64,000 nucleotides of DNA from Ohtaekwangia koreensis (GTDB lineage Bacteria; Bacteroidota; Bacteroidia; Cytophagales; Cyclobacteriaceae), in the NCBI RefSeq assembly GCF_900167975.1, contig NZ_FUZU01000004.1, positions 558,001 through 622,000 of the forward strand, written 5' to 3'. Every line of letters starts with the position of its first letter. Position 1 is the stretch's first letter. Positions 1 to 64,000 of the stretch are shown one piece after another. The notes under the pieces were generated by a model. It did not search any database. It saw nothing but the letters and a program-made list of their open reading frames with translations, and was not told the origin of the DNA. The translations under genes were made by a program, and so were the position numbers.

Positions 1-581
1 ACCACAGAGCCAATGATATAGTGTGTGTCGGTAGGGTTGTTAATCCAATGACGCATCGCTTCGTTGGTAGCATCTTTCAAAGTCATGCTGCCACTCAGCG
101 CAGGAACTACTTTTGCACCCAATATGCGCATGCGCTCAACATTGGGACGTTGCCGCTCCATATCAACTTTGCCCATATATACTATACATTCCATTCCCAT
201 CAGTGCGCATACCGTTGCCGTTGCAACACCGTGTTGTCCTGCGCCTGTCTCTGCTATAATCTTTTGTTTACCGAGTCGTTTTGCCAGCAGAATCTGTCCA
301 ATGGTGTTATTGACTTTATGTGCTCCGGTATGACACAAATCCTCACGCTTCAGGTATATCTTCGCGCCATACTTCTCTGACATTCGTTTGGCATGATAGA
401 GCGGTGTAGGACGGCCTACATAATTTTTCAACAAGTCATCGAACTCTTTTTTAAAGTCATCCTGCTGGATGATGCGCAGGTAATTATTGCGGAGTTCTTC
501 TACATTCGGATATAGCATCTCCGGAATGTAAGCACCTCCGAACTGACCATAATATCCGCGTTCGTCAACTGTATAATTCAT
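1..581 (-). CDS. trpB: Tryptophan synthase beta subunit, 5' part (runs off window)
   Basis: This is the PLP enzyme that condenses indole with serine in the last step of tryptophan synthesis. Only the first 193 codons are inside the window; the 3' end lies beyond base 1. The protein begins [20 protein letters not shown]. It carries the PLP-lysine motif [16 protein letters not shown] (Lys about residue 89) and the GAGQHG motif about residue 112, both diagnostic of TrpB. The ATG sits 10 nt downstream of the trpF stop, so it is the last gene of the trp operon visible here; trpA is expected to follow outside the window. Confidence 0.96.
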
Positions 582-591
582 GTTTTTTATT

Positions 592-1236
592 TTAGACATT
601 GGACTTTGTATGTAAATGTGTGATCTGGGAAATCAATGAATTTAGCTTATCTATACTTTTCATCGCGGGCGCTGCTTCTACACCGCTGTTCACATCGAGC
701 GCATGTATATTCATACCGTTGAGTGCCGTTACTGTGCCTATATTATCAGGCGTAATTCCACCGCTCAGAAAAAATGGTACCTGCTGATCATATTTTTTCA
801 ACAAAGACCAGTCAAACAACTGTGCATTCCCTCCATAGTATTTACCTTTTGTATCGAACAGGAAATAATCGGAAACTGGTTGATAAGGCTTCGTACCGTT
901 GAAATCAAATTCTTCATCGACAGAAAAAACCTTGATAACTCCGATACCTTTACTTTTCATTTCCTGACATACTTCCACCGATTCATGCCCATGCAACTGC
1001 ACGTAATCAAGCTGTAACTGTTTTGCAATACGAGTCATGTTTTCAACGGTCTCATTTACAAAAACACCTACGCGCTTGATTGAAGATGGAAAAAATTCCG
1101 GTAGCGAAAAATTTTCACCCACATATCGAGGCGACTTATCATAGAATATAAAACCCATGTAGTCGGGGCGCAATAAAGAAACCTCCAACACATTCATTCC
1201 ATCCCGCATCCCGCAAACCTTCAGCTTTACATTCAT
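592..1236 (-). CDS. trpF: Phosphoribosylanthranilate isomerase
   Basis: It catalyses the Amadori rearrangement of N-(5-phosphoribosyl)anthranilate to CdRP in tryptophan synthesis. The 214 residues fit the family length. Visible motifs are KVCGMR with the catalytic Cys at residue 8, GFIF, QLHGHE, the LFDTKG segment with the catalytic Asp, the phosphate-binding LSGGI, and DVNSGVE near the C-terminus. It is a separate gene, not fused to trpC as in enterobacteria. It lies 61 nt after trpC and 10 nt before trpB in the minus-strand operon. Confidence 0.95.
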
Positions 1237-1297
1237 ATATATTCCCTATAGTATATTTATATCAACCACTCGCCGCTTATACTTTAAGCTTTCTATT

Positions 1298-2098
1298 TTA
1301 AGCTTTTGTCTTAATCCTCAATTCATCCATAAACTCCATCGCAGCGGTCTCCGGGCGGCTATGCTTCATAAAGTTCTCTCCCATCAGAAATCCTCTATAC
1401 CCATGCTTCTTTAGTTCCAGTATAGTGTCCACGGACGAGATTCCGCTTTCAGATACTTTAACAATAGAATCAGGAATCATTGGTGCAAGTCTTTTGGAAA
1501 CATCTATACTTACCTCAAAGGTTTTCAGGTTCCTGTTATTGACACCAATCAGATCGGCACCGGTCTCCAGATTTTTCTTCAGTTCATCTTCATCATGTAC
1601 CTCCAGCAAAACTTCCAGTCCAAATGAATGTGCGAAGTCAGTTAATTCTTTTGAACGTTTCGGTTCGAGCACTGCTGCAATCAACAAGATTGCATCGGCT
1701 CCAATGGACTTCGCTTCAATAATCTGATATTCATCAATCGTAAAATCTTTACGAATGATGGGGCAAAAATTAAACTTACGCGCGGTCATTAAATCCTCAT
1801 TGCTGCCACCGAAGAAAGGTTTATCAGTAAGTACCGACAACGCAGAGGCACCTGCCTGCATATAGCCAATCGAAGTGCGCTCTACGGAGGCATGTGCATT
1901 GATAATACCTTTGGAAGGAGATTTTCTTTTAAATTCTGCGATGATACCCGTCTTGTCTTCGCGGAGTATATATTTCTTCATTGAAACCGGAAGCGTTGAG
2001 AAGTATATACCTTTCTCCAGCAGCTTCACCGGGTACAGGCTTTTTCTTTCCTCTACTTCTTTGCGTTTCTGTTCAATGATCTCATCTAAGATATTCAT
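1298..2098 (-). CDS. trpC: Indole-3-glycerol phosphate synthase
   Basis: It converts CdRP to indole-3-glycerol phosphate. The protein is a 266-residue TIM barrel of standard length with the family motifs IIAEFKRKSPSKG (catalytic Lys), LTDKPFFGG, IIRKDFTIDEYQI, LLEVHDE, IGVNNRNLKTFE and VSESGI. It starts at ATG 38 nt after trpD and reads straight into trpF, so co-transcription is likely. Confidence 0.96.
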   Translation of the reverse strand: MNILDEIIEQKRKEVEERKSLYPVKLLEKGIYFSTLPVSMKKYILREDKTGIIAEFKRKSPSKGIINAHASVERTSIGYMQAGASALSVLTDKPFFGGSNEDLMTARKFNFCPIIRKDFTIDEYQIIEAKSIGADAILLIAAVLEPKRSKELTDFAHSFGLEVLLEVHDEDELKKNLETGADLIGVNNRNLKTFEVSIDVSKRLAPMIPDSIVKVSESGISSVDTILELKKHGYRGFLMGENFMKHSRPETAAMEFMDELRIKTKA

Positions 2099-2136
2099 AA
2101 CGTTTTTTGTGTTGGGATGTTAGTGTGTACGTGGTT

Positions 2137-3129
2137 CTATGCCTGAAGAAGTTTTTTAAATGCTACGAGTGCTTTACCAGACGCCAACGCTTCTCTTGCT
2201 TTCGTTAGCGCAGAGGAAAGTCCTTCTTGTTGATGTCCCGAATATAGTGCCATGCCCGCGTTGGCGATCACAGCAGCATTTTGTGCTTCTGTTCCTTTGC
2301 CTTCGAGAATTTTCATAAACACTTTCGCCGATTCCTCTACAGTTTCCCCACCTTTCAAATCTTCATATTTCAATTGTGGTAATTCTAAATCTGCCGGCGT
2401 TGCCAGACGTTCGCCATGATTATAAAAATATTTAAAAGGACTCGTGAGCGATATCTCATCGTATCCATCCAGAGAATGAAGTATCACAAAATCTTTATCT
2501 GTATTCTGATATAGATACCCATACTGTCTGGCAAGCTCAAGACTAAATACACCTACCAGTTGTCGCTTTGGAAAAGCAGGATTAACCATTGGGCCTAACA
2601 TATTGAAGAACGTTTTTACGCCGAGCTCCTTTCTGATAGGTGCTACATTTTTCATCGCGGGGTGAAACAAAGGAGCGTGCATGAAGCAGATGTTTGATCG
2701 ATCAAGACTCCGCTTCAATTCGTCTACGTCACTGGTAAATTTATACCCAAAGTATTCCAGCAAATTCGAAGAACCACATGCTGACGACACGCCATAATTA
2801 CCATGTTTGGCAACAGGCTGTCCTGCAGCCGCCACTACAAACGATGAAAGTGTAGATATATTAAACGTACTCTTTCCATCACCACCCGTTCCGCATACGT
2901 CCATCACGGGCTGATCGAATTTAGCAGGGAGACAAAGCTCGAGCATTGCATCGCGAAAGCCCTGTAGCTCATCAACGGTTATACTCCGCATCATGTATAC
3001 CGTCATGAATGCTGTTGTCTGACTGGGATTATATTTGCCCGTTGCCAAGTCTACCAAAACCTGTTTAGCAGTTTCCTTGGTCAGTGAACGATGATCGATT
3101 AGTTCGTTTAGTATCTTTTTCATAATCAT
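2137..3129 (-). CDS. trpD: Anthranilate phosphoribosyltransferase
   Basis: It transfers phosphoribose from PRPP to anthranilate. The 330-residue protein shows the PRPP-binding signature CGTGGDGKSTFNIST, then KHGNYGVSSACGSSNLLE and GPMVNPA, all typical of TrpD. There are two in-frame candidate starts (MIMKK), at 3129 and 3123; the sequence does not decide between them. It is a stand-alone enzyme, not fused to TrpG. Confidence 0.96.
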   Translation of the reverse strand: MIMKKILNELIDHRSLTKETAKQVLVDLATGKYNPSQTTAFMTVYMMRSITVDELQGFRDAMLELCLPAKFDQPVMDVCGTGGDGKSTFNISTLSSFVVAAAGQPVAKHGNYGVSSACGSSNLLEYFGYKFTSDVDELKRSLDRSNICFMHAPLFHPAMKNVAPIRKELGVKTFFNMLGPMVNPAFPKRQLVGVFSLELARQYGYLYQNTDKDFVILHSLDGYDEISLTSPFKYFYNHGERLATPADLELPQLKYEDLKGGETVEESAKVFMKILEGKGTEAQNAAVIANAGMALYSGHQQEGLSSALTKAREALASGKALVAFKKLLQA

Positions 3130-3189
3130 TACTTCATTGTATCCGTGGGCATTGTTAGTACCTATATTCGATTGGTATATATCTGTGTT

Positions 3190-3762
3190 TTAATTCTCAA
3201 GCCAGTTCTTGATCATCTTGGGACCTTCGGGAGTCATGATGGATTCGGGATGAAATTGTACTCCACGTACGTCATACCGCGCGTGTCGTAATCCCATTGC
3301 GAGTCCTTCATCATTTATAGCGGTAATTCTCAAGTCACTGGTGAAACTTTCAGGGAGCACGGCCCATGAATGATAATGCGTTGCCTGAAATTTCTCAGAA
3401 ACTCCTTTGAATAAATATTCTGCTGAATCCTTTACTTCTACGATAGAGGTAACACCGTGAAGGACTTTCGGAATATTATATAGTGTGGCGCCATATACTT
3501 CTCCAATTCCCTGGTGGCCGAGACAAACTCCCAATATACTTTTTGTTGGACCATACTCACGAATCACGTCCTTCATGATTCCCGCTTCATCCGGAATGCC
3601 CGGACCTGGCGACAATAGTATCTTGTCGTATTTCTTCACTGCTTCCACACTAATCTTATCATTGCGAATGATGTCCACTTCATAGCCCAACTCACGTATG
3701 ATATGCACTAAATTATAGGTAAACGAATCGTAATTATCGAGAACAAGTATTTTCATTTTCAC
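3190..3762 (-). CDS. trpG: Anthranilate synthase component II, glutamine amidotransferase
   Basis: It supplies ammonia from glutamine to TrpE for anthranilate synthesis. The 190-residue class I amidotransferase has DNYDSFTYNL, the oxyanion strand LLSPGPGIPDEAG, the nucleophile in GVCLGHQGIGE (Cys about residue 80), and the His-Glu pair in VQFHPES. Such subunits can also serve PabB; placement directly between trpE and trpD argues for the tryptophan role. The start may be the first ATG or the ATG two codons later (MKMKI). Confidence 0.95.
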   Translation of the reverse strand: MKMKILVLDNYDSFTYNLVHIIRELGYEVDIIRNDKISVEAVKKYDKILLSPGPGIPDEAGIMKDVIREYGPTKSILGVCLGHQGIGEVYGATLYNIPKVLHGVTSIVEVKDSAEYLFKGVSEKFQATHYHSWAVLPESFTSDLRITAINDEGLAMGLRHARYDVRGVQFHPESIMTPEGPKMIKNWLEN

Positions 3763-3822
3763 TGATTATGATATTATGAGACAATTCTTCAAACTCTAAA
3801 TCTTTTTGATCTTTCAACTATA

Positions 3823-5223
3823 CTATATTTTCTCTGCCATTAATACCGCTTTGCGAAGTGCTGTGAGTTTATTATTTACCTCTTGCAATTCACTTTCCGC
3901 CTGCGATTTTGAGACCACTCCGGCTCCAGCCTGGTATATCAATTTATTTTCGTGGCTCAGAAATGTCCGGATCATGATCGCGTGATTGAATGATCCATCA
4001 AAACCGATAAAGCCAATCGCTCCTCCATAAAAGCTTCGGTTTGTATTCTCATATTTATTGATCAGTGACATTGCCATGTGCTTGGGCGCGCCCGACAATG
4101 TGCCGGCAGGAAAAGTATCGGCTGCCATACCAATGATCGAAGAGTCATTTTTCAATGTACCGGTAACCTTGGATACGAGGTGTATAACGTGTGAGTAGTA
4201 CTGGATTTCTTTAAAGACTTCAACATGTACACTGGAAGCATTTCTGCTCATGTCGTTACGCGCGAGGTCTACCAGCATCACGTGCTCTGCATTTTCCTTT
4301 TCATCGGCTGCAAGTCTTTCGGCAATCGCTGCATCTTCCTGATCGTTACCCGATCTGCGGAACGTACCAGCAATCGGGTATATATGTGCTTTGCCACCTT
4401 TTACCTGAAGCTGTGCTTCGGGTGACGAACCAATCAATTTGAAGTTTCCATAATCAAAATAAAAAAGATACGGCGATGGATTGATAGACCGTAACGCACG
4501 GTATACATTAAACTCGTCACCTTTAAATCCGCATTGAAATCTTCTGGAGAGAACGATCTGGAATACATCTCCCCTATAGCAATGCTCTTTTCCTTTCTCG
4601 ATTACTTTCAAAAATTCTTCGTCCGTGAAATTTGATTCCTCACCATTAACAAGCGAAAACTTATAGGTAGCAAAGCGATTACTGAAAATGATCTGCTCAA
4701 TTCTATCGAGCGAGCCCGATCCTTGTGGTTGATAGGTGTGCTCGAACAAACTCAGCTCATTCGAAAAATGATCGACTACAATAACATAGCGGTAGAGTTT
4801 ATATAATATATCCGGGATCAGCTTGTTCTTTTGATCTACGGATACATCTTCAAAGAAGCGTACTGCATCGTAGGACATATACCCGAAGAGACCGCAGTTG
4901 GGATATTTCGCTTCTGCATGCAGGGACACGTCAAACTTATTCCGGAAATCTTCCAGCAATGTTGTTACCTGACCAACGCCCGTGATAGTATCCTGCTTTG
5001 TAGAACCATCCGGATATTGAATGGACACTTCATTTTGTACAACCTGAAACGAGGCGATGGGGTCGCAGCAAATAAAGGATAAACTATTTTCATGACCGTG
5101 ATAGTCCGAACTCTCCAGCAAGATGCTTCCGGCAAATACATCGCGTAGTTTCAGATATATATTTACAGGCGTGAGCGTGTCCGCGAGAAGTTTTTTCGTG
5201 TAGGTAGTAAGTTTATACTTCAT
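3823..5223 (-). CDS. trpE: Anthranilate synthase component I
   Basis: This chorismate-utilising subunit makes anthranilate, the committed step of tryptophan synthesis. The 466 residues include the N-terminal LLES segment (SILLESSDYHG), which in characterised TrpE proteins forms the tryptophan feedback site. The catalytic domain shows FQIVLSRRF, GSSPEAQL, PIAGTFRR, DLARNDM and the PAGTLSGAPK motif. It is the first structural gene of the operon, beginning 63 nt downstream of the leader terminator stem, so its transcription should depend on the attenuator described separately. Confidence 0.96.
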   Translation of the reverse strand: MKYKLTTYTKKLLADTLTPVNIYLKLRDVFAGSILLESSDYHGHENSLSFICCDPIASFQVVQNEVSIQYPDGSTKQDTITGVGQVTTLLEDFRNKFDVSLHAEAKYPNCGLFGYMSYDAVRFFEDVSVDQKNKLIPDILYKLYRYVIVVDHFSNELSLFEHTYQPQGSGSLDRIEQIIFSNRFATYKFSLVNGEESNFTDEEFLKVIEKGKEHCYRGDVFQIVLSRRFQCGFKGDEFNVYRALRSINPSPYLFYFDYGNFKLIGSSPEAQLQVKGGKAHIYPIAGTFRRSGNDQEDAAIAERLAADEKENAEHVMLVDLARNDMSRNASSVHVEVFKEIQYYSHVIHLVSKVTGTLKNDSSIIGMAADTFPAGTLSGAPKHMAMSLINKYENTNRSFYGGAIGFIGFDGSFNHAIMIRTFLSHENKLIYQAGAGVVSKSQAESELQEVNNKLTALRKAVLMAEKI

Positions 5224-5285
5224 TGTTCTCGTTGTGTTTATAGGCTTTTGAAGCTGTTATACTTTGATTTCTTTCAAGTTTGGGC

Positions 5286-5320
5286 AAAAAAAGAAGGCCT
5301 GCTGTGAACAGCAGGCCTTC
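5286..5320 (-). terminator. Intrinsic terminator of the trp leader (attenuator)
   Basis: On the minus strand a perfect 12-bp stem (arms 5293-5304 and 5309-5320, GAAGGCCTGCTG paired across a 4-nt loop) is followed by seven T residues (5292 to 5286). It sits between the leader peptide and trpE, where a terminator makes sense only as a conditional attenuator. Part of it can instead pair with an upstream arm (5345-5354). Confidence 0.93.
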
Positions 5321-5349
5321 GCGTTATTGTATTAACATAAAAAGGCTGT

Positions 5350-5406
5350 TCACATATCGTATCGCGATATATGCCACCACCAAGCTATGTTATTGAATTG
5401 TTTCAT
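5350..5406 (-). CDS. trpL: trp leader peptide
   Basis: An 18-codon ORF encodes MKQFNNIAWWWHISRYDM, ending in TGA. Three consecutive TGG codons at positions 9-11 make it a tryptophan sensor: low charged tRNA-Trp would stall the ribosome there. The stop codon lies inside the arm that can form the antiterminator, so a ribosome finishing translation would cover that arm and let the terminator fold. The ATG is only 3 nt after the THX gene stop. It is too short for ordinary gene callers. Confidence 0.88.
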   Translation of the reverse strand: MKQFNNIAWWWHISRYDM

Positions 5407-5409
5407 GTT

Positions 5410-5589
5410 TTATTCTGCTTTCTTTTTAGCAGGTGTTCTTTTCTTTGCAGGAGTAGCCGTAGCCTCTGCTGAATCTTTTTTAGAAGTCGCTCTTTTCAAG
5501 CGTGCTTTAATTGCATTCTTACTTCTTGTAACTCCGAAAGAGCCTATTGTGCGCTTTCCTTTTTTGCTTTTTTTATCTCCTCTTCCCAT
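5410..5589 (-). CDS. 30S ribosomal protein THX-like small basic protein
   Basis: The 59-residue protein starts MGRGDKKSKKGKRTIGSFGV and continues into a Lys/Ala/Pro-rich tail (KKRTPAKKKAE). The MGRGDxKSxKGK block is the hallmark of the THX (bTHX, S31-like) family, a small basic protein found at the top of the 30S head in Thermus and common in Bacteroidota. A longer frame upstream adds 25 residues that do not fit the family, so the start is placed at the MGRGD methionine. Its stop is 3 nt from the trp leader ATG, so the two are probably on one transcript. Confidence 0.85.
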   Translation of the reverse strand: MGRGDKKSKKGKRTIGSFGVTRSKNAIKARLKRATSKKDSAEATATPAKKRTPAKKKAE

Positions 5590-5730
5590 GAATAAATTGA
5601 ATATTGATGCGGCAATAATAGTAAAGTCTTTATTGATTACAAATAATCCTGAAAAAAAATACAATTATTCAACAGCAAATTCCTTCCAACATTGAGACTG
5701 GAGAACGAAAGAACGTATCAAATCGGACCG

Positions 5731-5982
5731 CTATTTCCTTGCTGTAGGCATCAATGAGGGAAGACTCATCGCCATTACACCTGGATAAAGCTGGTGGATT
5801 TTTGTGAAGAACGAAGCTGTTGAAGCGGTCAGTTCAGAAAAGAAAATCATATCCGGCCGCTCATCGTACTGCATTAAATGCTGTTTTTCCAACGAGAATC
5901 TCCGTACCAGATAGCCTTTGTTTTCAAGATCACTAATCACGTCTTCACTATAATTATCCAGAAGCCACACTACACCCGTCAT
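5731..5982 (-). CDS. Hypothetical protein
   Basis: A small 83-residue protein beginning MTGVVWLLDNYSEDVISDLENKGY is preferred; an in-frame start at 6060 would give 109 residues. The alternation of short hydrophobic strands (VVWLLD, DMIFF) with helices resembles the start of a receiver-like fold, but no phosphorylation site can be assigned and the family is not recognised. It is divergent from the gene at 6136. Confidence 0.5.
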   Translation of the reverse strand: MTGVVWLLDNYSEDVISDLENKGYLVRRFSLEKQHLMQYDERPDMIFFSELTASTASFFTKIHQLYPGVMAMSLPSLMPTARK

Positions 5983-6135
5983 AAATTTTTTCTTTTGACA
6001 TACTATATTCTCAACCATTATGCCAAGCGCCAAATCAGTGCGCCAGGGCATTTTCATCACGAATATTCTCCCAACAAAAGAAATGGCGAATAAACTAATT
6101 CTCAGGCCAGGCGTTTATAAAATAAAAAACATGTT

Positions 6136-6603
6136 ATGGCCAAAGCATCAATAGAATTGATTCAGGCACTGCGCAAAACTGCCGACAACCTGGAGAGAAC
6201 AGCGGAGTATCAGTGGGGACATATGGGCTCTTGCAACTGCGGTTTCCTTGCGCAGGAAATTACAAGACTTCGTAAAGATGAAATTCATAAACGCGCCATG
6301 CAAAGGTATGGCGACTGGAACGAACAACTCAATGACTACTGTCCAACGAGCGGTTATGCAATGGATGATCTAATCAGTGAGATGTTGTTGTTCGGCTTTG
6401 ATGTTGATGACCTGAAACACCTCGAGCGCCTGTCTGATGGTAATGTGCTTGCATTATTGCCGCTTGAAGAAAGAAATCTGCAGCGCAATGTAAAGCCGGA
6501 TGTAGTAAAGTATATACGCACGTGGGCGCTGATGCTGGAGAATAGATTATTAGATCAGATATATCTTCCTTCTTTTCTTACGAATACGGAGACTATTTTA
6601 TAA
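6136..6603 (+). CDS. Conserved hypothetical protein
   Basis: The 155-residue soluble protein begins MAKASIELIQALRKTADNLE and contains a YQWGHMGSCNCGFLAQEITRL block with a Cys-x-Cys pair, then a helical remainder rich in Leu and Asp. I associate this N-terminal block with a conserved Bacteroidota family of unknown function. No signal peptide or membrane segment is visible. An intrinsic terminator follows 30 nt after the stop, so it is probably transcribed alone. Confidence 0.8.
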   Translation: MAKASIELIQALRKTADNLERTAEYQWGHMGSCNCGFLAQEITRLRKDEIHKRAMQRYGDWNEQLNDYCPTSGYAMDDLISEMLLFGFDVDDLKHLERLSDGNVLALLPLEERNLQRNVKPDVVKYIRTWALMLENRLLDQIYLPSFLTNTETIL

Positions 6604-6633
6604 AGATTTATCTGGGGATATAGTATAGGTGAT

Positions 6634-6660
6634 AAACCCAGGGTTGCCTGGGTTTATTAT
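6634..6660 (+). terminator. Intrinsic terminator after the 6136 gene
   Basis: A 9-bp perfect stem AAACCCAGG / CCTGGGTTT (6634-6642 with 6647-6655) with a GTTG loop is followed by ATTATTTA. Because the stem begins with AAA, it could also act weakly on the opposite strand. Confidence 0.75.
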
Positions 6661-6756
6661 TTAAGGAATTTATGTGCTTGAAGTGCGTGTGTTGTTGTGC
6701 TTTGCGCGGGAGGGTAAACTGCGGTTTCTATGAGTGAGTAGGCCGTGCTATAAATA

Positions 6757-6830
6757 TGGCTACACATTTTCGATCATAGGCGATCGAAAATGTGTAGCCA
6801 CTTTGTTGTTTGCAAATCTGCGATTTGCAA
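6757..6830. repeat. Long inverted repeat plus adjacent hairpin
   Basis: Arms 6757-6775 and 6782-6800 (TGGCTACACATTTTCGATC and its complement) are a perfect 19-bp inverted repeat with a 6-nt loop. Ten bases on, TTGCAAAT (6810-6817) pairs with ATTTGCAA (6823-6830). There is no T-tract, so simple termination is unlikely. The double hairpin resembles a REP/BIME-type intergenic element; this cannot be confirmed from one copy. Confidence 0.6.
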
Positions 6831-7036
6831 CGCTCGGATCTCTGACTCAATAATCTCAACTTTCAATACATCAGCTATATACTTTGTGCATGGCGCAGGA
6901 TTCATCATTAAGATTCAAGTTCCCAACCCACAAAATTAGATGATGGTTGTAAAATCTCGAACATCCCATATATACCTAACCGGACACTCCGTTTGAAAAC
7001 ATCAAACTTCTGGATGCGAGCCGGTATATATACTAC

Positions 7037-10000
7037 TCAGAATAAAAACCCTAAGCGGATATAGAACATGTCCCCATCTTTGCTGTGTGCGAGTTCTGCT
7101 GCGAGCACGCCCATGTTAAAGGGTGTGAGCCAGATGCCTCCTCCTACACCTTTGTGCCACACCTCTGATTTACCATCGGCTGCACTTGGATCTTTTCCGG
7201 TCGCATCTTTATACCACACACGTCCTACATCGAAGAAGCCATTGATACCAACTGATGCCGGGAACAGGTAAGATCTGAAACTGGCGACTCGTAACCGTAC
7301 TTCGTTGTTGCTATAGAAATCACGGTCACCATAGAAACGGGTTTTACGATAGCCTCTTAATTCGGTTTTACCATCAAGGATCTGTGCTTGGTATACTTCA
7401 TACCTGCCTGTATTTATACCACCACCGGCACGCAACGCAAACGTAACGCGTGCGGGCAATCTAAAAGATTGGTAGAATGCTATAGAAGCGTTGTGTGCCG
7501 AGTAGTTATGAGCATCTGATTCAAAGCCTTTCATCCACGCAGAAGATTCCTTGATTAAAACACCACGCGTGGTGAGGTTGGCGTTGTCACGCTTGTCGAT
7601 GATCCACTCGGTACGAACCCCGCCAAACGTCTTTACATTCTCGAATAAAGGATCTGTCTGTGTCGCTGCGTAGTCTAATATATAGCGTGGTGATTTTGTA
7701 GGTCTTTCAATTTCCATGCGCTGGTATGCCGGACCTATTTTAAAAAGTCCTGCACTACCAAACGGTCGCGTAAGCATGGCCTGCAAGTCAATCTGTTGCA
7801 GGCGGATCCGATAGTAATCTATAGCCGTTCTAAGATTTGAGTAATCATCTCGCTTGTCGTCAAATGTAGTCTCGTTACCCCAACCGAAAAAGTTATTCAC
7901 AAAGTTAGGAGCCTTTACATCAAAGTCGAGTGCTATACCCCATTTGCCAAACACCTGCGAAAACCTTCCATCATACTTGAAATTATAGGAGGATGTGAGC
8001 GGAGCATAGCTTGCCAGAAAAAGCTGCTGACTTTTATAGGGAGTTTTGCGGAACCCGTGTGTGGTATATAAAAATCCTCCTCCAATAAATATACCATCGT
8101 CATAATTGAAGTTGGCGTAAACCAATGGTGCCAACACAGGGTATCGAAAAGCTCTGCGATCATATAGGTTCACAGCAGGATCATTCGATGTCTTATCAAC
8201 CACATGACGCTTGTTGTTGATAACCACTCCGGATCGCTGATCGTATACCTTATAAGGACTATGCCATCCTTTTATAGCCGCTGTGTTCTTTACGGTGTCA
8301 CTTCCATCACCACCGATTACGCGCACAGTAATTTTATTCTTTCCTTCCCCGGAGAAATTGAAAATATCATCGCCTCCTAATCCATACAAGCGAACTTCTT
8401 TTGTTTCGTCTGGAAGAAATTTGCGTTCGTATAGCCTGTCCGATTTCTCGCCTGATTTGTTTACCTTATATATACGTACCGATACATTTCCATCGGTCTC
8501 ATGCTGTACATCGAAGTATTCACGCTTATCAGAACCGGTTATATCCACTTCACGCGCCAGAAATTTATAGTGCTCAAGCGCATACTCCTGCAAATGATTC
8601 CGTCTTGATTTTAGTTTACGAATGATCTCTTCGCCATGCAGTTTATAAATTTCTACAGGCAATTGTTTTACTGAGGCTTCGATCGATTCATCGGTTAATA
8701 CCTTCTGAAGACTCTTCGCTTGCTCTATCCATTGCTCGGAAGATGGCTTGTTGAGAAAACTTCTGTCGAAGTAACGCGCATTGAACATAAAGCCAGGTGT
8801 CCAACGGACTTCATCATGAAACCCTTCAAACTTTGGCAACGCCCATTTGCGGCTCCATACTTTCGCAAGCAGTCCATCACTTACAAAAAGTGCCTGATCG
8901 CGATCGCGAGGTATAGGTCTATAGTATTCAGATTTCTTTTCCTTGAAAGATGCCCATCGCCACTGGTCGTCATGACGATCCCAATCCCCTATCACAATAT
9001 CAAACAACCGCGAGCGCAGCACAAACTCCTGGTCAACATAATTATCATTGTCTTCTGTGAGCTTGGCTAGTACCTTATCTGTGCTGATGATCTTTTTTGA
9101 ATTTCCGAAATACGATTTACTGCTTGCATCACCAGCCGGACGTTCTTCGAACAGCATTAATGTATTGGCGAATTCCTTCCGGTATATTCCGAAACGCGGA
9201 TCATCAGGTATATATACTACAACCGGATTGGTGTGATATATACCGGCCACTTCGGCCAAGGGACTTGCAGCAATTGCTCCATACGGATGTGCGGCAGAGA
9301 TCTGGTCTTGCACAATATCGGCAGCAAATGTTTTTTGCAACATGACGGGCACCGCCTTTTCAGGATATTTTTCGATGGAACGAAGTGTATATTCCTGCTC
9401 CACCGAATCGGCAAGTCGCAAGGAAAGTGTCTGCATGCCCCCACCTTTCTGAATAATTTTCAACCCACCGTTTACTGACCCGATGTTAAAGACCGGAACT
9501 TCTATATCCTGCTTCCATTCATTCCTATAATTCTTTCCGAGTACTTTCTTATGAAAACCGCCAGCTTCATATCGATCACTTGCATGCGTGCGCATAGTCT
9601 TAGAAAAATCCGGTAACGTCTGGTCGGTCAGTGCTTGTGGTATTACAGACGGCTTAACTTGTACGTTGTAGGCTGCATCATTTTTTCCGATCTCAAAAAA
9701 ATCTATAGAAGCAGCGCCTCCCGAAGAAACATCTACTTTCACGAAGCCCATAGCCGGAGAAGCAAACCGTGAATAACCCTTTTGTTTTACGAATGTATAT
9801 TTAGAACCTGAGCCACTGGTTACATAATGCACGCTGTCTTTCCATATATATTGTAAAGCATGTTCGTGGCCATTTACGTATATAGTCTCCGGGTATTTTT
9901 TCAGTAAACCCGCCATGAACTTTATATACCTTCTGTAAATCGGATGTTGTGTGTCTTGTATATCACCAATGAATTTACGGTACAGGGGGTATATCGAGCC

Positions 10001-10735
10001 AACACCTGGCATGGGTATATACAGATCGTGGTTGAGGTCGAGAAATGGAAAGAGGTGATCCTTCCAGGTGAATACGCCACCATGTTCACCATAGGTATAG
10101 AGTGGATGGTGTGCCGCGACTATAACACGTTTACCGGCATTCCGGTTAAATATATCTTCCAGTTGTATCAACGCATCTTCCGGGTATTTCACTTCGCATG
10201 GGCTGTCATCACCTTCCGGCTTGTCCCATGGATGCAGAAACCATTGTGAGTCTATAATTACCAGTACGGCATCTTTACCTAACGGTACCTCCACTGGTCC
10301 GGGACAACCTTCCTCCGGTTGGAAATGGATTTTATCATTGTGTAGGGAATCGATCCACGCTTCCTCATTATTGATTTGCTTGAGGCCGCCTCTTTGTCCT
10401 TTCTTCCAGTCGTGGTTCCCGGGGATGAAGTATATATCCGAGTTGAATCCTTGCAGTAAATTCAGTTGTGCTTTTAAAATCGATTCAGCTTCCGCCCGTC
10501 CTTTTTCATCGGCAGCAGGCAGACCCTTGGGATAAATATTATCACCCAGAAAGATTACTACAGATTGTACCGAAGGATCATACTTCTTTTGTAATAATTC
10601 CTTGAGGCCATTCGTTGGTAAGGTTGGTTCTCCGGCATCGCCAATCAGATAGAGGCTAAAACTCTGTTTCTGAGCATAGAGTGGAGCGGTAAAAAAACAG
10701 AACAGTAAAACGTAAATGGGTCTAAGTCTAATCAT
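7037..10735 (-). CDS. Secreted metallophosphoesterase fused to outer-membrane beta-barrel
   Basis: A 1232-residue protein with a signal peptide (cleavage near APLYAQ, residue 21). The N-terminal third is a calcineurin-like phosphoesterase with the metal motifs in order: GDAGE (about 32), GDNIY (about 63), GNHDW (about 105), HHPLY (about 208) and GHEH (about 289). A long middle region follows, then a C-terminal region of amphipathic strands (YANFNYDDGIFIGGGFLYTTHG and similar) ending in the aromatic C-terminus FYIRLGFLF. This pattern is expected of an Omp85/surface-antigen-type barrel. The enzyme domain is probably surface-displayed or periplasmic and tethered by the barrel. Substrate unknown. 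It is transcribed alone, divergent from the HD-domain gene. Confidence 0.85.
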   Translation of the reverse strand: MIRLRPIYVLLFCFFTAPLYAQKQSFSLYLIGDAGEPTLPTNGLKELLQKKYDPSVQSVVIFLGDNIYPKGLPAADEKGRAEAESILKAQLNLLQGFNSDIYFIPGNHDWKKGQRGGLKQINNEEAWIDSLHNDKIHFQPEEGCPGPVEVPLGKDAVLVIIDSQWFLHPWDKPEGDDSPCEVKYPEDALIQLEDIFNRNAGKRVIVAAHHPLYTYGEHGGVFTWKDHLFPFLDLNHDLYIPMPGVGSIYPLYRKFIGDIQDTQHPIYRRYIKFMAGLLKKYPETIYVNGHEHALQYIWKDSVHYVTSGSGSKYTFVKQKGYSRFASPAMGFVKVDVSSGGAASIDFFEIGKNDAAYNVQVKPSVIPQALTDQTLPDFSKTMRTHASDRYEAGGFHKKVLGKNYRNEWKQDIEVPVFNIGSVNGGLKIIQKGGGMQTLSLRLADSVEQEYTLRSIEKYPEKAVPVMLQKTFAADIVQDQISAAHPYGAIAASPLAEVAGIYHTNPVVVYIPDDPRFGIYRKEFANTLMLFEERPAGDASSKSYFGNSKKIISTDKVLAKLTEDNDNYVDQEFVLRSRLFDIVIGDWDRHDDQWRWASFKEKKSEYYRPIPRDRDQALFVSDGLLAKVWSRKWALPKFEGFHDEVRWTPGFMFNARYFDRSFLNKPSSEQWIEQAKSLQKVLTDESIEASVKQLPVEIYKLHGEEIIRKLKSRRNHLQEYALEHYKFLAREVDITGSDKREYFDVQHETDGNVSVRIYKVNKSGEKSDRLYERKFLPDETKEVRLYGLGGDDIFNFSGEGKNKITVRVIGGDGSDTVKNTAAIKGWHSPYKVYDQRSGVVINNKRHVVDKTSNDPAVNLYDRRAFRYPVLAPLVYANFNYDDGIFIGGGFLYTTHGFRKTPYKSQQLFLASYAPLTSSYNFKYDGRFSQVFGKWGIALDFDVKAPNFVNNFFGWGNETTFDDKRDDYSNLRTAIDYYRIRLQQIDLQAMLTRPFGSAGLFKIGPAYQRMEIERPTKSPRYILDYAATQTDPLFENVKTFGGVRTEWIIDKRDNANLTTRGVLIKESSAWMKGFESDAHNYSAHNASIAFYQSFRLPARVTFALRAGGGINTGRYEVYQAQILDGKTELRGYRKTRFYGDRDFYSNNEVRLRVASFRSYLFPASVGINGFFDVGRVWYKDATGKDPSAADGKSEVWHKGVGGGIWLTPFNMGVLAAELAHSKDGDMFYIRLGFLF

Positions 10736-10860
10736 AAGTACACACTAATATTATAGATGAAGGAACTACATTACTCCTGCACAGGTTAATGGTATACCCT
10801 CCATTCTTCGTCAAACTAAATACAAATTTTGTTAGTTTTAGGTTTATCTTCCACGAAAGT

Positions 10861-12093
10861 ATGATTGAAACGGAATTGGTTCTGAAAGCTAAGGCTTATG
10901 CCGAAGAAATCCTTAGTAATAAACTGCCAAAAAGTTGTGTATATCACAACTTACTCCATACACAGGAAGTGGCGAAAGCCGCTTACGAAATCGGTACCGC
11001 TTCGAATCTTACAGATGAACAGATGGAAACTGTACTTATATCTGCCTGGCTTCACGATATAGGTTATCTGAATGGACCCATTGGTCATGAAAAAGAATCT
11101 GCCAGTATAGCTGTTAAACTTTTACGGGATTGGAAAGCTTCGGAACAAAAAATGGAAGATGTACAACGCACGATCCTGGCCACAGCCGTGCCGCAATCTC
11201 CGAAAGATATCATGGGAGAAGTTTTGTGTGATGCCGATCTCCATCATTTAGCGAAAGCTGACATCCGAGAACGCGGTAAAAAACTTCGTGAAGAATTTGC
11301 TGCTACTAAAACGCTATATTTCGCCTCGGATGACGAGTGGCTTGAATTCAATCTGAAATTTATCAAGAGCCATGATTATTTTACCGACTATGGCAAGCGT
11401 ATACTTCAACCTTTAAAAAAACAGAATATCAAACGACTTAAGAACGAACTGCGACCGGATACTTCGGGCAAGGGATTGGAAGAAATGGAGAAAGAGATTG
11501 AAAAGCTCCGGAAGAAGGTTGAGAAGGGTTCACGTCCTGATCGTGGTATTGAAACAATGTTCCGTACTACATTGGAGAATCATATCAATCTGAGTGGTAT
11601 GGCCGATACCAAGGCCAACATTATGATTTCTATTAATACGATCATTCTGTCGATTGTGGTCAGTGTACTTTTCAGAAAGCTTGAAGAGTTTCCGCACCTT
11701 GTAGTACCTACATTAATGCTGGTGTTAACGTGCCTCTTTGCAATTGTAATGGCGATTCTGGCTACACGCCCAAATATAGCGGAAGGTAAATTTACACGCG
11801 AAGACATCCTTAATAAGAAAACGAACCTGCTGTTCTTCGGTAACTTTCACAACATGCAGCTGAAAGATTACGAGTGGGGTATGCGCGAAATGATGAAGGA
11901 TTACGATTACCTCTATGGAAGTATGATCAAAGATATATACTTTCTGGGCAAGGTGCTGGCGAAGAAGTACAAGTTCATCCGCCTTTCGTATACTATATTT
12001 ATGTTTGGTTTTGTAGCTTCTAACGTGACGTTCCTGTTCGTTACCATGCTCTACTATCAACCATACTCTATTAAGGATTTACTGCTACCTTAA
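10861..12093 (+). CDS. HD-domain protein fused to Pycsar-type transmembrane effector domain
   Basis: The 410-residue protein has an N-terminal HD phosphohydrolase domain with HNLLHTQEVAKAAYEIG, AWLHDIGYL (the HD pair) and a CDADLHHL segment. A helical linker (EEMEKEIEKLRKKVEKG) follows. The C-terminal half has FRTTLENHINLSGMADTKAN, a segment characteristic of the PycTM/DUF5706 effector of Pycsar anti-phage systems, then two membrane helices (residues about 260-310) and a third near the C-terminus. An in-frame start at 10789 exists, but ATG 10861 begins the conserved part. No nucleotide cyclase gene is adjacent. The last 23 nt overlap the convergent gene at 12071. Confidence 0.85.
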   Translation: MIETELVLKAKAYAEEILSNKLPKSCVYHNLLHTQEVAKAAYEIGTASNLTDEQMETVLISAWLHDIGYLNGPIGHEKESASIAVKLLRDWKASEQKMEDVQRTILATAVPQSPKDIMGEVLCDADLHHLAKADIRERGKKLREEFAATKTLYFASDDEWLEFNLKFIKSHDYFTDYGKRILQPLKKQNIKRLKNELRPDTSGKGLEEMEKEIEKLRKKVEKGSRPDRGIETMFRTTLENHINLSGMADTKANIMISINTIILSIVVSVLFRKLEEFPHLVVPTLMLVLTCLFAIVMAILATRPNIAEGKFTREDILNKKTNLLFFGNFHNMQLKDYEWGMREMMKDYDYLYGSMIKDIYFLGKVLAKKYKFIRLSYTIFMFGFVASNVTFLFVTMLYYQPYSIKDLLLP

Positions 12094-12631
12094 ACGGAAG
12101 CACGTATACAGCACAATCTTTCGGTCTGTTATTTTGATTCGGGAATCGCATCCAGTTCGTGAGCCTGGCTTCTTCTATCAGTCCGCATTTTTCCAACACG
12201 CGAATCGATGCTATATTCTCCAGGTCTACATAGGTGCCTATGCGATATACATTTCTTTGCTTCAGCAACAGCTGCATCGTTTCCTTACACGCCTCAGTGG
12301 TATATCCTTTATTCCAGTAATTAGGGCTTAATATATAGCCGAACTGGATCTTTCCGTTTTCGTTGATGATGCCTACGCTGCCAATAAGCCTGCCGTCTGC
12401 CTTCAGGCGGATGGTATAGGTGTAGTCCGTTCCCTCCTTCCATGCCCATATGGCATATTGTAAAAACGAACGCGTTTCATCCATCGTCTGGTGTGTGCGC
12501 CAGGAAACATACCGGGTGGCTTCAGGTTTGCTGGTGTATGTATAAAAAATTTCCTCTGCATCTTCGTACCTTAGCCGCTGAAGCACTAACCGTTCGGTTA
12601 AAAACTGATCCGGTAAATCAAGTCGTATCAT
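12071..12631 (-). CDS. GNAT-family N-acetyltransferase (RimJ/RimL type)
   Basis: The 186-residue protein begins with the RimJ/L-type ERLVLQRLRYEDAEEIF. It contains the core of the acetyl-CoA fold (GSVGIINENGKIQFGYILSPNYWNKGYTTEA) and the C-terminal NIASIRVLEKCGLIEEARL motif. It probably acetylates an amino group of a protein, amino acid or drug; the substrate cannot be read from sequence. It is convergent with the HD-domain gene (3' overlap of 23 nt). Confidence 0.9.
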   Translation of the reverse strand: MIRLDLPDQFLTERLVLQRLRYEDAEEIFYTYTSKPEATRYVSWRTHQTMDETRSFLQYAIWAWKEGTDYTYTIRLKADGRLIGSVGIINENGKIQFGYILSPNYWNKGYTTEACKETMQLLLKQRNVYRIGTYVDLENIASIRVLEKCGLIEEARLTNWMRFPNQNNRPKDCAVYVLPFKVAVNP

Positions 12632-12650
12632 TAGTCAAATAAAACTAGAA

Positions 12651-12890
12651 ATGGCGAAAGACAGCAACATCGTTCATCAGTATTTCAAAAAAGAAATTGA
12701 AGGAATTAAAATCCTTGTAAAAGTAAACCCGATTCTTTTTACAGGCTCCGAGATTACCATTGATACCGATGGCCATGCCGAATTACGCGAACTTGAATTT
12801 GACAAAGATATATTCGAAGATCTAAAAGCGGATGAATTTGAAGATGCGAGCCCACTCGAATTTAATTTATATCTCAATGGATTAGTGTAA
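12651..12890 (+). CDS. Small conserved hypothetical protein
   Basis: A 79-residue acidic soluble protein (MAKDSNIVHQYFKKEIEGIK to SPLEFNLYLNGLV). It has no membrane segment or recognised motif. It is divergent from the acetyltransferase (19 nt between starts) and ends 20 nt before the 3' end of the helicase gene. The even spread of charged and hydrophobic residues and the clean start support a real gene. Confidence 0.7.
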   Translation: MAKDSNIVHQYFKKEIEGIKILVKVNPILFTGSEITIDTDGHAELRELEFDKDIFEDLKADEFEDASPLEFNLYLNGLV

Positions 12891-12910
12891 CGCTACGTAT
12901 ACACTCGTAA

Positions 12911-15361
12911 TCATTCATCATAAAGCATAACCATCTTTCGAATGCGGTCTTCAATTTTTTCGGAAGTAAGTTTTTCGCGCATGCGGTCTACCATGATGGG
13001 AAATGCAAACGGTGTTGGTTTCTCCGGATGTGTAATGACAATTCGTTGATGCGCAATACGATCGAGTGCTCTGCGCAGCCGCGCTTCCTCCAGTTGAAAA
13101 TCCATTACCTCATCAAAAGCCTGCCGCAGCAACAGGTTGTGTGCATCGTAATCATTAAAGACATTGAAGAACAACTGCGAAGTTGATTGAAGGTGCCTGT
13201 CCTTTACCGGTTTACCAGGATACCCTTTGAATACAAGGCCAGATATAGCAGCAATGTCGCGGAATTTTCTGCGCGCCATCTCCGTTGAATTTATACTCGC
13301 CTGTATATCTATCATCAGGTTATCGATGCCTAGTACGTTAGTTTCAACCGCTTCCTCTATAGGTATAGGTTGATCAGAAAGCAATTCGAATCCATAATCG
13401 TTCATGGCTATAGAGAATGTGATCGGCTGAATCTGCGCAATACGGTGTGCCACCAACGCTCCCATTCCTTCATGAACAAAGCGTCCTTCGAAAGGATACA
13501 TGAGCACATGATAGCCTTCATCGCTCTGAAAATATTCGATCAGAAATTCATGTTTACCGGGCAAATGAGAGCGCTCACGCTGCAGATCAAATACCGGTTT
13601 TAGAAATTGCATCTCTACATCGGTTTCTTTTCCGCGCACGACTTCGTCCAGCTTGTTACGAATGAGTTCACTCATCTGTGAAGACAACGGCATTCGTCCA
13701 CCTTGCCAGGAAGGAACAGCGCCTGATTTTTTATTAGTCTTCCGAACCTGCGCTTCCATTTCCTTAATGCGTACGAGTTCCAGGTTCTTACCGGCAAACC
13801 AGAATACATCTCCGGGCGATAACCGAGATATAAAATATTCTTCGATCGTGCCTAAGTATTTACCCGAAACAAAACGAACGAACAATGAAGCATCCCCCAC
13901 GATGGTACCAATCGAAAGACGATGCCGCATAGCGATCGCTCGGTTCTCAATCCTATATATACCATTGTATATAATTACCTTCCTGTATTCATCGTAAGCC
14001 TGAAGGGAATCGCCACCCGTAGTAATAAAATTCAGAATCCATATCCATTCATCCTCCGTCATGCTTGAAAAGCTGAAGGTTCCTTTTACTTCCTTGTATA
14101 TCTCATCCGGGTGAAATCCCTCCGAGATGGCGAGCGTGATCAGATATTGCATCAACACATCGAACGAACGGATATAGGGCAATCGGTCTTCAACAATCTT
14201 CTTCTTGATCGCTTCGCGTATACCGGCAGCTTCCATAAGCTCAAGCGAATGTGTGGGCACAAAATATATACGGCTTACAGCACCGGGTTGGTGTCCGCTC
14301 CTTCCCGCACGTTGTAAAAAGCGGGCAACACCTTTTGGTCCTCCGATCTGTATAACGGTTTCCACCGGACGAAAATCTACTCCGAGATCAAGACTCGATG
14401 TACAAACCACTGCTTTCAATCTGCCTTCATGCAATTGATCTTCTACCCAACTTCGTAACTCCTGACTTATGGAACCATGGTGCATCGCGATGAGTCCGGA
14501 GAGTTCAGGTGCTTTGTCTAACATCTTCTGATACCAGATCTCAGCAAAAGATCGCGTGTTGGTAAAGATCAACGTGGTACCACTGCCTTTTACAATGTCC
14601 ACTACCTTTTGCAGTAAATGTATACCGAGATGTCCCGCCCACGGCATTTTATCAACTGAGTCGGGAAGTATAGACACTACTTCAATTTTCTTTTCAATGT
14701 CGGCCTTAATGATACTATATTTCTTTTCCTCGTAATAATTACCGAGCAACGCATGCAGGGCTTCGTCCATGTTACCGATGGTAGCAGATATACCCCACAC
14801 CTTCAGATCCGGTGCAACGTGTTTTAAACGCGATAGCGCAAGCTCTACTTGTACTCCACGCTTGGAGCCCATGAGTTCATGCCACTCATCGGCCACCAAT
14901 ACTTTCAGGTCTTTGAAAAAATCGTGATAGCCTTTTTGAGCGAGTAGTAAATGAAGACTCTCTGGTGTTGTAATTAAAAGTTCGGGAGGTTTTTCTCTTT
15001 GTCGCGCACGCTCTTTCACCGATGTATCACCAGAGCGCACGCCAACTTTCCACGGAAGTTCAAGCCCTTCGATCAAACGGTTTGCCGACAATTCAATTTC
15101 TTTTGACAGCGCGCGTATCGGTGTGATCCAGATGGCCTGCAGTCCATTGCTTTTTTGTTTCTTATAGTCGGGATGATTTCGGATGAACTCAAGCATGAGC
15201 GGCATCATGAGTGAATAGGTTTTACCGCTGCCTGTAGGCGCGTTCACCAATCCGTTCTGGCCGTTCAGATATGCCTTCCACGCATCGATCTGGAATGGAA
15301 AAGGTTTCCACCCACGCTCCGTGAACCAATCTTTTCCTACTTTTACTATATCAATGGCCAT
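12911..15361 (-). CDS. Ligase-associated DEXH-box helicase, Lhr family
   Basis: An 816-residue SF2 DNA helicase. Motif I is NAPTGSGKT (about residue 40), motif II is the divergent DEWH in VADEWHELMGSKRG, motif III ISATIGN, and motif VI QRAGRSGHQPG. These and the length place it in the Lhr-like group whose bacterial members accompany an ATP-dependent DNA ligase and an exonuclease in DNA repair. Those partner genes are not next to it here. It is divergent from the MerR/CarH-like regulator, with a shared 78-bp upstream region. Confidence 0.92.
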   Translation of the reverse strand: MAIDIVKVGKDWFTERGWKPFPFQIDAWKAYLNGQNGLVNAPTGSGKTYSLMMPLMLEFIRNHPDYKKQKSNGLQAIWITPIRALSKEIELSANRLIEGLELPWKVGVRSGDTSVKERARQREKPPELLITTPESLHLLLAQKGYHDFFKDLKVLVADEWHELMGSKRGVQVELALSRLKHVAPDLKVWGISATIGNMDEALHALLGNYYEEKKYSIIKADIEKKIEVVSILPDSVDKMPWAGHLGIHLLQKVVDIVKGSGTTLIFTNTRSFAEIWYQKMLDKAPELSGLIAMHHGSISQELRSWVEDQLHEGRLKAVVCTSSLDLGVDFRPVETVIQIGGPKGVARFLQRAGRSGHQPGAVSRIYFVPTHSLELMEAAGIREAIKKKIVEDRLPYIRSFDVLMQYLITLAISEGFHPDEIYKEVKGTFSFSSMTEDEWIWILNFITTGGDSLQAYDEYRKVIIYNGIYRIENRAIAMRHRLSIGTIVGDASLFVRFVSGKYLGTIEEYFISRLSPGDVFWFAGKNLELVRIKEMEAQVRKTNKKSGAVPSWQGGRMPLSSQMSELIRNKLDEVVRGKETDVEMQFLKPVFDLQRERSHLPGKHEFLIEYFQSDEGYHVLMYPFEGRFVHEGMGALVAHRIAQIQPITFSIAMNDYGFELLSDQPIPIEEAVETNVLGIDNLMIDIQASINSTEMARRKFRDIAAISGLVFKGYPGKPVKDRHLQSTSQLFFNVFNDYDAHNLLLRQAFDEVMDFQLEEARLRRALDRIAHQRIVITHPEKPTPFAFPIMVDRMREKLTSEKIEDRIRKMVMLYDE

Positions 15362-15439
15362 TGAAAATAAAATTAAAATTTATGCGCATGGCAAAAAACA
15401 TTTTTCACTGCCCGCGGTTTTAGTGTGGTAAAGGTTGAG

Positions 15440-16309
15440 ATGGGTAAATACTCTATTAAAGAACTTGAAAAGCTATCCGGCATCAAAGCGCACACCATTC
15501 GCATTTGGGAAAAGCGCCATAAATTAATTCAACCTTCACGAACGGACACCAACATCCGGTTTTATTCAGACGATGACCTGAAGAAGATCATCAATGTATC
15601 GCTCCTGAATAATAACGGCATTAAGATCTCCCGAATTGCAGACATGACGCTGGATGAAATGAACCGAAAGGTTTTGGAGATCAGCGAAATCCGGAATGAT
15701 TCCAGTGTATATATCGATCAGCTTATTTTGGCGATGATCGATATGGAGGAAGAGATCTTCGAAAAAATTCTCGGTACAATTATACTTCGCCACGGATTCG
15801 AAAAGACTATCACTGAAATTATATACCCGTTCCTGGAGAAGATCGGAATTCTCTGGCAGGCGCATAACATTACGCCTGCGCATGAACATTTTATATCGAA
15901 TCTTATCCGTCAAAAAATTATAGTAGCAATTGATGGCTTGCCCATTCCTGCCAAGACCGCGCGAAAGGTTGTTCTTTTTCTACCGGAAGGTGAGATGCAT
16001 GAGCTCGGTCTTCTCTTCTATAGTTACCTGATGCGAATGATCGGATATCGCACGTATTACCTCGGACAAAATGTTCCGCATGACGACCTCATCAGCGTTG
16101 TAAAAACACATCAGCCTGAAATATTAATTACCTCCGTTACATCTCCCATCGATCCGATCGATCAATACCTGCAAAGGCTCACCAAAGATTTTTCATCCAT
16201 CCGGATTTTTGCTTCGGGGATGCAGATTGCCCGTTACAAAGGACTCAAAGTCAATAACATTCAGACGTTCTCAACAGCCCTTGAATTGAAGGCATTTATT
16301 CAGCCTTGA
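15440..16309 (+). CDS. MerR-family, B12-binding (CarH/LitR-like) light-responsive regulator
   Basis: A 289-residue regulator. Its N-terminal MerR winged helix begins YSIKELEKLSGIKAHTIRIWEKRH. It then has a helical bundle and a cobalamin-binding Rossmann domain. Both signatures of the adenosylcobalamin photoreceptor CarH are present: W-x9-EH in WQAHNITPAHEH and E-x-H-x-x-G in EMHELG. In characterised CarH/LitR proteins, dark AdoCbl-loaded tetramers repress carotenoid genes and light breaks them. Its position upstream of the ECF sigma and crt genes fits that role. A GTG five codons upstream is a possible alternative start; ATG 15440 is chosen because MGKYSIKELEKL is the family N-terminus. Confidence 0.9.
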   Translation: MGKYSIKELEKLSGIKAHTIRIWEKRHKLIQPSRTDTNIRFYSDDDLKKIINVSLLNNNGIKISRIADMTLDEMNRKVLEISEIRNDSSVYIDQLILAMIDMEEEIFEKILGTIILRHGFEKTITEIIYPFLEKIGILWQAHNITPAHEHFISNLIRQKIIVAIDGLPIPAKTARKVVLFLPEGEMHELGLLFYSYLMRMIGYRTYYLGQNVPHDDLISVVKTHQPEILITSVTSPIDPIDQYLQRLTKDFSSIRIFASGMQIARYKGLKVNNIQTFSTALELKAFIQP

Positions 16310-16405
16310 TCATTTTCACTCTACGTTTGAACGCTGAAAAATTTACTTCGCGTAAAATGCCTCTTTTGAAGCAGAATCCAAGGTTTTGATTCATTACCAA
16401 TATTT

Positions 16406-16476
16406 TGTTTAACTTTTAGTAATTAATATTAAACATTATTGCCGTTTATATCCTTTTATACTTAAATTTGTTTAAC
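16406..16476. promoter_or_regulatory. TGTTTAA sites upstream of the ECF sigma gene
   Basis: The element TGTTTAA(C) occurs at 16406-16412, inverted (TTAAACA) at 16429-16435, and again direct at 16469-16476, all within 102 bases of the sigma-factor ATG in an AT-rich gap. The inverted pair could be an operator for the B12-binding MerR regulator encoded just upstream, or the direct copies could be promoter elements. This is inferred from repetition and position only. Confidence 0.4.
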
Positions 16477-16507
16477 ATTTATAAGTAATACATAAACACA
16501 ATAGAAT

Positions 16508-17011
16508 ATGACCGCTACTGAATTTACGCTACAGATTGCCGGTTTAAGAGGCACGCTTCAGACCTTTACCAGGAGGTTTACCAACGACCGCGAAGAATCG
16601 CATGACCTTGTTCAGGATACGATGTTGAAGGCCTTGATCTATAAGGATAAGTTCAGACAGGATACTAACCTGAAAGGATGGCTCTTTACGATTATGCGTA
16701 ACACGTTCATTAATAATTACAGGAGAACGCAACGCGCGCGTACTTCAAATGATACCACAAAGGATCTTTACTTTTTAAATGTTGAAGAGGAGCACACGTT
16801 CAATCGCCCACAGGAAAGCATGGAGTTTAAAGAGATCTGGCGTAATGTAAATGATATTAAAGAAGAACTGCTGATACCTTTCAAGATGTATACTTCAGGG
16901 TATAAGTATCATGAGATATCAGAGCATTTAAGCATTCCTATCGGCACAGTAAAAAACAGGATCTTTCATGCGCGAAAAGAAATACAAAAAAGATTACAGG
17001 GTTATAACTAA
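16508..17011 (+). CDS. ECF-type RNA polymerase sigma factor
   Basis: A 167-residue sigma-70 family protein with only regions 2 and 4: ESHDLVQDTMLKAL and LKGWLFTIMRNTFINNYRR (region 2), then EISEHLSIPIGTVKNRIFHARKEIQ (region 4 helix-turn-helix). No anti-sigma gene is adjacent. It lies between the CarH-like regulator and crtI, 29 nt ahead of crtI. The likely role is light-induced transcription of the carotenoid genes, as for MerR/sigma pairs in other bacterial carotenoid clusters (inferred). Confidence 0.92.
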   Translation: MTATEFTLQIAGLRGTLQTFTRRFTNDREESHDLVQDTMLKALIYKDKFRQDTNLKGWLFTIMRNTFINNYRRTQRARTSNDTTKDLYFLNVEEEHTFNRPQESMEFKEIWRNVNDIKEELLIPFKMYTSGYKYHEISEHLSIPIGTVKNRIFHARKEIQKRLQGYN

Positions 17012-17040
17012 CTTCCTTCTTTTCTAATCTGTATTTATAC

Positions 17041-18522
17041 ATGAGTCATATTGCAGTTATAGGTTCTGGCTTTTCAGGATTGTCGGCAGCGTGCTATTTA
17101 GCAAAGGAAGGTTTTGATGTTACCATTTTAGAAAAAAATGATTCAGCCGGTGGTCGTGCGCGTCAATTCAAAGCGAATGGTTTTACATTCGACATGGGGC
17201 CAAGCTGGTATTGGATGCCCGATGTTTTTGAAAACTTCTTTGCATACTTTGGCAAGAAAGCTTCCGACTACTATACGTTGCAGCGGCTTGATCCTTCCTA
17301 TAAAATTGTATATAGTGAAGATGATACACTAAATATACCTGCAGGTGTAGAAGCACTCTGTGAGATGTTTGAAAAACTGGAAGCGGGTAGCGGCAAAAGA
17401 TTACAGCAGTTTCTCGAAGAAGGAAAATTCAAATACGACATTGGGATAAATGATCTCGTACACAAACCCGGATTGTCAGTAAGCGAGTTCTTCGATTTCA
17501 ACCTGGTAAAGGGAGCTTTACGGCTTCATGTATTCCAGTCTATATCAACCTATATCCGGAAATTCTTTAAAGAAAAAAAACTTGTTCAACTCCTGGAGTT
17601 CCCGGTACTTTTTTTGGGAGCCACTCCGGAAAATACTCCTGCACTTTATAGCTTAATGAACTATGCGGACATGGCATTGGGTACATGGTATCCGCAGGGA
17701 GGTATGTATAAAGTGATTGAAGGAATGGTTTCGCTAGCGCGTTCGTTGAACGTTACTTTTGAATTTAGCAGTAACGTAGAGCAAGTCGAAGTAAATTCCA
17801 CAGAAGCAACAGGTCTTGTTGTTAACGGAACGTTCAGGCCTTTCGATTTTATTATAGCAGGTGCCGACTATCATCATGTTGAGCAACATCTGCTGCCGGC
17901 ATCGCATCGCAGATATAGTGAAGACTATTGGCAAAAAAGAGTATTGGCACCTTCAAGTCTTATTTTCTATCTGGGCATAAATAAAAAGCTTGACGGGTTG
18001 CTGCATCACACTTTATTTTTCGACCAGGATTTCAAACAACATGCAACGGAAATATACGAGCAACCGCAGTGGCCTTCTTCACCGCAATTCTATATTTCGT
18101 GTCCATCGAAAACCGATACCACAGTAGCACCGGAAGGCTGCGAAAATATATTTATACTGGTTCCGGTAGCACCCGACTTAAACGATACAGATGCTATTCG
18201 TGAAAAATATTTCGATAGTATTATTTCACGGCTCGAGCAACTCACGGGGCAATCTATTCGCGAGCATATTATTTATAAACGAAGCTACGCGCATCGCAAT
18301 TTTATAGAAGATTATAATGCATTTAAAGGAAATGCATATGGATTAGCAAACACGTTAATGCAAACCGCAAATCTCAAACCTTCCATCATAAACAAAAAGG
18401 TACGTAACCTGTTTTATACAGGGCAACTTACTGTACCCGGACCAGGTGTTCCACCTTCTATTATATCCGGGGAAGTAGTGGCGCGAGAACTTATTAAAAG
18501 ACATAAAGAATTAGTAAATTGA
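17041..18522 (+). CDS. crtI: Phytoene desaturase
   Basis: An FAD-dependent CrtI-type desaturase that turns phytoene into lycopene. The 493 residues start with the dinucleotide-binding motif IAVIGSGFSGLSAACYLAKEG. They continue with AGGRARQF and the GFTFDMGPSWYWMPD segment, and end with the C-terminal FAD motif TGQLTVPGPGVPPSIISGEVVARELI. It is followed by crtB after 4 nt, indicating translational coupling. Close relatives act on other carotenoid backbones; neighbours favour the phytoene desaturase role. Confidence 0.94.
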   Translation: MSHIAVIGSGFSGLSAACYLAKEGFDVTILEKNDSAGGRARQFKANGFTFDMGPSWYWMPDVFENFFAYFGKKASDYYTLQRLDPSYKIVYSEDDTLNIPAGVEALCEMFEKLEAGSGKRLQQFLEEGKFKYDIGINDLVHKPGLSVSEFFDFNLVKGALRLHVFQSISTYIRKFFKEKKLVQLLEFPVLFLGATPENTPALYSLMNYADMALGTWYPQGGMYKVIEGMVSLARSLNVTFEFSSNVEQVEVNSTEATGLVVNGTFRPFDFIIAGADYHHVEQHLLPASHRRYSEDYWQKRVLAPSSLIFYLGINKKLDGLLHHTLFFDQDFKQHATEIYEQPQWPSSPQFYISCPSKTDTTVAPEGCENIFILVPVAPDLNDTDAIREKYFDSIISRLEQLTGQSIREHIIYKRSYAHRNFIEDYNAFKGNAYGLANTLMQTANLKPSIINKKVRNLFYTGQLTVPGPGVPPSIISGEVVARELIKRHKELVN

Positions 18523-18526
18523 AATT

Positions 18527-19363
18527 ATGAAGGCGCTCTTCGATAAAGTTTCGATCCGTTGTAGCCGCATCACCACCACTGCCTACAGTACCTCTTTTTC
18601 ACTTGGTATATTTTGCCTGAGCAAAGAACTTCGTGATCCAATTTATTCGGTATACGGCTTTGTGCGTTTTGCAGATGAAATTGTAGACACTTTCCATGAC
18701 TATGATAAAGCAACGTTGCTCGCGCGCTTTAAAGAAGATACCTATAGGGCCATTCGCGAAAAGATAAGTCTTAATCCAATTCTCAACAGCTTCCAGGCAA
18801 CGGTCAATCATTTTCAAATTGAAGATGCGTTGATTGATCAGTTTCTCAAAAGCATGGAGATGGATCTCTGCGAAAAAAATTACACTCCTGAAAACTTCAA
18901 AGAGTATATTTTAGGCTCTGCTGAAGTTGTTGGCCTGATGTGTCTTCGTGTATTCTGCAATGGGAACGAAGAACAGTATAATAAACTCAAGCCATTCGCC
19001 ATGAGCCTCGGCTCTGCTTTTCAAAAAATAAATTTCCTGCGCGATCTTAATGCTGATTTTATCGGAATGGGGCGCTCCTATTTTCCGGAAATCGATCTCA
19101 GTCATTTCAACGAAGATTGTAAAAGAAAAATTGAAGAAAGCATCGCGGCAGATTTTCATCATGGTTTTCAAGGGATTAAACAGCTTCCACGGCCGGCAAG
19201 ATTCGGAGTATATGTAGCCTATGTTTACTATCTTGCGCTGTTTAAAAAAATCAGAAATACACCTTCTGAACGCATATTGAAAAATCGTATAAGAATTCGT
19301 AACCGTCATAAAGCAAGACTCCTCGCCTATTCTTACGTCAAACATCAACTTAACATGCTCTGA
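18527..19363 (+). CDS. crtB: Phytoene synthase
   Basis: It condenses two geranylgeranyl diphosphates to phytoene. The 278-residue trans-prenyltransferase fold protein shows YGFVRFADEIVDTF (first Asp-rich motif, DEIVD) and RDLNADFIGMGRSYFP (second Asp motif region). The start ATG is 4 nt after crtI and its TGA overlaps the idi ATG by one base. A squalene/dehydrosqualene synthase is excluded by the neighbours rather than by sequence alone. Confidence 0.93.
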   Translation: MKALFDKVSIRCSRITTTAYSTSFSLGIFCLSKELRDPIYSVYGFVRFADEIVDTFHDYDKATLLARFKEDTYRAIREKISLNPILNSFQATVNHFQIEDALIDQFLKSMEMDLCEKNYTPENFKEYILGSAEVVGLMCLRVFCNGNEEQYNKLKPFAMSLGSAFQKINFLRDLNADFIGMGRSYFPEIDLSHFNEDCKRKIEESIAADFHHGFQGIKQLPRPARFGVYVAYVYYLALFKKIRNTPSERILKNRIRIRNRHKARLLAYSYVKHQLNML

Positions 19364-19878
19364 TGGAAAAAGTAATTCTGGTAGATGAGCGGGATAATAT
19401 AGTCGGCACCATGGAAAAACTGGAAGCACATAAAAAAGGATTGCTTCACAGAGCGTTTTCTATTTTGCTTTTTAATTCAAAGGGAGAACTGTTGCTTCAA
19501 AAACGCGCAGCTTCAAAATATCATAGCGCAGGGTTGTGGACGAACGCTTGCTGCAGTCATCCGCTTCCGGAGGAGAGCATGGAACATGCTACACGCAGAA
19601 AGTTACTGCAGGAGATGGGAATCGATCTGCAACCGGAATACGCTTATAAATTTATATACAAAGCACGGCTCGATAACGACCTTACAGAGCATGAACTGGA
19701 TCATGTATTCACTGCCGTATTTGACGGAACGCCTGTGATCAACACCGATGAAGTTGAGGCGTGGAAATATATAGACATTGCTTCTTTGAAACAGGACATT
19801 GCTGATAATCCTGACCACTATACGTTCTGGTTTAAACTCATTCTCGATCACCCGGAACTGGCATTGCTCCCGGTCTGA
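19363..19878 (+). CDS. idi: Isopentenyl-diphosphate delta-isomerase, type I
   Basis: It interconverts IPP and DMAPP, feeding the carotenoid pathway. This 171-residue Nudix-fold isomerase shows HRAFSILLFNSKGELLLQKRA, the catalytic Cys in TNACCSHP, a degenerate Nudix helix (HATRRKLLQEMGI) and the acidic LTEHELDHVF segment. It overlaps crtB by one base (TGATG), so crtI-crtB-idi form one translationally coupled unit. Confidence 0.94.
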   Translation: MEKVILVDERDNIVGTMEKLEAHKKGLLHRAFSILLFNSKGELLLQKRAASKYHSAGLWTNACCSHPLPEESMEHATRRKLLQEMGIDLQPEYAYKFIYKARLDNDLTEHELDHVFTAVFDGTPVINTDEVEAWKYIDIASLKQDIADNPDHYTFWFKLILDHPELALLPV

Positions 19879-19918
19879 TTATATATATCATTTTTTCGAA
19901 ACAAAACCGTGTTACGCT

Positions 19919-19925
19919 TGTTAAG
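19919..19925 (+). promoter_or_regulatory. TGTTAAG element upstream of photolyase
   Basis: TTGTTAAGAATTT occurs about 50 nt before the photolyase start, and a near copy, TTGTTAAGAAGTT, occurs at 21342-21354 before the SRPBCC gene. Both resemble the TGTTTAA sites ahead of the ECF sigma gene. They may be binding sites or -35 elements of a common regulator; no matching second element could be fixed. Confidence 0.3.
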
Positions 19926-19971
19926 AATTTAGAAGCGCAATACACGCACGTCTCATTTTAATCAGCAACAG

Positions 19972-21300
19972 TTGAAATCCTATAATCTCCAGGCCGCACA
20001 ACAGATCATTGATGAACAGACTACCATCCATTGGTTTCGAAGAGACTTACGTATACAAGATAATGCTGCGCTATACTATGCGCTGAAAGAAAATAAAAAG
20101 GTTCTGCCTGTATTTATATTCGATACGGTGATCCTGGAGGCACTTGATGATTGGGCAGATAAACGTGTTGTCTTCATTCATCAATCATTGTTGCATTTAC
20201 AGGAGCAACTTGAAGAATTCGGCACATCACTTTTAGTCGTACATACCGATCCGGTTCAATTCTATAAATCTGTTCGCCCCCAGGCAGTATACACCAATCA
20301 TGATTACGAATCGTATGCTCTTACGCGCGATGCAGCGGTGAAGAAAATTCTTGAGGCTAAAGGCGTACACTTCAATACGTACAAAGATCAGGTCATCTTT
20401 GAAAAGAGCGAAGTACAAAAAGATAACGAAGAGCCCTATACAGTCTTTACACCCTATAGCAAAAAATGGAAAGCAAAGCTTAACGCATTTTTTCTGAAGA
20501 GCTACCCTACCGAAAAATATTTCAAGAACTTTAAAGCTTGTAAATCTATAGCATTGCCATCGTTGAAAGATATTGGATTTAAAGACGTTGATGCTATATT
20601 TCCGGAACGCGTTATTAAAACTTCCATCATTGAAAAATACGACAAGCAACGAGACTTCCCCGCGATTCGCGGAACCAGTAGACTAAGTATACATCTTCGC
20701 TTTGGTACGGTGAGTATCCGTAAACTTGCACAGGTTGCAAAGAAAAAAAATGAAGTGTGGTTGAATGAACTTATCTGGCGCGATTTCTACGCGATGATCT
20801 TATTTCATTTTCCACATGTAGAAGCCAGGTCTTTCCGACCGGCTTACGATCACATTGAGTGGAGAAATGATCCGGAAGAATTCGAAAAATGGTGCGATGG
20901 ACAAACCGGTTATCCTATTGTAGATGCAGGCATGCGCGAACTGAATGCTACGGGCTTCATGCACAATCGCGTTCGTATGATCGTAGCAAGCTTCCTCACC
21001 AAACATTTACTCATTGACTGGCGATGGGGAGAAGCATACTTTGCCAAAAAGCTTTTGGATTATGATCTTGCTTCCAACAACGGTGGCTGGCAATGGGCAG
21101 CGGGTTCCGGTTGTGATGCTGCTCCATATTTCAGAGTTTTCAATCCGGCATTGCAAACACAAAAGTTCGATCCGAAAATGGAGTATATAAAAAAATGGGT
21201 ACCCGAAGTGGGCACAGAAAACTATCCAAAGCCTATCGTAGATCACGTCTTTGCGCGCGATCGTGTTTTAAGTTCTTACCGAAAAGCTTTGAATAAATAG
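19972..21300 (+). CDS. Deoxyribodipyrimidine photolyase (cryptochrome/photolyase family)
   Basis: A 442-residue flavoprotein that uses light to repair UV pyrimidine dimers. The N-terminal antenna domain starts TIHWFRRDLRIQDNAALYYA. The FAD domain carries IRGTSRLSIHLRFGTVS, LNELIWRDFYAMI, GYPIVDAGMRELNATGFMHNRVRM and ASNNGGWQWAAGSGCDAAPYFRVFNP, all typical of class I CPD photolyases. There is no in-frame ATG before the conserved region, so TTG at 19972 is used as start. Location in the light-regulated carotenoid cluster suggests co-induction by light. Confidence 0.93.
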   Translation: MKSYNLQAAQQIIDEQTTIHWFRRDLRIQDNAALYYALKENKKVLPVFIFDTVILEALDDWADKRVVFIHQSLLHLQEQLEEFGTSLLVVHTDPVQFYKSVRPQAVYTNHDYESYALTRDAAVKKILEAKGVHFNTYKDQVIFEKSEVQKDNEEPYTVFTPYSKKWKAKLNAFFLKSYPTEKYFKNFKACKSIALPSLKDIGFKDVDAIFPERVIKTSIIEKYDKQRDFPAIRGTSRLSIHLRFGTVSIRKLAQVAKKKNEVWLNELIWRDFYAMILFHFPHVEARSFRPAYDHIEWRNDPEEFEKWCDGQTGYPIVDAGMRELNATGFMHNRVRMIVASFLTKHLLIDWRWGEAYFAKKLLDYDLASNNGGWQWAAGSGCDAAPYFRVFNPALQTQKFDPKMEYIKKWVPEVGTENYPKPIVDHVFARDRVLSSYRKALNK

Positions 21301-21378
21301 CATGGTATATATACATCATGTCAACAAAAATTCGGAAATATTTGTTAAGAAGTTCAGCGTCAACCAAGGCTATTGAAA

Positions 21379-21867
21379 ATGAAAGTATATCAATTAAAAC
21401 GGTCACAGGTGTTACCTATCACAATGCAACATGCATGGGAGTTTTTCTCATCACCTAAAAACCTGGCGAAGATCACACCGGAGCGAATGGGATTCGAGAT
21501 TCTGTCCATTTCCGGTGGCGATAAAATGTATGCAGGACAAATCATAAATTATAAAATAAAGATCCTTCCATTTTATCGTGCCCGCTGGACTACCGAGATC
21601 ACGCATGTGCAAGAGCCTTTTTATTTTATAGATGAACAACGCTTTGGGCCTTATGCATTGTGGCATCATCAGCATCATTTTAAAGAGGTGCCCGGTGGTG
21701 TTGAAGTAACGGACGATGTTCACTACGCAATTCCTTTCGGCTTCCTTGGTCGCCTTGCCAACGCTGTGTTTGTGCAGCGCGAGCTAAATACTATTTTTGA
21801 ATACCGGAATGCAATACTCCAAAAGTATTTCCCTTCTGGTGATAAAACGATGCTCAAATCAGCTTGA
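21379..21867 (+). CDS. SRPBCC-family protein
   Basis: A 162-residue helix-grip (START/Bet v1-like) protein: MKVYQLKRSQVLP, HAWEFFSSPKNLAKITPERMGFEI, YKIKILPFYRARWTTEI and HHFKEVPGGVEVTDDVHYAIPFG. Such proteins bind hydrophobic ligands; its partners in photolyase/carotenoid clusters are not biochemically defined. A TTG two codons upstream is an alternative start. The stop is 1 nt from the crtZ ATG, so the two are coupled. Confidence 0.88.
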   Translation: MKVYQLKRSQVLPITMQHAWEFFSSPKNLAKITPERMGFEILSISGGDKMYAGQIINYKIKILPFYRARWTTEITHVQEPFYFIDEQRFGPYALWHHQHHFKEVPGGVEVTDDVHYAIPFGFLGRLANAVFVQRELNTIFEYRNAILQKYFPSGDKTMLKSA

Positions 21868-21868
21868 T

Positions 21869-22363
21869 ATGAATTGGATTACGATCATCATTTGCGCTCT
21901 CATTGCTATCGGAACATTTTTGCTTTGGGAATTTATAGCCTGGTTTACGCATAAGTATGTAATGCATGGTTTTCTGTGGACCTGGCATCGCTCGCATCAT
22001 ACGGTGCATGATGAAGCACTGGAGCGAAACGATTTGTTTGCACTGGTTTTCAGCATTCCTTCGATATTTATTTTCTATTATTTTTCACTGGTATCATATA
22101 ACCCTTATATGCTCGCAGTAGGGTTAGGTATATTTTTCTACGGAGCATTTTATTTGATCTTTCACGATATCATTGTCCACCAAAGGATTCGGTGGCGCCC
22201 TGAGAAGAAAAGCCGGTACCTGCAACGGATGATCCACGCGCACTATATTCACCACAGCAAGCACACCAAAGAAGGCTGTGAAGCATTTGGTTTTTTATAT
22301 GCTCCAAAAAAGTATGAGCCCAAAAAGTTTTCCTTTAAAAAGGAGCGACAGGAAACGCAATAA
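21869..22363 (+). CDS. crtZ: Beta-carotene hydroxylase (fatty-acid-hydroxylase superfamily)
   Basis: It hydroxylates the beta rings of beta-carotene to give zeaxanthin. The 164-residue integral membrane di-iron enzyme has its His boxes in order: FTHKYVMH, WHRSHHTVH, FHDIIVH and HAHYIHHSKH. Three to four hydrophobic segments surround them. A longer frame exists upstream, but ATG 21869, 1 nt after the SRPBCC stop, starts exactly at the first membrane helix (MNWITIIICALIAIGTFLLW). Confidence 0.93.
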   Translation: MNWITIIICALIAIGTFLLWEFIAWFTHKYVMHGFLWTWHRSHHTVHDEALERNDLFALVFSIPSIFIFYYFSLVSYNPYMLAVGLGIFFYGAFYLIFHDIIVHQRIRWRPEKKSRYLQRMIHAHYIHHSKHTKEGCEAFGFLYAPKKYEPKKFSFKKERQETQ

Positions 22364-22559
22364 AAATTGCGTCAAATATGGGGTATACTTTTGCTTACAA
22401 ATGCCGCAACCAAGTCTGTTGGGGCCCATCAAAATGATCAATCAGCAATAAAAGTTTAGGGACAGTCTCGTTGTAATAAATTAAAAAATTATATTTAAAG
22501 CTGACAGGAATTCACCAGCAGACCTGGATTAATCAAAACGATTGCCCATTCATTGATTC

Positions 22560-23270
22560 ATGGAAAAATATTTATACCTAACCCTCGATGTGCTCTCTCT
22601 TGCATTCCCGTTGATGTTCAGCTTTTACCGGAAAGCGCCGTTCTATAAAAAATGGAAATATCTTTTCCCTGCGATCCTGATCACCGCTTCTATATTTATT
22701 GTCTGGGATGAGATCTTTACCTACATGGGCGTGTGGGGTTTCAACCCGCGATACCTTACCGGACTATATATAGGGGCCCTACCGATTGAAGAGATCCTGT
22801 TCTTTATCTGCATTCCATACGCATGTGTATTCACCTACTTTGCACTCTGTTATTTGATCGAGAAAGATTATCTCTTCCCACACCAGGAACTGATTTCAAG
22901 TTTACTGATCCTGCTCCTGCTTGTGATGGGCATGTTCTATTTCGAAAAATTATATACCGGCATCACATTCGTATTGCTGGGACTCCTTCTGGCTTATCAA
23001 ATGCTGAAACTCAGACCTCGCTATATGGGGCGATTCTATTTTTCGTATGGCTTTATACTGATCCCATTTTTTCTGATCAACGGCATCCTTACCGGTTCGT
23101 TTATAGATGAAGAAGTAGTGTGGTATAACAACAACGAAAACCTGGGTATCCGTATTGGAACAATTCCCTTCGAAGATGCTTTCTATGGTATGCTGATGAT
23201 CCTGATGAATATTGTGATCTTCGAATACTTGCAGGATCGCGAACGATACAAAGCCCTCATGCGATCGTAG
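22560..23270 (+). CDS. Lycopene beta-cyclase, fused CrtYc-CrtYd type
   Basis: A 236-residue membrane protein made of two related halves. The first has FIVWDEIFTYMGVWGFNP and ALPIEEILFF; the second has VVWYNNNENLGIRIGTIPFEDAFYGMLMI. These paired PxE(E/D) motifs define the heterodimeric-type lycopene cyclase domain, here fused as in many Bacteroidota. About six to seven membrane helices are visible. It converts lycopene to beta-carotene and completes the set needed for zeaxanthin. It lies 196 nt after crtZ, so it may have its own promoter. Confidence 0.92.
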   Translation: MEKYLYLTLDVLSLAFPLMFSFYRKAPFYKKWKYLFPAILITASIFIVWDEIFTYMGVWGFNPRYLTGLYIGALPIEEILFFICIPYACVFTYFALCYLIEKDYLFPHQELISSLLILLLLVMGMFYFEKLYTGITFVLLGLLLAYQMLKLRPRYMGRFYFSYGFILIPFFLINGILTGSFIDEEVVWYNNNENLGIRIGTIPFEDAFYGMLMILMNIVIFEYLQDRERYKALMRS

Positions 23271-23294
23271 TCACAATATATAGCACGCTATGCA

Positions 23295-23885
23295 TCAATC
23301 CTTAATTACACGGAACGTTATATTGATGCGGCTTCCCATTATACTACTTTGCTTTGGAACGCTGTGCTCCCAGGCATGCTGCGTTCTGCCCTGCATCAGC
23401 AAGAGGCTTCCATGCGTTAACGCCAATGATTGCTTTAAATCTTTATCGGTGTAATGCCGCAGCAAAAATCTCCGCGTTGCTCCAAAGGTAACCGAAGCAA
23501 TCACGGGGTTTATACCCAACTCTTTTTCATTATCTCTATGCCATCCCATACTATCGCTTTGATCACGGTATAAATTGAGTAAAGCACTGTTGAAAATAAC
23601 CGGACTTACTGTTTCAATACGCTGTTTAATTTTCAGCAATGCATCTGTCCAATTGGCCGGGCTCATGGTAATGCCGGAGTAGCTATAGTGTTTACCAGGA
23701 TCGCCATACCAGGCCGTTAACCGCGGCTGCATAACTGTTTTACCGAAGATGCGTATGGGTTCCTGTTTCCAGGGAATCTCGTTCATTAATACATCGAAGT
23801 ATACATCGCTTTCCTCGCGCGTAAACAGGTTGGGGAAGAAACTTACTTCACCATCCTTGGGCAATATGGCAGAGATGACTTCCAT
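23295..23885 (-). CDS. Alpha-ketoglutarate-dependent dioxygenase, AlkB-like
   Basis: A 196-residue Fe(II)/2-oxoglutarate dioxygenase that reverses alkylation damage in nucleic acids. Iron ligands are visible in GWHRDNEKELG (H-x-D) and HAWEHSVPK (distal His), and the 2-oxoglutarate Arg in SRINITFRVI. LTAWYGDPGKHYSYSG is the nucleotide-recognition lid typical of AlkB homologues. It is convergent with the lycopene cyclase gene, 24 nt apart. Confidence 0.92.
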   Translation of the reverse strand: MEVISAILPKDGEVSFFPNLFTREESDVYFDVLMNEIPWKQEPIRIFGKTVMQPRLTAWYGDPGKHYSYSGITMSPANWTDALLKIKQRIETVSPVIFNSALLNLYRDQSDSMGWHRDNEKELGINPVIASVTFGATRRFLLRHYTDKDLKQSLALTHGSLLLMQGRTQHAWEHSVPKQSSIMGSRINITFRVIKD

Positions 23886-23985
23886 GGTTTTTGATTTATA
23901 TACACAAAGGTGAAGATGCTATCAGACCATATCAACCCGGATCTTGCGTTTTACAGATATATCTATAGTACGATCATCCACACGA

Positions 23986-24020
23986 AATAAAAAACGACCC
24001 CGGCTTTGAACCAGGGTCGT
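23986..24020 (-). terminator. Intrinsic terminator of the Lys-rich protein gene
   Basis: On the minus strand ACGACCC (24020-24014) pairs with GGGTCGT (24000-23994) and is followed by TTTTTTATT. It lies 29 nt after the stop of the gene ending at 24049. Confidence 0.8.
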
Positions 24021-24048
24021 CTTCAGAATAAAGTATATGTACTATATA

Positions 24049-24324
24049 CTAGGCTGTTACTTCAGCTTTTCCTGATTTTGCTTTTTTGCTTTTCTTGCTT
24101 TTACCTTTCAAAGCGCTTTCTACAAATTTCTCAGCTTTCTTTCTTTTCTTTTCTTCACGCTTCAGTATATCTGCATAAACGGAAGCAATTTTTTTGGAAT
24201 TACGATTCAAAAGCTTTTTCACTTTCTTGCTCGCTTCTGGTAACTCCAGGTGGCCGATGGCTTCACGCATTGAGTCGTTGATAAGGCTTTGCAAAGCCTT
24301 CTTGGATGTCTTTGTATTCTCCAT
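24049..24324 (-). CDS. Small lysine-rich hypothetical protein
   Basis: A 91-residue protein beginning MENTKTSKKALQSLINDSMREAIGHLELPEASKK and ending in a very basic tail (EKKRKKAEKFVESALKGKSKKSKKAKSGKAE). The N-terminal helical part plus histone-H1-like Lys/Ala tail suggests nucleic-acid association, but no family is assigned. An upstream in-frame ATG at 24357 exists. A terminator follows, so it is monocistronic. Confidence 0.7.
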   Translation of the reverse strand: MENTKTSKKALQSLINDSMREAIGHLELPEASKKVKKLLNRNSKKIASVYADILKREEKKRKKAEKFVESALKGKSKKSKKAKSGKAEVTA

Positions 24325-24482
24325 AAAGTATATATGTTGAAGCTCTAAATTAACCATCTGTTACCAGAGTATTAACCAGTTAACAAAAACTTAATATTGG
24401 CTCAAAAAAACATCGATTTCGCATCAAAAAAGCCGTTTTTCCGGTACGCTTCTCGAAGCATGAAAATAAAACGAGCCTCGTT

Positions 24483-26885
24483 TTATTCGTAGCGCAGTGA
24501 ATTTACGGGGTTTGTTGCCGCAGCTTTTATAGATTGATAGCTCACCGTGAGCCATGCTATAAAAATTGCGACCAAGCCACTGCCTATAAATATCCACGGG
24601 TTAATGTCTACTCTATACTCAAACCCACTCAGCCAGTTGTTAACAATAAACCACGCTGCTACAGCGGCTGGTATAAATGCAATGATTACCAGTTTTGTAA
24701 ACTCTTTCGACAAGAGAATCACCAGACCTATAGGAGAAGCACCCAACGCTTTTCGTATACCGATTTCTTTCGTACGCTGTTCTGCTGTAAACGCAGCCAA
24801 TGCAAACAGACCCAGACAAGCTATAAAGATGGCAAGACCAGAGAATACACTGAACACCTGGCCCATGCGTTGCTCTACACGAAAGAGCTCATCAAAATTC
24901 TCATCCAGGAAGTTATAGTCGAACGGCTCATTGGGAGCCTGGGTTTTCCAAAGTTTTCCAATAGAAGCTATAGCATCTTTCGAGTTGCCATCGTACCGTA
25001 CCATCAATTGGTTCGCATTCTTCGTTAACATTATAGCCAGCGGGCGTACTTTTATTTTAAGCGATTCAAAATTAAAATCTTTATATACACCAATGATCCT
25101 GAAACGCTCGGGCGTTCCGTTATCATTGTATAGAACTTCTTCTTCAAGTGGATTGGTATACCCGAATTCTTTTACGGCTGCCTCGTTCAATATTATACCC
25201 GAAGAATCCGAAGGGAAATCTTTCGAGAAATAACGTCCTTCTTTCAATTCGAATTTAAGAACATCCATGTGATCATAGTCAGCATAATATAGTCCCATGA
25301 TATGATCCTGATCGGATGAAGGGGATTTGAACACGGTAGTATTATTCACACCGGGGAAATTATTATTGGTATAGCTAGACTTTACGATGCCTGTTAAGTC
25401 GTTGAGTGAATTCTTAAAGCTCTCACGGTTGTTACCGAGGCGACCAGCATTTCGGATAACCACTACGTTGTGTTTATCGATTCCCATGTTGCGTTCCTGC
25501 ATGAACGTGATCTGCTGGTATACGATCGTTGTAAAAATGATGAGGAATATAGAAAGCGCAAACTGGCAAACCACCAATGTGCTTCTAACGCCTCCACTTT
25601 TCATACCTGCTCTTACTTTTCCTTTCAGTACCTCCACAGCATTAAAGGACGTGAGGTAAAATGCCGGGTAACTTCCGGCAATCAATCCGACAAATAATAC
25701 GAGGGCTATTATACCGGCTATAAAAGCAGGTGTCATAAATATAGTCATATCCAATTGCTTGCCTGAAAGTGTATTGAAGAAAGGTAGCAATATATAGCAG
25801 GCACCCAATGCCAGCACAATGGTAATAAGACTATAGATCATAGACTCCGCCAAAAACTGCGCGATCATTTGTCCGCGCAGCGAACCGAGCGTTTTGCGCA
25901 GTCCGACTTCTTTGGCTCTACCTGCAGAACGTGCAGTAGACAAGTTCATGAAGTTTATACAAGCTATAATAATGATAAAGCCACCAATGCCGGCAAAGAA
26001 GTATACATACGTGATGTTACCGGGAGGTTCTATTGTGTGCTGAGCTTTCGAACGTAAATGTATATCGGTTACTTTCTCTGCAAAATAACCGTAGGCACCA
26101 CCCTGCTCTTTCATTTGCTTCAGTGATGTACCCATAAAGCGCTCTATTTCAGGGCCAACATATTTCACCACCAGTTCGCTAAACTTTTCTGTAGCTGATT
26201 CCAGACTTGCATTCTTGTTCAGCGTGAAATAAGTATACATTCCGTTGTTGAGCCACACGGTACTTTTCAAATGCTCAGCCGAACTTGCCGATACGAGCGC
26301 ACTAAAGATCACGTGCGAGTTAGTCGGAGCATTGGCCGCTATACCGGTAACTTTATAGGTAGCGCCATCGCTTCCTACGGTTACCAGTTTACCCAACGCA
26401 GGTTCATTGCCAAAATATTTCTTCGCGAGGTCCGTTGTGAATACAATGGAGTTTGGTTCTTTCAGCGCAGTTTTGCGCTCACCTTCCAGAAGTTCAAAGC
26501 TGAAGAACTCGAAGAAATTGGAATCGGCATAAAAGAGTTTCTCCTCTGTAAATGCTTTTTCATTATACTTCACCGCCGTTAAGCCATAGCCATCCAAGCG
26601 GGTTGATTCGTCTATTTCCGGAATTTCAGAAACCAACGCTGCCGATAAAGGTGGACACGTTGTAGAAGTATATATTTCCTGACCTGCAATCTTTCCATGC
26701 AAACCAACCTGGTACATGCGGTCTGCCTTTGCATGAAACTTATCGTAGCTAAGTTCATCGGAAACATAGAGGATAATCAGCAAACAGGCGGTGACACCGA
26801 TTGTCATTCCCAGGATGTTGATCAATGAAAAGAACTTATGCTTCAGGATATTCCGAAGTGCTATTTTAAAATAATTTTTAAGCAT
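24483..26885 (-). CDS. ABC transporter permease, MacB/FtsX family
   Basis: An 800-residue inner-membrane protein. It starts MLKNYFKIALRNILKHKFFSLINILGMTIGV (first helix), followed by a periplasmic MacB-PCD-like domain (about 50-280), three helices with GLRKTLGSLRGQMIAQFL, and a second periplasmic domain. A last three-helix FtsX block has TKEIGIRKALGASPIGLVILLSKEF and ends NPVNSLRYE. The duplicated FtsX block is typical of the ~800-residue Bacteroidota permeases. It follows a related permease gene on the same strand; substrate unknown. Confidence 0.92.
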   Translation of the reverse strand: MLKNYFKIALRNILKHKFFSLINILGMTIGVTACLLIILYVSDELSYDKFHAKADRMYQVGLHGKIAGQEIYTSTTCPPLSAALVSEIPEIDESTRLDGYGLTAVKYNEKAFTEEKLFYADSNFFEFFSFELLEGERKTALKEPNSIVFTTDLAKKYFGNEPALGKLVTVGSDGATYKVTGIAANAPTNSHVIFSALVSASSAEHLKSTVWLNNGMYTYFTLNKNASLESATEKFSELVVKYVGPEIERFMGTSLKQMKEQGGAYGYFAEKVTDIHLRSKAQHTIEPPGNITYVYFFAGIGGFIIIIACINFMNLSTARSAGRAKEVGLRKTLGSLRGQMIAQFLAESMIYSLITIVLALGACYILLPFFNTLSGKQLDMTIFMTPAFIAGIIALVLFVGLIAGSYPAFYLTSFNAVEVLKGKVRAGMKSGGVRSTLVVCQFALSIFLIIFTTIVYQQITFMQERNMGIDKHNVVVIRNAGRLGNNRESFKNSLNDLTGIVKSSYTNNNFPGVNNTTVFKSPSSDQDHIMGLYYADYDHMDVLKFELKEGRYFSKDFPSDSSGIILNEAAVKEFGYTNPLEEEVLYNDNGTPERFRIIGVYKDFNFESLKIKVRPLAIMLTKNANQLMVRYDGNSKDAIASIGKLWKTQAPNEPFDYNFLDENFDELFRVEQRMGQVFSVFSGLAIFIACLGLFALAAFTAEQRTKEIGIRKALGASPIGLVILLSKEFTKLVIIAFIPAAVAAWFIVNNWLSGFEYRVDINPWIFIGSGLVAIFIAWLTVSYQSIKAAATNPVNSLRYE

Positions 26886-26970
26886 GCGCTATAGTTTATA
26901 CGGGGTAATAGGCTATATATAATTTGTGTTTGACGTCATCGCGGATACAAAGGTTACAGCGACCTGGTTT

Positions 26971-29343
26971 TTATTCATCACGTAGCGTACTCACCGGATT
27001 CATCGATGCAGCACTGAATACTTTATACCCGATCGTAATACCCGATATCACCAGCATAACCACCACGGATACGATAAAGGTAAAAGTAGTCGTGTTCTGA
27101 TAATAATCCCAGATACTATCCATCAATGCATCTACGAGGTAATATCCAAGCAAACATCCGAGCACAGAGGCAATCATCAAAATGACTATGAACTCGGTGT
27201 TGATGATGCGGGTTATATTTCCAATAGAAGCACCCAGTACCTTGCGAACACCGATCTCCTTCATCTTGCGAATAATGTTCAACGACACAAGCGTAAACAA
27301 ACCTGTAGCAGAGAGTGTCATGGCTACGATGCCCAGAAAGACAAACATCTTTACTATATTATCATTCACTGTAAAGGCTTCCTTCATTTCTTCGTGTAGG
27401 TATCGCCCATTGTAAAGCCGGTTCGGAAAGATTTGCTTCCATTCTTTTTCCATAAAGGCATATACCTCCGTAAGCTTGTTAACCGGTGTGTTGACGATCA
27501 CATGTGTGTATTGAGCCGGCTCAGTATAGCGGAGCATCATCGGTTCCATTTCGGCCCACAGCCCTACGGTATATACATCTTTTACAACGCCTACTACATA
27601 TAGCTTTACAGTATCATGCCAGAGTATTTCCTTGCCAAGAGGCTTGTCCCATTTAAAGGTGTCAGCCATTTTCTTGGTAATGATAATTGATTCCTTGCGA
27701 TCGGTTTCCGATTCCTTTTTAAAGTCACGGCCCTCAATCAGCGTAAGTCCCATCGTGCTCAGATAATCATCGCCAACGTCAATGATATCGACTTCAACCT
27801 GTTTCGATTCAAACTTCACCGGATCTTTATACCGCGATGAAAATATACTATGCTTCGATCCGGCTACAGCCTGAATATCTTTATTCTGAACAAGGGCATT
27901 GCGATACGTTTCATATTCGTTTCCATTTTCTACATAGGCAATGATCACACCCTCTTCGTTGAAGCCCAGGTCGAATTCGCGTTGATATTTTGAGTTCTCA
28001 TAAAAGGCTATAGAACATACAATCGCCAATAGAGATATAGCATATTGCAGGCAAAGGAGCACACGGGTAAACATATTTGTGCCCCCTAATTTTAATTTAC
28101 CTTTCAAGATTCCTACCGGTTCGAAACCGCTGATATAGAATGCAGGGTAACTGCCGGCTATAATACCTGTAAACACCAGTATACCGATCAGGAAGAACAG
28201 GAAGCCTGGGTCATCTATATAGTGTGAGGTGAGTTTCATTTCTTCCCATAAGGCGTTCCAGGAGGAAAGCAATACTTCTCCTAAAACAAGTCCAATGACA
28301 AGGGAGAGAAAACATATAAACATGGTTTCGCCAATGAATTGGAAGATCAGCTGGCTGCGCATACTTCCCATTACTTTACGAATGCCAATCTCTTTTAATC
28401 TCCGTGAAGATATAGCGATCGATGTATTCGTCATGTTGAAGCAGGCGATCAGCAATATCAGAACGGCCATGATGGTTGGTGCATGTACTGCAGCGCGTGA
28501 GTTGGCATCCCAGGTTTCATTCCAGGTATCGTTAATCTCATCTCGTTGTGCCATCCCTACAAATGGATCGAGTACATATTCTTTCACGATAAAATCTTCG
28601 CGCACTTTATTGTTATTCTCGCGATAGCCTTGCAGTTGTTTATGAATAACATCCAACCTGTCCGGATTATTTACCATCACGAAAAGCGAAGTCCAGTGCT
28701 TCCACTCATCTTCTTTTACATCTTTGGCATCATCAAAGTAATTATCATAATGCATGTACGACTGGAAGCGAAAGCTCGAACCTTGTGGTTGTTTCTTAAA
28801 TATACCCCCTACCGTTAATTCCTTTACATCAGCGCCCAATACCTGTGTTACCTGCTTGCCTACGACATCAATGCTTCCAAATAGTTTACGGGCGAGTTCA
28901 TCGCTTAGAAATACTTTTGATTTGTCTTTCAGATCGGCAGGATTGCCATCGATAAACTCAAAGGTGAACATGTCGAAGAAGTCAGGATCAACATACGCGA
29001 CTCCTCCCGGAAATAAGTTATCTTCTACTTTATAGTTGGACCACGAGCGATTGAGTCGTGTCACCTTCTCAGCATCCGGTATATTCTGCCTGATAGCAGC
29101 TCCCATGGGCAAGGAGGTATAGCCGTATAGTTTTGTATTGTTTTCAAACTCACGCACCTGACTTACGCGGTAAATCTTGTCGGAATTTAAATGATGCGTG
29201 TTAAAGCTCGCGTCAAACTCCCAGTTAAAGTAAGCAACGATACAACAGCCAATGCCGATGGCCATTCCGAATACATTAATGAAGATGAAGAGTTTATTCT
29301 TCATCATGCTGCGCAAAGTGATGAGAAGGTAGTTTTTTATCAT
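26971..29343 (-). CDS. ABC transporter permease, MacB/FtsX family
   Basis: A 790-residue paralogue of the permease at 24483, with the same layout: first helix in MIKNYLLITLRSMMKNKLFIF, MacB-PCD-like domain, FtsX block with LKEIGIRKVMGSMRSQLIFQF, second periplasmic domain, and a final FtsX block with MKEIGVRKVLGASIGNITRII ending NPVSTLRDE. The upstream in-frame start at 29427 is rejected because its 28 extra residues lack the family pattern. A terminator and a palindrome lie between it and the ATPase gene, so it may have its own promoter. Confidence 0.92.
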   Translation of the reverse strand: MIKNYLLITLRSMMKNKLFIFINVFGMAIGIGCCIVAYFNWEFDASFNTHHLNSDKIYRVSQVREFENNTKLYGYTSLPMGAAIRQNIPDAEKVTRLNRSWSNYKVEDNLFPGGVAYVDPDFFDMFTFEFIDGNPADLKDKSKVFLSDELARKLFGSIDVVGKQVTQVLGADVKELTVGGIFKKQPQGSSFRFQSYMHYDNYFDDAKDVKEDEWKHWTSLFVMVNNPDRLDVIHKQLQGYRENNNKVREDFIVKEYVLDPFVGMAQRDEINDTWNETWDANSRAAVHAPTIMAVLILLIACFNMTNTSIAISSRRLKEIGIRKVMGSMRSQLIFQFIGETMFICFLSLVIGLVLGEVLLSSWNALWEEMKLTSHYIDDPGFLFFLIGILVFTGIIAGSYPAFYISGFEPVGILKGKLKLGGTNMFTRVLLCLQYAISLLAIVCSIAFYENSKYQREFDLGFNEEGVIIAYVENGNEYETYRNALVQNKDIQAVAGSKHSIFSSRYKDPVKFESKQVEVDIIDVGDDYLSTMGLTLIEGRDFKKESETDRKESIIITKKMADTFKWDKPLGKEILWHDTVKLYVVGVVKDVYTVGLWAEMEPMMLRYTEPAQYTHVIVNTPVNKLTEVYAFMEKEWKQIFPNRLYNGRYLHEEMKEAFTVNDNIVKMFVFLGIVAMTLSATGLFTLVSLNIIRKMKEIGVRKVLGASIGNITRIINTEFIVILMIASVLGCLLGYYLVDALMDSIWDYYQNTTTFTFIVSVVVMLVISGITIGYKVFSAASMNPVSTLRDE

Positions 29344-29446
29344 GGGGTTTTGGAGTCGAATTGATGTTAAGACTACACACGATAGTCTAAGGTTGCATGG
29401 AAGTGGCCAATAAATATGCCATTGCAAAAAAGTGCGTTTTCAGTAC

Positions 29447-29472
29447 GTTCCGGACAGTATACTATTCGGAAC
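29447..29472. promoter_or_regulatory. Inverted repeat upstream of permease gene
   Basis: GTTCCG (29447-29452) and CGGAAC (29467-29472) are inverted across a 14-nt spacer and flanked by further GTAC symmetry. It lies about 105 nt upstream of the permease ATG, a distance suitable for an enhancer or operator. The NtrC-type regulator encoded at 32049 is a candidate binder; inference only. Confidence 0.35.
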
Positions 29473-29504
29473 TGTACAGCCCATTGTTCAATTTCGTTCA
29501 GCAT

Positions 29505-29532
29505 AAAAAAGCCTGGCTATATCTGCCAGGCT
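29505..29532 (-). terminator. Intrinsic terminator after the ABC ATPase gene
   Basis: On the minus strand AGCCTGGC (29532-29525) pairs with GCCAGGCT (29517-29510) across a 7-nt loop and is followed by a run of T residues to 29505. It separates the adaptor/ATPase transcript from the downstream permease. Confidence 0.82.
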
Positions 29533-29635
29533 ATATAAAAGGAAAGGGACACCAGTATGTGACCGCCACGATCCACTGGCATCCCTGACTTTAAATATAC
29601 TATAACTATATAAAGCGAAGCTTTATACTACACTA

Positions 29636-30325
29636 CTAAATATGGAAGTGTTCTTTGATGTTCTCCGTTACTACTTTACCATCGAACAAGTTAATAATGC
29701 GGTGTGCATAATTAGCATCGTATGGAGAGTGAGTCACCATTACGATGGTAGTGCCTTCCTCATTCAATTGAGAAAGAAGCTTCATTACTTCTTCACCGTT
29801 GGCAGAGTCCAGGTTACCAGTAGGTTCATCGGCAAGAATTACTTTTGGTTTCGCTACGATCGCACGGGATATAGCAACGCGTTGTTGCTGACCACCGGAT
29901 AACTGCTGAGGGAAGTGATTTCTGCGGTGCATGATATTCATGCGTTCCAACACTTCTTCTACACGCTGCTTGCGTTCAGCAGCAGGCACCTTCATATATA
30001 GCAATGGCAATTCTACGTTTTCGAATACGGTAAGCTCATCGATCAGGTTAAAGCTCTGGAATACAAATCCGATTGAGCCTTTGCGCAATTGTGCGCGCTG
30101 ACGTTCAGAATATCTGGCAACTTCATGTTCGCCGAAATGATACTCGCCTCCGGAAGGATTATCAAGCAAGCCAAGGATGTTCAACAACGTTGATTTTCCA
30201 CAACCAGACGGGCCCATGATGGCCACAAATTCGCCCTCTTTAATTTCGAGGTTAATGTTGTTCAAAGCAGTTGTTTCTACTTCTTCTGTTGTGTAGACTT
30301 TTTCAAGATTTTTCAGTTTGATCAT
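29636..30325 (-). CDS. ABC transporter ATP-binding protein, MacB/LolD type
   Basis: A 229-residue ATPase with Walker [10 protein letters not shown] (about 39-47), Q-loop [16 protein letters not shown], signature [14 protein letters not shown], Walker [14 protein letters not shown] and the H-loop TH in MVTHSPYDA. It drives the adjacent MacB/FtsX-type permeases. It starts 87 nt after the HlyD-like adaptor gene, in the same direction. Confidence 0.95.
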
Positions 30326-30412
30326 GGCAGGTTTATTTTGTTATGGTTATGATGTTCGGTATATATATTAAGTTCTATTCTTGTAGTACTTTAATTCGCG
30401 ATAAAAGTTACA

Positions 30413-31660
30413 CTAATCCAGTAACAATACTTCGCTATCGCCAAAGTTCTCGTACGATGATGTGATCACTTTATCACCAGGCTGCAGACCTTCCAACACT
30501 TCAAAGTGCTCGGTATTCTTTCTGCCCAGTTTGATATCTCTGCGCACCGCTCTGCCTTCACCATCCATCACGAACACCCAGTTTCCACCGGTATCTTTAT
30601 AGAATCCACCCACTGGCAATAACAACTCTTCAGATGACTGACCAAGTTCAATGCGCAATCTCAGCGACTGACCTCTGCGAATACCGGCCGGAGTTTCTCC
30701 TATGAAATTCATGTCTACAAAGAACCGTCCGTTCTCAATGGTCGGGTATATATACATGATCTCCAATGAGTAATCTTTGTTGTTAAACGTTGTCGAAGCA
30801 TGCAAACCGGTGGTAATACGCGGTAAGTATAATTCGTCTATTGGTACACGTACTTTATAGCTTCCCACGATATCTATTTGTCCCAAACGTTGACCAGGAG
30901 TTACACTTTGTCCAACATCTAATTGAGGGCGCGACAACTGTCCATCAATCGGAGCGCGAATTACCAGGTTATCAAGAATTCGTCCTACACCTTCCAGGTT
31001 CTGGCTCATACGCTGCTCCAGCGCGTTGATGTTACGGAGTTGACGGATGCGGTCGATCGAGTCAGCCCTATATACTTCATACGTGATCTTCCAGCGCTGC
31101 AAGTTATATCTATAGTCAGCCTCTGTTTTTTCAAACGCCTGACGGGAGATCAGCTTCTTCTCAAATAGCGTCTTCTCACGTTTATACTGTGGCTCCAATG
31201 TTGCCAGTTGGCTTTCGATGAGTGCCATCGTCTGCCGCTCCTGCAAATCGTTCTGCGTTATCGCCAAACGGGTATCGCGGTTACGGTTTATACTTTCACT
31301 CAACTGCGCTTCCTGACTTAAGACATCCAACTCGCGGTTAAGGTTGCTTAATTCTAAAATTATATCTCCTTCCTTCAGCATAGCACCACTTTCTGCTACT
31401 ACGCGTTTTATTTTTCCACCTTCTATAGCATCGAGGTATACCGTACGACTCGGTTCTACTGTACCGGTCTGCGGAATAAATTCCTGGAATACACCACGGG
31501 CTACATTTGAAATGGTGATCTTATCTTTCTCAATTTTTAGTTTTTGCCGCCTGTCAGCAAAGATCAGCTGGTATGCCACAAAAATCACTAACAAGGAAAT
31601 TCCACCATAGGTAGCAAGACGCTTTACCGTCCACTTCTTCTTCTTGATCTGTTTGTCCAT
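30413..31660 (-). CDS. Periplasmic adaptor (HlyD/MacA-like membrane fusion protein)
   Basis: A 415-residue protein anchored by one N-terminal helix (LATYGGISLLVIFVAYQLIF). The lipoyl-like half motifs (IEGGKIKRVVAESGAMLKEGDIILEL and NLVIRAPIDGQLS) flank a long coiled-coil hairpin (about 115-225), followed by beta-barrel and membrane-proximal domains ending VITSSYENFGDSEVLLLD. With the ATPase and two permeases it forms a tripartite efflux or envelope-stress system. It is preceded by a sigma-54-like promoter. Confidence 0.92.
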   Translation of the reverse strand: MDKQIKKKKWTVKRLATYGGISLLVIFVAYQLIFADRRQKLKIEKDKITISNVARGVFQEFIPQTGTVEPSRTVYLDAIEGGKIKRVVAESGAMLKEGDIILELSNLNRELDVLSQEAQLSESINRNRDTRLAITQNDLQERQTMALIESQLATLEPQYKREKTLFEKKLISRQAFEKTEADYRYNLQRWKITYEVYRADSIDRIRQLRNINALEQRMSQNLEGVGRILDNLVIRAPIDGQLSRPQLDVGQSVTPGQRLGQIDIVGSYKVRVPIDELYLPRITTGLHASTTFNNKDYSLEIMYIYPTIENGRFFVDMNFIGETPAGIRRGQSLRLRIELGQSSEELLLPVGGFYKDTGGNWVFVMDGEGRAVRRDIKLGRKNTEHFEVLEGLQPGDKVITSSYENFGDSEVLLLD

Positions 31661-31747
31661 TCGTATTGTGTTATAAAGTCATCCGCTATAGCCTTCGTTT
31701 ACCTGTCACGAGGTAACGTTATACGCTCAATCGGACAATGGCAGCAA

Positions 31748-31763
31748 GCCAACAAGTGTGCCA
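31748..31763 (-). promoter_or_regulatory. Sigma-54 (-24/-12) promoter-like site
   Basis: On the minus strand TGGCACACTTGTTGGC matches the consensus TGGCAC-N5-TTGC at nine of ten fixed positions, with TTGG in place of TTGC and correct spacing. It would start transcription about 75 nt upstream of the adaptor ATG. A sigma-54-dependent regulator gene sits immediately on the other side. Confidence 0.65.
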
Positions 31764-31816
31764 AGCGCCAGAATGCGAAATTGACCTGAATTCAACGCTA
31801 TTGCTATACGATTCTC

Positions 31817-31856
31817 GTTCACATGTGAACGTGTGTGTCCGGATGCGAACGGACAC
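31817..31856. promoter_or_regulatory. Palindromic candidate enhancer (UAS) for the NtrC-type regulator
   Basis: GTTCACATGTGAAC (31817-31830) is a perfect palindrome. Next to it GTGTCCG and CGGACAC are inverted across 8 nt. They lie 55-110 bp upstream of the sigma-54-like promoter, the usual enhancer distance for NtrC-family activators. Binding is inferred. Confidence 0.5.
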
Positions 31857-32048
31857 GTTCTCTCGAAAATCCCTCGGAAACGTGTTTTTACCTTATTTTG
31901 ACGCTGTAACGGTTTCGGTACACGCTTTGCCCGCTAGCGGACGACTCCTTGATATGTTTTACACCGGATGTATACGCTGCAAGCATGTTCAAGGAGCTAT
32001 AGATATATACTTTTATATACTTTGACCTTAATTTAAACCCTATCGATA

Positions 32049-33431
32049 ATGTCTGAGACAAAACACGGTAAGATTCTAATTGTTGATGATAATGAAGATC
32101 TGTTGAAAGCCGCGAAGATGCATTTGAAGCGGCACTTTGCTCAAGTTGACATTGAAAAAAATCCGGAAGCTATACCGGCACTCATGAGCAATGAAGACTA
32201 TGATGTGATACTGCTCGACATGAATTTCACGAAAGATGTAAGCAGTGGCAGCGAAGGTTATTACTGGCTCGAACGAATTCTACAGATCGATCCTTCTTCT
32301 GTAGTAGTATTGATCACAGCGTACGGTGATATACAAATGGCCGTGAAAGCTATAAAGGCAGGCGCTACTGATTTTGTTTTGAAGCCTTGGGAAAATGAGA
32401 AGTTACTCGCAACACTATATTCCGCGATGCGTCTGCGTGAGTCGCGCGATGTAATTGAAAATCTGAAAATAAAAAATCAGGAGATCAACCAGGCACTCAA
32501 CAATCGCTTTATCGAGATCATCGGACAAAGTCCTGCCATGCAAAAGATCTTTCAGACTATAGATCGTGTAGCAAAGACTGATGCAAACGTACTGATCCTG
32601 GGAGAGAACGGTACGGGTAAAGAATTGATAGCACGTGCTATACATAAGAACTCTTCGCGACAAGGTGAAAATTTTGTTGGTGTAGACCTCGGTTCGATTA
32701 CAGAAACACTTTTTGAAAGTGAACTCTTTGGCCATAAGAAGGGATCCTTTACAGATGCAAAAGAAGATCGTGCCGGAAGATTTGAACTCTCCAACAACGG
32801 TACACTCTTCCTCGATGAGATCGGTAACCTATCCATGCCGTTGCAAGCAAAACTTCTCACCGTATTGCAAAACCGAAAAGTAAGTCGTGTGGGTTCGAAT
32901 AAGGAAACGCCTATCAACATTCGCCTGATCTGCGCTACAAACATGCCGCTATACGAGATGGTAAAAGAAAATCGCTTCCGTCAGGATTTACTCTATCGGA
33001 TCAATACCATTGAAATAGAAATACCTTCTCTTCGCGATCGCTTCGAAGATATACCGTTACTGGCAAATCATTTTCTGAAACACTACGCCAGTAAATATGA
33101 GAAAACTGTAAACAAGATCAGCGAAGGCGCCATGACGCGTATGCACAAGCATCCGTGGCCCGGTAACATTCGCGAACTGCAGCACGCTATTGAGCGCGCA
33201 GTGATTCTGAGTAACAGCAATGTACTGCAGCCTGAGGATTTCAATTTCACACCTTCTGCCGGCAAAGAAGACGGACAACTCAGCCTTGAACAATATAATC
33301 TCGAAGAGGTTGAAAAACTTTTGATCCGTAAAGTGCTGAAGAAATACAACGGTAACATCACGCAGGCTGCAACAGAATTGGGATTAACGCGGTCGTCATT
33401 GTACCGAAGACTTGAGAAGTACGGATTGTAA
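32049..33431 (+). CDS. Sigma-54-dependent response regulator, NtrC family
   Basis: A 460-residue activator. The receiver domain has the phospho-acceptor Asp in VILLDMNF. The AAA+ domain shows Walker A GENGTGKE, Walker B TLFLDEIG and the sigma-54-contacting loop as GSFTDA, a variant of GAFTGA. A Fis-type helix-turn-helix ends the protein (NITQAATELGLTRSSLYRRLEKYGL). Its kinase is probably the next gene. It is divergent from the efflux operon that has a sigma-54-like promoter, the likely target. Confidence 0.94.
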   Translation: MSETKHGKILIVDDNEDLLKAAKMHLKRHFAQVDIEKNPEAIPALMSNEDYDVILLDMNFTKDVSSGSEGYYWLERILQIDPSSVVVLITAYGDIQMAVKAIKAGATDFVLKPWENEKLLATLYSAMRLRESRDVIENLKIKNQEINQALNNRFIEIIGQSPAMQKIFQTIDRVAKTDANVLILGENGTGKELIARAIHKNSSRQGENFVGVDLGSITETLFESELFGHKKGSFTDAKEDRAGRFELSNNGTLFLDEIGNLSMPLQAKLLTVLQNRKVSRVGSNKETPINIRLICATNMPLYEMVKENRFRQDLLYRINTIEIEIPSLRDRFEDIPLLANHFLKHYASKYEKTVNKISEGAMTRMHKHPWPGNIRELQHAIERAVILSNSNVLQPEDFNFTPSAGKEDGQLSLEQYNLEEVEKLLIRKVLKKYNGNITQAATELGLTRSSLYRRLEKYGL

Positions 33432-33519
33432 ATAATCGTGTTGATGTTCAAAGTTTCAGGTGATATGAAACTATTCTTTTAACTTGGAACTTTGAACCGG
33501 TAATTTTCGATCTTATTCT

Positions 33520-34872
33520 GTGACTTTCGGCTTTAAAGATTTTCGTACCCGTGTTATTCTGCGGGTGATCATGCTCGGTGTTACCATGGCATTGTTGATG
33601 TACATGGTAGCACGACCAAACATGTTGTTCGCAGCCTTGCTGATGGGCACCATTATCGTTTTACAGCTTGCCGAAATTTTCCGTTTCGTAAGCCAGACCA
33701 ACCGAAAGCTTACGCGCTTCCTGGAGTCTGTAAAATATTCTGATTTCATTTCCGGATTTGCATCCGATAATAAGCTCGGCAAGAGTTTTAAAGATCTCAA
33801 CCTTGCTTTCAATGAAGTGCTTGAAGCTTTCCGCAAGGCACGTTCAGAAAAAGAAGAGCACGGCCAATACCTCAACACCGTTGTACAACAAGTGCGCACC
33901 GGTATACTTTCATTTGATGTAGATGGAAATGTTCAGTTGATCAATGCGAACGCCAAGCGTTTCATGGGTATTTCTTCTATCAAGAATATCAACGAGCTGA
34001 TCGCGATCAATCCCAAACTATATCATTCCATTAACAGCGTTGAGTCTGGAAAGAGTGAACTTTACAAAGGCAGCAATGAATTATACCTTACCGTACAGGC
34101 AACAGAACTGCGCATTCGCGGAACTGATGTAAAGCTGATCACCCTGCAGAACATTCAGCCTGAATTACAAAAGCAGGAACTGGAAGCGTGGCAAAACCTG
34201 ACGCGCGTGCTACGACATGAGATCATGAATTCCATTACCCCTATATCTTCCCTTACCTCAACGTTGCGGGAGATTCTGGATCATGACATGGAGAAAAAAG
34301 GAAATCACTACGAGTTGAAAGATGAAGGTGCCGATGATTTGCGTGAAGGACTCAGTACCATCGAAAACAGAAGTAAAGGACTCATCAAATTCATTGACGC
34401 TTATCGCGAATATACTTCTCTTCCCAAACCCAAGATTGCAACGGTACGGCTGAAGAGTTTGCTGGAACACGTTGCACAGCTCATGAAAACAGAGTTGAAG
34501 AAAACGAATATCAAGTTTCATGTTGAATGCCTTTCTGAATACCTCACGATTCAGGCAGACCTGGAGATGATTGAGCAAGTGCTTATCAACCTATTGAAAA
34601 ATGCAATTGAGGCGTTGGGTGAAACTGAAGAACCATCGCTTGAACTCATCGGACGATACGATGGAGCTGCGGTATTGATTGAAGTTATAGACAACGGACA
34701 GGGTATCATCAAAGAAGCGATCGATCATATATTCGTTCCCTTCTACACTACCAAAAGAACAGGCTCAGGCATTGGCCTGAGCCTGTCACGGCAGATTATG
34801 CAAATGCACAATGGTTCTATTACCGTTGAATCCGAGCCGGACGTAAAGACTATATTTACACTCCGGTTCTGA
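33520..34872 (+). CDS. Membrane histidine kinase
   Basis: A 450-residue kinase. Two N-terminal helices (about 12-50) are joined by a very short loop, so it has no periplasmic sensor domain. A PAS-like region follows, then the HisKA block LRHEIMNSITPISSLTSTLREI with the phosphorylated His. The ATPase domain has NLLKNAIEAL, IDNGQGI and GSGIGLSLSRQIM. The start is GTG at 33520. It lies 88 nt after the NtrC-type regulator, forming a two-component pair. Confidence 0.93.
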   Translation: MTFGFKDFRTRVILRVIMLGVTMALLMYMVARPNMLFAALLMGTIIVLQLAEIFRFVSQTNRKLTRFLESVKYSDFISGFASDNKLGKSFKDLNLAFNEVLEAFRKARSEKEEHGQYLNTVVQQVRTGILSFDVDGNVQLINANAKRFMGISSIKNINELIAINPKLYHSINSVESGKSELYKGSNELYLTVQATELRIRGTDVKLITLQNIQPELQKQELEAWQNLTRVLRHEIMNSITPISSLTSTLREILDHDMEKKGNHYELKDEGADDLREGLSTIENRSKGLIKFIDAYREYTSLPKPKIATVRLKSLLEHVAQLMKTELKKTNIKFHVECLSEYLTIQADLEMIEQVLINLLKNAIEALGETEEPSLELIGRYDGAAVLIEVIDNGQGIIKEAIDHIFVPFYTTKRTGSGIGLSLSRQIMQMHNGSITVESEPDVKTIFTLRF

Positions 34873-34875
34873 TCC

Positions 34876-34895
34876 ATCCCGGTAGCTATCGGGAT
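34876..34895. terminator. Near-palindrome between convergent genes
   Basis: ATCCCGGTAGCTATCGGGAT is a 20-bp palindrome with one mismatched pair, between the kinase gene and fabF. It contains the fabF stop codon. It may act as a bidirectional terminator; similar ATCCCGATAGCTATCGGGAT words are, from memory, common between Bacteroidota genes. Confidence 0.5.
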
Positions 34896-36139
34896 ACTTT
34901 CTTAAACACGGCTGTAGCATTATGCCCACCGAAACCAAAGGTGTTGCTCATCGCTACTTTAATATCCTTCTTCATGTTGCTGCCTACCACTATATTTAAA
35001 CCTTGTGGTAAAGTTGGATCGATTTGTTGTGTGTTGATGGTTGGCGGAATAATTCCATCCTGTATAGCCTTGATGCTGATGATGGCTTCAATCGCTCCTG
35101 CACCACCGAGTAAATGCCCGGTAGCAGATTTCGTAGCACTGATGTGAAGCTTCTTCGCATGGTCGCCAAAGAATTTTGAAACCGCTTTCATTTCGCTTTC
35201 ATCTCCTACCGGCGTAGAAGTAGCATGTGGGTTCAGATAATCAACATCTTCAGGTTTCAGTTCAGCATCTTCCAATGCCCATTTCATTCCCAGCATAGCA
35301 CCTGCACCTTCAGGGTGTGTAGCCGTAAGGTGGTAAGCGTCCGCAGACATTCCTCCACCGGCAACTTCTGCATATATACGTGCTCCTCTCCTCTTAGCAT
35401 GTTCGTATTCTTCCAGCACAAGCGAGCCTGCACCTTCTCCCATCACAAAGCCATCGCGGTTAATGTCAAAAGGACGTGACGCTGTAGACGGATCATCGTT
35501 GCGTGTTGACAATGCCTTCAAGGCGCTAAAGCCTCCTATACCGGCTTCGTTAATAGCAGCCTCTGATCCTCCGGCTATAATAATTTCAGATTTACCCCAG
35601 CGTATATAGTTCATCGCATCAATGATAGCCGTAGTAGACGTGGCGCATGCCGATACCGTTGAGAAGTTCGGTCCCATAAAACCATACTTGATCGAGATCC
35701 ATCCGGCAGCTATATCTACAATTACTTTCGGAATGAAGTATGGATTGATCCGTGGTGTTCCATCACCTTTTGCATATTCTATGATCTCTTGTTGAAAGGT
35801 ATAGAAGCCTCCGTTACCGGAACCCCAGATTACTCCTACACGCGTTTTGTCAATAGCATTCAGATCGAGCCCTGAATCTTTTATAGCTTCAGCTGTGCTC
35901 ACCAGGGCATACTGTGCAAATGGGTCAAGCTTTCTTACTTCTGATTTTTCAAAGTAATTCAATGGGTCGTAGCCCTTCAACTCACATGCAAACTTGGTTT
36001 TAAATTTCGTGGTGTCAAACTTTGTAATAGGCGCTGAACCACTCTTTCCGTTAATCAGGTTATTCCAGAATTCACCTACCGTATTTCCTAACGGTGATAG
36101 TGTACCCAGTCCTGTAACGACTACTCTGCGTTGTTGCAT
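34886..36139 (-). CDS. fabF: Beta-ketoacyl-ACP synthase II
   Basis: It elongates acyl-ACP with malonyl-ACP in fatty-acid synthesis. The 417-residue thiolase-fold enzyme has the nucleophile in STVSACATSTTAI, the two catalytic His in NPHATSTPVGDESE and SATKSATGHLLGGAGAIE, and the C-terminal NTFGFGGHNA. It is 8 nt downstream of a TetR gene and probably co-transcribed with it, which is unusual for a housekeeping FabF. It may be a specialised second copy. Confidence 0.92.
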   Translation of the reverse strand: MQQRRVVVTGLGTLSPLGNTVGEFWNNLINGKSGSAPITKFDTTKFKTKFACELKGYDPLNYFEKSEVRKLDPFAQYALVSTAEAIKDSGLDLNAIDKTRVGVIWGSGNGGFYTFQQEIIEYAKGDGTPRINPYFIPKVIVDIAAGWISIKYGFMGPNFSTVSACATSTTAIIDAMNYIRWGKSEIIIAGGSEAAINEAGIGGFSALKALSTRNDDPSTASRPFDINRDGFVMGEGAGSLVLEEYEHAKRRGARIYAEVAGGGMSADAYHLTATHPEGAGAMLGMKWALEDAELKPEDVDYLNPHATSTPVGDESEMKAVSKFFGDHAKKLHISATKSATGHLLGGAGAIEAIISIKAIQDGIIPPTINTQQIDPTLPQGLNIVVGSNMKKDIKVAMSNTFGFGGHNATAVFKKVSR

Positions 36140-36147
36140 AGTTTTAT

Positions 36148-36738
36148 TTATTTACTGATTTGATTTACTAAATTCTTGCAATGACGAACGATGATCTTCA
36201 TCGGTTCATCAGATCGTTCTACGCGCGCAAACATAAGCGCTCCTTCCACAGAACAAAAGATCGTGTAAGCTATTTCATTTGATTTAGTATCTTTTTTGAA
36301 CTCACCGGCTTTTATACCTCCTTCTAACAGGGATGTTATAAAGGTTATAGTGTCCATCAATTCTTTGGTTACCACTTTGCGCATAGGCGTACGGTAATCA
36401 TCTGCCTCCACGGCCATGTTTAACATCGGGCACCCCCCAGGTATAGGAGGATTAAAAACATATTCCGCATAGAAATCTATAAGCGCGAACAACTGCTTTT
36501 TATAGGTCTGCTCTGCATCTACTTTTTGGCGCGCAGTTTCTTTTACTTTTTTTATAGAATATTTAAAAGCCTCGAGTGCAATCTCTTCTTTATCATTGAA
36601 GTTTCCGTAAAGCGCTCCTTTTGTGAGCCCGGTTGATTCGGTCAGGTCCGACAATGAAGTTCCGTCAAATCCCTTTTTATTGAACAAGGGAGCTGTTTTC
36701 TCAATGATCAGCTGGCGGGTGCGCTCTGCTTTTGTCAT
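36148..36738 (-). CDS. TetR/AcrR-family regulator
   Basis: A 196-residue repressor. The N-terminal helix-turn-helix reads RTRQLIIEKTAPLFNKKGFDGTSLSDLTESTGLTKGALYGNFNDKEEI in overlapping blocks. The ligand domain contains PGGCPMLNMAVEADD, typical of the LmrA/YxaF subgroup. The start is placed at ATG 36738; a TTG at 36750 is the alternative. A 24-bp perfect palindrome lies 12 nt upstream of the ATG, probably its own operator, so it is likely autoregulated and also controls fabF. Confidence 0.9.
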   Translation of the reverse strand: MTKAERTRQLIIEKTAPLFNKKGFDGTSLSDLTESTGLTKGALYGNFNDKEEIALEAFKYSIKKVKETARQKVDAEQTYKKQLFALIDFYAEYVFNPPIPGGCPMLNMAVEADDYRTPMRKVVTKELMDTITFITSLLEGGIKAGEFKKDTKSNEIAYTIFCSVEGALMFARVERSDEPMKIIVRHCKNLVNQISK

Positions 36739-36749
36739 AACTGGTGGCA

Positions 36750-36773
36750 AAAATATACCAATTGGTATATTTT
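36750..36773. promoter_or_regulatory. 24-bp perfect palindrome, probable TetR operator
   Basis: AAAATATACCAA followed by its exact reverse complement, centred between 36761 and 36762, 12-35 nt upstream of the TetR ATG. Position and symmetry are typical for an autoregulatory TetR operator. Confidence 0.75.
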
Positions 36774-36804
36774 ACAAAGATTATGTGCTTTTAGTTCCAG
36801 GGGG

Positions 36805-36852
36805 TAATAGGGACTTTCAAAGTCCCTCTCCTTTGGAGAGGGATATAGGGTT
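36805..36852. repeat. Intergenic palindromic repeat
   Basis: GGGACTTTCAAAGTCCC followed by CTCTCCTTTGGAGAG makes two adjacent hairpins. This resembles an intergenic repeat family I recall from other Bacteroidota genomes (CCTCTCCTTTGGAGAGG type). It lies between the TetR gene and the 3' end of the mutarotase gene. Confidence 0.55.
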
Positions 36853-36862
36853 AAGCTAAAAT

Positions 36863-37201
36863 TTAATTCTTAACCGACTCAAAGATCTTTTCCATCAAGA
36901 TCCACTTTTCTCCTGGCTTGGCTACTGATAGTGGTTGTTGGTATTTCCACATGAGTTCTTCCCAGGCTTGCACTTTTTGATTCGTGCTATCGGCTTTTGA
37001 TTTCTGTTCGAATGAGAATGTATTGTTTACTTCCATGATCATGAAGAGGCGATTACCAACACGGTATATCTCCATGGCAATGATACCTGCATCGTGAATG
37101 CTCTTCAATATTTCAGGCCATACTTTTTTATGATGATCCTCATACTCGGCAATGAGTTGAGGATCATCTTTCAGATCAAGTGCGAGGCAATAACGCGCCA
37201 T
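36863..37201 (-). CDS. L-rhamnose/L-fucose mutarotase (RhaM/FucM-like)
   Basis: A 112-residue protein of the RhaM family, interconverting anomers of 6-deoxy-L-sugars. Visible features are YCLALDLKDDP, EYEDHHKKVWPEI with the catalytic-region His residues, and the aromatic KWILMEKIFES C-terminus. The neighbours all belong to L-fucose catabolism, so L-fucose is the probable substrate rather than L-rhamnose. It is the last gene of the cluster; its ATG is 2 nt after the transporter stop. Confidence 0.88.
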   Translation of the reverse strand: MARYCLALDLKDDPQLIAEYEDHHKKVWPEILKSIHDAGIIAMEIYRVGNRLFMIMEVNNTFSFEQKSKADSTNQKVQAWEELMWKYQQPLSVAKPGEKWILMEKIFESVKN

Positions 37202-37203
37202 CC

Positions 37204-38457
37204 CTACGCAGTTTTGATTTTATACCCGCTCCAGCCATAAAACAACACGACTATAAAAGACAAGGCTGGTATAATTAAGGATTGTTGTATACTAATGTTA
37301 TCAGCGATCACTCCCATAAGGGGTGGTAATATAGCGCCCCCTACAATAGACATGATGATCAGCGATGATCCAAGCTTGGTATATTCGCCTAGGTTGCGTA
37401 CGCCTAATCCAAATATAGTCGGGAACATGATCGACATAAAGAAGTTTGTGGCCAGTAAAGCATACACGGCTATAGTACCTTCTGCAAAGATACCTACGAA
37501 GCAAAGCATTGATGTGATCGCTGCATAGATCGTTAATAACTTATGGTCTTTTATATAAGTCATAATGAATGTTCCCAAGAAGCGACCCGACACAAACAAT
37601 ATAGTACCCGCAGCCATATAGTATTTGGAAGCATCTTCCTTGCTGGTACCCGGTATCAACTCTGTAACATAATTGATCGTGATACCCCATATACCTACCT
37701 GGCCGCCTACATAGAAGAGCTGTGCCAATACGGCAAACATAAGGTGATGTTTCTTAAATATAGCTTTATCAAAACGCAGGGAAGTACCTTTGTTCGGCTC
37801 CGGCATTTTTGTAATGAAGAACAGGAATGCTGCCATCAATACGATAACGGCTAGCATTACATACGGAAATATAACAGCATCTGCTGCCTGTTGCTTGAGT
37901 GCAGTGGTGGTCATCGCGGCTTCATTTCCCGAGAAGATAAACTGGCCTGCGATCCACGGGCCAAATACCAATGCAGCACCGTTAAATGATTGTGAGAAAT
38001 TAAGACGCTGTACTGCGGTTTCAGGTTTACCAAGAATCGTTACATACGGGTTTGCTGCTGTTTCGAGAAAAGCAAGACCGCTCGCTATAACATATAGCGC
38101 CACCAGAAAAAAGCCAAACGTCATCAACTTCGCTGCAGGTATAAATAGCAATGCACCACATGCATATAGTATGAGTCCAAACAGTATACCTTTTTTATAG
38201 CTATACTTCTCCATGAAGAGTCCGGCAGGTATAGCGATGGTGAAGTATCCTAAATAGAAAGCAGTTTCCACCAACAGCGCCTGTGCACGACTGATCTCAA
38301 ACACCGGTTGAAAGTGCGCGATCAACGCAGAGTTCATGATGTTGGCAAGACCCCAGAGAAAAAATAAACTCGTTACCAGAATGAACGGTATAAGGTATGA
38401 ACGATTGGCGGTAGCTGGTTCGCTCGTAGTTATAGTCTCAGCATTTACGATTGGCAT
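37204..38457 (-). CDS. fucP: L-fucose:H+ symporter-like MFS transporter
   Basis: A 417-residue, 12-helix major facilitator protein of the FucP type. The first helix region reads FILVTSLFFLWGLANIMNSALIAHF; also present are FYLGYFTIAIPAGLFMEKYSYKKG, FLETAANPYVTILG and NFSQSFNGAALVFGP. It imports L-fucose (or a related sugar) with protons. It lies 39 nt downstream of the L-fucose dehydrogenase-like gene and 2 nt upstream of the mutarotase gene. Confidence 0.9.
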   Translation of the reverse strand: MPIVNAETITTSEPATANRSYLIPFILVTSLFFLWGLANIMNSALIAHFQPVFEISRAQALLVETAFYLGYFTIAIPAGLFMEKYSYKKGILFGLILYACGALLFIPAAKLMTFGFFLVALYVIASGLAFLETAANPYVTILGKPETAVQRLNFSQSFNGAALVFGPWIAGQFIFSGNEAAMTTTALKQQAADAVIFPYVMLAVIVLMAAFLFFITKMPEPNKGTSLRFDKAIFKKHHLMFAVLAQLFYVGGQVGIWGITINYVTELIPGTSKEDASKYYMAAGTILFVSGRFLGTFIMTYIKDHKLLTIYAAITSMLCFVGIFAEGTIAVYALLATNFFMSIMFPTIFGLGVRNLGEYTKLGSSLIIMSIVGGAILPPLMGVIADNISIQQSLIIPALSFIVVLFYGWSGYKIKTA

Positions 38458-38496
38458 GGTATAAAATGGTTGTGGTGTAGTGACGGATAAATTTAC

Positions 38497-39270
38497 TTAG
38501 GATATAGCGCGGTCGAGATGAACATAGCCACCATCAACATAAATCAGTTGACCGGTAGTATGACTCGATTTTTCAGAGAGCAGAAAGGCAACCGTATTGG
38601 CAATCTCTTCAGACGTTGTCATGCGTTTACCGAGTGGTATTTTTTCAGAGATGCGCAGCAATGCCTCAGCAGGGTCAGGCAATGTCTGCACCCACTTTTC
38701 ATATAGCGGAGTATAGCATTCTGCTACGATCACTGCGTTTACACGAATATCATACTTCAGCAGCTCTACAGCCCACTCACGTGTTAATGCATTGCGGCCA
38801 CCGTTGGATGCTGCATATGCAGATGTACCCCCCTGACCAGTCTCTGCTGTCTTCGAACCTATATTTACGATTGATCCTTTCGATTTCTTCAAAGCCGGTA
38901 AAGCATGATGTGCCATGAGGTAATAGTGCACCAGGTTTTTATGAAGCGAAGCCATAAAGCCTTCGTAACTTCCATTCTCCAGGCCAACGCCATCATTTAC
39001 ACCGGCATTGTTTACAAGACCATCGATCACACCATATTTTTTTAATACAGCATCAACGGCATTTTTACTTTGTGCCGGGTCAGTAAGTTCAGCTACTACC
39101 TGAAAACCTTTGCCTGAAATTTTTTCAAGCGTCACCAGATTGTCAGCTTCATTTCTTCCAACGATCACAGGCACAGCACCTTCTCTCGCCAAAACTTCTA
39201 CGATCCCTTCACCAATTCCTTTCGCACCACCCGTTACAATGACTACTTTGTCTTTGAGATTTAAATCCAT
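38497..39270 (-). CDS. SDR-family L-fucose dehydrogenase-like protein
   Basis: A 257-residue short-chain dehydrogenase, proposed to oxidise L-fucose to L-fuconolactone. The cofactor motif TGGAKGIGEG, LVNNAG, the Ser in IVNIGSK and the Tyr in TSAYAASN are present. The usual YxxxK catalytic lysine is Asn (AAC codon, about 38803-38805). ALTREWAVELL and HTTGQLIYVDGGYVHLDR match the fucose-dehydrogenase-type SDRs in my memory. Either the lysine is dispensable in this subgroup or the enzyme has changed role. It sits 2 nt after the lactonase gene. Confidence 0.82.
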   Translation of the reverse strand: MDLNLKDKVVIVTGGAKGIGEGIVEVLAREGAVPVIVGRNEADNLVTLEKISGKGFQVVAELTDPAQSKNAVDAVLKKYGVIDGLVNNAGVNDGVGLENGSYEGFMASLHKNLVHYYLMAHHALPALKKSKGSIVNIGSKTAETGQGGTSAYAASNGGRNALTREWAVELLKYDIRVNAVIVAECYTPLYEKWVQTLPDPAEALLRISEKIPLGKRMTTSEEIANTVAFLLSEKSSHTTGQLIYVDGGYVHLDRAIS

Positions 39271-39272
39271 CC

Positions 39273-40100
39273 TTAAAGATTATAAAACTTCCTGGCATTT
39301 TCACCCATCACGAGGTGCTTTTCATGCGAAGAAAAAGTTGAAAGATACGTTTGAGCAATCGATAATTGAGCCTCGTAGGAGGCCGCCAGCAAACACACCG
39401 GCCAATCAGAACCATACATCAATCGCGCAGATCCGAAAGACTCGAACAACACATCGAGGTATGGAGTAAAATCATTTTGCTTCCAGTTTTTCCAATCGGC
39501 TTCTGTAACCATACCCGATATTTTGCAGTGAACATTTTTAAAAGCAGCAAGCGCTGCTATGTTCAACGCCCATTCATTTTTTTCTTGTGTGCGAATGGAA
39601 GGCTTGGCAAGATGGTCCACTACAATGTTTGCCTGTGGAAGCTGATGTATAAATTGCAGAGCTTCCGGAAGTTGATGATGATAGAGCAAAAGATCATAGG
39701 TGAAATTATACTCAGCGAGTTTTTGAACACCGAGTATAAATTTACGGTCGAGCATAAAACCTGAAGGCTCACCTTGTATGATGTGACGAAAGCCTTTGAG
39801 TTTTTTAAACTTCGAGAAGTAAGCAAGTCTTTCAGAAAGATTATCTGCGCGCAGATCAACCCAACCTACAACACCTTTTATAAAAGCATGCTCCTCCGCC
39901 AATGAAAGCAGAAATTCTGTTTCAGCTTCCGACTGATCTGCCTGCACAGCTACGCAACCTTCTATACCATGGGTTGCCAGTATAGGTGCCAGATCCTGTG
40001 GAAGGAAATCACGCTGAATCACCTTCATATCATCCGTGATCCAGGCGTCCTTTACAGGACTATATTTCCAGAAATGCTGATGCGCATCAATAGCCAACAT
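39273..40100 (-). CDS. Amidohydrolase, L-fuconolactonase type
   Basis: A 275-residue TIM-barrel amidohydrolase-2 protein. It has the N-terminal metal motif IDAHQHFW, VDHLAKP (strand 5/6 His region), CKISGM, and the late Asp in MYGSDWPVC. In the L-fucose oxidation pathway such enzymes hydrolyse L-fucono-lactone to L-fuconate. It is flanked by the dehydrogenase (2 nt) and the FAH-family hydrolase. Confidence 0.88.
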   Translation of the reverse strand: MLAIDAHQHFWKYSPVKDAWITDDMKVIQRDFLPQDLAPILATHGIEGCVAVQADQSEAETEFLLSLAEEHAFIKGVVGWVDLRADNLSERLAYFSKFKKLKGFRHIIQGEPSGFMLDRKFILGVQKLAEYNFTYDLLLYHHQLPEALQFIHQLPQANIVVDHLAKPSIRTQEKNEWALNIAALAAFKNVHCKISGMVTEADWKNWKQNDFTPYLDVLFESFGSARLMYGSDWPVCLLAASYEAQLSIAQTYLSTFSSHEKHLVMGENARKFYNL

Positions 40101-40171
40101 GTTGAAAGGTATTCGGTGTATAATTCAATATATAGTATATGCAGAGAGGGTCTTTAAAAGAGCAGTCAGAA

Positions 40172-41008
40172 TTATTTTGCTACCTGACGCTGCTCGCCCA
40201 ATCCTTCTATACCGAGTTCGACTACATCGCCTACCTTTAAGTATATAGGAGGCTTGAAACCAAGGCCTACACCTGCCGGAGTACCTGTAGAAATAACATC
40301 ACCCGGAAGCAACGTCATAAACTGACTGATATAATGAATGAGGAACGGAACTTCGAAGATCATATCATCGGTATTATTATCCTGCATCGTTCTGCCATTT
40401 ACCTTCAGCCACATGTGCAAGCTGTTATAGTTTGGCACTTCATCTTTTGTTACCAGGTATGGGCCCATAGGAGCAAACGTATCGCAGCTCTTTCCTTTTA
40501 CCCATTGGCCATTGCGCTCGAGTTGAAATTCGCGTTCGCTATAGTCATTGTGCAGGCAATATCCCGCTACATAATCCAGTGCATTCTTTTCATCTACATA
40601 CGAAGCCTTCTTGCCGATTACTACGGCAAGCTCAACTTCCCAGTCCGTCTTTACGCTATTGCGTGGAATGATCAGATCATCCGTAGGTCCCACCAATGCT
40701 GTAGTAGACTTAAAGAAGATGATCGGCTCCTTCGGAATGTCCATCTGCGATTCCAGTGCGTGCTTGGTATAGTTCAAGCCTACACATATAATTTTAGACG
40801 GACGTGTAAATGGCGCCCCTATACGTACACCTTTTACTTTCGGAAGAGACGTATTTTTCTTCAGCCAATCTTGCAGACGCGCTATACCGTCTGTCTCAAA
40901 AAACTTCTCACCGAAGTCTTCACCGAAAGCAGATACATCCAGAATTTCGTTGTTAATCAGTACTCCGGGTTTTTCAGTGCCGGGTTCACCAAAGCGTAGT
41001 AATTTCAT
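40172..41008 (-). CDS. Fumarylacetoacetate hydrolase-family protein (2,4-diketo-3-deoxy-L-fuconate hydrolase-like)
   Basis: A 278-residue FAH-superfamily enzyme. The core reads IICVGLNYTKHA, FFKSTTALVGP, the metal-binding TDWEVELAVVIGK, CLHNDYSEREFQ, KSCDTFAPMGPYLV and DVISTGTPAGVG. In the non-phosphorylative pathway this type cleaves 2,4-diketo-3-deoxy-L-fuconate to pyruvate and lactate. Function is assigned from the cluster; the superfamily also includes other hydrolases and decarboxylases. Confidence 0.85.
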   Translation of the reverse strand: MKLLRFGEPGTEKPGVLINNEILDVSAFGEDFGEKFFETDGIARLQDWLKKNTSLPKVKGVRIGAPFTRPSKIICVGLNYTKHALESQMDIPKEPIIFFKSTTALVGPTDDLIIPRNSVKTDWEVELAVVIGKKASYVDEKNALDYVAGYCLHNDYSEREFQLERNGQWVKGKSCDTFAPMGPYLVTKDEVPNYNSLHMWLKVNGRTMQDNNTDDMIFEVPFLIHYISQFMTLLPGDVISTGTPAGVGLGFKPPIYLKVGDVVELGIEGLGEQRQVAK

Positions 41009-41260
41009 CTGTATAATTAGACGTTAAATAATATGACATTCCTGTACACAGCATTCAAAAAAAGTATATCTCGTTTTTGCATGCTTGTTTTAATCCTGCT
41101 AGTCATTTTGACTATAAGTAAAATTGACAACAGCATTAGTGTGGGTGTGTTCAAGTTGGGTTAATGGTGATTGGTTAAGAGTACACCAGAGGAGCAAATG
41201 TATAGCTTTACGTGAGTTTTCAGAATAGCATACATTACTTCCGGCAAACGGCTCCGGTAA

Positions 41261-42037
41261 TTAATTATTCAAGCGGATAAAACCACCATCCAAAGGATAG
41301 TCAGTTCCGGTTACAAAAGAAGCTTCATCCGAGCAAAGGTATAGTGCCAGTGATGCTACTTCTTCAGGTTTACCCATGCGACCGATGGGCTGCGTCTTGG
41401 AAAGTTTCTCAAACATTTCCTTCTCTTGTCCCGGATAATTCTTGGCCAGGAAGTTATCAACGAATGAAGTATGAACCCGCGCAGGAGATATACAATTGCA
41501 ACGGATGTTATCTTTCAAATAATCTTTAGCAACCGATAAGGTCATGGTAAGCACAGCACCTTTACTCATCGAGTATGCAAAGCGATCGGGCAAGCCAACA
41601 CTGCTGGCAATAGAAGCTAAGTTGAGTATAACACCACCACCCTGCGCTTTCATCTGGTGAATCACCGCGAGCATCGTGTTATATACTCCCTTTACATTTA
41701 CCTGGAACACTCTGTCGAAATCTTCCTCACCGGTGTTATCCAGTTTGCCTATGTGCGATACTCCGGCACTGTTCACAAGTATATCTATACGCCCGGCCTG
41801 CTGTGCTATAGCAGCCACTGTATCTTTTACTTGTTTCTGGTCTGCTACGTTAACAGCCATAGCGTAAGCCTTGCCACCCTTTGCATGGATCGCCTTGGCT
41901 GCATCGTCTGCCGTAGATTGATTAAGATCAAGAATAAAAACTTCAGCTCCCTGCTGCGCGAATACTTCTGCAACGGCCTTACCGATGCCACTCCCTCCGC
42001 CTGTTATGACGGCTGTTTTCTTTTGAAGACTAAACAT
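41261..42037 (-). CDS. SDR oxidoreductase (2-keto-3-deoxy-L-fuconate dehydrogenase-like)
   Basis: A 258-residue short-chain dehydrogenase with a complete active site: TGGGSGIGKA, LVNSAG, the Ser in LNLASIASSVG and YSMSK (YxxxK). It ends TGTDYPLDGGFIRLNN. In the L-fucose pathway it would oxidise 2-keto-3-deoxy-L-fuconate at C4. The in-frame start at 42094 is rejected because MFSLQKKTAVITGGG is the natural SDR N-terminus. It is separated from the FAH gene by 252 nt, which may hold a further promoter. Confidence 0.87.
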   Translation of the reverse strand: MFSLQKKTAVITGGGSGIGKAVAEVFAQQGAEVFILDLNQSTADDAAKAIHAKGGKAYAMAVNVADQKQVKDTVAAIAQQAGRIDILVNSAGVSHIGKLDNTGEEDFDRVFQVNVKGVYNTMLAVIHQMKAQGGGVILNLASIASSVGLPDRFAYSMSKGAVLTMTLSVAKDYLKDNIRCNCISPARVHTSFVDNFLAKNYPGQEKEMFEKLSKTQPIGRMGKPEEVASLALYLCSDEASFVTGTDYPLDGGFIRLNN

Positions 42038-42054
42038 GTGATTATGAAAAAAAA

Positions 42055-42567
42055 TTAATGATGACCATGATGGCCGGTCAGAAAAGAATCCCACTCCCCT
42101 GCCTGACCATTCATATGATCTTTCAGGAAAATAGAATACGAGGGTTTATGTGGTTTTCTGCGCAACGGCATATTCGCCTCCTCAGGAGTATAGTCTCCTT
42201 TTTTGGCGTTGCATTTTTTACAAGCAGTAACCAGGTTCAACCAGGTGTCTACACCACCGCGAGCGCGAGGCGTTACATGGTCGATGGTTAACTCCTTTCG
42301 GGTGCCGCAGTATTGGCACTCGTGATTATCGCGTTTGAATATATTTTGCCGGGTAAGATTAACGCCCTTGTAGGGGGCGTTTACATATCGGTTAAGTCGA
42401 ATTACAGATGGCATCGGAAAACTTTTACTGACGGAGTGCAATTTATATCCATTGGATGCGCGCACCATCTCACTTTTGTTGAGGAACACCAGTATAAAGG
42501 CACGCTCTACAGAGCACACCATTAGGGGGCTGTTGTCCTGATTAAGTACCAATACCCTGCTGTTCAT
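42055..42567 (-). CDS. HNH endonuclease
   Basis: A 170-residue HNH nuclease. The domain has paired zinc-binding CxxC motifs (CQYCGTRKEL and CKKCNAKKG) around the catalytic LTIDHVTPRARGG and WLNLVTACK. The N-terminal half (VLVLNQDNSPLMVCSVERAFILVFLNKSEMV, in overlapping blocks) is the form common in Bacteroidota housekeeping HNH proteins of unknown role. It ends 18 nt upstream of the SDR start and may be the first gene of that transcript. Confidence 0.9.
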   Translation of the reverse strand: MNSRVLVLNQDNSPLMVCSVERAFILVFLNKSEMVRASNGYKLHSVSKSFPMPSVIRLNRYVNAPYKGVNLTRQNIFKRDNHECQYCGTRKELTIDHVTPRARGGVDTWLNLVTACKKCNAKKGDYTPEEANMPLRRKPHKPSYSIFLKDHMNGQAGEWDSFLTGHHGHH

Positions 42568-42671
42568 GATTGAAAGATAGTGTCTATCTCTTTAGGAAGC
42601 AATGCCGCTGATCCTGTTCTTTTTGGAAAAAATCGGCTGAAAAGTGCCGTTAACAGCCGCTTTCGCGGGAA

Positions 42672-42720
42672 AGGGAAGCGGTGAAAGACGGGAAGTCGGG
42701 AAGACCGAAAAGTCGGGAAG
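42672..42720. repeat. Purine-rich short direct repeats
   Basis: GGGAAG recurs four times, twice inside the 9-base unit GTCGGGAAG, within 49 bases upstream of the frameshifted membrane gene. It looks like slippage-prone sequence; no function is evident. Confidence 0.5.
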
Positions 42721-42775
42721 CTTGTGACTTATAGGGCGATGTGCATTTATAGTGATGTATATATTTTCAAGTCCT

Positions 42776-43434
42776 ATGCCTGTAAACATTACAAGAAGAC
42801 AGTTGGTGAGAAGGAAATTATTCTTTCCGGCGGGCTTATTGAGTTTAGCATTTCTGCCTGCACTGTGCATGTGGTATTTAAACAACCGTAATGTATTCGA
42901 TGACTTTCGGGTAATAGAAATTGTTTGGTGGAGTGAAGACATGTATAAATATTCACTCTATAAACCTCCCTATAAAATTCACCCTTCAAGGACATTTGTT
43001 GATATTAACCTTACGGGAAATGATGATGAAGATAAAATCAAACTTGATTTTGCCCAGCTTGAAATAAGAGAGCTGATGTCAACTCAAGACACTCTCAACG
43101 GAGTACATTTTCACTTCAACCCTCATGCAAGTATAAAGCTTTTATACGAACTCTAAACATTCTTCAAATTGAAAAAGCAAATGTATATGTTGCGAAAGAT
43201 AGCGACATCTGGGTTTTCAATTTTCGTGAAAGCCAGGCAACAAGCAGCGAATCCTTTGACTTTTGCGGAACATATCGTTCAACCAAAGTACTTTATTTAC
43301 AATCGGCACAAGATAAACTGAACAAGTTATTGGCAACTTTAAAACATTATTCAATACCAGCAATCCTATACCTCTCCATGGTCTTCGTTCTTATAAAACA
43401 GATACGACACTGGCGCAAGTCTTCCTATGCGTGA
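42776..43434 (+). pseudogene. Frameshifted membrane protein gene, unknown function
   Basis: The first frame encodes MPVNITRRQLVRRKLFFPAG with an N-terminal helix (GLLSLAFLPALCMWYL) and stops at 43154-43156. Reading resumes in the next frame from about 43150 as TLNILQIEKANVYVAKDSD, followed by IWVFNFRESQATSS, and runs 94 codons to TGA at 43432, ending with a second helix (IPAILYLSMVFVLIKQI) and a basic tail. The two parts read as one protein of about 218 residues with a soluble middle. A single indel near 43130-43150 explains it. Family unrecognised. It could also be a sequencing error. Confidence 0.7.
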
Positions 43435-43579
43435 GCAGGCAACTTGTCCCTCCCTATCGCAAGCCCATCAAACTTGCCCTAACAAATAAGCTGAGGTCAT
43501 TCAGCAATCCGGCCAAAAGTACCGACTACCAAATAAAATCCATTTTTAAAGGTATTTCTTAAACGGCAGGTTAAGGCTA

Positions 43580-43597
43580 GGTAAGGCGTTCCTTACC
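43580..43597. terminator. Hairpin GGTAAGG/CCTTACC
   Basis: A perfect 7-bp stem with a CGTT loop lies between the frameshifted gene and the convergent gene at 43647. There is no T-run, so termination is only possible. Confidence 0.35.
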
Positions 43598-43646
43598 CTT
43601 CCTATACCCCCTGCATTCTCCGAGTCATAATGGAAGTGAATAGAAT

Positions 43647-43919
43647 TTAATTCGGAGGTTTACTCCAATGATCAACCAAAGCATACGAGGCACCGATCAA
43701 TTGAAGGAGCGTTTCGTACGCAAAGATATAGTCGGCACGCCTCCGCTCATCCCAGTGATTGGCCCCGGCACTGCAAAGACTTTCCTTGAGCATATCCCAC
43801 AAAAAAGCGTATATAGTATGCGCATCGTGCGTGCTACAAAATTCCCGCATAACGTATTGTATACTCTGCAAGTCATCAGCGTTCAGCTTACCGAAAGGTT
43901 GGTTCATGGAATTCTTCAT
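43647..43919 (-). CDS. Hypothetical protein
   Basis: A 90-residue protein (MKNSMNQPFGKLNADDLQSI to ALVDHWSKPPN), predicted mostly helical with no membrane segment. No family is recognised. It is divergent from the XRE regulator at 44054, an arrangement consistent with control by it, but this is only positional. Confidence 0.6.
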   Translation of the reverse strand: MKNSMNQPFGKLNADDLQSIQYVMREFCSTHDAHTIYAFLWDMLKESLCSAGANHWDERRRADYIFAYETLLQLIGASYALVDHWSKPPN

Positions 43920-44053
43920 GCATGTTTCGTTTAACGTGGCAGCAAGTAGCGCTGTGGCAGAAAGATATACTATTCCGTAAACCGGGAATGATACCCTGCA
44001 GAATGAATACTTTAGAATTACATTTGATTTCTATTTACTGCTATATTTGAAAC

Positions 44054-44506
44054 ATGACAAACGATAACCGCACCATACACCAGGGACGAAATGTAAAACG
44101 CTTCCGCGAAATGTTAGGCCTTAAACAAGAAGCCCTTGCAGACCAACTCGGTGGCGACTGGTCACAAAAGAAAATCTCCATGCTGGAAGGTAAAGAAGTC
44201 ATTGATGCCGCTTTGTTGGATGAACTTGCTGGTGCGTTGAAGGTGCCAGCTGAGGCTATTAAGAATTTTAATGAAGAGACTGCAGTGAATATCATTTCAA
44301 ACACCTTTACCGAACATGCTATTCTCAACGGTATAAATTACAATCCTACATTTTATTCAATGGATGAAGCGCTGATAGAAATTAAATCTCTTAAGACTGA
44401 AATAAGAGAACTGTTTATCCGAAATGAAAAACTTACCGAAGCTTTGTTGAAAGAAAAGGATGAGAAGATTGCGTTGTTGCAAAAGGTTTTGGAGGGGAGA
44501 AAATAA
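44054..44506 (+). CDS. XRE-family helix-turn-helix regulator
   Basis: A 150-residue protein with an N-terminal Cro/C1-type helix-turn-helix (NVKRFREMLGLKQEALADQL, then WSQKKISMLEGKEV and DELAGALKVPAEAIKNF) and a C-terminal coiled coil (ALIEIKSLKTEIRELFIRNE and onward to VLEGRK) that should mediate dimerisation. Similar regulators are frequent in Bacteroidota accessory regions. Confidence 0.88.
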   Translation: MTNDNRTIHQGRNVKRFREMLGLKQEALADQLGGDWSQKKISMLEGKEVIDAALLDELAGALKVPAEAIKNFNEETAVNIISNTFTEHAILNGINYNPTFYSMDEALIEIKSLKTEIRELFIRNEKLTEALLKEKDEKIALLQKVLEGRK

Positions 44507-44528
44507 TTTTTTATCTGGCTACAAGAAT

Positions 44529-44789
44529 TTGTCGAACGCTAAATATATAATAACAGACACCTTCAAAATTACAGGAAGGGGATTGGTATTAACAGGCTAT
44601 ATATCCGAAGGTACAATTTTCATCGGGGACACCATTGAATTCAGTGCGCTGAATAAAATTCGCAAAAGAAGGATTGTCGGTATAGAAGGCATGAGAGAAG
44701 CACAATCAATCAAAGTTAATACTGGTCTTCTCATTCAGTGTGAAAGTGATGACGAAATTGATGAGTTGAGCCCGCCTCGGAGACTCTGA
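44529..44789 (+). pseudogene. EF-Tu domain-2-like small protein, 3' end cut by a transposon relic
   Basis: From a TTG start at 44529 the protein reads SNAKYIITDTFKITGRGLVL, then TGYISEGTIFIGDTIEF, KRRIVGIEGMR and TGLLIQCESDDEIDEL. It resembles the beta-barrel second domain of translational GTPases, as in a family of small Bacteroidota proteins. At about 44768 the frame runs into the left end of the RAYT-derived element (residues SPPRRL), so the native C-terminus is lost. Only a short tail is probably missing. Confidence 0.6.
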
Positions 44790-44960
44790 CGGAAGCACAC
44801 AAGAAGATAAGGATACAAAAATAGTTAAGCTAAAGAGATCGTTACCTTTTACAAAAACACATGAGTGTACGAAGAGAAATCACAGAATATAGCGGTATAC
44901 TTGATTAATAAACTTTGTGCGCTCAGTGTCGCTGAGTCCCCGAGGCGGGAGACTCCGCTC
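44768..44960 (+). mobile_element. Internally deleted relic of the RAYT element
   Basis: Bases 44771-44901 match the upstream flank and first ~40 bases of the transposase gene at 46019-46152 (shared GACTCTGACGGAAGCACACAAG and CACATGAGTGTACGA). The frame MSVRREITEYSGI then stops. Its ends carry CCCGCCTCGG (44771-44780) and the complement CCGAGGCGGG (about 44939-44948), each within a small hairpin flanked by GACTC words. It looks like a MITE derived from the neighbouring transposase element. Confidence 0.72.
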
Positions 44961-45100
44961 AGACGGCAATTTGTACTTTGAGGAACTAGAAGGTTCTAAT
45001 GAGCTTTTAAATCTTGCATCGCAAAGAATGAAACTAAAAAGTATTCTTAGAGTCCAAGATCATTTGTAACCAGGATAAACAAAGACCAATTCAAGCAACC

Positions 45101-45985
45101 ATGGAGAATAAAAAAGAAGGAAATGGGTACGCTCAATGGGGTAAGAAAATCAATTGGAAAAAGCGTGTTAAAGCTGTTTGTAAACCATGTTGGGAATTGA
45201 AGTATTGTCCGTATGGTCCATTGGTAGAGGACTTTCCTTTAAAAGAAAAAAGAGATGATAAAAGCTGTAGAATATTCGGGCACGACTGCCCTGTTTTTAC
45301 CATGGCTGAGCCCTTTACGGAGACAAAGGAATTGCGAAATATATCTCGACAGATCCCAAGAGTCACCCAGTTCCGGGTCCTAAAACGAGAAAATCAAATT
45401 TGTAGTGTTTGCGGGAAGTCAGTAAAGGATGACGATATAGAATTTGATCATGTGATACCATGGTCAAAAGGAGGATCGTCAGAGGAGAACAATATTCGTT
45501 TGCTTTGCAGTAGCTGTAATAGAAAAAGGGGAAAGAAATTCGAAAAAGAGTATTTAGTCGAATCATTTATCGATCATTTAACTGAGCCGGATGATGATAA
45601 AGGTGTGTGGTTGTTGAGGGCAGCTGTGGCATTTGGACATGACTTTAAGAGAGACAATAAGAGAGCGCCAACAGCACAAGACTATGCAGACCATTTAGCT
45701 GATGGTGAGTTGACGGCTTTTGAGGACATAGCAGTAAATTACTTTAGTGACGTAACAGTTTTTTTTCAAGGTAAAAGACCTTATGAACTTTCGACAAGTC
45801 AATTTAATGCTTTGAAATTTAGATGGGGATTTAAGACGGGAGGAGTACATACAATTAAGGACACGGTAAAGCAGTTGGGGATAGACTTAGAGGACTATTT
45901 CCTTGCCGAGAGAAATTTGGTGCAACGGCTTGGAATAAGAATTAAAGAAACCAAAAACGTTTTAGACAAGTGGAAAAAATTATAA
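45101..45985 (+). CDS. HNH endonuclease with Cys-rich N-terminus
   Basis: A 294-residue protein. The N-terminal part has CKPCWELKYCPYGPLVEDFP and further Cys at about 52, 57 and 63, probably a zinc-binding module. Next comes an HNH domain with CSVCGKSV, EFDHVIPWSKGG, NIRLLCSSCNRKRG (two CxxC pairs around the catalytic DH), then a helical C-terminal region of about 130 residues. The target is unknown; a role in restriction or mobile-element biology is possible. It lies between a transposase relic and an almost full transposase copy. Confidence 0.88.
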   Translation: MENKKEGNGYAQWGKKINWKKRVKAVCKPCWELKYCPYGPLVEDFPLKEKRDDKSCRIFGHDCPVFTMAEPFTETKELRNISRQIPRVTQFRVLKRENQICSVCGKSVKDDDIEFDHVIPWSKGGSSEENNIRLLCSSCNRKRGKKFEKEYLVESFIDHLTEPDDDKGVWLLRAAVAFGHDFKRDNKRAPTAQDYADHLADGELTAFEDIAVNYFSDVTVFFQGKRPYELSTSQFNALKFRWGFKTGGVHTIKDTVKQLGIDLEDYFLAERNLVQRLGIRIKETKNVLDKWKKL

Positions 45986-46018
45986 GAATAAGTGCCCCTA
46001 AGTCTCCGCAAAGTCTCT

Positions 46019-46650
46019 CGCCTCGAGGACTCTGACGGAAGCACACAAGAAGAAGATAAGATACAAAGATCGTTAGGCCAAAGAAACCGTTACCTCCTAT
46101 TGCAAAAACACATGAGTGTACGAAAAGAAATCACAGAATATAGCGGTATATATTTTATAACTTTTACTTGCTGCCAATGGCTTCCATTATTCGAAATTTG
46201 CAACGGATATGACTCCATTTACAAATGGTTCGATTATCTAAAGAGAAAAGGTCACTATATTACTGGATATGTAATAATGCCTAATCACATACATGCATTG
46301 CTGGCTTTCCGAAATACGCAGGGGCAGTCTATTAACGCTATAATCGGAAACGGTAAACGTTTTATAGCGTACGAACTGATTGCCAAATTAAAAGAACAGG
46401 CGAACGATGATATATTAGACAAGTTATCGTCATCTGTAAAAAAGAACGAAAGACTACGCGGCAAGCTTCACGAAGTATTTGAACCATCCTTTGATTGGAA
46501 AGAATGTTCCTCAGACAAGTTCTTGCAACAAAAGCTAAACTATATACATGAGAATCCCTGTCGTGGTAAATGGAATTTGGTACAACAGTCACAAGATTAC
46601 ATGCACAGCTCTGCACAGTACTATATATCGGGCAACCAGGGTATATACCT
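46019..46650 (+). mobile_element. RAYT-type transposable element, right end interrupted
   Basis: The left end (CGCCTCGAGGACTCTGACGG, about 46019-46038) matches the relic at 44771. The transposase gene follows. The right end is not seen: the transposase frame runs directly into the hairpin-TIR element at 46651, which appears to have inserted in or replaced the last codons and right end. Confidence 0.65.
46112..46650 (+). pseudogene. REP-associated tyrosine transposase (Y1/HUH), C-terminus cut
   Basis: The protein MSVRKEITEYSGIYFITFTC to QYYISGNQGIYL has the HUH motif in MPNHIHALLAF and the Tyr-containing helix LQQKLNYIHENPCRGKWNLV, as in TnpA-REP proteins. The upstream frame extension to 45992 lies in the element's left end and is excluded. 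From 46651 the frame continues only into the ~155-bp repeat (LRPCWCSSPTSR, then stop). About 15-20 native C-terminal residues seem lost; activity may or may not survive. Confidence 0.8.
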
Positions 46651-46805
46651 CCGCCCTTGTTGGTGTTCTTCACCAACAAGCAGGTGAACGAATTATACCT
46701 GCAATCATTGGATATTAAGTTTTCTATGGTAACAGATATTCTCAAAATGTTCAATTCAGTGTGGGTATAATGTTGTTGTTGGTGAAGAACACCAACAAGG
46801 GCATG
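46651..46805. mobile_element. Hairpin-TIR element (MITE-like), copy A
   Basis: A 155-bp copy. The outer 27 bases, GCCCTTGTTGGTGTTCTTCA onward, are repeated exactly inverted at the right end, and each end alone folds as TTGTTGGTG-TTCTT-CACCAACAA. Inside the left end CAGGT/ACCTG makes a second hairpin, and the core contains TGGATATTAAGTTTTCTATG and CAAAATGTTCAATTCAGTGT. It encodes no transposase. It interrupts the transposase gene. Confidence 0.85.
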
Positions 46806-46849
46806 AGTTCTTGCGAATGTACCACTCGCCAAATCCCCCCAACAAATTG

Positions 46850-46937
46850 GTGCATTTCTGGAGATGTCAATCGTTTACGCTTTGTAAATAAGCGTTGGTT
46901 TGATGATGTCTACTTCTTTGTCATGGGTGAACAATAA
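46850..46937 (+). pseudogene. Possible 3' fragment of a lost gene
   Basis: An open frame without a start codon reads GDVNRLRFVNKRWFDDVYFF followed by VMGEQ and a TAA. Its composition looks coding and it abuts the right flank of copy A, as if the upstream part was removed. Family unknown. Confidence 0.35.
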
Positions 46938-47059
46938 CCGAGGAAGATTTATTAGGCGATATTTGTCATATCCGTGTGATGAAAATGTTCACCGGGCGAT
47001 ATAATCTTTACAAAGAACAATCAATAATTCCTATACTTCACCTATAAACTATTACCAAT

Positions 47060-47920
47060 ATGAAAAGACGAATTTCGATCACGTTTTGCTTCATTCTTGC
47101 GCTCGTTTGTTTTTTTAATACTTCAACCTTCGCACAACTTAAAGGCGATACTTATGCATCAGCCAAAGAGAGTAAACGAGCTACCTGGATACTCACTCAC
47201 TCCGATTCGCCTGGACTTGCCAGAATGAATGGCACAAAACCAGAAGGCTTATGCTACGACCTGATGACCGAGTTTGCAAAATATGTAAAAGATAAAAAAG
47301 GCATTGTCGTGACCTTTGAGTACAAAACAGATGATGCTAATGACTTTCCGAAATTCCTAAGTGTCGTGAAAGCTTCCAAAGGTGGTGTGTTTGGCCTTAG
47401 CAATACTACCATCACAGAAGAAAGAAAGAAATCGTATAACTTCAGCCCTCCATTTCTTAGAAATGTGTCGATGATCCTTACTAACAACAGTGTTCCAGAA
47501 CTTACCGATATTAAAAATATATCGACAGCCTTTGCACAAATGAAAGCAGTTATTGTAAAGGGATCTACAAACGAAGCACGCATACTCGACATTAAAAAGA
47601 AATACTACCCCAACATGATTATCGAGTATACACCTTCATTCGCTAAGTCCATCGAGGCCATTGCAACGAATCCAAAAACATTTACCTCTGCTGATTTCAC
47701 CTACTATCTGAAAGGGTTACAAAGTGGGGAAACTATTAAGCGTCATGCAGTCGGCGATGAAGATGGCGAAGAGTTTGGTATTATCATGCCGATAAGCAAC
47801 GACTGGAATCCACTGCTTACCGAATTCATGAACTCCGGATTTATTAACAGCGTGCAATTCAATAAGATTATCACCAACCACTTAGGACAAAGTGTATTGA
47901 AGTTTACAAAGATTAGATAA
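47060..47920 (+). CDS. Periplasmic solute-binding protein, family 3-like
   Basis: A 286-residue secreted protein: signal peptide to about STFAQ (residue 25), then a two-lobe solute-binding fold with WILTHSDSPGLARM, LCYDLMTEFAKYVKDKKGI, GVFGLSNTTITEERKKSYNFSPPFL split over adjacent blocks, AVIVKGSTNEARI and a C-terminal FGIIMPISNDWNPLLTEFM. Family 3 proteins bind amino acids or related molecules for ABC import or sensing. No transporter genes are nearby, so it may be a receptor-like orphan. Confidence 0.82.
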   Translation: MKRRISITFCFILALVCFFNTSTFAQLKGDTYASAKESKRATWILTHSDSPGLARMNGTKPEGLCYDLMTEFAKYVKDKKGIVVTFEYKTDDANDFPKFLSVVKASKGGVFGLSNTTITEERKKSYNFSPPFLRNVSMILTNNSVPELTDIKNISTAFAQMKAVIVKGSTNEARILDIKKKYYPNMIIEYTPSFAKSIEAIATNPKTFTSADFTYYLKGLQSGETIKRHAVGDEDGEEFGIIMPISNDWNPLLTEFMNSGFINSVQFNKIITNHLGQSVLKFTKIR

Positions 47921-48117
47921 TTCCTTATTTCAACTATCTGTAGTGTTGAATTCAGCGCTCAAAAACGAAAAGAATATAGGAGGAGACATTTGAAACAATG
48001 TCCTTCCGATCTTCCAAACCTACTTTAATTTATGAGGTAGCGTCTAAGTAACTGTGTAAAGGTACGATTGACCACAGGTGATCTATAGTTGAAAAGCAGC
48101 TATCGATCCAGGTCAAT

Positions 48118-48237
48118 CAGGTGAGAGAATTATACCTTGCGCTCAATGGATATTAAGTTTTCTATAGCACAGATATTCTCAAAATGTTCAATTCAGTGTG
48201 GGTATAGTGTGTTGTTGGTGAAGAACACAACAAAGGG
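48118..48237. mobile_element. Hairpin-TIR element, copy D (left end missing)
   Basis: About 120 bp align to copies A-C, from CAGGTGAGAGAATTATACCT through CAAAATGTTCAATTCAGTGT to GTTGGTGAAGAACACAACAA. The left inverted repeat is absent and the right one has lost a CC dinucleotide. It is a decayed copy. Confidence 0.8.
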
Positions 48238-48268
48238 AGGGTTTGAGTTTACCAACGAAGCATGCGTG

Positions 48269-48464
48269 TCACGATACGTTCAAGTCTTTCTTTGCTTTAC
48301 TAGCGATTATCTTAACTCCAATGATCAGGTATATCATATAAATAATGGCAGTCACAGCTTTGTTATAGGGGTACTGTAATAGTAAACTAAGTACTCAACA
48401 TTCCCCAAATACCGGATATGACAATGCCGGTCAAAATGATATATACTTTATGCTTCTTTTTCAT
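48269..48464 (-). pseudogene. Frameshifted small two-helix membrane protein
   Basis: From ATG 48464 the frame reads MKKKHKVYIILTGIVISGIW then GMLST and stops. In the shifted frame it continues VLSLLLQYPYNKAVTAIIYM, IYLIIGVKIIASKAKKDLNV and S to TGA at 48269. Joined, this is a ~64-residue protein with two membrane helices and a basic tail. The 196-bp span is not a multiple of three, consistent with one indel. Function unknown. Confidence 0.5.
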
Positions 48465-48502
48465 ATAATGTTCTATTACTTAATACAACAGTCTGACAAT
48501 TC

Positions 48503-48667
48503 CTACTCTTCTACAGAATTGGTTAAAAACATCAATAAAAAAAAATTTACTTTATTCAGTAGGATGCTTCCTTGATTCAAAAGATCTAGGTATACATCCT
48601 TGTTAGCTGCATCAGCCGCTACAATGCCTAAATATATATGTTCAGGCATAATTAAACTGTCACCCAT
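48503..48667 (-). pseudogene. Short fragment resembling a Clp N-terminal domain repeat
   Basis: The frame from ATG 48667 encodes MGDSLIMPEHIYLGIVAADA then ANKDVYLDLLNQGSILLNKV and a short hydrophobic tail before TAG. The block GDSLIMPEHIYLGIV resembles the GHxxIGxEHLLLGL repeat of Clp N domains. The rest of the domain is missing and a run of nine T residues invites a frameshift. Probably a gene remnant; weak evidence. Confidence 0.35.
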
Positions 48668-48859
48668 AATCCCTTTGCCGACAAAGGTATACTAGCCGAA
48701 CTAAAACAATACCTGAATTTGCAATCTAATTTATAGTTATATATCTTTTGGCTACAGAATTAATCTATTACATTCGTTTACAAACGCTTGTATAGGCAAC
48801 GATGTTCTTATATTGGAATGTTGGCGGTAATGCTGCCTAGAAAGATTCAATAATTGACA

Positions 48860-49474
48860 ATGAATTCATTGGGTAATAAAACAAAGTTTGAGTCGAGTGA
48901 CCAGAAGTTTTTCCAAAGGGCCAGATCTTTGCAAATGATGCAACTTGTTTGGTGGCCCTTCTGCTTCTTTATTATAGTGGCGTTTGTCTATTCACTGATG
49001 TTTCATGAGGGACAACATAGTAGAAGACTAATGGGAAAAGTTCTAGAAGGTATTACCCACATGAGTTCCGGTACAGTAGCACTCATAATCGTGGCGGGAA
49101 TATTAGTTACCGTTGTAGTAGTTCTTTTGATTAGGGGGCATTATAAAAACAGAAAAATAATAGTGGAACTGAATTTTAATGACACAACAAATGAACTTAC
49201 TGTAAGGTCAAAGACAGTGGACGAGAAACAGAATATAGATTCTATTAAATATAGTGAAATCAGGTTTTCTCCTGACCGGTTATCAGACGGTATGACCACA
49301 GCTATGTATGATGTGATTACTTTACTTAAAAATGACGGCTATCTAATAGGACATATTTTTAGCAAGCATTTTACATGGAATCAAGAGGACTTCGATGCAA
49401 TTAAAGTTAAAGTATCCAGAATTGTAGGAGAAACTGATAAAGAGCGGAATAGGCAGCACAACCGCCAACAATAG
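48860..49474 (+). CDS. Two-helix membrane protein, unknown function
   Basis: A 204-residue protein with two membrane helices (WWPFCFFIIVAFVYSLMF and VALIIVAGILVTVVVVLLI), then a soluble C-terminal domain of about 110 residues (KIIVELNFNDTTNELTVRSK onward), probably cytoplasmic. Start ATG 48860 is chosen over a TTG two codons upstream. Its stop falls inside the left arm of an attC-like palindrome, as in an integron gene cassette. No family is recognised. Confidence 0.7.
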   Translation: MNSLGNKTKFESSDQKFFQRARSLQMMQLVWWPFCFFIIVAFVYSLMFHEGQHSRRLMGKVLEGITHMSSGTVALIIVAGILVTVVVVLLIRGHYKNRKIIVELNFNDTTNELTVRSKTVDEKQNIDSIKYSEIRFSPDRLSDGMTTAMYDVITLLKNDGYLIGHIFSKHFTWNQEDFDAIKVKVSRIVGETDKERNRQHNRQQ

Positions 49475-49634
49475 ATATAATGCATGTGCTGGAGCAATTT
49501 GAATTCACGTGTACAACTTCTAACCTTTATTTCGTTTCGGGGGACAGTGACGTGTAGGTTTTGTTTGTTAGTCGTCCTTCCTTTAACAAACAAAACTTAA
49601 TCGCACACGCCTTATATCAAAACATTGTGGGCAA
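49463..49634. repeat. attC-like cassette site 1
   Basis: Left arm GCCAACAATAGATATAATGC followed by ATGTGC (49463-49493 region) is an imperfect inverted copy of the right arm GCACACGCCTTATATCAAAA followed by CATTGTGGGC (49600-49634 region). They share GCC-ACAAT, GATATAA and GC-TGTGC blocks. The ~105-nt centre has its own 13-bp inverted repeat (49558-49570 with 49584-49596). The geometry and placement at a gene end match integron attC sites, but the terminal core differs from the GTTRRRY consensus. Confidence 0.45.
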
Positions 49635-49656
49635 TTTTCGCTGGACAATTTGATCC

Positions 49657-49956
49657 ATGAATGCACTAAAAGACAAATACAAAAAGGACCTTGAACAACT
49701 CAGGACTTCAATGAACGAGTTTGACCCTTGCGGACTCATTGCCCTTGAATCGCCAGTTGACGAATACGACTACTTGACAAATAAGGTTCTAGGACTAAGA
49801 CACCGTAAAGAATCAAGAGAGAAAATAAGAGAAACAATTTTGTTTGAACTGACAGACCATTTTGGCGAGCACATAGAATCGCTGGAGGAACCTTACAAGA
49901 CAAAATTCTTCCAAGCTCTGGACAAATTTTTAGACGACTCACAAAATGTGGATTAG
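49657..49956 (+). CDS. Small protein, DUF1871-like
   Basis: A 99-residue soluble acidic protein (MNALKDKYKKDLEQLRTSMN, then EFDPCGLIALESPVDEYDYL). The NEFDPCGLI...DEYDYLTNKVL pattern resembles DUF1871-type proteins, which are of unknown function. It is bracketed by two attC-like palindromes, one ending 22 nt before its ATG and one beginning 7 nt after its stop, making it the clearest cassette-like gene here. Confidence 0.7.
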   Translation: MNALKDKYKKDLEQLRTSMNEFDPCGLIALESPVDEYDYLTNKVLGLRHRKESREKIRETILFELTDHFGEHIESLEEPYKTKFFQALDKFLDDSQNVD

Positions 49957-49963
49957 CGAAAAC

Positions 49964-50055
49964 AGCCAACAACAAAATGTAAAATCCATGGCGCTGATAA
50001 GGAGGACATTTTTTCATTTTTGCTCAGCGCAACGGCTTATACATAAACGTTAGCT
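49964..50055. repeat. attC-like cassette site 2
   Basis: A 92-nt imperfect palindrome. Outer blocks AGCCAAC (49964) and GTTAGCT (50049) are complementary with one mismatch. Inner arms 49977-49997 and 50024-50044 match at 17 of 21 positions, including CGCTGA/TCAGCG and ATGTA/TACAT. It begins 7 nt after the stop of the 49657 gene and ends 13 nt before the next ATG, exactly the layout of a cassette junction. The right arm shares CTTATA...AAC.TT...GCAAT with site 1. Confidence 0.55.
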
Positions 50056-50068
50056 GCAATATGGCGAA

Positions 50069-50217
50069 ATGAAACTAGACAAAATTATGATTGGAAAAAT
50101 GAAGATCCCATTGATACTAGTTCTTCTTTTGGATTTAGTAATTAGTTCTTGTAGTCAAGAGAAAAAAGAGATTACAAGTGTCGGGCATAGTCTAAAGACT
50201 CACAATACACTATATTC
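50069..50217 (+). pseudogene. Lipoprotein gene cut by the hairpin-TIR element
   Basis: The frame encodes MKLDKIMIGKMKIPLILVLL then a lipobox (LVISSCS) and EKKEITSVGHSLKTHNTLYS, about 50 native residues, and then enters copy B, where it stops after RPCWCSSPTSR. So a signal peptide and lipidation site remain but the mature domain is lost. Starts at 50069, 50087 or 50099 are possible. It follows attC-like site 2. Confidence 0.65.
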
Positions 50218-50373
50218 CCGCCCTTGTTGGTGTTCTTCACCAACAAGCAGGTGAACGAATTATACCTGCGATCAATGGATATTAAGTTTTCTATGGTAAC
50301 AGATATTCTCAAAATGTTCAATTCAGTGTGGGTATAGTGCGTGTTGTTGGTGAAGAACACCAACAAAGGCATG
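50218..50373. mobile_element. Hairpin-TIR element, copy B
   Basis: A 156-bp copy with intact 27-bp-type inverted ends (right end one mismatch, CAAAGGC for CAAGGGC) and the same core as copy A. It differs from A at only a few positions, so it is relatively recent. It truncates the lipoprotein gene. Confidence 0.87.
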
Positions 50374-50490
50374 AGAGGATTCATAGATTAGATCCGCCAC
50401 GGAAGCCTTTACTTTACCAGCCATGTATTTACAATTGCCTGGATTCTTGCGCATAACTGTATATTCCCCAAAGAAAACATGTATTGAATA

Positions 50491-51882
50491 ATGATATTCT
50501 CCAATTCATCCGGCACAAACAAAATATCCATCAGGCTCAGTGAAATAGGAAGTTACTTTCGTTTCACCAAACCATTGACTGTGGTTTGGTATGATTGCCA
50601 TGGTTCTGTCGGGAAATATCTTTGCGCTTTACCGTATGATTCGAATGAAAGAAATGCGTTGAAAAAGAATATCGTTGACAACATCAATAAAGACTATACA
50701 CATTCACCAGATGAACTGAAAGAAATACTACTTCCGCTTCTGGCGCTTTTACCGAATGGCAACCTTTCTATAAATTTCTACTCAAGCGAGAATAACACTT
50801 TACTATACTACAAATCTTCGGCCGACAATTATCAGAGCACGCATCGCAACAACTGGTACATAATGATCTCGAATCCGGTTAACGTTCTGTCGGCTGAGTC
50901 CAAAAGGGAAGAGTATGAAAACTGGATTAGTATACGAAAGCAAAATAATGAATCCACATTTGATATAATTGACTACTCAACGGATAACTTCTACGATGGA
51001 CAATCAGTCGCTTTCATTGCAACACAACTGAAATCAGAAATGAATCAGGAAAGAGTTGCTTACTTTGAAGAACGAATCAAAGCAGGCGAGCGACCTTTCG
51101 CTATCATTTTTAATTGTTCTCTTGAGAAGTTAATCACCAATACGGATGGCAGTATATCTGACCACTCCTGGGGCTCTGCAAACTATATTTTAGACGGACA
51201 TCACAAACTTCAGGCATACCATAACCTAAAAATAGATCCGGCACTTGCTGAAATCCAACATATAGCAGAGACACAAGAAGAAGTAGAATTCAATATTGAA
51301 GAATTGATTGATGCATTACATCCGTGGCAGGTTGAGCACATTCTGAAAAACTGGTACGACAAAGAACTATATATCGATAAGTACTTAAAAAATCCATCGA
51401 GTAAACTTCATCATTTCATTAAAAATGGTTTCGTTCAGGAGTTCTATAAAAACGGACAGGTAAAACATGAGGCTCATTATAGTAACGACCACATAGAGGG
51501 TGAAGCGAAATGGTGGCATGAAAACGGGCAATTGAAGGAAGTTAAATTTTACGAGAACAAAAAAAGAACCGGAATATGGCAAAGCTGGTATGATACCGGT
51601 GCCTTACAATTTGTACAACCATTCAATGGTCTTGGAAATTATCACGGACACATGGTTTCATACTTTGAAAATGGAGCAGTACGTTGGGAGCAATTCTTAA
51701 ATAACGGACAAAATATAGATGGTTACTCCTACTTCGCGTATTACAGAGGCGGTGAAAAAGAAGCAGAGCTAAAATATCTGAATGGCAGAATGATTGAACG
51801 GAAAAATTACAACGCTCAGGGTAAACTGATAAATTTTGAAGAATTAGACAGTTCGACCGGTAAATATATAAATCGGGTATAG
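50491..51882 (+). CDS. ParB/Srx-like protein with C-terminal YwqK/MORN-type repeats
   Basis: A 463-residue protein without signal peptide. Around residue 245 it has YILDGHHKLQAYHNLKI, which matches the DGHHR-type motif of the ParB/sulfiredoxin-like superfamily. From about 310 on there are at least five imperfect repeats of the YwqK/MORN type (EFYKNGQVKHEAHYSNDHIE, WWHENGQLKEVKFYENKKRT, SYFENGAVRWEQFLNNGQNI and others). YwqK repeats occur in antitoxin-like proteins. The combination is unusual; function unknown. It stands alone between copy B and the siderophore receptor. Confidence 0.72.
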   Translation: MIFSNSSGTNKISIRLSEIGSYFRFTKPLTVVWYDCHGSVGKYLCALPYDSNERNALKKNIVDNINKDYTHSPDELKEILLPLLALLPNGNLSINFYSSENNTLLYYKSSADNYQSTHRNNWYIMISNPVNVLSAESKREEYENWISIRKQNNESTFDIIDYSTDNFYDGQSVAFIATQLKSEMNQERVAYFEERIKAGERPFAIIFNCSLEKLITNTDGSISDHSWGSANYILDGHHKLQAYHNLKIDPALAEIQHIAETQEEVEFNIEELIDALHPWQVEHILKNWYDKELYIDKYLKNPSSKLHHFIKNGFVQEFYKNGQVKHEAHYSNDHIEGEAKWWHENGQLKEVKFYENKKRTGIWQSWYDTGALQFVQPFNGLGNYHGHMVSYFENGAVRWEQFLNNGQNIDGYSYFAYYRGGEKEAELKYLNGRMIERKNYNAQGKLINFEELDSSTGKYINRV

Positions 51883-52245
51883 CTGCTACCAATCCACAAC
51901 CATTTCCAAAACGAGAAAACACACTATACCCCGAACCGAGCTAACCTCCCGAGATCATACGGTAGACAATCTTATAGATCTATATACCCTGTACAGGGTA
52001 TATAATCAGGCACACTATAACTTCCCGAAGGTAAATTTACAAATATTCGCATCTGTTCTTTCGCATATTACTATGCAGCAACCATCTTTGGACAACAATC
52101 ACACCGATCCCAACCAAGTATTACCACAATAACAAAACTGCATTCAAAAATAATGTGCCCGTATGGACACATTACATTGCCCATGTTAATCGGAAACCTT
52201 GAATGGGGCCAGCGTGAATAAAACCTTATTTACTCAATTTAAACT
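51883..52245. other. Intergenic region with a 24-bp palindrome
   Basis: The 363 bases upstream of the TonB-dependent receptor hold the perfect palindrome at 51981-52004 and AT-rich sequence. No gene or convincing Fur box was found. Confidence 0.6.
51981..52004. promoter_or_regulatory. 24-bp perfect palindrome upstream of siderophore receptor
   Basis: TATATACCCTGT followed by its exact reverse complement, about 240 nt upstream of the receptor ATG and 98 nt after the YwqK-repeat gene. It could be an operator or a transcript-end hairpin. The core CCTGTACAG recurs at about 60858-60866 in another intergenic region. Confidence 0.45.
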
Positions 52246-54699
52246 ATGCGTAATTTTTACTTACTATTATTTTTACTATGTACGTTCACAGCCATTGCTC
52301 AGAATCAGACGGGCTCGGTTCGTGGCGTGACAAAGACGGGCGATGGGACTCCTGCTGAATATATAAATATACTTCTGAAGGGCACCAGCAAAGGTGCCGT
52401 TACCAAAAGCAAAGGCGAATTCGAAATCACCAACGTTACGCCAGGGCAGTATATATTGGTTGCTTCTTTTGTAGGGCTCAATTCTGTTGAGCTTGCCATT
52501 GATGTGCGCGCTGGTGAAACAACCGTAGTACCGGATATTACATTCCAGGAAGATGCGAGTCAGCTAAATGAAATTGTTATTACCGGAGAACGAAGCTACC
52601 AAAATGAAATTTCTTCTTTGGCTTCAAAATCATCTGCTCCGCTGAAAGATATACCGCAGGCTGTAAGTTATGTAACCAAAGAACTGATACAAGACCAAAA
52701 AGCTTTTCGCTTCACCGATATAGTCAAAAATATCAGTGGCGTTACCCAGGAATCAATAACCGGAGACCTGACTATACGCGGATTTGGTACCGGTAGTAAT
52801 GTTATGATCAATGGATTAAGGATCAGCAAAGGATGGACCCCAACGCTTATCAGCAATCTGGAAAGAGTCGAAGTCATTAAAGGAGCCAACTCTGCTTTGT
52901 ATGGATATTCTGATCCGGGCGGAACCATGAACAGCGTTACTAAAAAGCCGCTGGATGTATCGCTGCAAGCGATTAGCATTTCGGCTGGCAGTTTTAGTAC
53001 AATGCGCGCGGAAGGCGATTTTACCGGACCGCTAAATGAATCGAAAACACTTTTATACCGGGTAAATATAGCATACCAGGATGCAGGATCATTCCGCGAT
53101 TTGCAGGAAAGAAAAGATATACTGGTTGCTCCTTCTGTGTCGTTTGTGCCGAATCAAAAAACGAGAATAGATCTTGATCTGATCTATAGTTCCATTGATG
53201 GCCGTGTAGACCGTGGACAGCCTTTAATGGGTGCTTACGAAGGAAAGTCTCTTTTATACTCCACTCCTATATCGCTTATAGCAACGTATGCCAACAGCTA
53301 TAATAAAGAGCAGGGTCTTTCTTTTCTTGGTTCGCTGAACCACAAGTTCAATCAAAATATATCTTTCAATACATCCTTTATAACCTATAGCTACGATCGT
53401 GATTATCTCGAACATCGTGTAAACAATGCATACGCTCCCGATGGTGAGGGCAATCAAAGACCAACACTGGTTGAGATGAGACTGCAAAGAGGTACGCAAC
53501 GCACTACAAATTTCAACATGATGTCGTATTTCAACTTCGATGTTAACACGGGTCCGGTGAAGCACATGGTACTGATAGGCTATGATTTTGCCCAGCAAGG
53601 CACACCAGCCGGTACATGGCAAACAAGCCTGGCAGGAAATTACCGCAATGCTGCAAACACAAGAGCTTTAGGTTCATACAATCCTGCAAACTCAAGCCAA
53701 TACCTGCTGGATGCAGACGGTAACCCGGTGCCCAATATGCCCAACTTTGATTTGGCAAATCCGAACTATATACCGCAGGACATCAGTACATATTTCACCA
53801 CCACAGCCGAACGCGATCAGACACTATACTATACCAACGGTATATATATACAGGATCAGTTGAAATTCGGAAAGCTTCAAATGATGCTGGGGTTGCGAAA
53901 AGAGTTCTATGCAGATTTTGAAAACTATAAAAAGGACGATGAGAAAAAAGTAACACAAACCGCACTGATACCGCGCGTAGGACTTGTTTATTCTTTGACA
54001 AAAAATATTAATCTATACAGTACCTACGTTGAAGGTTTTCAGCCACAGACGGCCAGCATCATTGGAGATCCTGACATTTATGGTGGTCCGTTCGATCCGC
54101 TTACCAGTAATATGATCGAGTTCGGAGGGAAAAGCGATTGGTTTAATAACAGGCTAAGTATCACGACAGCGGTTTACCGCATTGAACAGAATAATATACT
54201 TATCAGTGCCAATGATACTTCCAATCCTGACTTGCTGGAACAAAGAGGTCAGGAGGTATCGAAGGGTGTGGAAGTTGATATCAACGGAAGATTGCTGCCG
54301 AACCTCACAATTAGTGCGAATTATTCTTATAACAATATAACGATAACCAAGAGTGACGATCCGGAACTGGTAGGTACGGGTAAAGAATTTGCCCCTCATA
54401 ACATGGGTGGTGCCTGGTTACGATACAATATATCCAGGGGTATATTAGATGGTGTGGGCATTGCACTGGGCGGCCATTTTGTTACCGAGCAAACCACGGC
54501 ACAGTACGCTGATCTGATACTTCCGGGGTATACGGTTTATGATGCTGCGCTATTCTATAAAATAGAAAAAGTACGGTTATCGCTTAATATCAACAACGTA
54601 ACTGATGAGACTTACTGGATCGGTCGCGGAAGATCGAGCGTAACGGTGAATCCGGGTGCTCCCAGAAATTTCTTATTTAGTGTAGGTTATACGTTCTAA
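52246..54699 (+). CDS. TonB-dependent siderophore receptor
   Basis: An 817-residue outer-membrane receptor. Signal peptide to about AIAQ (19), then a carboxypeptidase-regulatory-like domain (GSVRGVTKTGDGTPAEYINI onward to about 105). The plug domain has LNEIVITGERSYQN, APLKDIPQAVSYVTKELI, RGFGTGSNVMINGLRI and VEVIKGANSALYGYSDPGGTMN. The 22-strand barrel ends NNVTDETYWIGRGRSSVTVN and FLFSVGYTF. It imports ferric siderophores. A PepSY protein, its usual partner in ferrisiderophore reduction, follows only as a remnant. Confidence 0.95.
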   Translation: MRNFYLLLFLLCTFTAIAQNQTGSVRGVTKTGDGTPAEYINILLKGTSKGAVTKSKGEFEITNVTPGQYILVASFVGLNSVELAIDVRAGETTVVPDITFQEDASQLNEIVITGERSYQNEISSLASKSSAPLKDIPQAVSYVTKELIQDQKAFRFTDIVKNISGVTQESITGDLTIRGFGTGSNVMINGLRISKGWTPTLISNLERVEVIKGANSALYGYSDPGGTMNSVTKKPLDVSLQAISISAGSFSTMRAEGDFTGPLNESKTLLYRVNIAYQDAGSFRDLQERKDILVAPSVSFVPNQKTRIDLDLIYSSIDGRVDRGQPLMGAYEGKSLLYSTPISLIATYANSYNKEQGLSFLGSLNHKFNQNISFNTSFITYSYDRDYLEHRVNNAYAPDGEGNQRPTLVEMRLQRGTQRTTNFNMMSYFNFDVNTGPVKHMVLIGYDFAQQGTPAGTWQTSLAGNYRNAANTRALGSYNPANSSQYLLDADGNPVPNMPNFDLANPNYIPQDISTYFTTTAERDQTLYYTNGIYIQDQLKFGKLQMMLGLRKEFYADFENYKKDDEKKVTQTALIPRVGLVYSLTKNINLYSTYVEGFQPQTASIIGDPDIYGGPFDPLTSNMIEFGGKSDWFNNRLSITTAVYRIEQNNILISANDTSNPDLLEQRGQEVSKGVEVDINGRLLPNLTISANYSYNNITITKSDDPELVGTGKEFAPHNMGGAWLRYNISRGILDGVGIALGGHFVTEQTTAQYADLILPGYTVYDAALFYKIEKVRLSLNINNVTDETYWIGRGRSSVTVNPGAPRNFLFSVGYTF

Positions 54700-54714
54700 T
54701 CCATTCAGCACTGA

Positions 54715-54877
54715 ATCAAAAAAGTAATCGGCAAAATTCACCTCTGGCTCGGACTCGCATCCGGGCTGGTGGTGTTTATCGTTAGCGTGACAGGCTGTAT
54801 ATATGTTTTTGAAGAAGAGTTGAAAACATTTTTTTATGCCGACAGAGAAGTAATTACTATACCCGAACTTCCGCCCT
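54715..54877 (+). pseudogene. PepSY-domain membrane protein remnant
   Basis: In frame after the receptor: KKVIGKIHLWLGLASGLVVF then IVSVTGCIYVFEEELKTFFY and ADREVITIPELP, the unmistakable N-terminus of the PepSY-associated transmembrane family found next to siderophore receptors. The codon where ATG should stand is ATC (54715-54717), preceded by an in-frame TGA. At about 54873 the frame runs into the hairpin-TIR element, and nothing PepSY-like follows it. So both start and C-terminal ~85% are gone. Confidence 0.8.
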
Positions 54878-55083
54878 CCGCCCTTGTTGGCGTTCTTCAC
54901 CATAAGCAGGTGAACGAATATACCTGTCCGCCCTTGTTGGTGTTCTTCACCAACAAGCAGGTGAACGAATTATACCTGTAATCAATGGATATTAAGTCCT
55001 CTATTGAAACAGATATTCGCAAAATGTTCAATTCCGTGTGGGTATAGTGTGTGTTGTTGGTGAAGAACATCAACACAGGCATG
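54878..55083. mobile_element. Hairpin-TIR element, copy C with a partial left-end duplication
   Basis: Bases 54878-54927 are a diverged copy of only the left end (CCGCCCTTGTTGGCGTTCTT to ATACCTGT). A full 156-bp copy follows directly at 54928-55083 with several substitutions, including a CATCAACAC change in its right end. The tandem suggests two insertions at one site or a partial duplication. It terminates the PepSY remnant. Confidence 0.83.
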
Positions 55084-55178
55084 CGTCTTATTAACAATTC
55101 TCATTTGCATCTGTTCTACCAAACCCAAGAGTAGCACTAAAACTTGCGGCTCAATCTATAGTTATATAAATTACACGC

Positions 55179-55478
55179 ATGCTAAATCTATATTGCATAG
55201 CGGACGATCAACCGAAACCAAGAAACCTGAATCCGTTTCCTCTGCCCTATGCAGATAGTATGGAAGAGGAAACGTTCGAGAACCTCCAAGAAAAAGGTAT
55301 CATTAGCGAAAGGTTTGACGTTTACTCAACCTTTCGATGGGGCACCGACCTGATCGAACAAATGCAGCAGACAATCCAAAACAAAAAACTTCACCACGAT
55401 GCTGATGTCCGGGAACTATTAAAACTCTTTAACATCGCAAAGGAAAATAAAAGCGGTCTGATTGCTTACGGTGATTAG
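55179..55478 (+). CDS. Hypothetical protein
   Basis: A 99-residue soluble protein (MLNLYCIADDQPKPRNLNPF to NKSGLIAYGD), rich in charged residues, with no recognised motif. The small acidic type in an accessory region would fit an immunity protein, but no toxin gene is adjacent, so this is not claimed. Confidence 0.6.
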   Translation: MLNLYCIADDQPKPRNLNPFPLPYADSMEEETFENLQEKGIISERFDVYSTFRWGTDLIEQMQQTIQNKKLHHDADVRELLKLFNIAKENKSGLIAYGD

Positions 55479-55603
55479 ATAATAAGCAAGTGAGCAATTG
55501 GTGGTTGCATTCGAAGCAGAAAGAATTGCACTACTATTTTTTTTAAGGCTGTCACTAATCAATTTTTCTATATGCAACCATGGATAGCGTTTAATTCTTG
55601 AAG

Positions 55604-55966
55604 ATGAGTATTCTTGACATCATAGAAGTTTTTTCAGATCTTTTAGTAATTAGCGACAAGCAAGCCGGGCCAAAACGGCCTAAGATTTACATACTATTTT
55701 ACGTTCTTCTTCTGCCAAGTATTTTTTGGTTTGCAATTGAGATAAGATCGGTCACAGCTTTAGCTTCACCTATTCTGTTTCTTGGGATCTTTACTTTGAT
55801 AGGATTAATTTTGACAATCGGAACAGTAATCGTTATCTATAAATTGGAGCTAATTGAGGAATTAAGAAAAAAGGACTTCGTCACGATTTTGATTCCTGTA
55901 ACGTTATTAACTCTTTGTATTGCCAGTTCTGTGAACCGGACTTATGAAATTATGTTTTATAAGTAA
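55604..55966 (+). CDS. Three-helix membrane protein, unknown function
   Basis: A 120-residue protein with three hydrophobic helices (IYILFYVLLLPSIFWFAIEI, SPILFLGIFTLIGLILTIGT and FVTILIPVTLLTLCIASSV). A short cytoplasmic loop (YKLELIEELRKKD) lies between the last two. Start ATG 55604 is preferred over a TTG two codons upstream. Lower GC than the conserved flanks, as throughout this region. Confidence 0.62.
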   Translation: MSILDIIEVFSDLLVISDKQAGPKRPKIYILFYVLLLPSIFWFAIEIRSVTALASPILFLGIFTLIGLILTIGTVIVIYKLELIEELRKKDFVTILIPVTLLTLCIASSVNRTYEIMFYK

Positions 55967-56064
55967 AGGTCAGGCTCTACATGATGGCCGATTTATACCG
56001 CACATTATCAAAAGAAAATTCATTATTATACTGGTCGAATATATAACACGATAAAAAGAGAAAT

Positions 56065-56829
56065 ATGTCAATAACAAAACATTCTGAATTGGTTGGAATG
56101 CAAAAGATAAGCGAAGCTGTTGCATTGACGCTGAAGGAGATGAGAAAGTATGCACACCCTGGCATGACAACGAAGGAATTGGACGAGTATGGCGGACGAA
56201 TCCTTAATGATTTAGGAGCAAAATCAGCGCCTTATTTAACGTATGGTTTTCCAGGATGGACATGTATAAGTATAAATAATGAATTTTGTCACGGTATACC
56301 TTCCGACAAGAAAGTACTTCAAGAAGGAGACTTAATTAACATTGACGTCTCAGCGGAATTAGATGGCTTTTGGTCAGACAATGGTGGCTCATTTGTTCTT
56401 GGTGCCGATATAAACAACCATCAAAAACTTGTTGATGCATCAAAGCAGATTCTACATAGGGTGATTCATAATATAAAAGGTGGTATACGTATATCTGATA
56501 TAGGCTTTCTAATAGAAACTGAAGCTAAAAGAAGAGGCTACAAAGTGATTAAGAATCTGACGGGGCATGGAATAGGACGAGCACTTCATGAAGAACCAAG
56601 TGATATAGCGAACTATAGCGATAAATCTAATCTTACGAGGTTTAAGAAAAACTCCGTGGTTGCCATCGAAACATTTATATCGACAACTTCTACATACGCT
56701 GAAACACAAAAAGACGGTTGGACAATGGTTGGAAATAAAGGAGGCTTCATGGCACAACACGAGCACACTATTGTTGTTACCGATGGAACCCCGATTGTGC
56801 TGACCGAGATAAATGAAATATGGAATTGA
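56065..56829 (+). CDS. map: Methionine aminopeptidase, type I
   Basis: A 254-residue pita-bread metallopeptidase that removes initiator methionine. Metal ligands are visible: Asp in INIDVSAELDGFWSDNGG (two Asp), His in LTGHGIGRALHEEP, Glu in VVAIETFIS, and Glu in AQHEHTIVVTDGTP. The conserved His of FCHGIP is present. The IETFIS segment differs from the usual IEPM. It is outside any ribosomal-protein operon, where the housekeeping map gene normally lies, so this is probably an accessory copy. Confidence 0.88.
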   Translation: MSITKHSELVGMQKISEAVALTLKEMRKYAHPGMTTKELDEYGGRILNDLGAKSAPYLTYGFPGWTCISINNEFCHGIPSDKKVLQEGDLINIDVSAELDGFWSDNGGSFVLGADINNHQKLVDASKQILHRVIHNIKGGIRISDIGFLIETEAKRRGYKVIKNLTGHGIGRALHEEPSDIANYSDKSNLTRFKKNSVVAIETFISTTSTYAETQKDGWTMVGNKGGFMAQHEHTIVVTDGTPIVLTEINEIWN

Positions 56830-57058
56830 TGGAAGAGAGCGCTTGTAAGTACTGCGTAATAACATTGCCCTACAAACGCATATATGTTTTGTGGGTTCCG
56901 AATACACAAAATAATAAATATAACTTTGAGAAAGAAATCAATGACTGAATGACTAGATGACTAGATTGAGTAAGGCAGATAAGCCATTTATACAATTAAA
57001 AGTAAACGCAATTATTAATACTCGAACCTTGGTTCTCCTATTTCTTAAAAGGACTCTT

Positions 57059-58006
57059 ATGACAAGACCGTTACTGACATTAATCGGACTCTTTACAATT
57101 AGTGTGACTTTTGGTCAAAAGGAAATAAATAACACGAGAACAGACAACCACAAACAAATTACTGGGACAAAGTTCTTCTTAATACCACCGCCTGGCTTTA
57201 TAAGCGCTACAAGTTTTCAGGGATTCCAACAAATAAATAGCGGAGCATCTTTACTTGTAATGGAAATGCCAGGACCGTTTTCAGAATCGACTAAAGGATT
57301 TAACGAACAAGGATTAAAGACACAAGGAGTAATTCTTAAAAAAAAGGAAGTCATTAACATAAATGGAAGTCAGGGACTTTTTTTGACAGCAGAACAATTT
57401 GCATACGGGACGAACTACTCAAAATACATTCTAGTGTTTGGTGATAGCAAAGCTACTTACATGGTCAATGGGATTTTCCCTAAAGAATATACGGAACTGG
57501 ACAAAGATATTCAGGAGTCAATGTTTTCAGTTGTTTATGAATCTAAACTATCGGTTGACCCTTTAAGTGCTATCTCCTTCACCGTGGACACAGAGAACAC
57601 CAAACTAAAATTTGGTAAAAGCGTGACAGGAATGATTCTATATACAGTTGATGGAAAAGTTCCGACTGAATCAAATGATAAAACAAATTTTATTGTTGGG
57701 CTTTCCTTGGTAAATGTTCAGAGCATTGACAAAAAACTGATTGCAATAAATCGCATTAAAAGAATGCCTTATACACATATAAAACTTGACGAAAATAAAA
57801 TAAGTGAAATTAAGATAGACGGAATTTCCGGCTACGAACTCGTTGGAGAGGGTGTGTCTAAACCAGATGGAACGAAAGAGTTAGTATATGAAGTCATGCT
57901 GTTCACTGATAATGGGTACTATATAATGGTAGGGACAACAATGGATGACTATGAAGCCAACCTCAATTTATTTAAGAAAGTCGCAAAAACATTTAAAAGG
58001 AAGTAG
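57059..58006 (+). CDS. Secreted protein of unknown function
   Basis: A 315-residue protein with a signal peptide (MTRPLLTLIGLFTISVTFGQ). The mature part has two similar halves, each with a stretch like FFLIPPPGFISATSFQGFQQ or IKIDGISGYELVGEG, ending in LNLFKKVAKTFKRK. The in-frame start at 56957 is rejected because the signal peptide begins at 57059. No known family was recognised. Confidence 0.65.
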   Translation: MTRPLLTLIGLFTISVTFGQKEINNTRTDNHKQITGTKFFLIPPPGFISATSFQGFQQINSGASLLVMEMPGPFSESTKGFNEQGLKTQGVILKKKEVININGSQGLFLTAEQFAYGTNYSKYILVFGDSKATYMVNGIFPKEYTELDKDIQESMFSVVYESKLSVDPLSAISFTVDTENTKLKFGKSVTGMILYTVDGKVPTESNDKTNFIVGLSLVNVQSIDKKLIAINRIKRMPYTHIKLDENKISEIKIDGISGYELVGEGVSKPDGTKELVYEVMLFTDNGYYIMVGTTMDDYEANLNLFKKVAKTFKRK

Positions 58007-58055
58007 GCAACATATGCCTTATACAGTTATTTAATTTACGCATATGTACCTATCT

Positions 58056-58308
58056 ATGACACGTTATTGGTTCGAATTCAATGGAAGCTTCAACGACTTA
58101 CCCTATGGTTTGGTATTGGGCTCTGGTATAACTGCATATAACTAATCTAATGCAATCTTATCTTGCAGCATAAAGTATTCAAAGGAAAGGAGCTCCCAAA
58201 ATTTAAAAGCCAAAAGGAAAATATAGGCATTCGTACATTGGACAAGAACATGTTATTCCTAATATATTAGACCCAACATTACGAGGTGTCTGGTTTTCGG
58301 GGATATGA
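58056..58308 (+). pseudogene. Decayed gene with several frameshifts
   Basis: It starts MTRYWFEFNGSFNDLPYGLV then LGSGITAYN and stops at 58145. Further frames hold FKGKELPKFKSQKENIGIRT then LDKN, and finally HVIPNILDPTLRGVWFSGI before TGA at 58306. These pieces read in order like one ~85-residue protein broken by at least two indels. From memory it resembles a small Bacteroidota family beginning MKRYWFEF; function unknown. Confidence 0.5.
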
Positions 58309-58394
58309 TTAAAGACCTTAAGTGTGTCGTGACCTTGCCCATTACTATCGTCAAGGAAAACCGATATATAGTATAATATTCTTAGCTTGAATAC

Positions 58395-59270
58395 ATGACC
58401 CAGACTTCCCGTATCTCAATCTTTGTTATGCTTTTTGTGCTCATTGCCTTGAATGCCACGGCACAGAAAATCACACCGTATCTTCAGTCTACGAAGAAAA
58501 TCCTGACGTTTCCTTCGAAGGTGTTAAACGAAACGCGTACAATTTATATTCATTGCCCGAAGGCAGACTCAACAAACCCTAACAAGACTTATCCTGTATT
58601 GTATCTGATGGACGGGGAAAGTCATTTCGATATGCTTTCGCAGTACTCGGATTATCTTGGCCGGTGGGATGTGAACGTGATCCCGCAGATGATCATCGTA
58701 GGCATCGTGAACACGAAGCGAACACGCGACCTTACACCAACGGAAAGCATCATTAACTATTTTGGTCTTCCTGATACCAGCAAGGTCTCCTGGATGAAAC
58801 CGAGTGGTGGCAACGAGCGGTTCCTGCAATTTATTCGTGAGGAGCTGATGCCGTATATAAACAGCCATTATAAAACAGAGCCTCATAATATTCTCGCAGG
58901 ACATTCCTTTGGTGGCTTGGCGGCTGTGTATTGTCTCTTCACGCATCCTGAGATGTTTCAGATGTATATTTCTGTTAGCCCTTCGCTTTGGTGGGATCGG
59001 GAATATGTATTGAAGCTTGCCGATCAAAAACTAAAAAAAGGAGCCGTGCTCAACAAAACACTTTTCCTTAGCGATGCGAATGAAGGTGTGTCCGACTCCA
59101 GTACGTTTCATACAAACGTGCTGAAGCTTGATGCTATACTAAAAGGAAAAACATTAACAGGACTGAACTATCAATATAACTACTACTCCCACGAAACGCA
59201 TATGACAGAACCGCTTCCTGCCTATTACGATGCGTTACGGTTTATATACAAGGACTGGAAGAATCCTTAA
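58395..59270 (+). CDS. Secreted alpha/beta-hydrolase, Fes/IroE-type esterase
   Basis: A 291-residue esterase of the putative-esterase (PF00756-like) family. The signal peptide ends near NATAQ (23). Next come KTYPVLYLMDGESHFDML, the nucleophile elbow AGHSFGGLAAVYCLF (Ser about 170), SPSLWWDREYVL, and the acid/His region ending SHETHMTEPLPAYYDALRFIY. Relatives hydrolyse ferric siderophores or other esters. The siderophore receptor lies 3.7 kb upstream, but a link is only possible. Confidence 0.88.
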   Translation: MTQTSRISIFVMLFVLIALNATAQKITPYLQSTKKILTFPSKVLNETRTIYIHCPKADSTNPNKTYPVLYLMDGESHFDMLSQYSDYLGRWDVNVIPQMIIVGIVNTKRTRDLTPTESIINYFGLPDTSKVSWMKPSGGNERFLQFIREELMPYINSHYKTEPHNILAGHSFGGLAAVYCLFTHPEMFQMYISVSPSLWWDREYVLKLADQKLKKGAVLNKTLFLSDANEGVSDSSTFHTNVLKLDAILKGKTLTGLNYQYNYYSHETHMTEPLPAYYDALRFIYKDWKNP

Positions 59271-59368
59271 GTCACGCTCTTGCTGGGGTATCCAGCTTAC
59301 AGGGAAAGAGAAACCCCATACAGCGACAACCCTCATATATATCCATGACGAGCAGTAGTCTGACGTTA

Positions 59369-60073
59369 CTATATACGTGCCCGTACTCTCTTATAAAAAC
59401 GTCCCTTCCGAACTGTTCTTTTTTCTCCGGCATAATATAGTCCAATAGCAAACAACGCATTCTTAATAATGTTGTTCAGGTTATGAAATACCCACACTGC
59501 CTGGATCTCTACTTCTTTCAGGTTCTCAAAAATGAATGTACCGAAGACCAGGATAAAGAGGTTAAAACTAAAATAATATGCTACTGCTGTGTTGATCCAG
59601 AAAAAAGGTAGTCGCCTGATGCTTGATATCGGTATTGTATTTAATAAATGGTCATAATAAATAACTGAATAGCCTATTGCTAAAATACCGCATAAGGTTG
59701 CAACATAGCTTTGCAACGTGCCAAACCCCTGGATGTAACAGCAGTCAAGAATAAAAAAAGCAAAAGTGACTCCGAAAAAAGAATATATAGAGTGTTTTGT
59801 GCTGCGCAGCAAGCGCGCATACATCAGGCTTATGATTCCGAAACTAACTATAAAATAAAGATTGATTACCGGTATATTGGATATTCCATAGTGAGCTAAA
59901 ATAAAACTTCCAGCATCCGCTATCACAGAAACTAAAAATAGAATTCCCAATAACCGGTATTGCCTGAACTTTAAAATGTGTCTCTTCCTCAAGAGGAAAT
60001 AACCAGGCACAACGATTGAAAAGTAAGATATATAGATAAGTGCCCGGGAAATCTGGAGCACCATCTCGCTCAT
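59369..60073 (-). CDS. Multi-helix membrane protein, unknown function
   Basis: A 234-residue integral membrane protein with seven hydrophobic helices (for example IYISYFSIVVPGYFLL, LLGILFLVSVIADAGSFIL, FWINTAVAYYFSFNLFILVF) and a basic C-terminus (KRTVRKGRFYKRVRARI). The 7-helix module resembles sensor domains of some Bacteroidota kinases but no kinase domain follows. The start at 60073 overlaps the preceding stop as TAATG; in-frame starts at 60085 and 60097 are alternatives. Confidence 0.72.
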   Translation of the reverse strand: MSEMVLQISRALIYISYFSIVVPGYFLLRKRHILKFRQYRLLGILFLVSVIADAGSFILAHYGISNIPVINLYFIVSFGIISLMYARLLRSTKHSIYSFFGVTFAFFILDCCYIQGFGTLQSYVATLCGILAIGYSVIYYDHLLNTIPISSIRRLPFFWINTAVAYYFSFNLFILVFGTFIFENLKEVEIQAVWVFHNLNNIIKNALFAIGLYYAGEKRTVRKGRFYKRVRARI

Positions 60074-60759
60074 TACTTCGGACATACTGGCGGGCATGGT
60101 GAAGATGCATCTTCAAAACCAGACTTAGCGGCAGTTTTACCATTACTCGCAGCAGCAGATTTAGTGCTGAGAAGTAATTGTGGATTGTTGTTGTCATCGG
60201 CAGCAAAGGCAATCAATATATCGGAGGTACCATTCGCCCACAAACGCGAAAAAGTATTTTGACCAAAAAAATGCGACTGAACTGAACCTGTATAATTTGA
60301 TATCCACTGTTGAGCCGTTTTCCAGCTTATATTTCCATTCTGCGTATACACTACGTTAGGTTTGATCCGCTTTCCCTTACTATCTACGCCAATAGGAAGG
60401 ATGTGCAGTCGCTTCTGAAAATCTAAAGCATATACAAGGCTCACTCCTACAGGACTTCCATTATTCAAAACAGCTTTAAGCGAAGTCGCATTGATGGTAT
60501 AGGTTCCACTTTTATCTGCACAGGGGCTTTCATAGTTCTCGATCCAGCGTTGGCCCAAAGTATATTCAATGGGTGCGCCTACAGTACTGTTAAATTGATT
60601 GGACTCACCACTCCTGGCGGCATCATCGCCTACCGATACAGAGCTACTGGTGACGTTCGTAGATTCATCTTTTACCGGTACGTTTTGTTCAACACAGGCA
60701 AAGCAGCTTATTGCCATCACAGCGAAAGTAATTCTTAGAGAGGTAAAATTTGAGATCAT
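60073..60759 (-). CDS. Lipoprotein of unknown function
   Basis: A 228-residue protein with a signal peptide and lipobox (ITFAVMAISCFAC, lipidated Cys about 22). A Ser/Thr-rich linker follows, then a soluble domain with QRWIENYESPCADKSGTYTI and AQQWISNYTGSVQSHFFGQN, and a Cys-Pro tail (SPCPPVCPK). The two W-I-x-N-Y segments suggest an internal duplication. It overlaps the following membrane-protein gene by one base, so they form an operon and may act together. Start at 60759; 60789 is the alternative. Confidence 0.72.
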   Translation of the reverse strand: MISNFTSLRITFAVMAISCFACVEQNVPVKDESTNVTSSSVSVGDDAARSGESNQFNSTVGAPIEYTLGQRWIENYESPCADKSGTYTINATSLKAVLNNGSPVGVSLVYALDFQKRLHILPIGVDSKGKRIKPNVVYTQNGNISWKTAQQWISNYTGSVQSHFFGQNTFSRLWANGTSDILIAFAADDNNNPQLLLSTKSAAASNGKTAAKSGFEDASSPCPPVCPK

Positions 60760-61166
60760 AGTAGATTGATTATCTACAAGTATATTCAATTAATGATCAT
60801 AAAAATACACCCCATTGATTAGGTATATATCTGCCGTTATACCATGTACTATAATTACCTGTACAGTTATTATATATATACTACCCTAATTAGGGACACA
60901 CACTGAATTATTCATGGCATTTAATTCAAAAATAATTCCAAACTATTTTGAAATTATCTTCAGTTCGTCTTCATTCTCAACCCTAATTATGTGCAACATT
61001 ATCCACGTGCGGATTTTATCTGGACATTCCTTCCGAGAAAAGACGTTGAAAGGAATGCAATACCTCTCTACCAAAGCCGGACGTAGTTTTCACTACGACA
61101 ACAGTAGATTCGACTACATCTGTTTTTTTGATACTGCTGAGCTTTGCAATACAAAAAACAGAAACA
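60760..61166. other. Divergent intergenic region, AT-rich, with palindrome
   Basis: Between the lipoprotein gene and the NmrA-like gene. It contains runs of TATATA, CCTGTACAG, and the perfect palindrome CCCTAATTAGGG (60884-60895). No ORF with coding character was seen; promoters for both divergent genes must lie here. Confidence 0.55.
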
Positions 61167-62063
61167 ATGAAAATAATAGTAACAGGTTCATTAGGCAACA
61201 TCAGCAAACCGCTAACAAAAGAGTTGGTACAAAAAGGGCACGCGATTACCGTGATCAGCAGTAAACCCGAAAAACAAAAAGACATTGAGGCACTTGGTGC
61301 GACTGCCGCCATTGGCACCGTGGAAGACATTGATTTTCTAACCACAACTTTTACCGGTGCAGATGCGGTATACTGTATGCTGCCTCCTAACGATTACTTC
61401 AATCAAGACCTCGACCTGGTAGCATACTACCAAAGAATAGGAAGTAACTATGCACAAGCTATTCAACAGGCTGCCGTAAAGCGTGTGGTTCACCTGAGTA
61501 GTATCGGTGCGCACCTTGACAAGGACTCTGGTATAATTCTGGGTCATCACCATGTAGAGAATATTCTGAAAGAATTATCGGGTGTGGGCATTACACATAT
61601 GCGTCCTACCTATTTCTACTACAATTTATACAACTATATACCGATGATAAAAAACGTTGGTTCTATAGCAGCAAATTATGGTGGCGAAGACAAAGTAGTG
61701 ATGGTTTCTCCCATAGATATAGCTGCTGCGATTGCGGAAGAAATTGTAACACCGCTTACGGGCAGAAAAATACGCTATGTATCCAGTGACGAACGTACCT
61801 GTAATGAAATCGCAAGTATACTAGGCGTTGCCATTGGTAGACCTGATTTGAAATGGACTACTATTACTAACGAACAAATGCTCAGCAGTTTAGAAGCAGT
61901 GGGAATGTCGCCAATGATAGCTCCTGATTTTGTTGAAATGTATGCAAGCCTTCACAACGGCAAACTGTCGGAAGACTATTATAAAAATAAACCAGCTGTT
62001 GAAGGAAAAATTAAAGTGACAGATTTTGCAAAGGAATTTGCTGCGATTTTTAAACAAGATTAA
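61167..62063 (+). CDS. NmrA-like NAD(P)-binding oxidoreductase
   Basis: A 298-residue atypical SDR. The start MKIIVTGSLGNISKPLTKEL contains the Rossmann glycine motif. Then DIEALGATAAIGTVEDIDFL, AVYCMLPP, VVHLSSIGAHLDKDSG and MRPTYFYYNLYNYIPMI follow, as in NmrA/YtfG-type proteins. These bind NAD(P) and act as sensors or quinone reductases. An in-frame start at 61128 is rejected in favour of the ATG at the Rossmann strand. It lies 12 nt before an AraC regulator gene. Confidence 0.88.
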   Translation: MKIIVTGSLGNISKPLTKELVQKGHAITVISSKPEKQKDIEALGATAAIGTVEDIDFLTTTFTGADAVYCMLPPNDYFNQDLDLVAYYQRIGSNYAQAIQQAAVKRVVHLSSIGAHLDKDSGIILGHHHVENILKELSGVGITHMRPTYFYYNLYNYIPMIKNVGSIAANYGGEDKVVMVSPIDIAAAIAEEIVTPLTGRKIRYVSSDERTCNEIASILGVAIGRPDLKWTTITNEQMLSSLEAVGMSPMIAPDFVEMYASLHNGKLSEDYYKNKPAVEGKIKVTDFAKEFAAIFKQD

Positions 62064-62075
62064 CTATATTTTGGT

Positions 62076-62996
62076 ATGGCAGGCTTGCAACTTCAACGGG
62101 TTAAAACGATAACCGACTATCATAGGCTCAGAGGTTTACCGAAACCGGAACATCCACTTGTCAGTGTGGTCAATTATGAAACGGTCAAACAGTCAACAGC
62201 TGATAATGCGACACGTTGGGTCTTCGATTTTTATTCTATATCCCTGAAAAGGAATATGCACGCGAAGATGAAATACGGTCAGCAGGAATATGACTTTGAT
62301 GAGGGCACTATGTTTTTTATGGCACCTGGCCAGGTATTTGGAATTGAAGTTGGAGAAAACCAAGATCCAAAACGATCGGGGTGGATTTTACTGATCCATC
62401 CGGATTTCTTTTGGAATACACCATTGGCCAAAACTATCAAGCAGTATGAATATTTCGGTTATGCTGCTAACGAAGCGCTGTTCACTTCAGACAAAGAAGA
62501 AGCAATGCTCGCAAACATTGTACAAAACATTGAGCAAGAGTATCGCTCGAACATGGATAAATTTAGTCAGATGGTGATCATCTCCCATATTGAATTGTTA
62601 CTCACCTATGCGGATAGATTTTATCACCGTCAGTTTTTCACTCGAAAAATAGCCAACCATAAAATTCTGGATCGTCTTGAAAATATTCTCACAGAGTATT
62701 TTCAAGACGATGATCTGATAAAAAAAGGGTTACCCACTGTTCAATACATTGCCGAACAACTCAATGTATCCCCTAACTATTTAAGCGGATTGCTAAAAGT
62801 ATTAACCGGGCAAAGTACGCAACAGCATATACATGATAAGTTGATTGAAAAAGCTAAAGAGAAATTATCCACTACCAATTTATCAATAAGCGAAATTGCC
62901 TATAGGCTAGGCTTCGAACATCCACAATCGTTCAGCAAGCTGTTCAAAACCAAAACCAATCTTTCACCTTTGGATTTCAGGCAGTCGTTTAATTGA
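62076..62996 (+). CDS. AraC-family transcriptional regulator
   Basis: A 306-residue regulator: an N-terminal cupin-like sensing domain (YDFDEGTMFFMAPGQVFGIE) and a C-terminal AraC DNA-binding domain with two helix-turn-helix units (VQYIAEQLNVSPNYLSGLLK and LSISEIAYRLGFEHPQSFSK, ending LFKTKTNLSPLDFRQSF). It is 12 nt downstream of the NmrA-like gene and probably co-transcribed, so it may regulate that operon. Confidence 0.92.
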   Translation: MAGLQLQRVKTITDYHRLRGLPKPEHPLVSVVNYETVKQSTADNATRWVFDFYSISLKRNMHAKMKYGQQEYDFDEGTMFFMAPGQVFGIEVGENQDPKRSGWILLIHPDFFWNTPLAKTIKQYEYFGYAANEALFTSDKEEAMLANIVQNIEQEYRSNMDKFSQMVIISHIELLLTYADRFYHRQFFTRKIANHKILDRLENILTEYFQDDDLIKKGLPTVQYIAEQLNVSPNYLSGLLKVLTGQSTQQHIHDKLIEKAKEKLSTTNLSISEIAYRLGFEHPQSFSKLFKTKTNLSPLDFRQSFN

Positions 62997-63167
62997 GGTA
63001 GCTTATTTTTAGATAGTATATATCTATTTTTCCTTGTGACCCGAGATCCAGATTTAAAAACAACGAGTTAATTTGTATTGATGATAGACGAAATTATATC
63101 TCAAAGTCGACCTAACAAATAAGAAGAAGGTTATCGACTTCCTAAATGGAGAAGCGTAAAATACAGA

Positions 63168-63923
63168 ATGAGCAACGACATTGAATATAAAATGGTAAAG
63201 CCGGATGCATCGCTTTCTGAATTTGTAGAAAGTTTCTGGATGCTGACAAATCACTCGGAGAATGCGCGGGAGATTATTGTTTTACCCGATGGAAGAGTCG
63301 ATATCATATTTGCGTATTCGGCAACAGAGCCCTTTGGGGCAAGCCTCGTTGGATTGGAAAGTCAGCCCAGTAAAATAATGTTCTCGCCCGGAAGCATCAT
63401 GTTTGCGGTAAGCCTTAAACTGCTGGCCATTGAATATATACTCGATATAGATATACCGCACTTACTAAACCATGGCCAACACTTACTTTCAGGCTTTTGG
63501 GAAATTACACGCGAAGACTTGAATAACTTTGATGATTTCTGTAAAAAAGTATCAACCAAACTGAGTGCCTTACGAAAAGAAAACGTTGATCCCCGAAAAC
63601 AGAAACTCTTTGAACTGATGTATACATCGAAAGGCTCGCTCACCGTAAAAGAAATGTCCGATCAAGTGCATTGGAGTAGCCGGCAAATAAACCGTTACTT
63701 TAGTCAGTTGTTCGGCCTCTCGCTCAAAGCGTACTGTAACATTTTACGCTTCAGGGCTTCTTTCCAACATATAAAAGAAGGCAAGCTTTTCCCAGAACAA
63801 AACTTTACCGATCAGGCGCATTTTATAAAGGAGATAAAGAAATTCTCCGGTGTGCTACCCAAAGAATTATCCAAAAACAAAGACGACCGATTTATACAAT
63901 TTTCAACCTTGACGAAGAAATAG
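63168..63923 (+). CDS. AraC-type regulator with DUF6597-like N-terminus
   Basis: A 251-residue protein. The N-terminal part (YKMVKPDASLSEFVESFWML, then EIIVLPDGRVDIIFAY and SPGSIMFAVSLKLLAIEYIL) is the DUF6597-type sensor. The C-terminal AraC domain has LTVKEMSDQVHWSSRQINRY and FTDQAHFIKEIKKFSGVLPK. It is followed after 30 nt by a flavoprotein gene, its probable target. Confidence 0.88.
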   Translation: MSNDIEYKMVKPDASLSEFVESFWMLTNHSENAREIIVLPDGRVDIIFAYSATEPFGASLVGLESQPSKIMFSPGSIMFAVSLKLLAIEYILDIDIPHLLNHGQHLLSGFWEITREDLNNFDDFCKKVSTKLSALRKENVDPRKQKLFELMYTSKGSLTVKEMSDQVHWSSRQINRYFSQLFGLSLKAYCNILRFRASFQHIKEGKLFPEQNFTDQAHFIKEIKKFSGVLPKELSKNKDDRFIQFSTLTKK

Positions 63924-63953
63924 TTTTGTGTCATCACAAACTATTCTTTCAAT

Positions 63954-64000
63954 ATGTTGATCCAAAACAAGAAGATTGCAATTATCGGTGGCGGTCCCGG
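63954..64000 (+). CDS. FAD-dependent oxidoreductase, 5' end only
   Basis: The last 47 bases encode MLIQNKKIAIIGGGPG, the N-terminal dinucleotide-binding strand and glycine motif of an FAD-dependent monooxygenase or oxidoreductase. The rest lies outside the window. It follows an AraC-type regulator by 30 nt. Confidence 0.75.
   Translation, partial: MLIQNKKIAIIGGGP

Follow-up and report, generated by a model that had tools for sequence, protein, structure and literature searches.

A predicted tryptophan leader-peptide attenuator directly behind the ribosomal-protein gene thx in Ohtaekwangia koreensis and related Cytophagales

The window, meaning the whole 64-kb stretch of DNA that was analysed, carries on its minus strand a ribosomal-protein gene, a leader region and the following trp genes, listed here from upstream to downstream.

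5613..5643, minus strand: promoter-like site ahead of thx (TTTG at 5643-5640, 19 nt, then TATTATTG at 5620-5613)
5410..5589, minus strand: thx, 30S ribosomal protein THX (bThx, 59 aa; TIGR04560, 39.7 bits, cut-off 26), stop codon at 5412-5410
5350..5406, minus strand: trpL leader peptide ORF, 18 codons, MKQFNNIAWWWHISRYDM, with ATG at 5406 and stop codon TGA at 5352-5350
5374..5382, minus strand: three tandem Trp codons inside trpL
5351..5373, minus strand: 1:2 hairpin of 9 bp (5373-5365/5359-5351, loop 5364-5360), from the fold and covariation
5345..5354, minus strand: antiterminator arm, segment 2, TGTGAACAGC, overlapping the trpL stop codon
5303..5312, minus strand: segment 3, partner of the antiterminator arm, lying in the 5' arm and loop of the terminator
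5286..5320, minus strand: intrinsic terminator 3:4, 12 bp and 7 T (stem 5320-5293, loop TTCA, T tail 5292-5286)
3823..5223, minus strand: trpE (best match TIGR00564, 409.8 bits, under the curated cut-off of 517.7)
3190..3762, minus strand: trpG (TIGR00566, over cut-off)
2137..3129, minus strand: trpD (TIGR01245, over cut-off)
1298..2098, minus strand: trpC (NF001377, over cut-off)
592..1236, minus strand: trpF (best match NF002295, 166.6 bits, under the cut-off of 216)
1..599, minus strand: first part of trpB, which continues beyond the window

Outside the window, trpB is followed on the same strand by trpA and a DAHP synthase gene. In a comparison that may exclude the window's own record, the nearest named TrpE records belong to Flammeovirgaceae bacterium UBA5867 (92% identity) and to a Cyclobacteriaceae bacterium (79%), both from families of the Cytophagales. 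Upstream of thx lie two ORFs (5731-6060, 109 aa, and 6136-6603, 155 aa) that gave no NCBIfam match at E ≤ 0.001. Downstream of the second, a near-perfect inverted repeat with 19-20 bp per arm (TGGCTACACATTTTCGATC...) occupies 6757-6800 and resembles a terminator on both strands.

Most of the leader elements stand where an earlier note on this DNA had placed them: an 18-codon ORF with three consecutive Trp codons ahead of trpE, a 12-bp terminator stem with a tail of seven T, and a perfect 10-nt arm that overlaps the leader stop codon, the TGA lying inside it. Over its 10 nt, segment 2 matches the reverse complement of 5312-5303 exactly, and the spaced pattern of these two segments occurred once in the window against 0 expected (0/100 shuffles). 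The predicted leader fold had an energy of −45.3 kcal/mol (z −6.21), which was equally low in 0/200 shuffles. A triplet of TGG codons, also present once against 0.32 expected, is weak evidence when taken alone. The description of the circuit as complete held for the ORF, the arm and the terminator, and it left out the 1:2 hairpin, which follows the Trp codons directly in the predicted fold. Similarly, the leader was correctly set ahead of trpE, and thx, whose stop codon ends 3 nt before the trpL ATG, was overlooked. The locus thus presents the features of a trp-type attenuator: a short Trp-codon-rich ORF ahead of a Trp biosynthetic operon, an intrinsic terminator that precedes the first structural gene, and mutually exclusive 1:2, 2:3 and 3:4 pairings. 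A sigma-70 scan of window positions 1-12000 stayed at the level of chance (31 sites found, 29.1 expected) and was left unused.

Conservation among Cytophagales relatives, the check suggested in the earlier note, was examined by a TrpE search in 59 genomes, which gave 52 full-length-type hits and 50 upstream regions that were read (30 + 20 loci). Left out of this set were two TrpE paralogues (L002, L003) and two genomes that do have TrpE (G020, G049). A TGGTGG leader ORF was found within 330 nt of trpE in 43 of the 50 regions, and the best-scoring hairpin, taken as the best found with no threshold, was recorded behind each of these 43 ORFs; the remaining seven regions (L022, L025, L031, L032, L037, L045 and L048) had no such leader. 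One locus of the window's own genus (L007) has a different terminator and a longer leader. Such leaders were also observed in the named loci, where 68 of the 77 with enough upstream DNA (80 named in total) carried a WW ORF within 450 nt.

The alternative pairings were conserved and covaried in an alignment of 40 of the 43 leaders, from which a near copy (L004) as well as L036 and L043 were removed. For the 1:2 helix the covariation was 0.412, against 0.211 when shuffled (0/500 shuffles as high; slid versions ≤0.205), with standard pairs in only 68.5% of cells over the 40 leaders. The 2:3 helix gave 0.243 against 0.138 (again 0/500; slid versions ≤0.124), with standard pairs in 77.8% of cells. 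Double changes were seen in 9/9 pairs of the 1:2 helix and 8/9 of the 2:3 helix, counts that were matched by 59/500 and 12/500 shuffles, respectively, and that are less telling than the covariation score. Related rows of the alignment are not independent. Double changes were also present in 8/9 predicted consensus pairs of the terminator. When segment 2 was shuffled, the 2:3 duplex energy of the real leaders had a mean z of −2.87 and p < 0.05 in 32/43, and the duplex strength was not significant in the other 11. Furthermore, a folding model in which the ribosome masks part of the leader gave median values for sequestration of the terminator 5' arm of 0.68 for a ribosome stalled at the Trp codons, 0.19 for one at the stop codon, and 0.44 with no ribosome; the corresponding values for the window were 0.74, 0.19 and 0.52. 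The stalled value exceeded the stop-codon value by at least 0.2 in 33/43 loci, and the reverse was seen in one. Since shuffled segments already gave 0.47 and only 15/43 loci lay above their own 95th percentile, this model is supportive, not decisive.

A conserved leader ORF with covarying, mutually exclusive pairings supports in silico the reading already offered in the earlier note, and the trp operon is very probably under ribosome-mediated transcription attenuation. RNA polymerase would start ahead of thx, as the promoter-like site suggests, and trpL would be translated by the thx ribosome or by another one loading at the adjoining AUG, as suggested by the 3-nt gap. With charged tRNA-Trp present, the ribosome would reach the UGA inside segment 2 and cover this segment, so that the 3:4 hairpin would terminate transcription and leave a short thx transcript. 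Under a shortage of tRNA-Trp, the ribosome would stall at the three Trp codons and block the 1:2 hairpin; segment 2 would then pair with segment 3, the terminator could not form, and transcription would proceed into trpEGDCFBA and the DAHP synthase gene.

The distribution of the element was evaluated with covariance models. Model R1 scored 114.1 bits at the window site and 37.4 at the next site of the genome. As R1 had been trained on a set that includes the window's leader, the former value is partly high by construction; therefore, model R2 was built from 34 rows, none of them from the window's genus, and it gave 103.5 bits at the window site and 35.0 at the next. Of the seven R1 sites ranking next in the same genome (≤37.4 bits), six lacked a WW ORF at the matching position, and the other (L060, 29.2 bits) had a 10-codon ORF ending in WW, which is taken as chance. 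In a sample of 148 genomes of the family, R1 matched 147 at E ≤ 0.01, and 134 were among the matches listed (at least 41.6 bits), a tally that is an upper estimate because some matches near 45 bits are false, for example L106 and L107, which are terminators behind another gene with no short Trp leader. Thirty of the 134 matching genomes gave training rows, and a hand count of the remainder came to 104/118. In a sample of the class, 50/149 genomes had a match at E ≤ 1e-5. Of 29 loci from this sample (L200-L228), 28 had a WW leader ORF, the exception being L228, and trpE lay downstream within the sequence examined in 24. Two of them were judged by eye to differ in the gene that follows: a WWW leader and terminator stand directly ahead of an apparent trpD in L220 (1500-1760), and ahead of an apparent trpB, with trpE further on, in L214 (minus strand, 1490-1760). 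This indicates that the element follows rearranged trp operons.

Separately, ten genomes (L083, L086, L047, L050, L100, L101, L102, L103, L130 and L135) were observed to have tandem trp attenuators, in which trpE is preceded by two WW or WWW leader ORFs in a row, with a terminator behind the first leader in 10/10 and detected behind the second in 7/10. No report of such tandem trp attenuators was found in the literature searched, which was represented by titles and abstract openings and included few subscription papers. In the ninth R1 pair (L104, genome G142), a WW leader is present in the first copy only. This genome has two contigs (L104, L109), each with a trpE-like gene and a near-identical WWW leader, which may reflect a mixture of strains, as the assembly is listed with 5% contamination.

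The thx gene was over cut-off in 86 of the 148 family genomes. It stood on the same strand within 400 nt upstream of the R1 match in 32 genomes and at 0.4-5 kb in 12 more. A set of 44 thx-linked loci that were read, which includes seven named ones, comprised 29 tight loci, 14 wider ones and L117, which has no WW leader and was kept outside both classes. In all 29 tight loci the gap from the thx stop codon to the leader ATG was −1 to 18 nt, and in the wider class it was 37-226 nt. The Bacteroidetes −7 promoter consensus is TAnnTTTG. This box was found 5-60 nt before the leader in none of the 29 tight loci, whereas it stood 5-60 nt before the ATG in 73 of the 84 leaders that did not follow thx within 300 nt, 66 of them with an upstream TTG as well. 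The contrast corresponds to a Fisher p of 3e-18 (6e-15 for 66/84), values that ignore kinship. The comparison set had a leader in 111/127 regions, some of them near copies, and 27 of these leaders were behind thx; three of the 27 had the box (L028, L050 and L169, with gaps of 50-57 nt). Among thx-linked loci, a full promoter preceded the leader in 8/9 with gaps of 37-57 nt, and an exact leader promoter was found in 0/5 with gaps of 75-226 nt.

Ahead of thx itself, 27/29 tight loci had the pattern TTTG-N18..20-TAnn[AC]TTG. The start of its second box lay 25-39 nt upstream of the gene, and no further copy of the pattern was found in the scanned DNA, which reached up to 400 nt upstream of thx (less in 12/29 loci). 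The second box is one base off TAnnTTTG in all 27 loci, and the pattern was loosened by one position after the sequences had been inspected, so these counts are descriptive only. Transcription of the trp genes most likely starts at thx, and thx and trpL are cotranscribed if the promoter-like site is real. In a quick TrpE tree of 59 rows (30 search loci and 29 of the 80 named loci, hand-chosen), 18 tight loci formed one side of a branch with an SH-aLRT of 99; two rows with no upstream DNA (L127, L132) were unlabelled, and L127 fell inside the tight group. This indicates that the position of the attenuator behind thx and the absence of its own promoter came by shared descent; the 29 tight loci share ancestry. 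No report of a thx-trp linkage was found in the literature searched by titles and abstract openings, which covered few subscription papers.

For translation, it is the spacing alone that suggests a coupling of trpL to thx, and ribosomes that leave thx may go on to translate trpL. Initiation in the Bacteroidetes phylum is largely without Shine-Dalgarno sequences. Our proposal, which we put forward tentatively, is that in one clade of Cytophagales the attenuator lost its own promoter and became the tail of thx, and that ribosomes pass from thx to trpL, so that the thx-translating ribosome would stay in step with RNA polymerase. Loss of the promoter in the tight clade, rather than gain elsewhere, is assumed, and the tree does not discriminate between the two. 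An equally serious candidate, falling just short of probable, is that the attenuator is transcribed from the thx promoter while ribosomes load on trpL independently, thx being a mere passenger upstream. It would agree with the same kind of leader having its own promoter box in relatives with no thx nearby, and with the promoters found at gaps of 37-57 nt; the narrow range of the gap throughout the tight group speaks against it. If the proposed handover from thx to trpL is true, tryptophan synthesis would be linked to how active a ribosomal-protein promoter is. The results indicate that attenuation by leader peptides is common for trp genes across a large family of Cytophagales not recognised by the Rfam model. 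The genera moreover provide a natural experiment, with like attenuators having their own promoter in some and standing promoterless behind a ribosomal-protein gene in others, by which the synchrony of ribosome and polymerase in attenuation becomes testable.

Other readings of the leader fared less well. A leader peptide that also acts in trans has been reported for peTrpL of Sinorhizobium meliloti (PMC7298713), and several near relatives of the window retain the core FNNIAWWWHIS; conservation for such a function is nevertheless very improbable here, as the peptide varies widely across the family outside WW(W). That the hairpin is simply the thx terminator and the WWW ORF a chance occurrence could be argued from the hairpin lying directly behind thx and from TGGTGGTGG alone not being rare at the expectation given above, but this candidate was ruled out because WW leaders with covarying alternative pairings are conserved before trpE in genomes both with and without a nearby thx. 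Control of trp genes by TRAP, T-box or riboswitch exists in other bacteria, but a protein- or metabolite-bound leader in place of ribosome stalling is highly improbable at this locus, where tandem Trp codons are conserved in a short ORF, the 64-kb window has no match at cut-off to any Rfam family, and the best of the matches below threshold are to the two trp leader families.

Of these two families, RF00513 (Trp_leader) aligned over its full model with 29.1 bits (E 6e-4, gathering cut-off 41), and RF01692 (Bacteroid-trp) gave a full-length alignment of 32.9 bits (E 0.06, gathering cut-off 49). Twenty loci from the window's genome and its relatives gave no RF01692 hit. In a sample of the phylum it was found in 13/148 genomes at E ≤ 0.001, 11 of them over cut-off and all in one other family (f25), and it also matched the control genome of Bacteroides ihuae. 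RF01692, described as a Bacteroidete tryptophan peptide leader RNA, is documented in Weinberg 2010 (PMC2864571). Relevant passages of PMC6414381 place a conserved Bacteroid-Trp RNA upstream of the Flavobacterium psychrophilum trp operon, and those of PMC9723704 report strong clues for leader-peptide attenuation before amino-acid operons of this species; the relevant passages of both contain no direct test of attenuation. The earlier note's doubt as to how well such attenuators are documented in this phylum is therefore answered by RF01692 and these reports, from which the kind of attenuator is already known there.

Like Bacteroid-trp, the window's leader is a Bacteroidetes Trp leader that precedes trp genes and has its elements in the same order. 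Common to both are the Trp-rich leader peptide, the terminator and a UGA stop codon that falls within the probable antiterminator arm. A WWW leader in this order was present in each of the ten RF01692 loci read (L090-L099). They differ in the pairing core, which by eye is likely CGTCGTGA/TCACGAC against GTGAACAGC/GCTGTTCAC in the window, and in their surroundings, as no thx motif was found in the ten loci (about 3.1 kb each), whereas thx adjoins the leader in the window. Trp_leader follows the same logic as the window's leader, which scores below the cut-off of that family. The tandem attenuators of the Salmonella mgtCBR operon, as presented in PMC3641672, have two leader ORFs in one leader region like those of the tandem-trp relatives, but they serve another function, and the window has a single attenuator. 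The mechanism at this locus is a known one; its promoter and gene arrangement are unusual.
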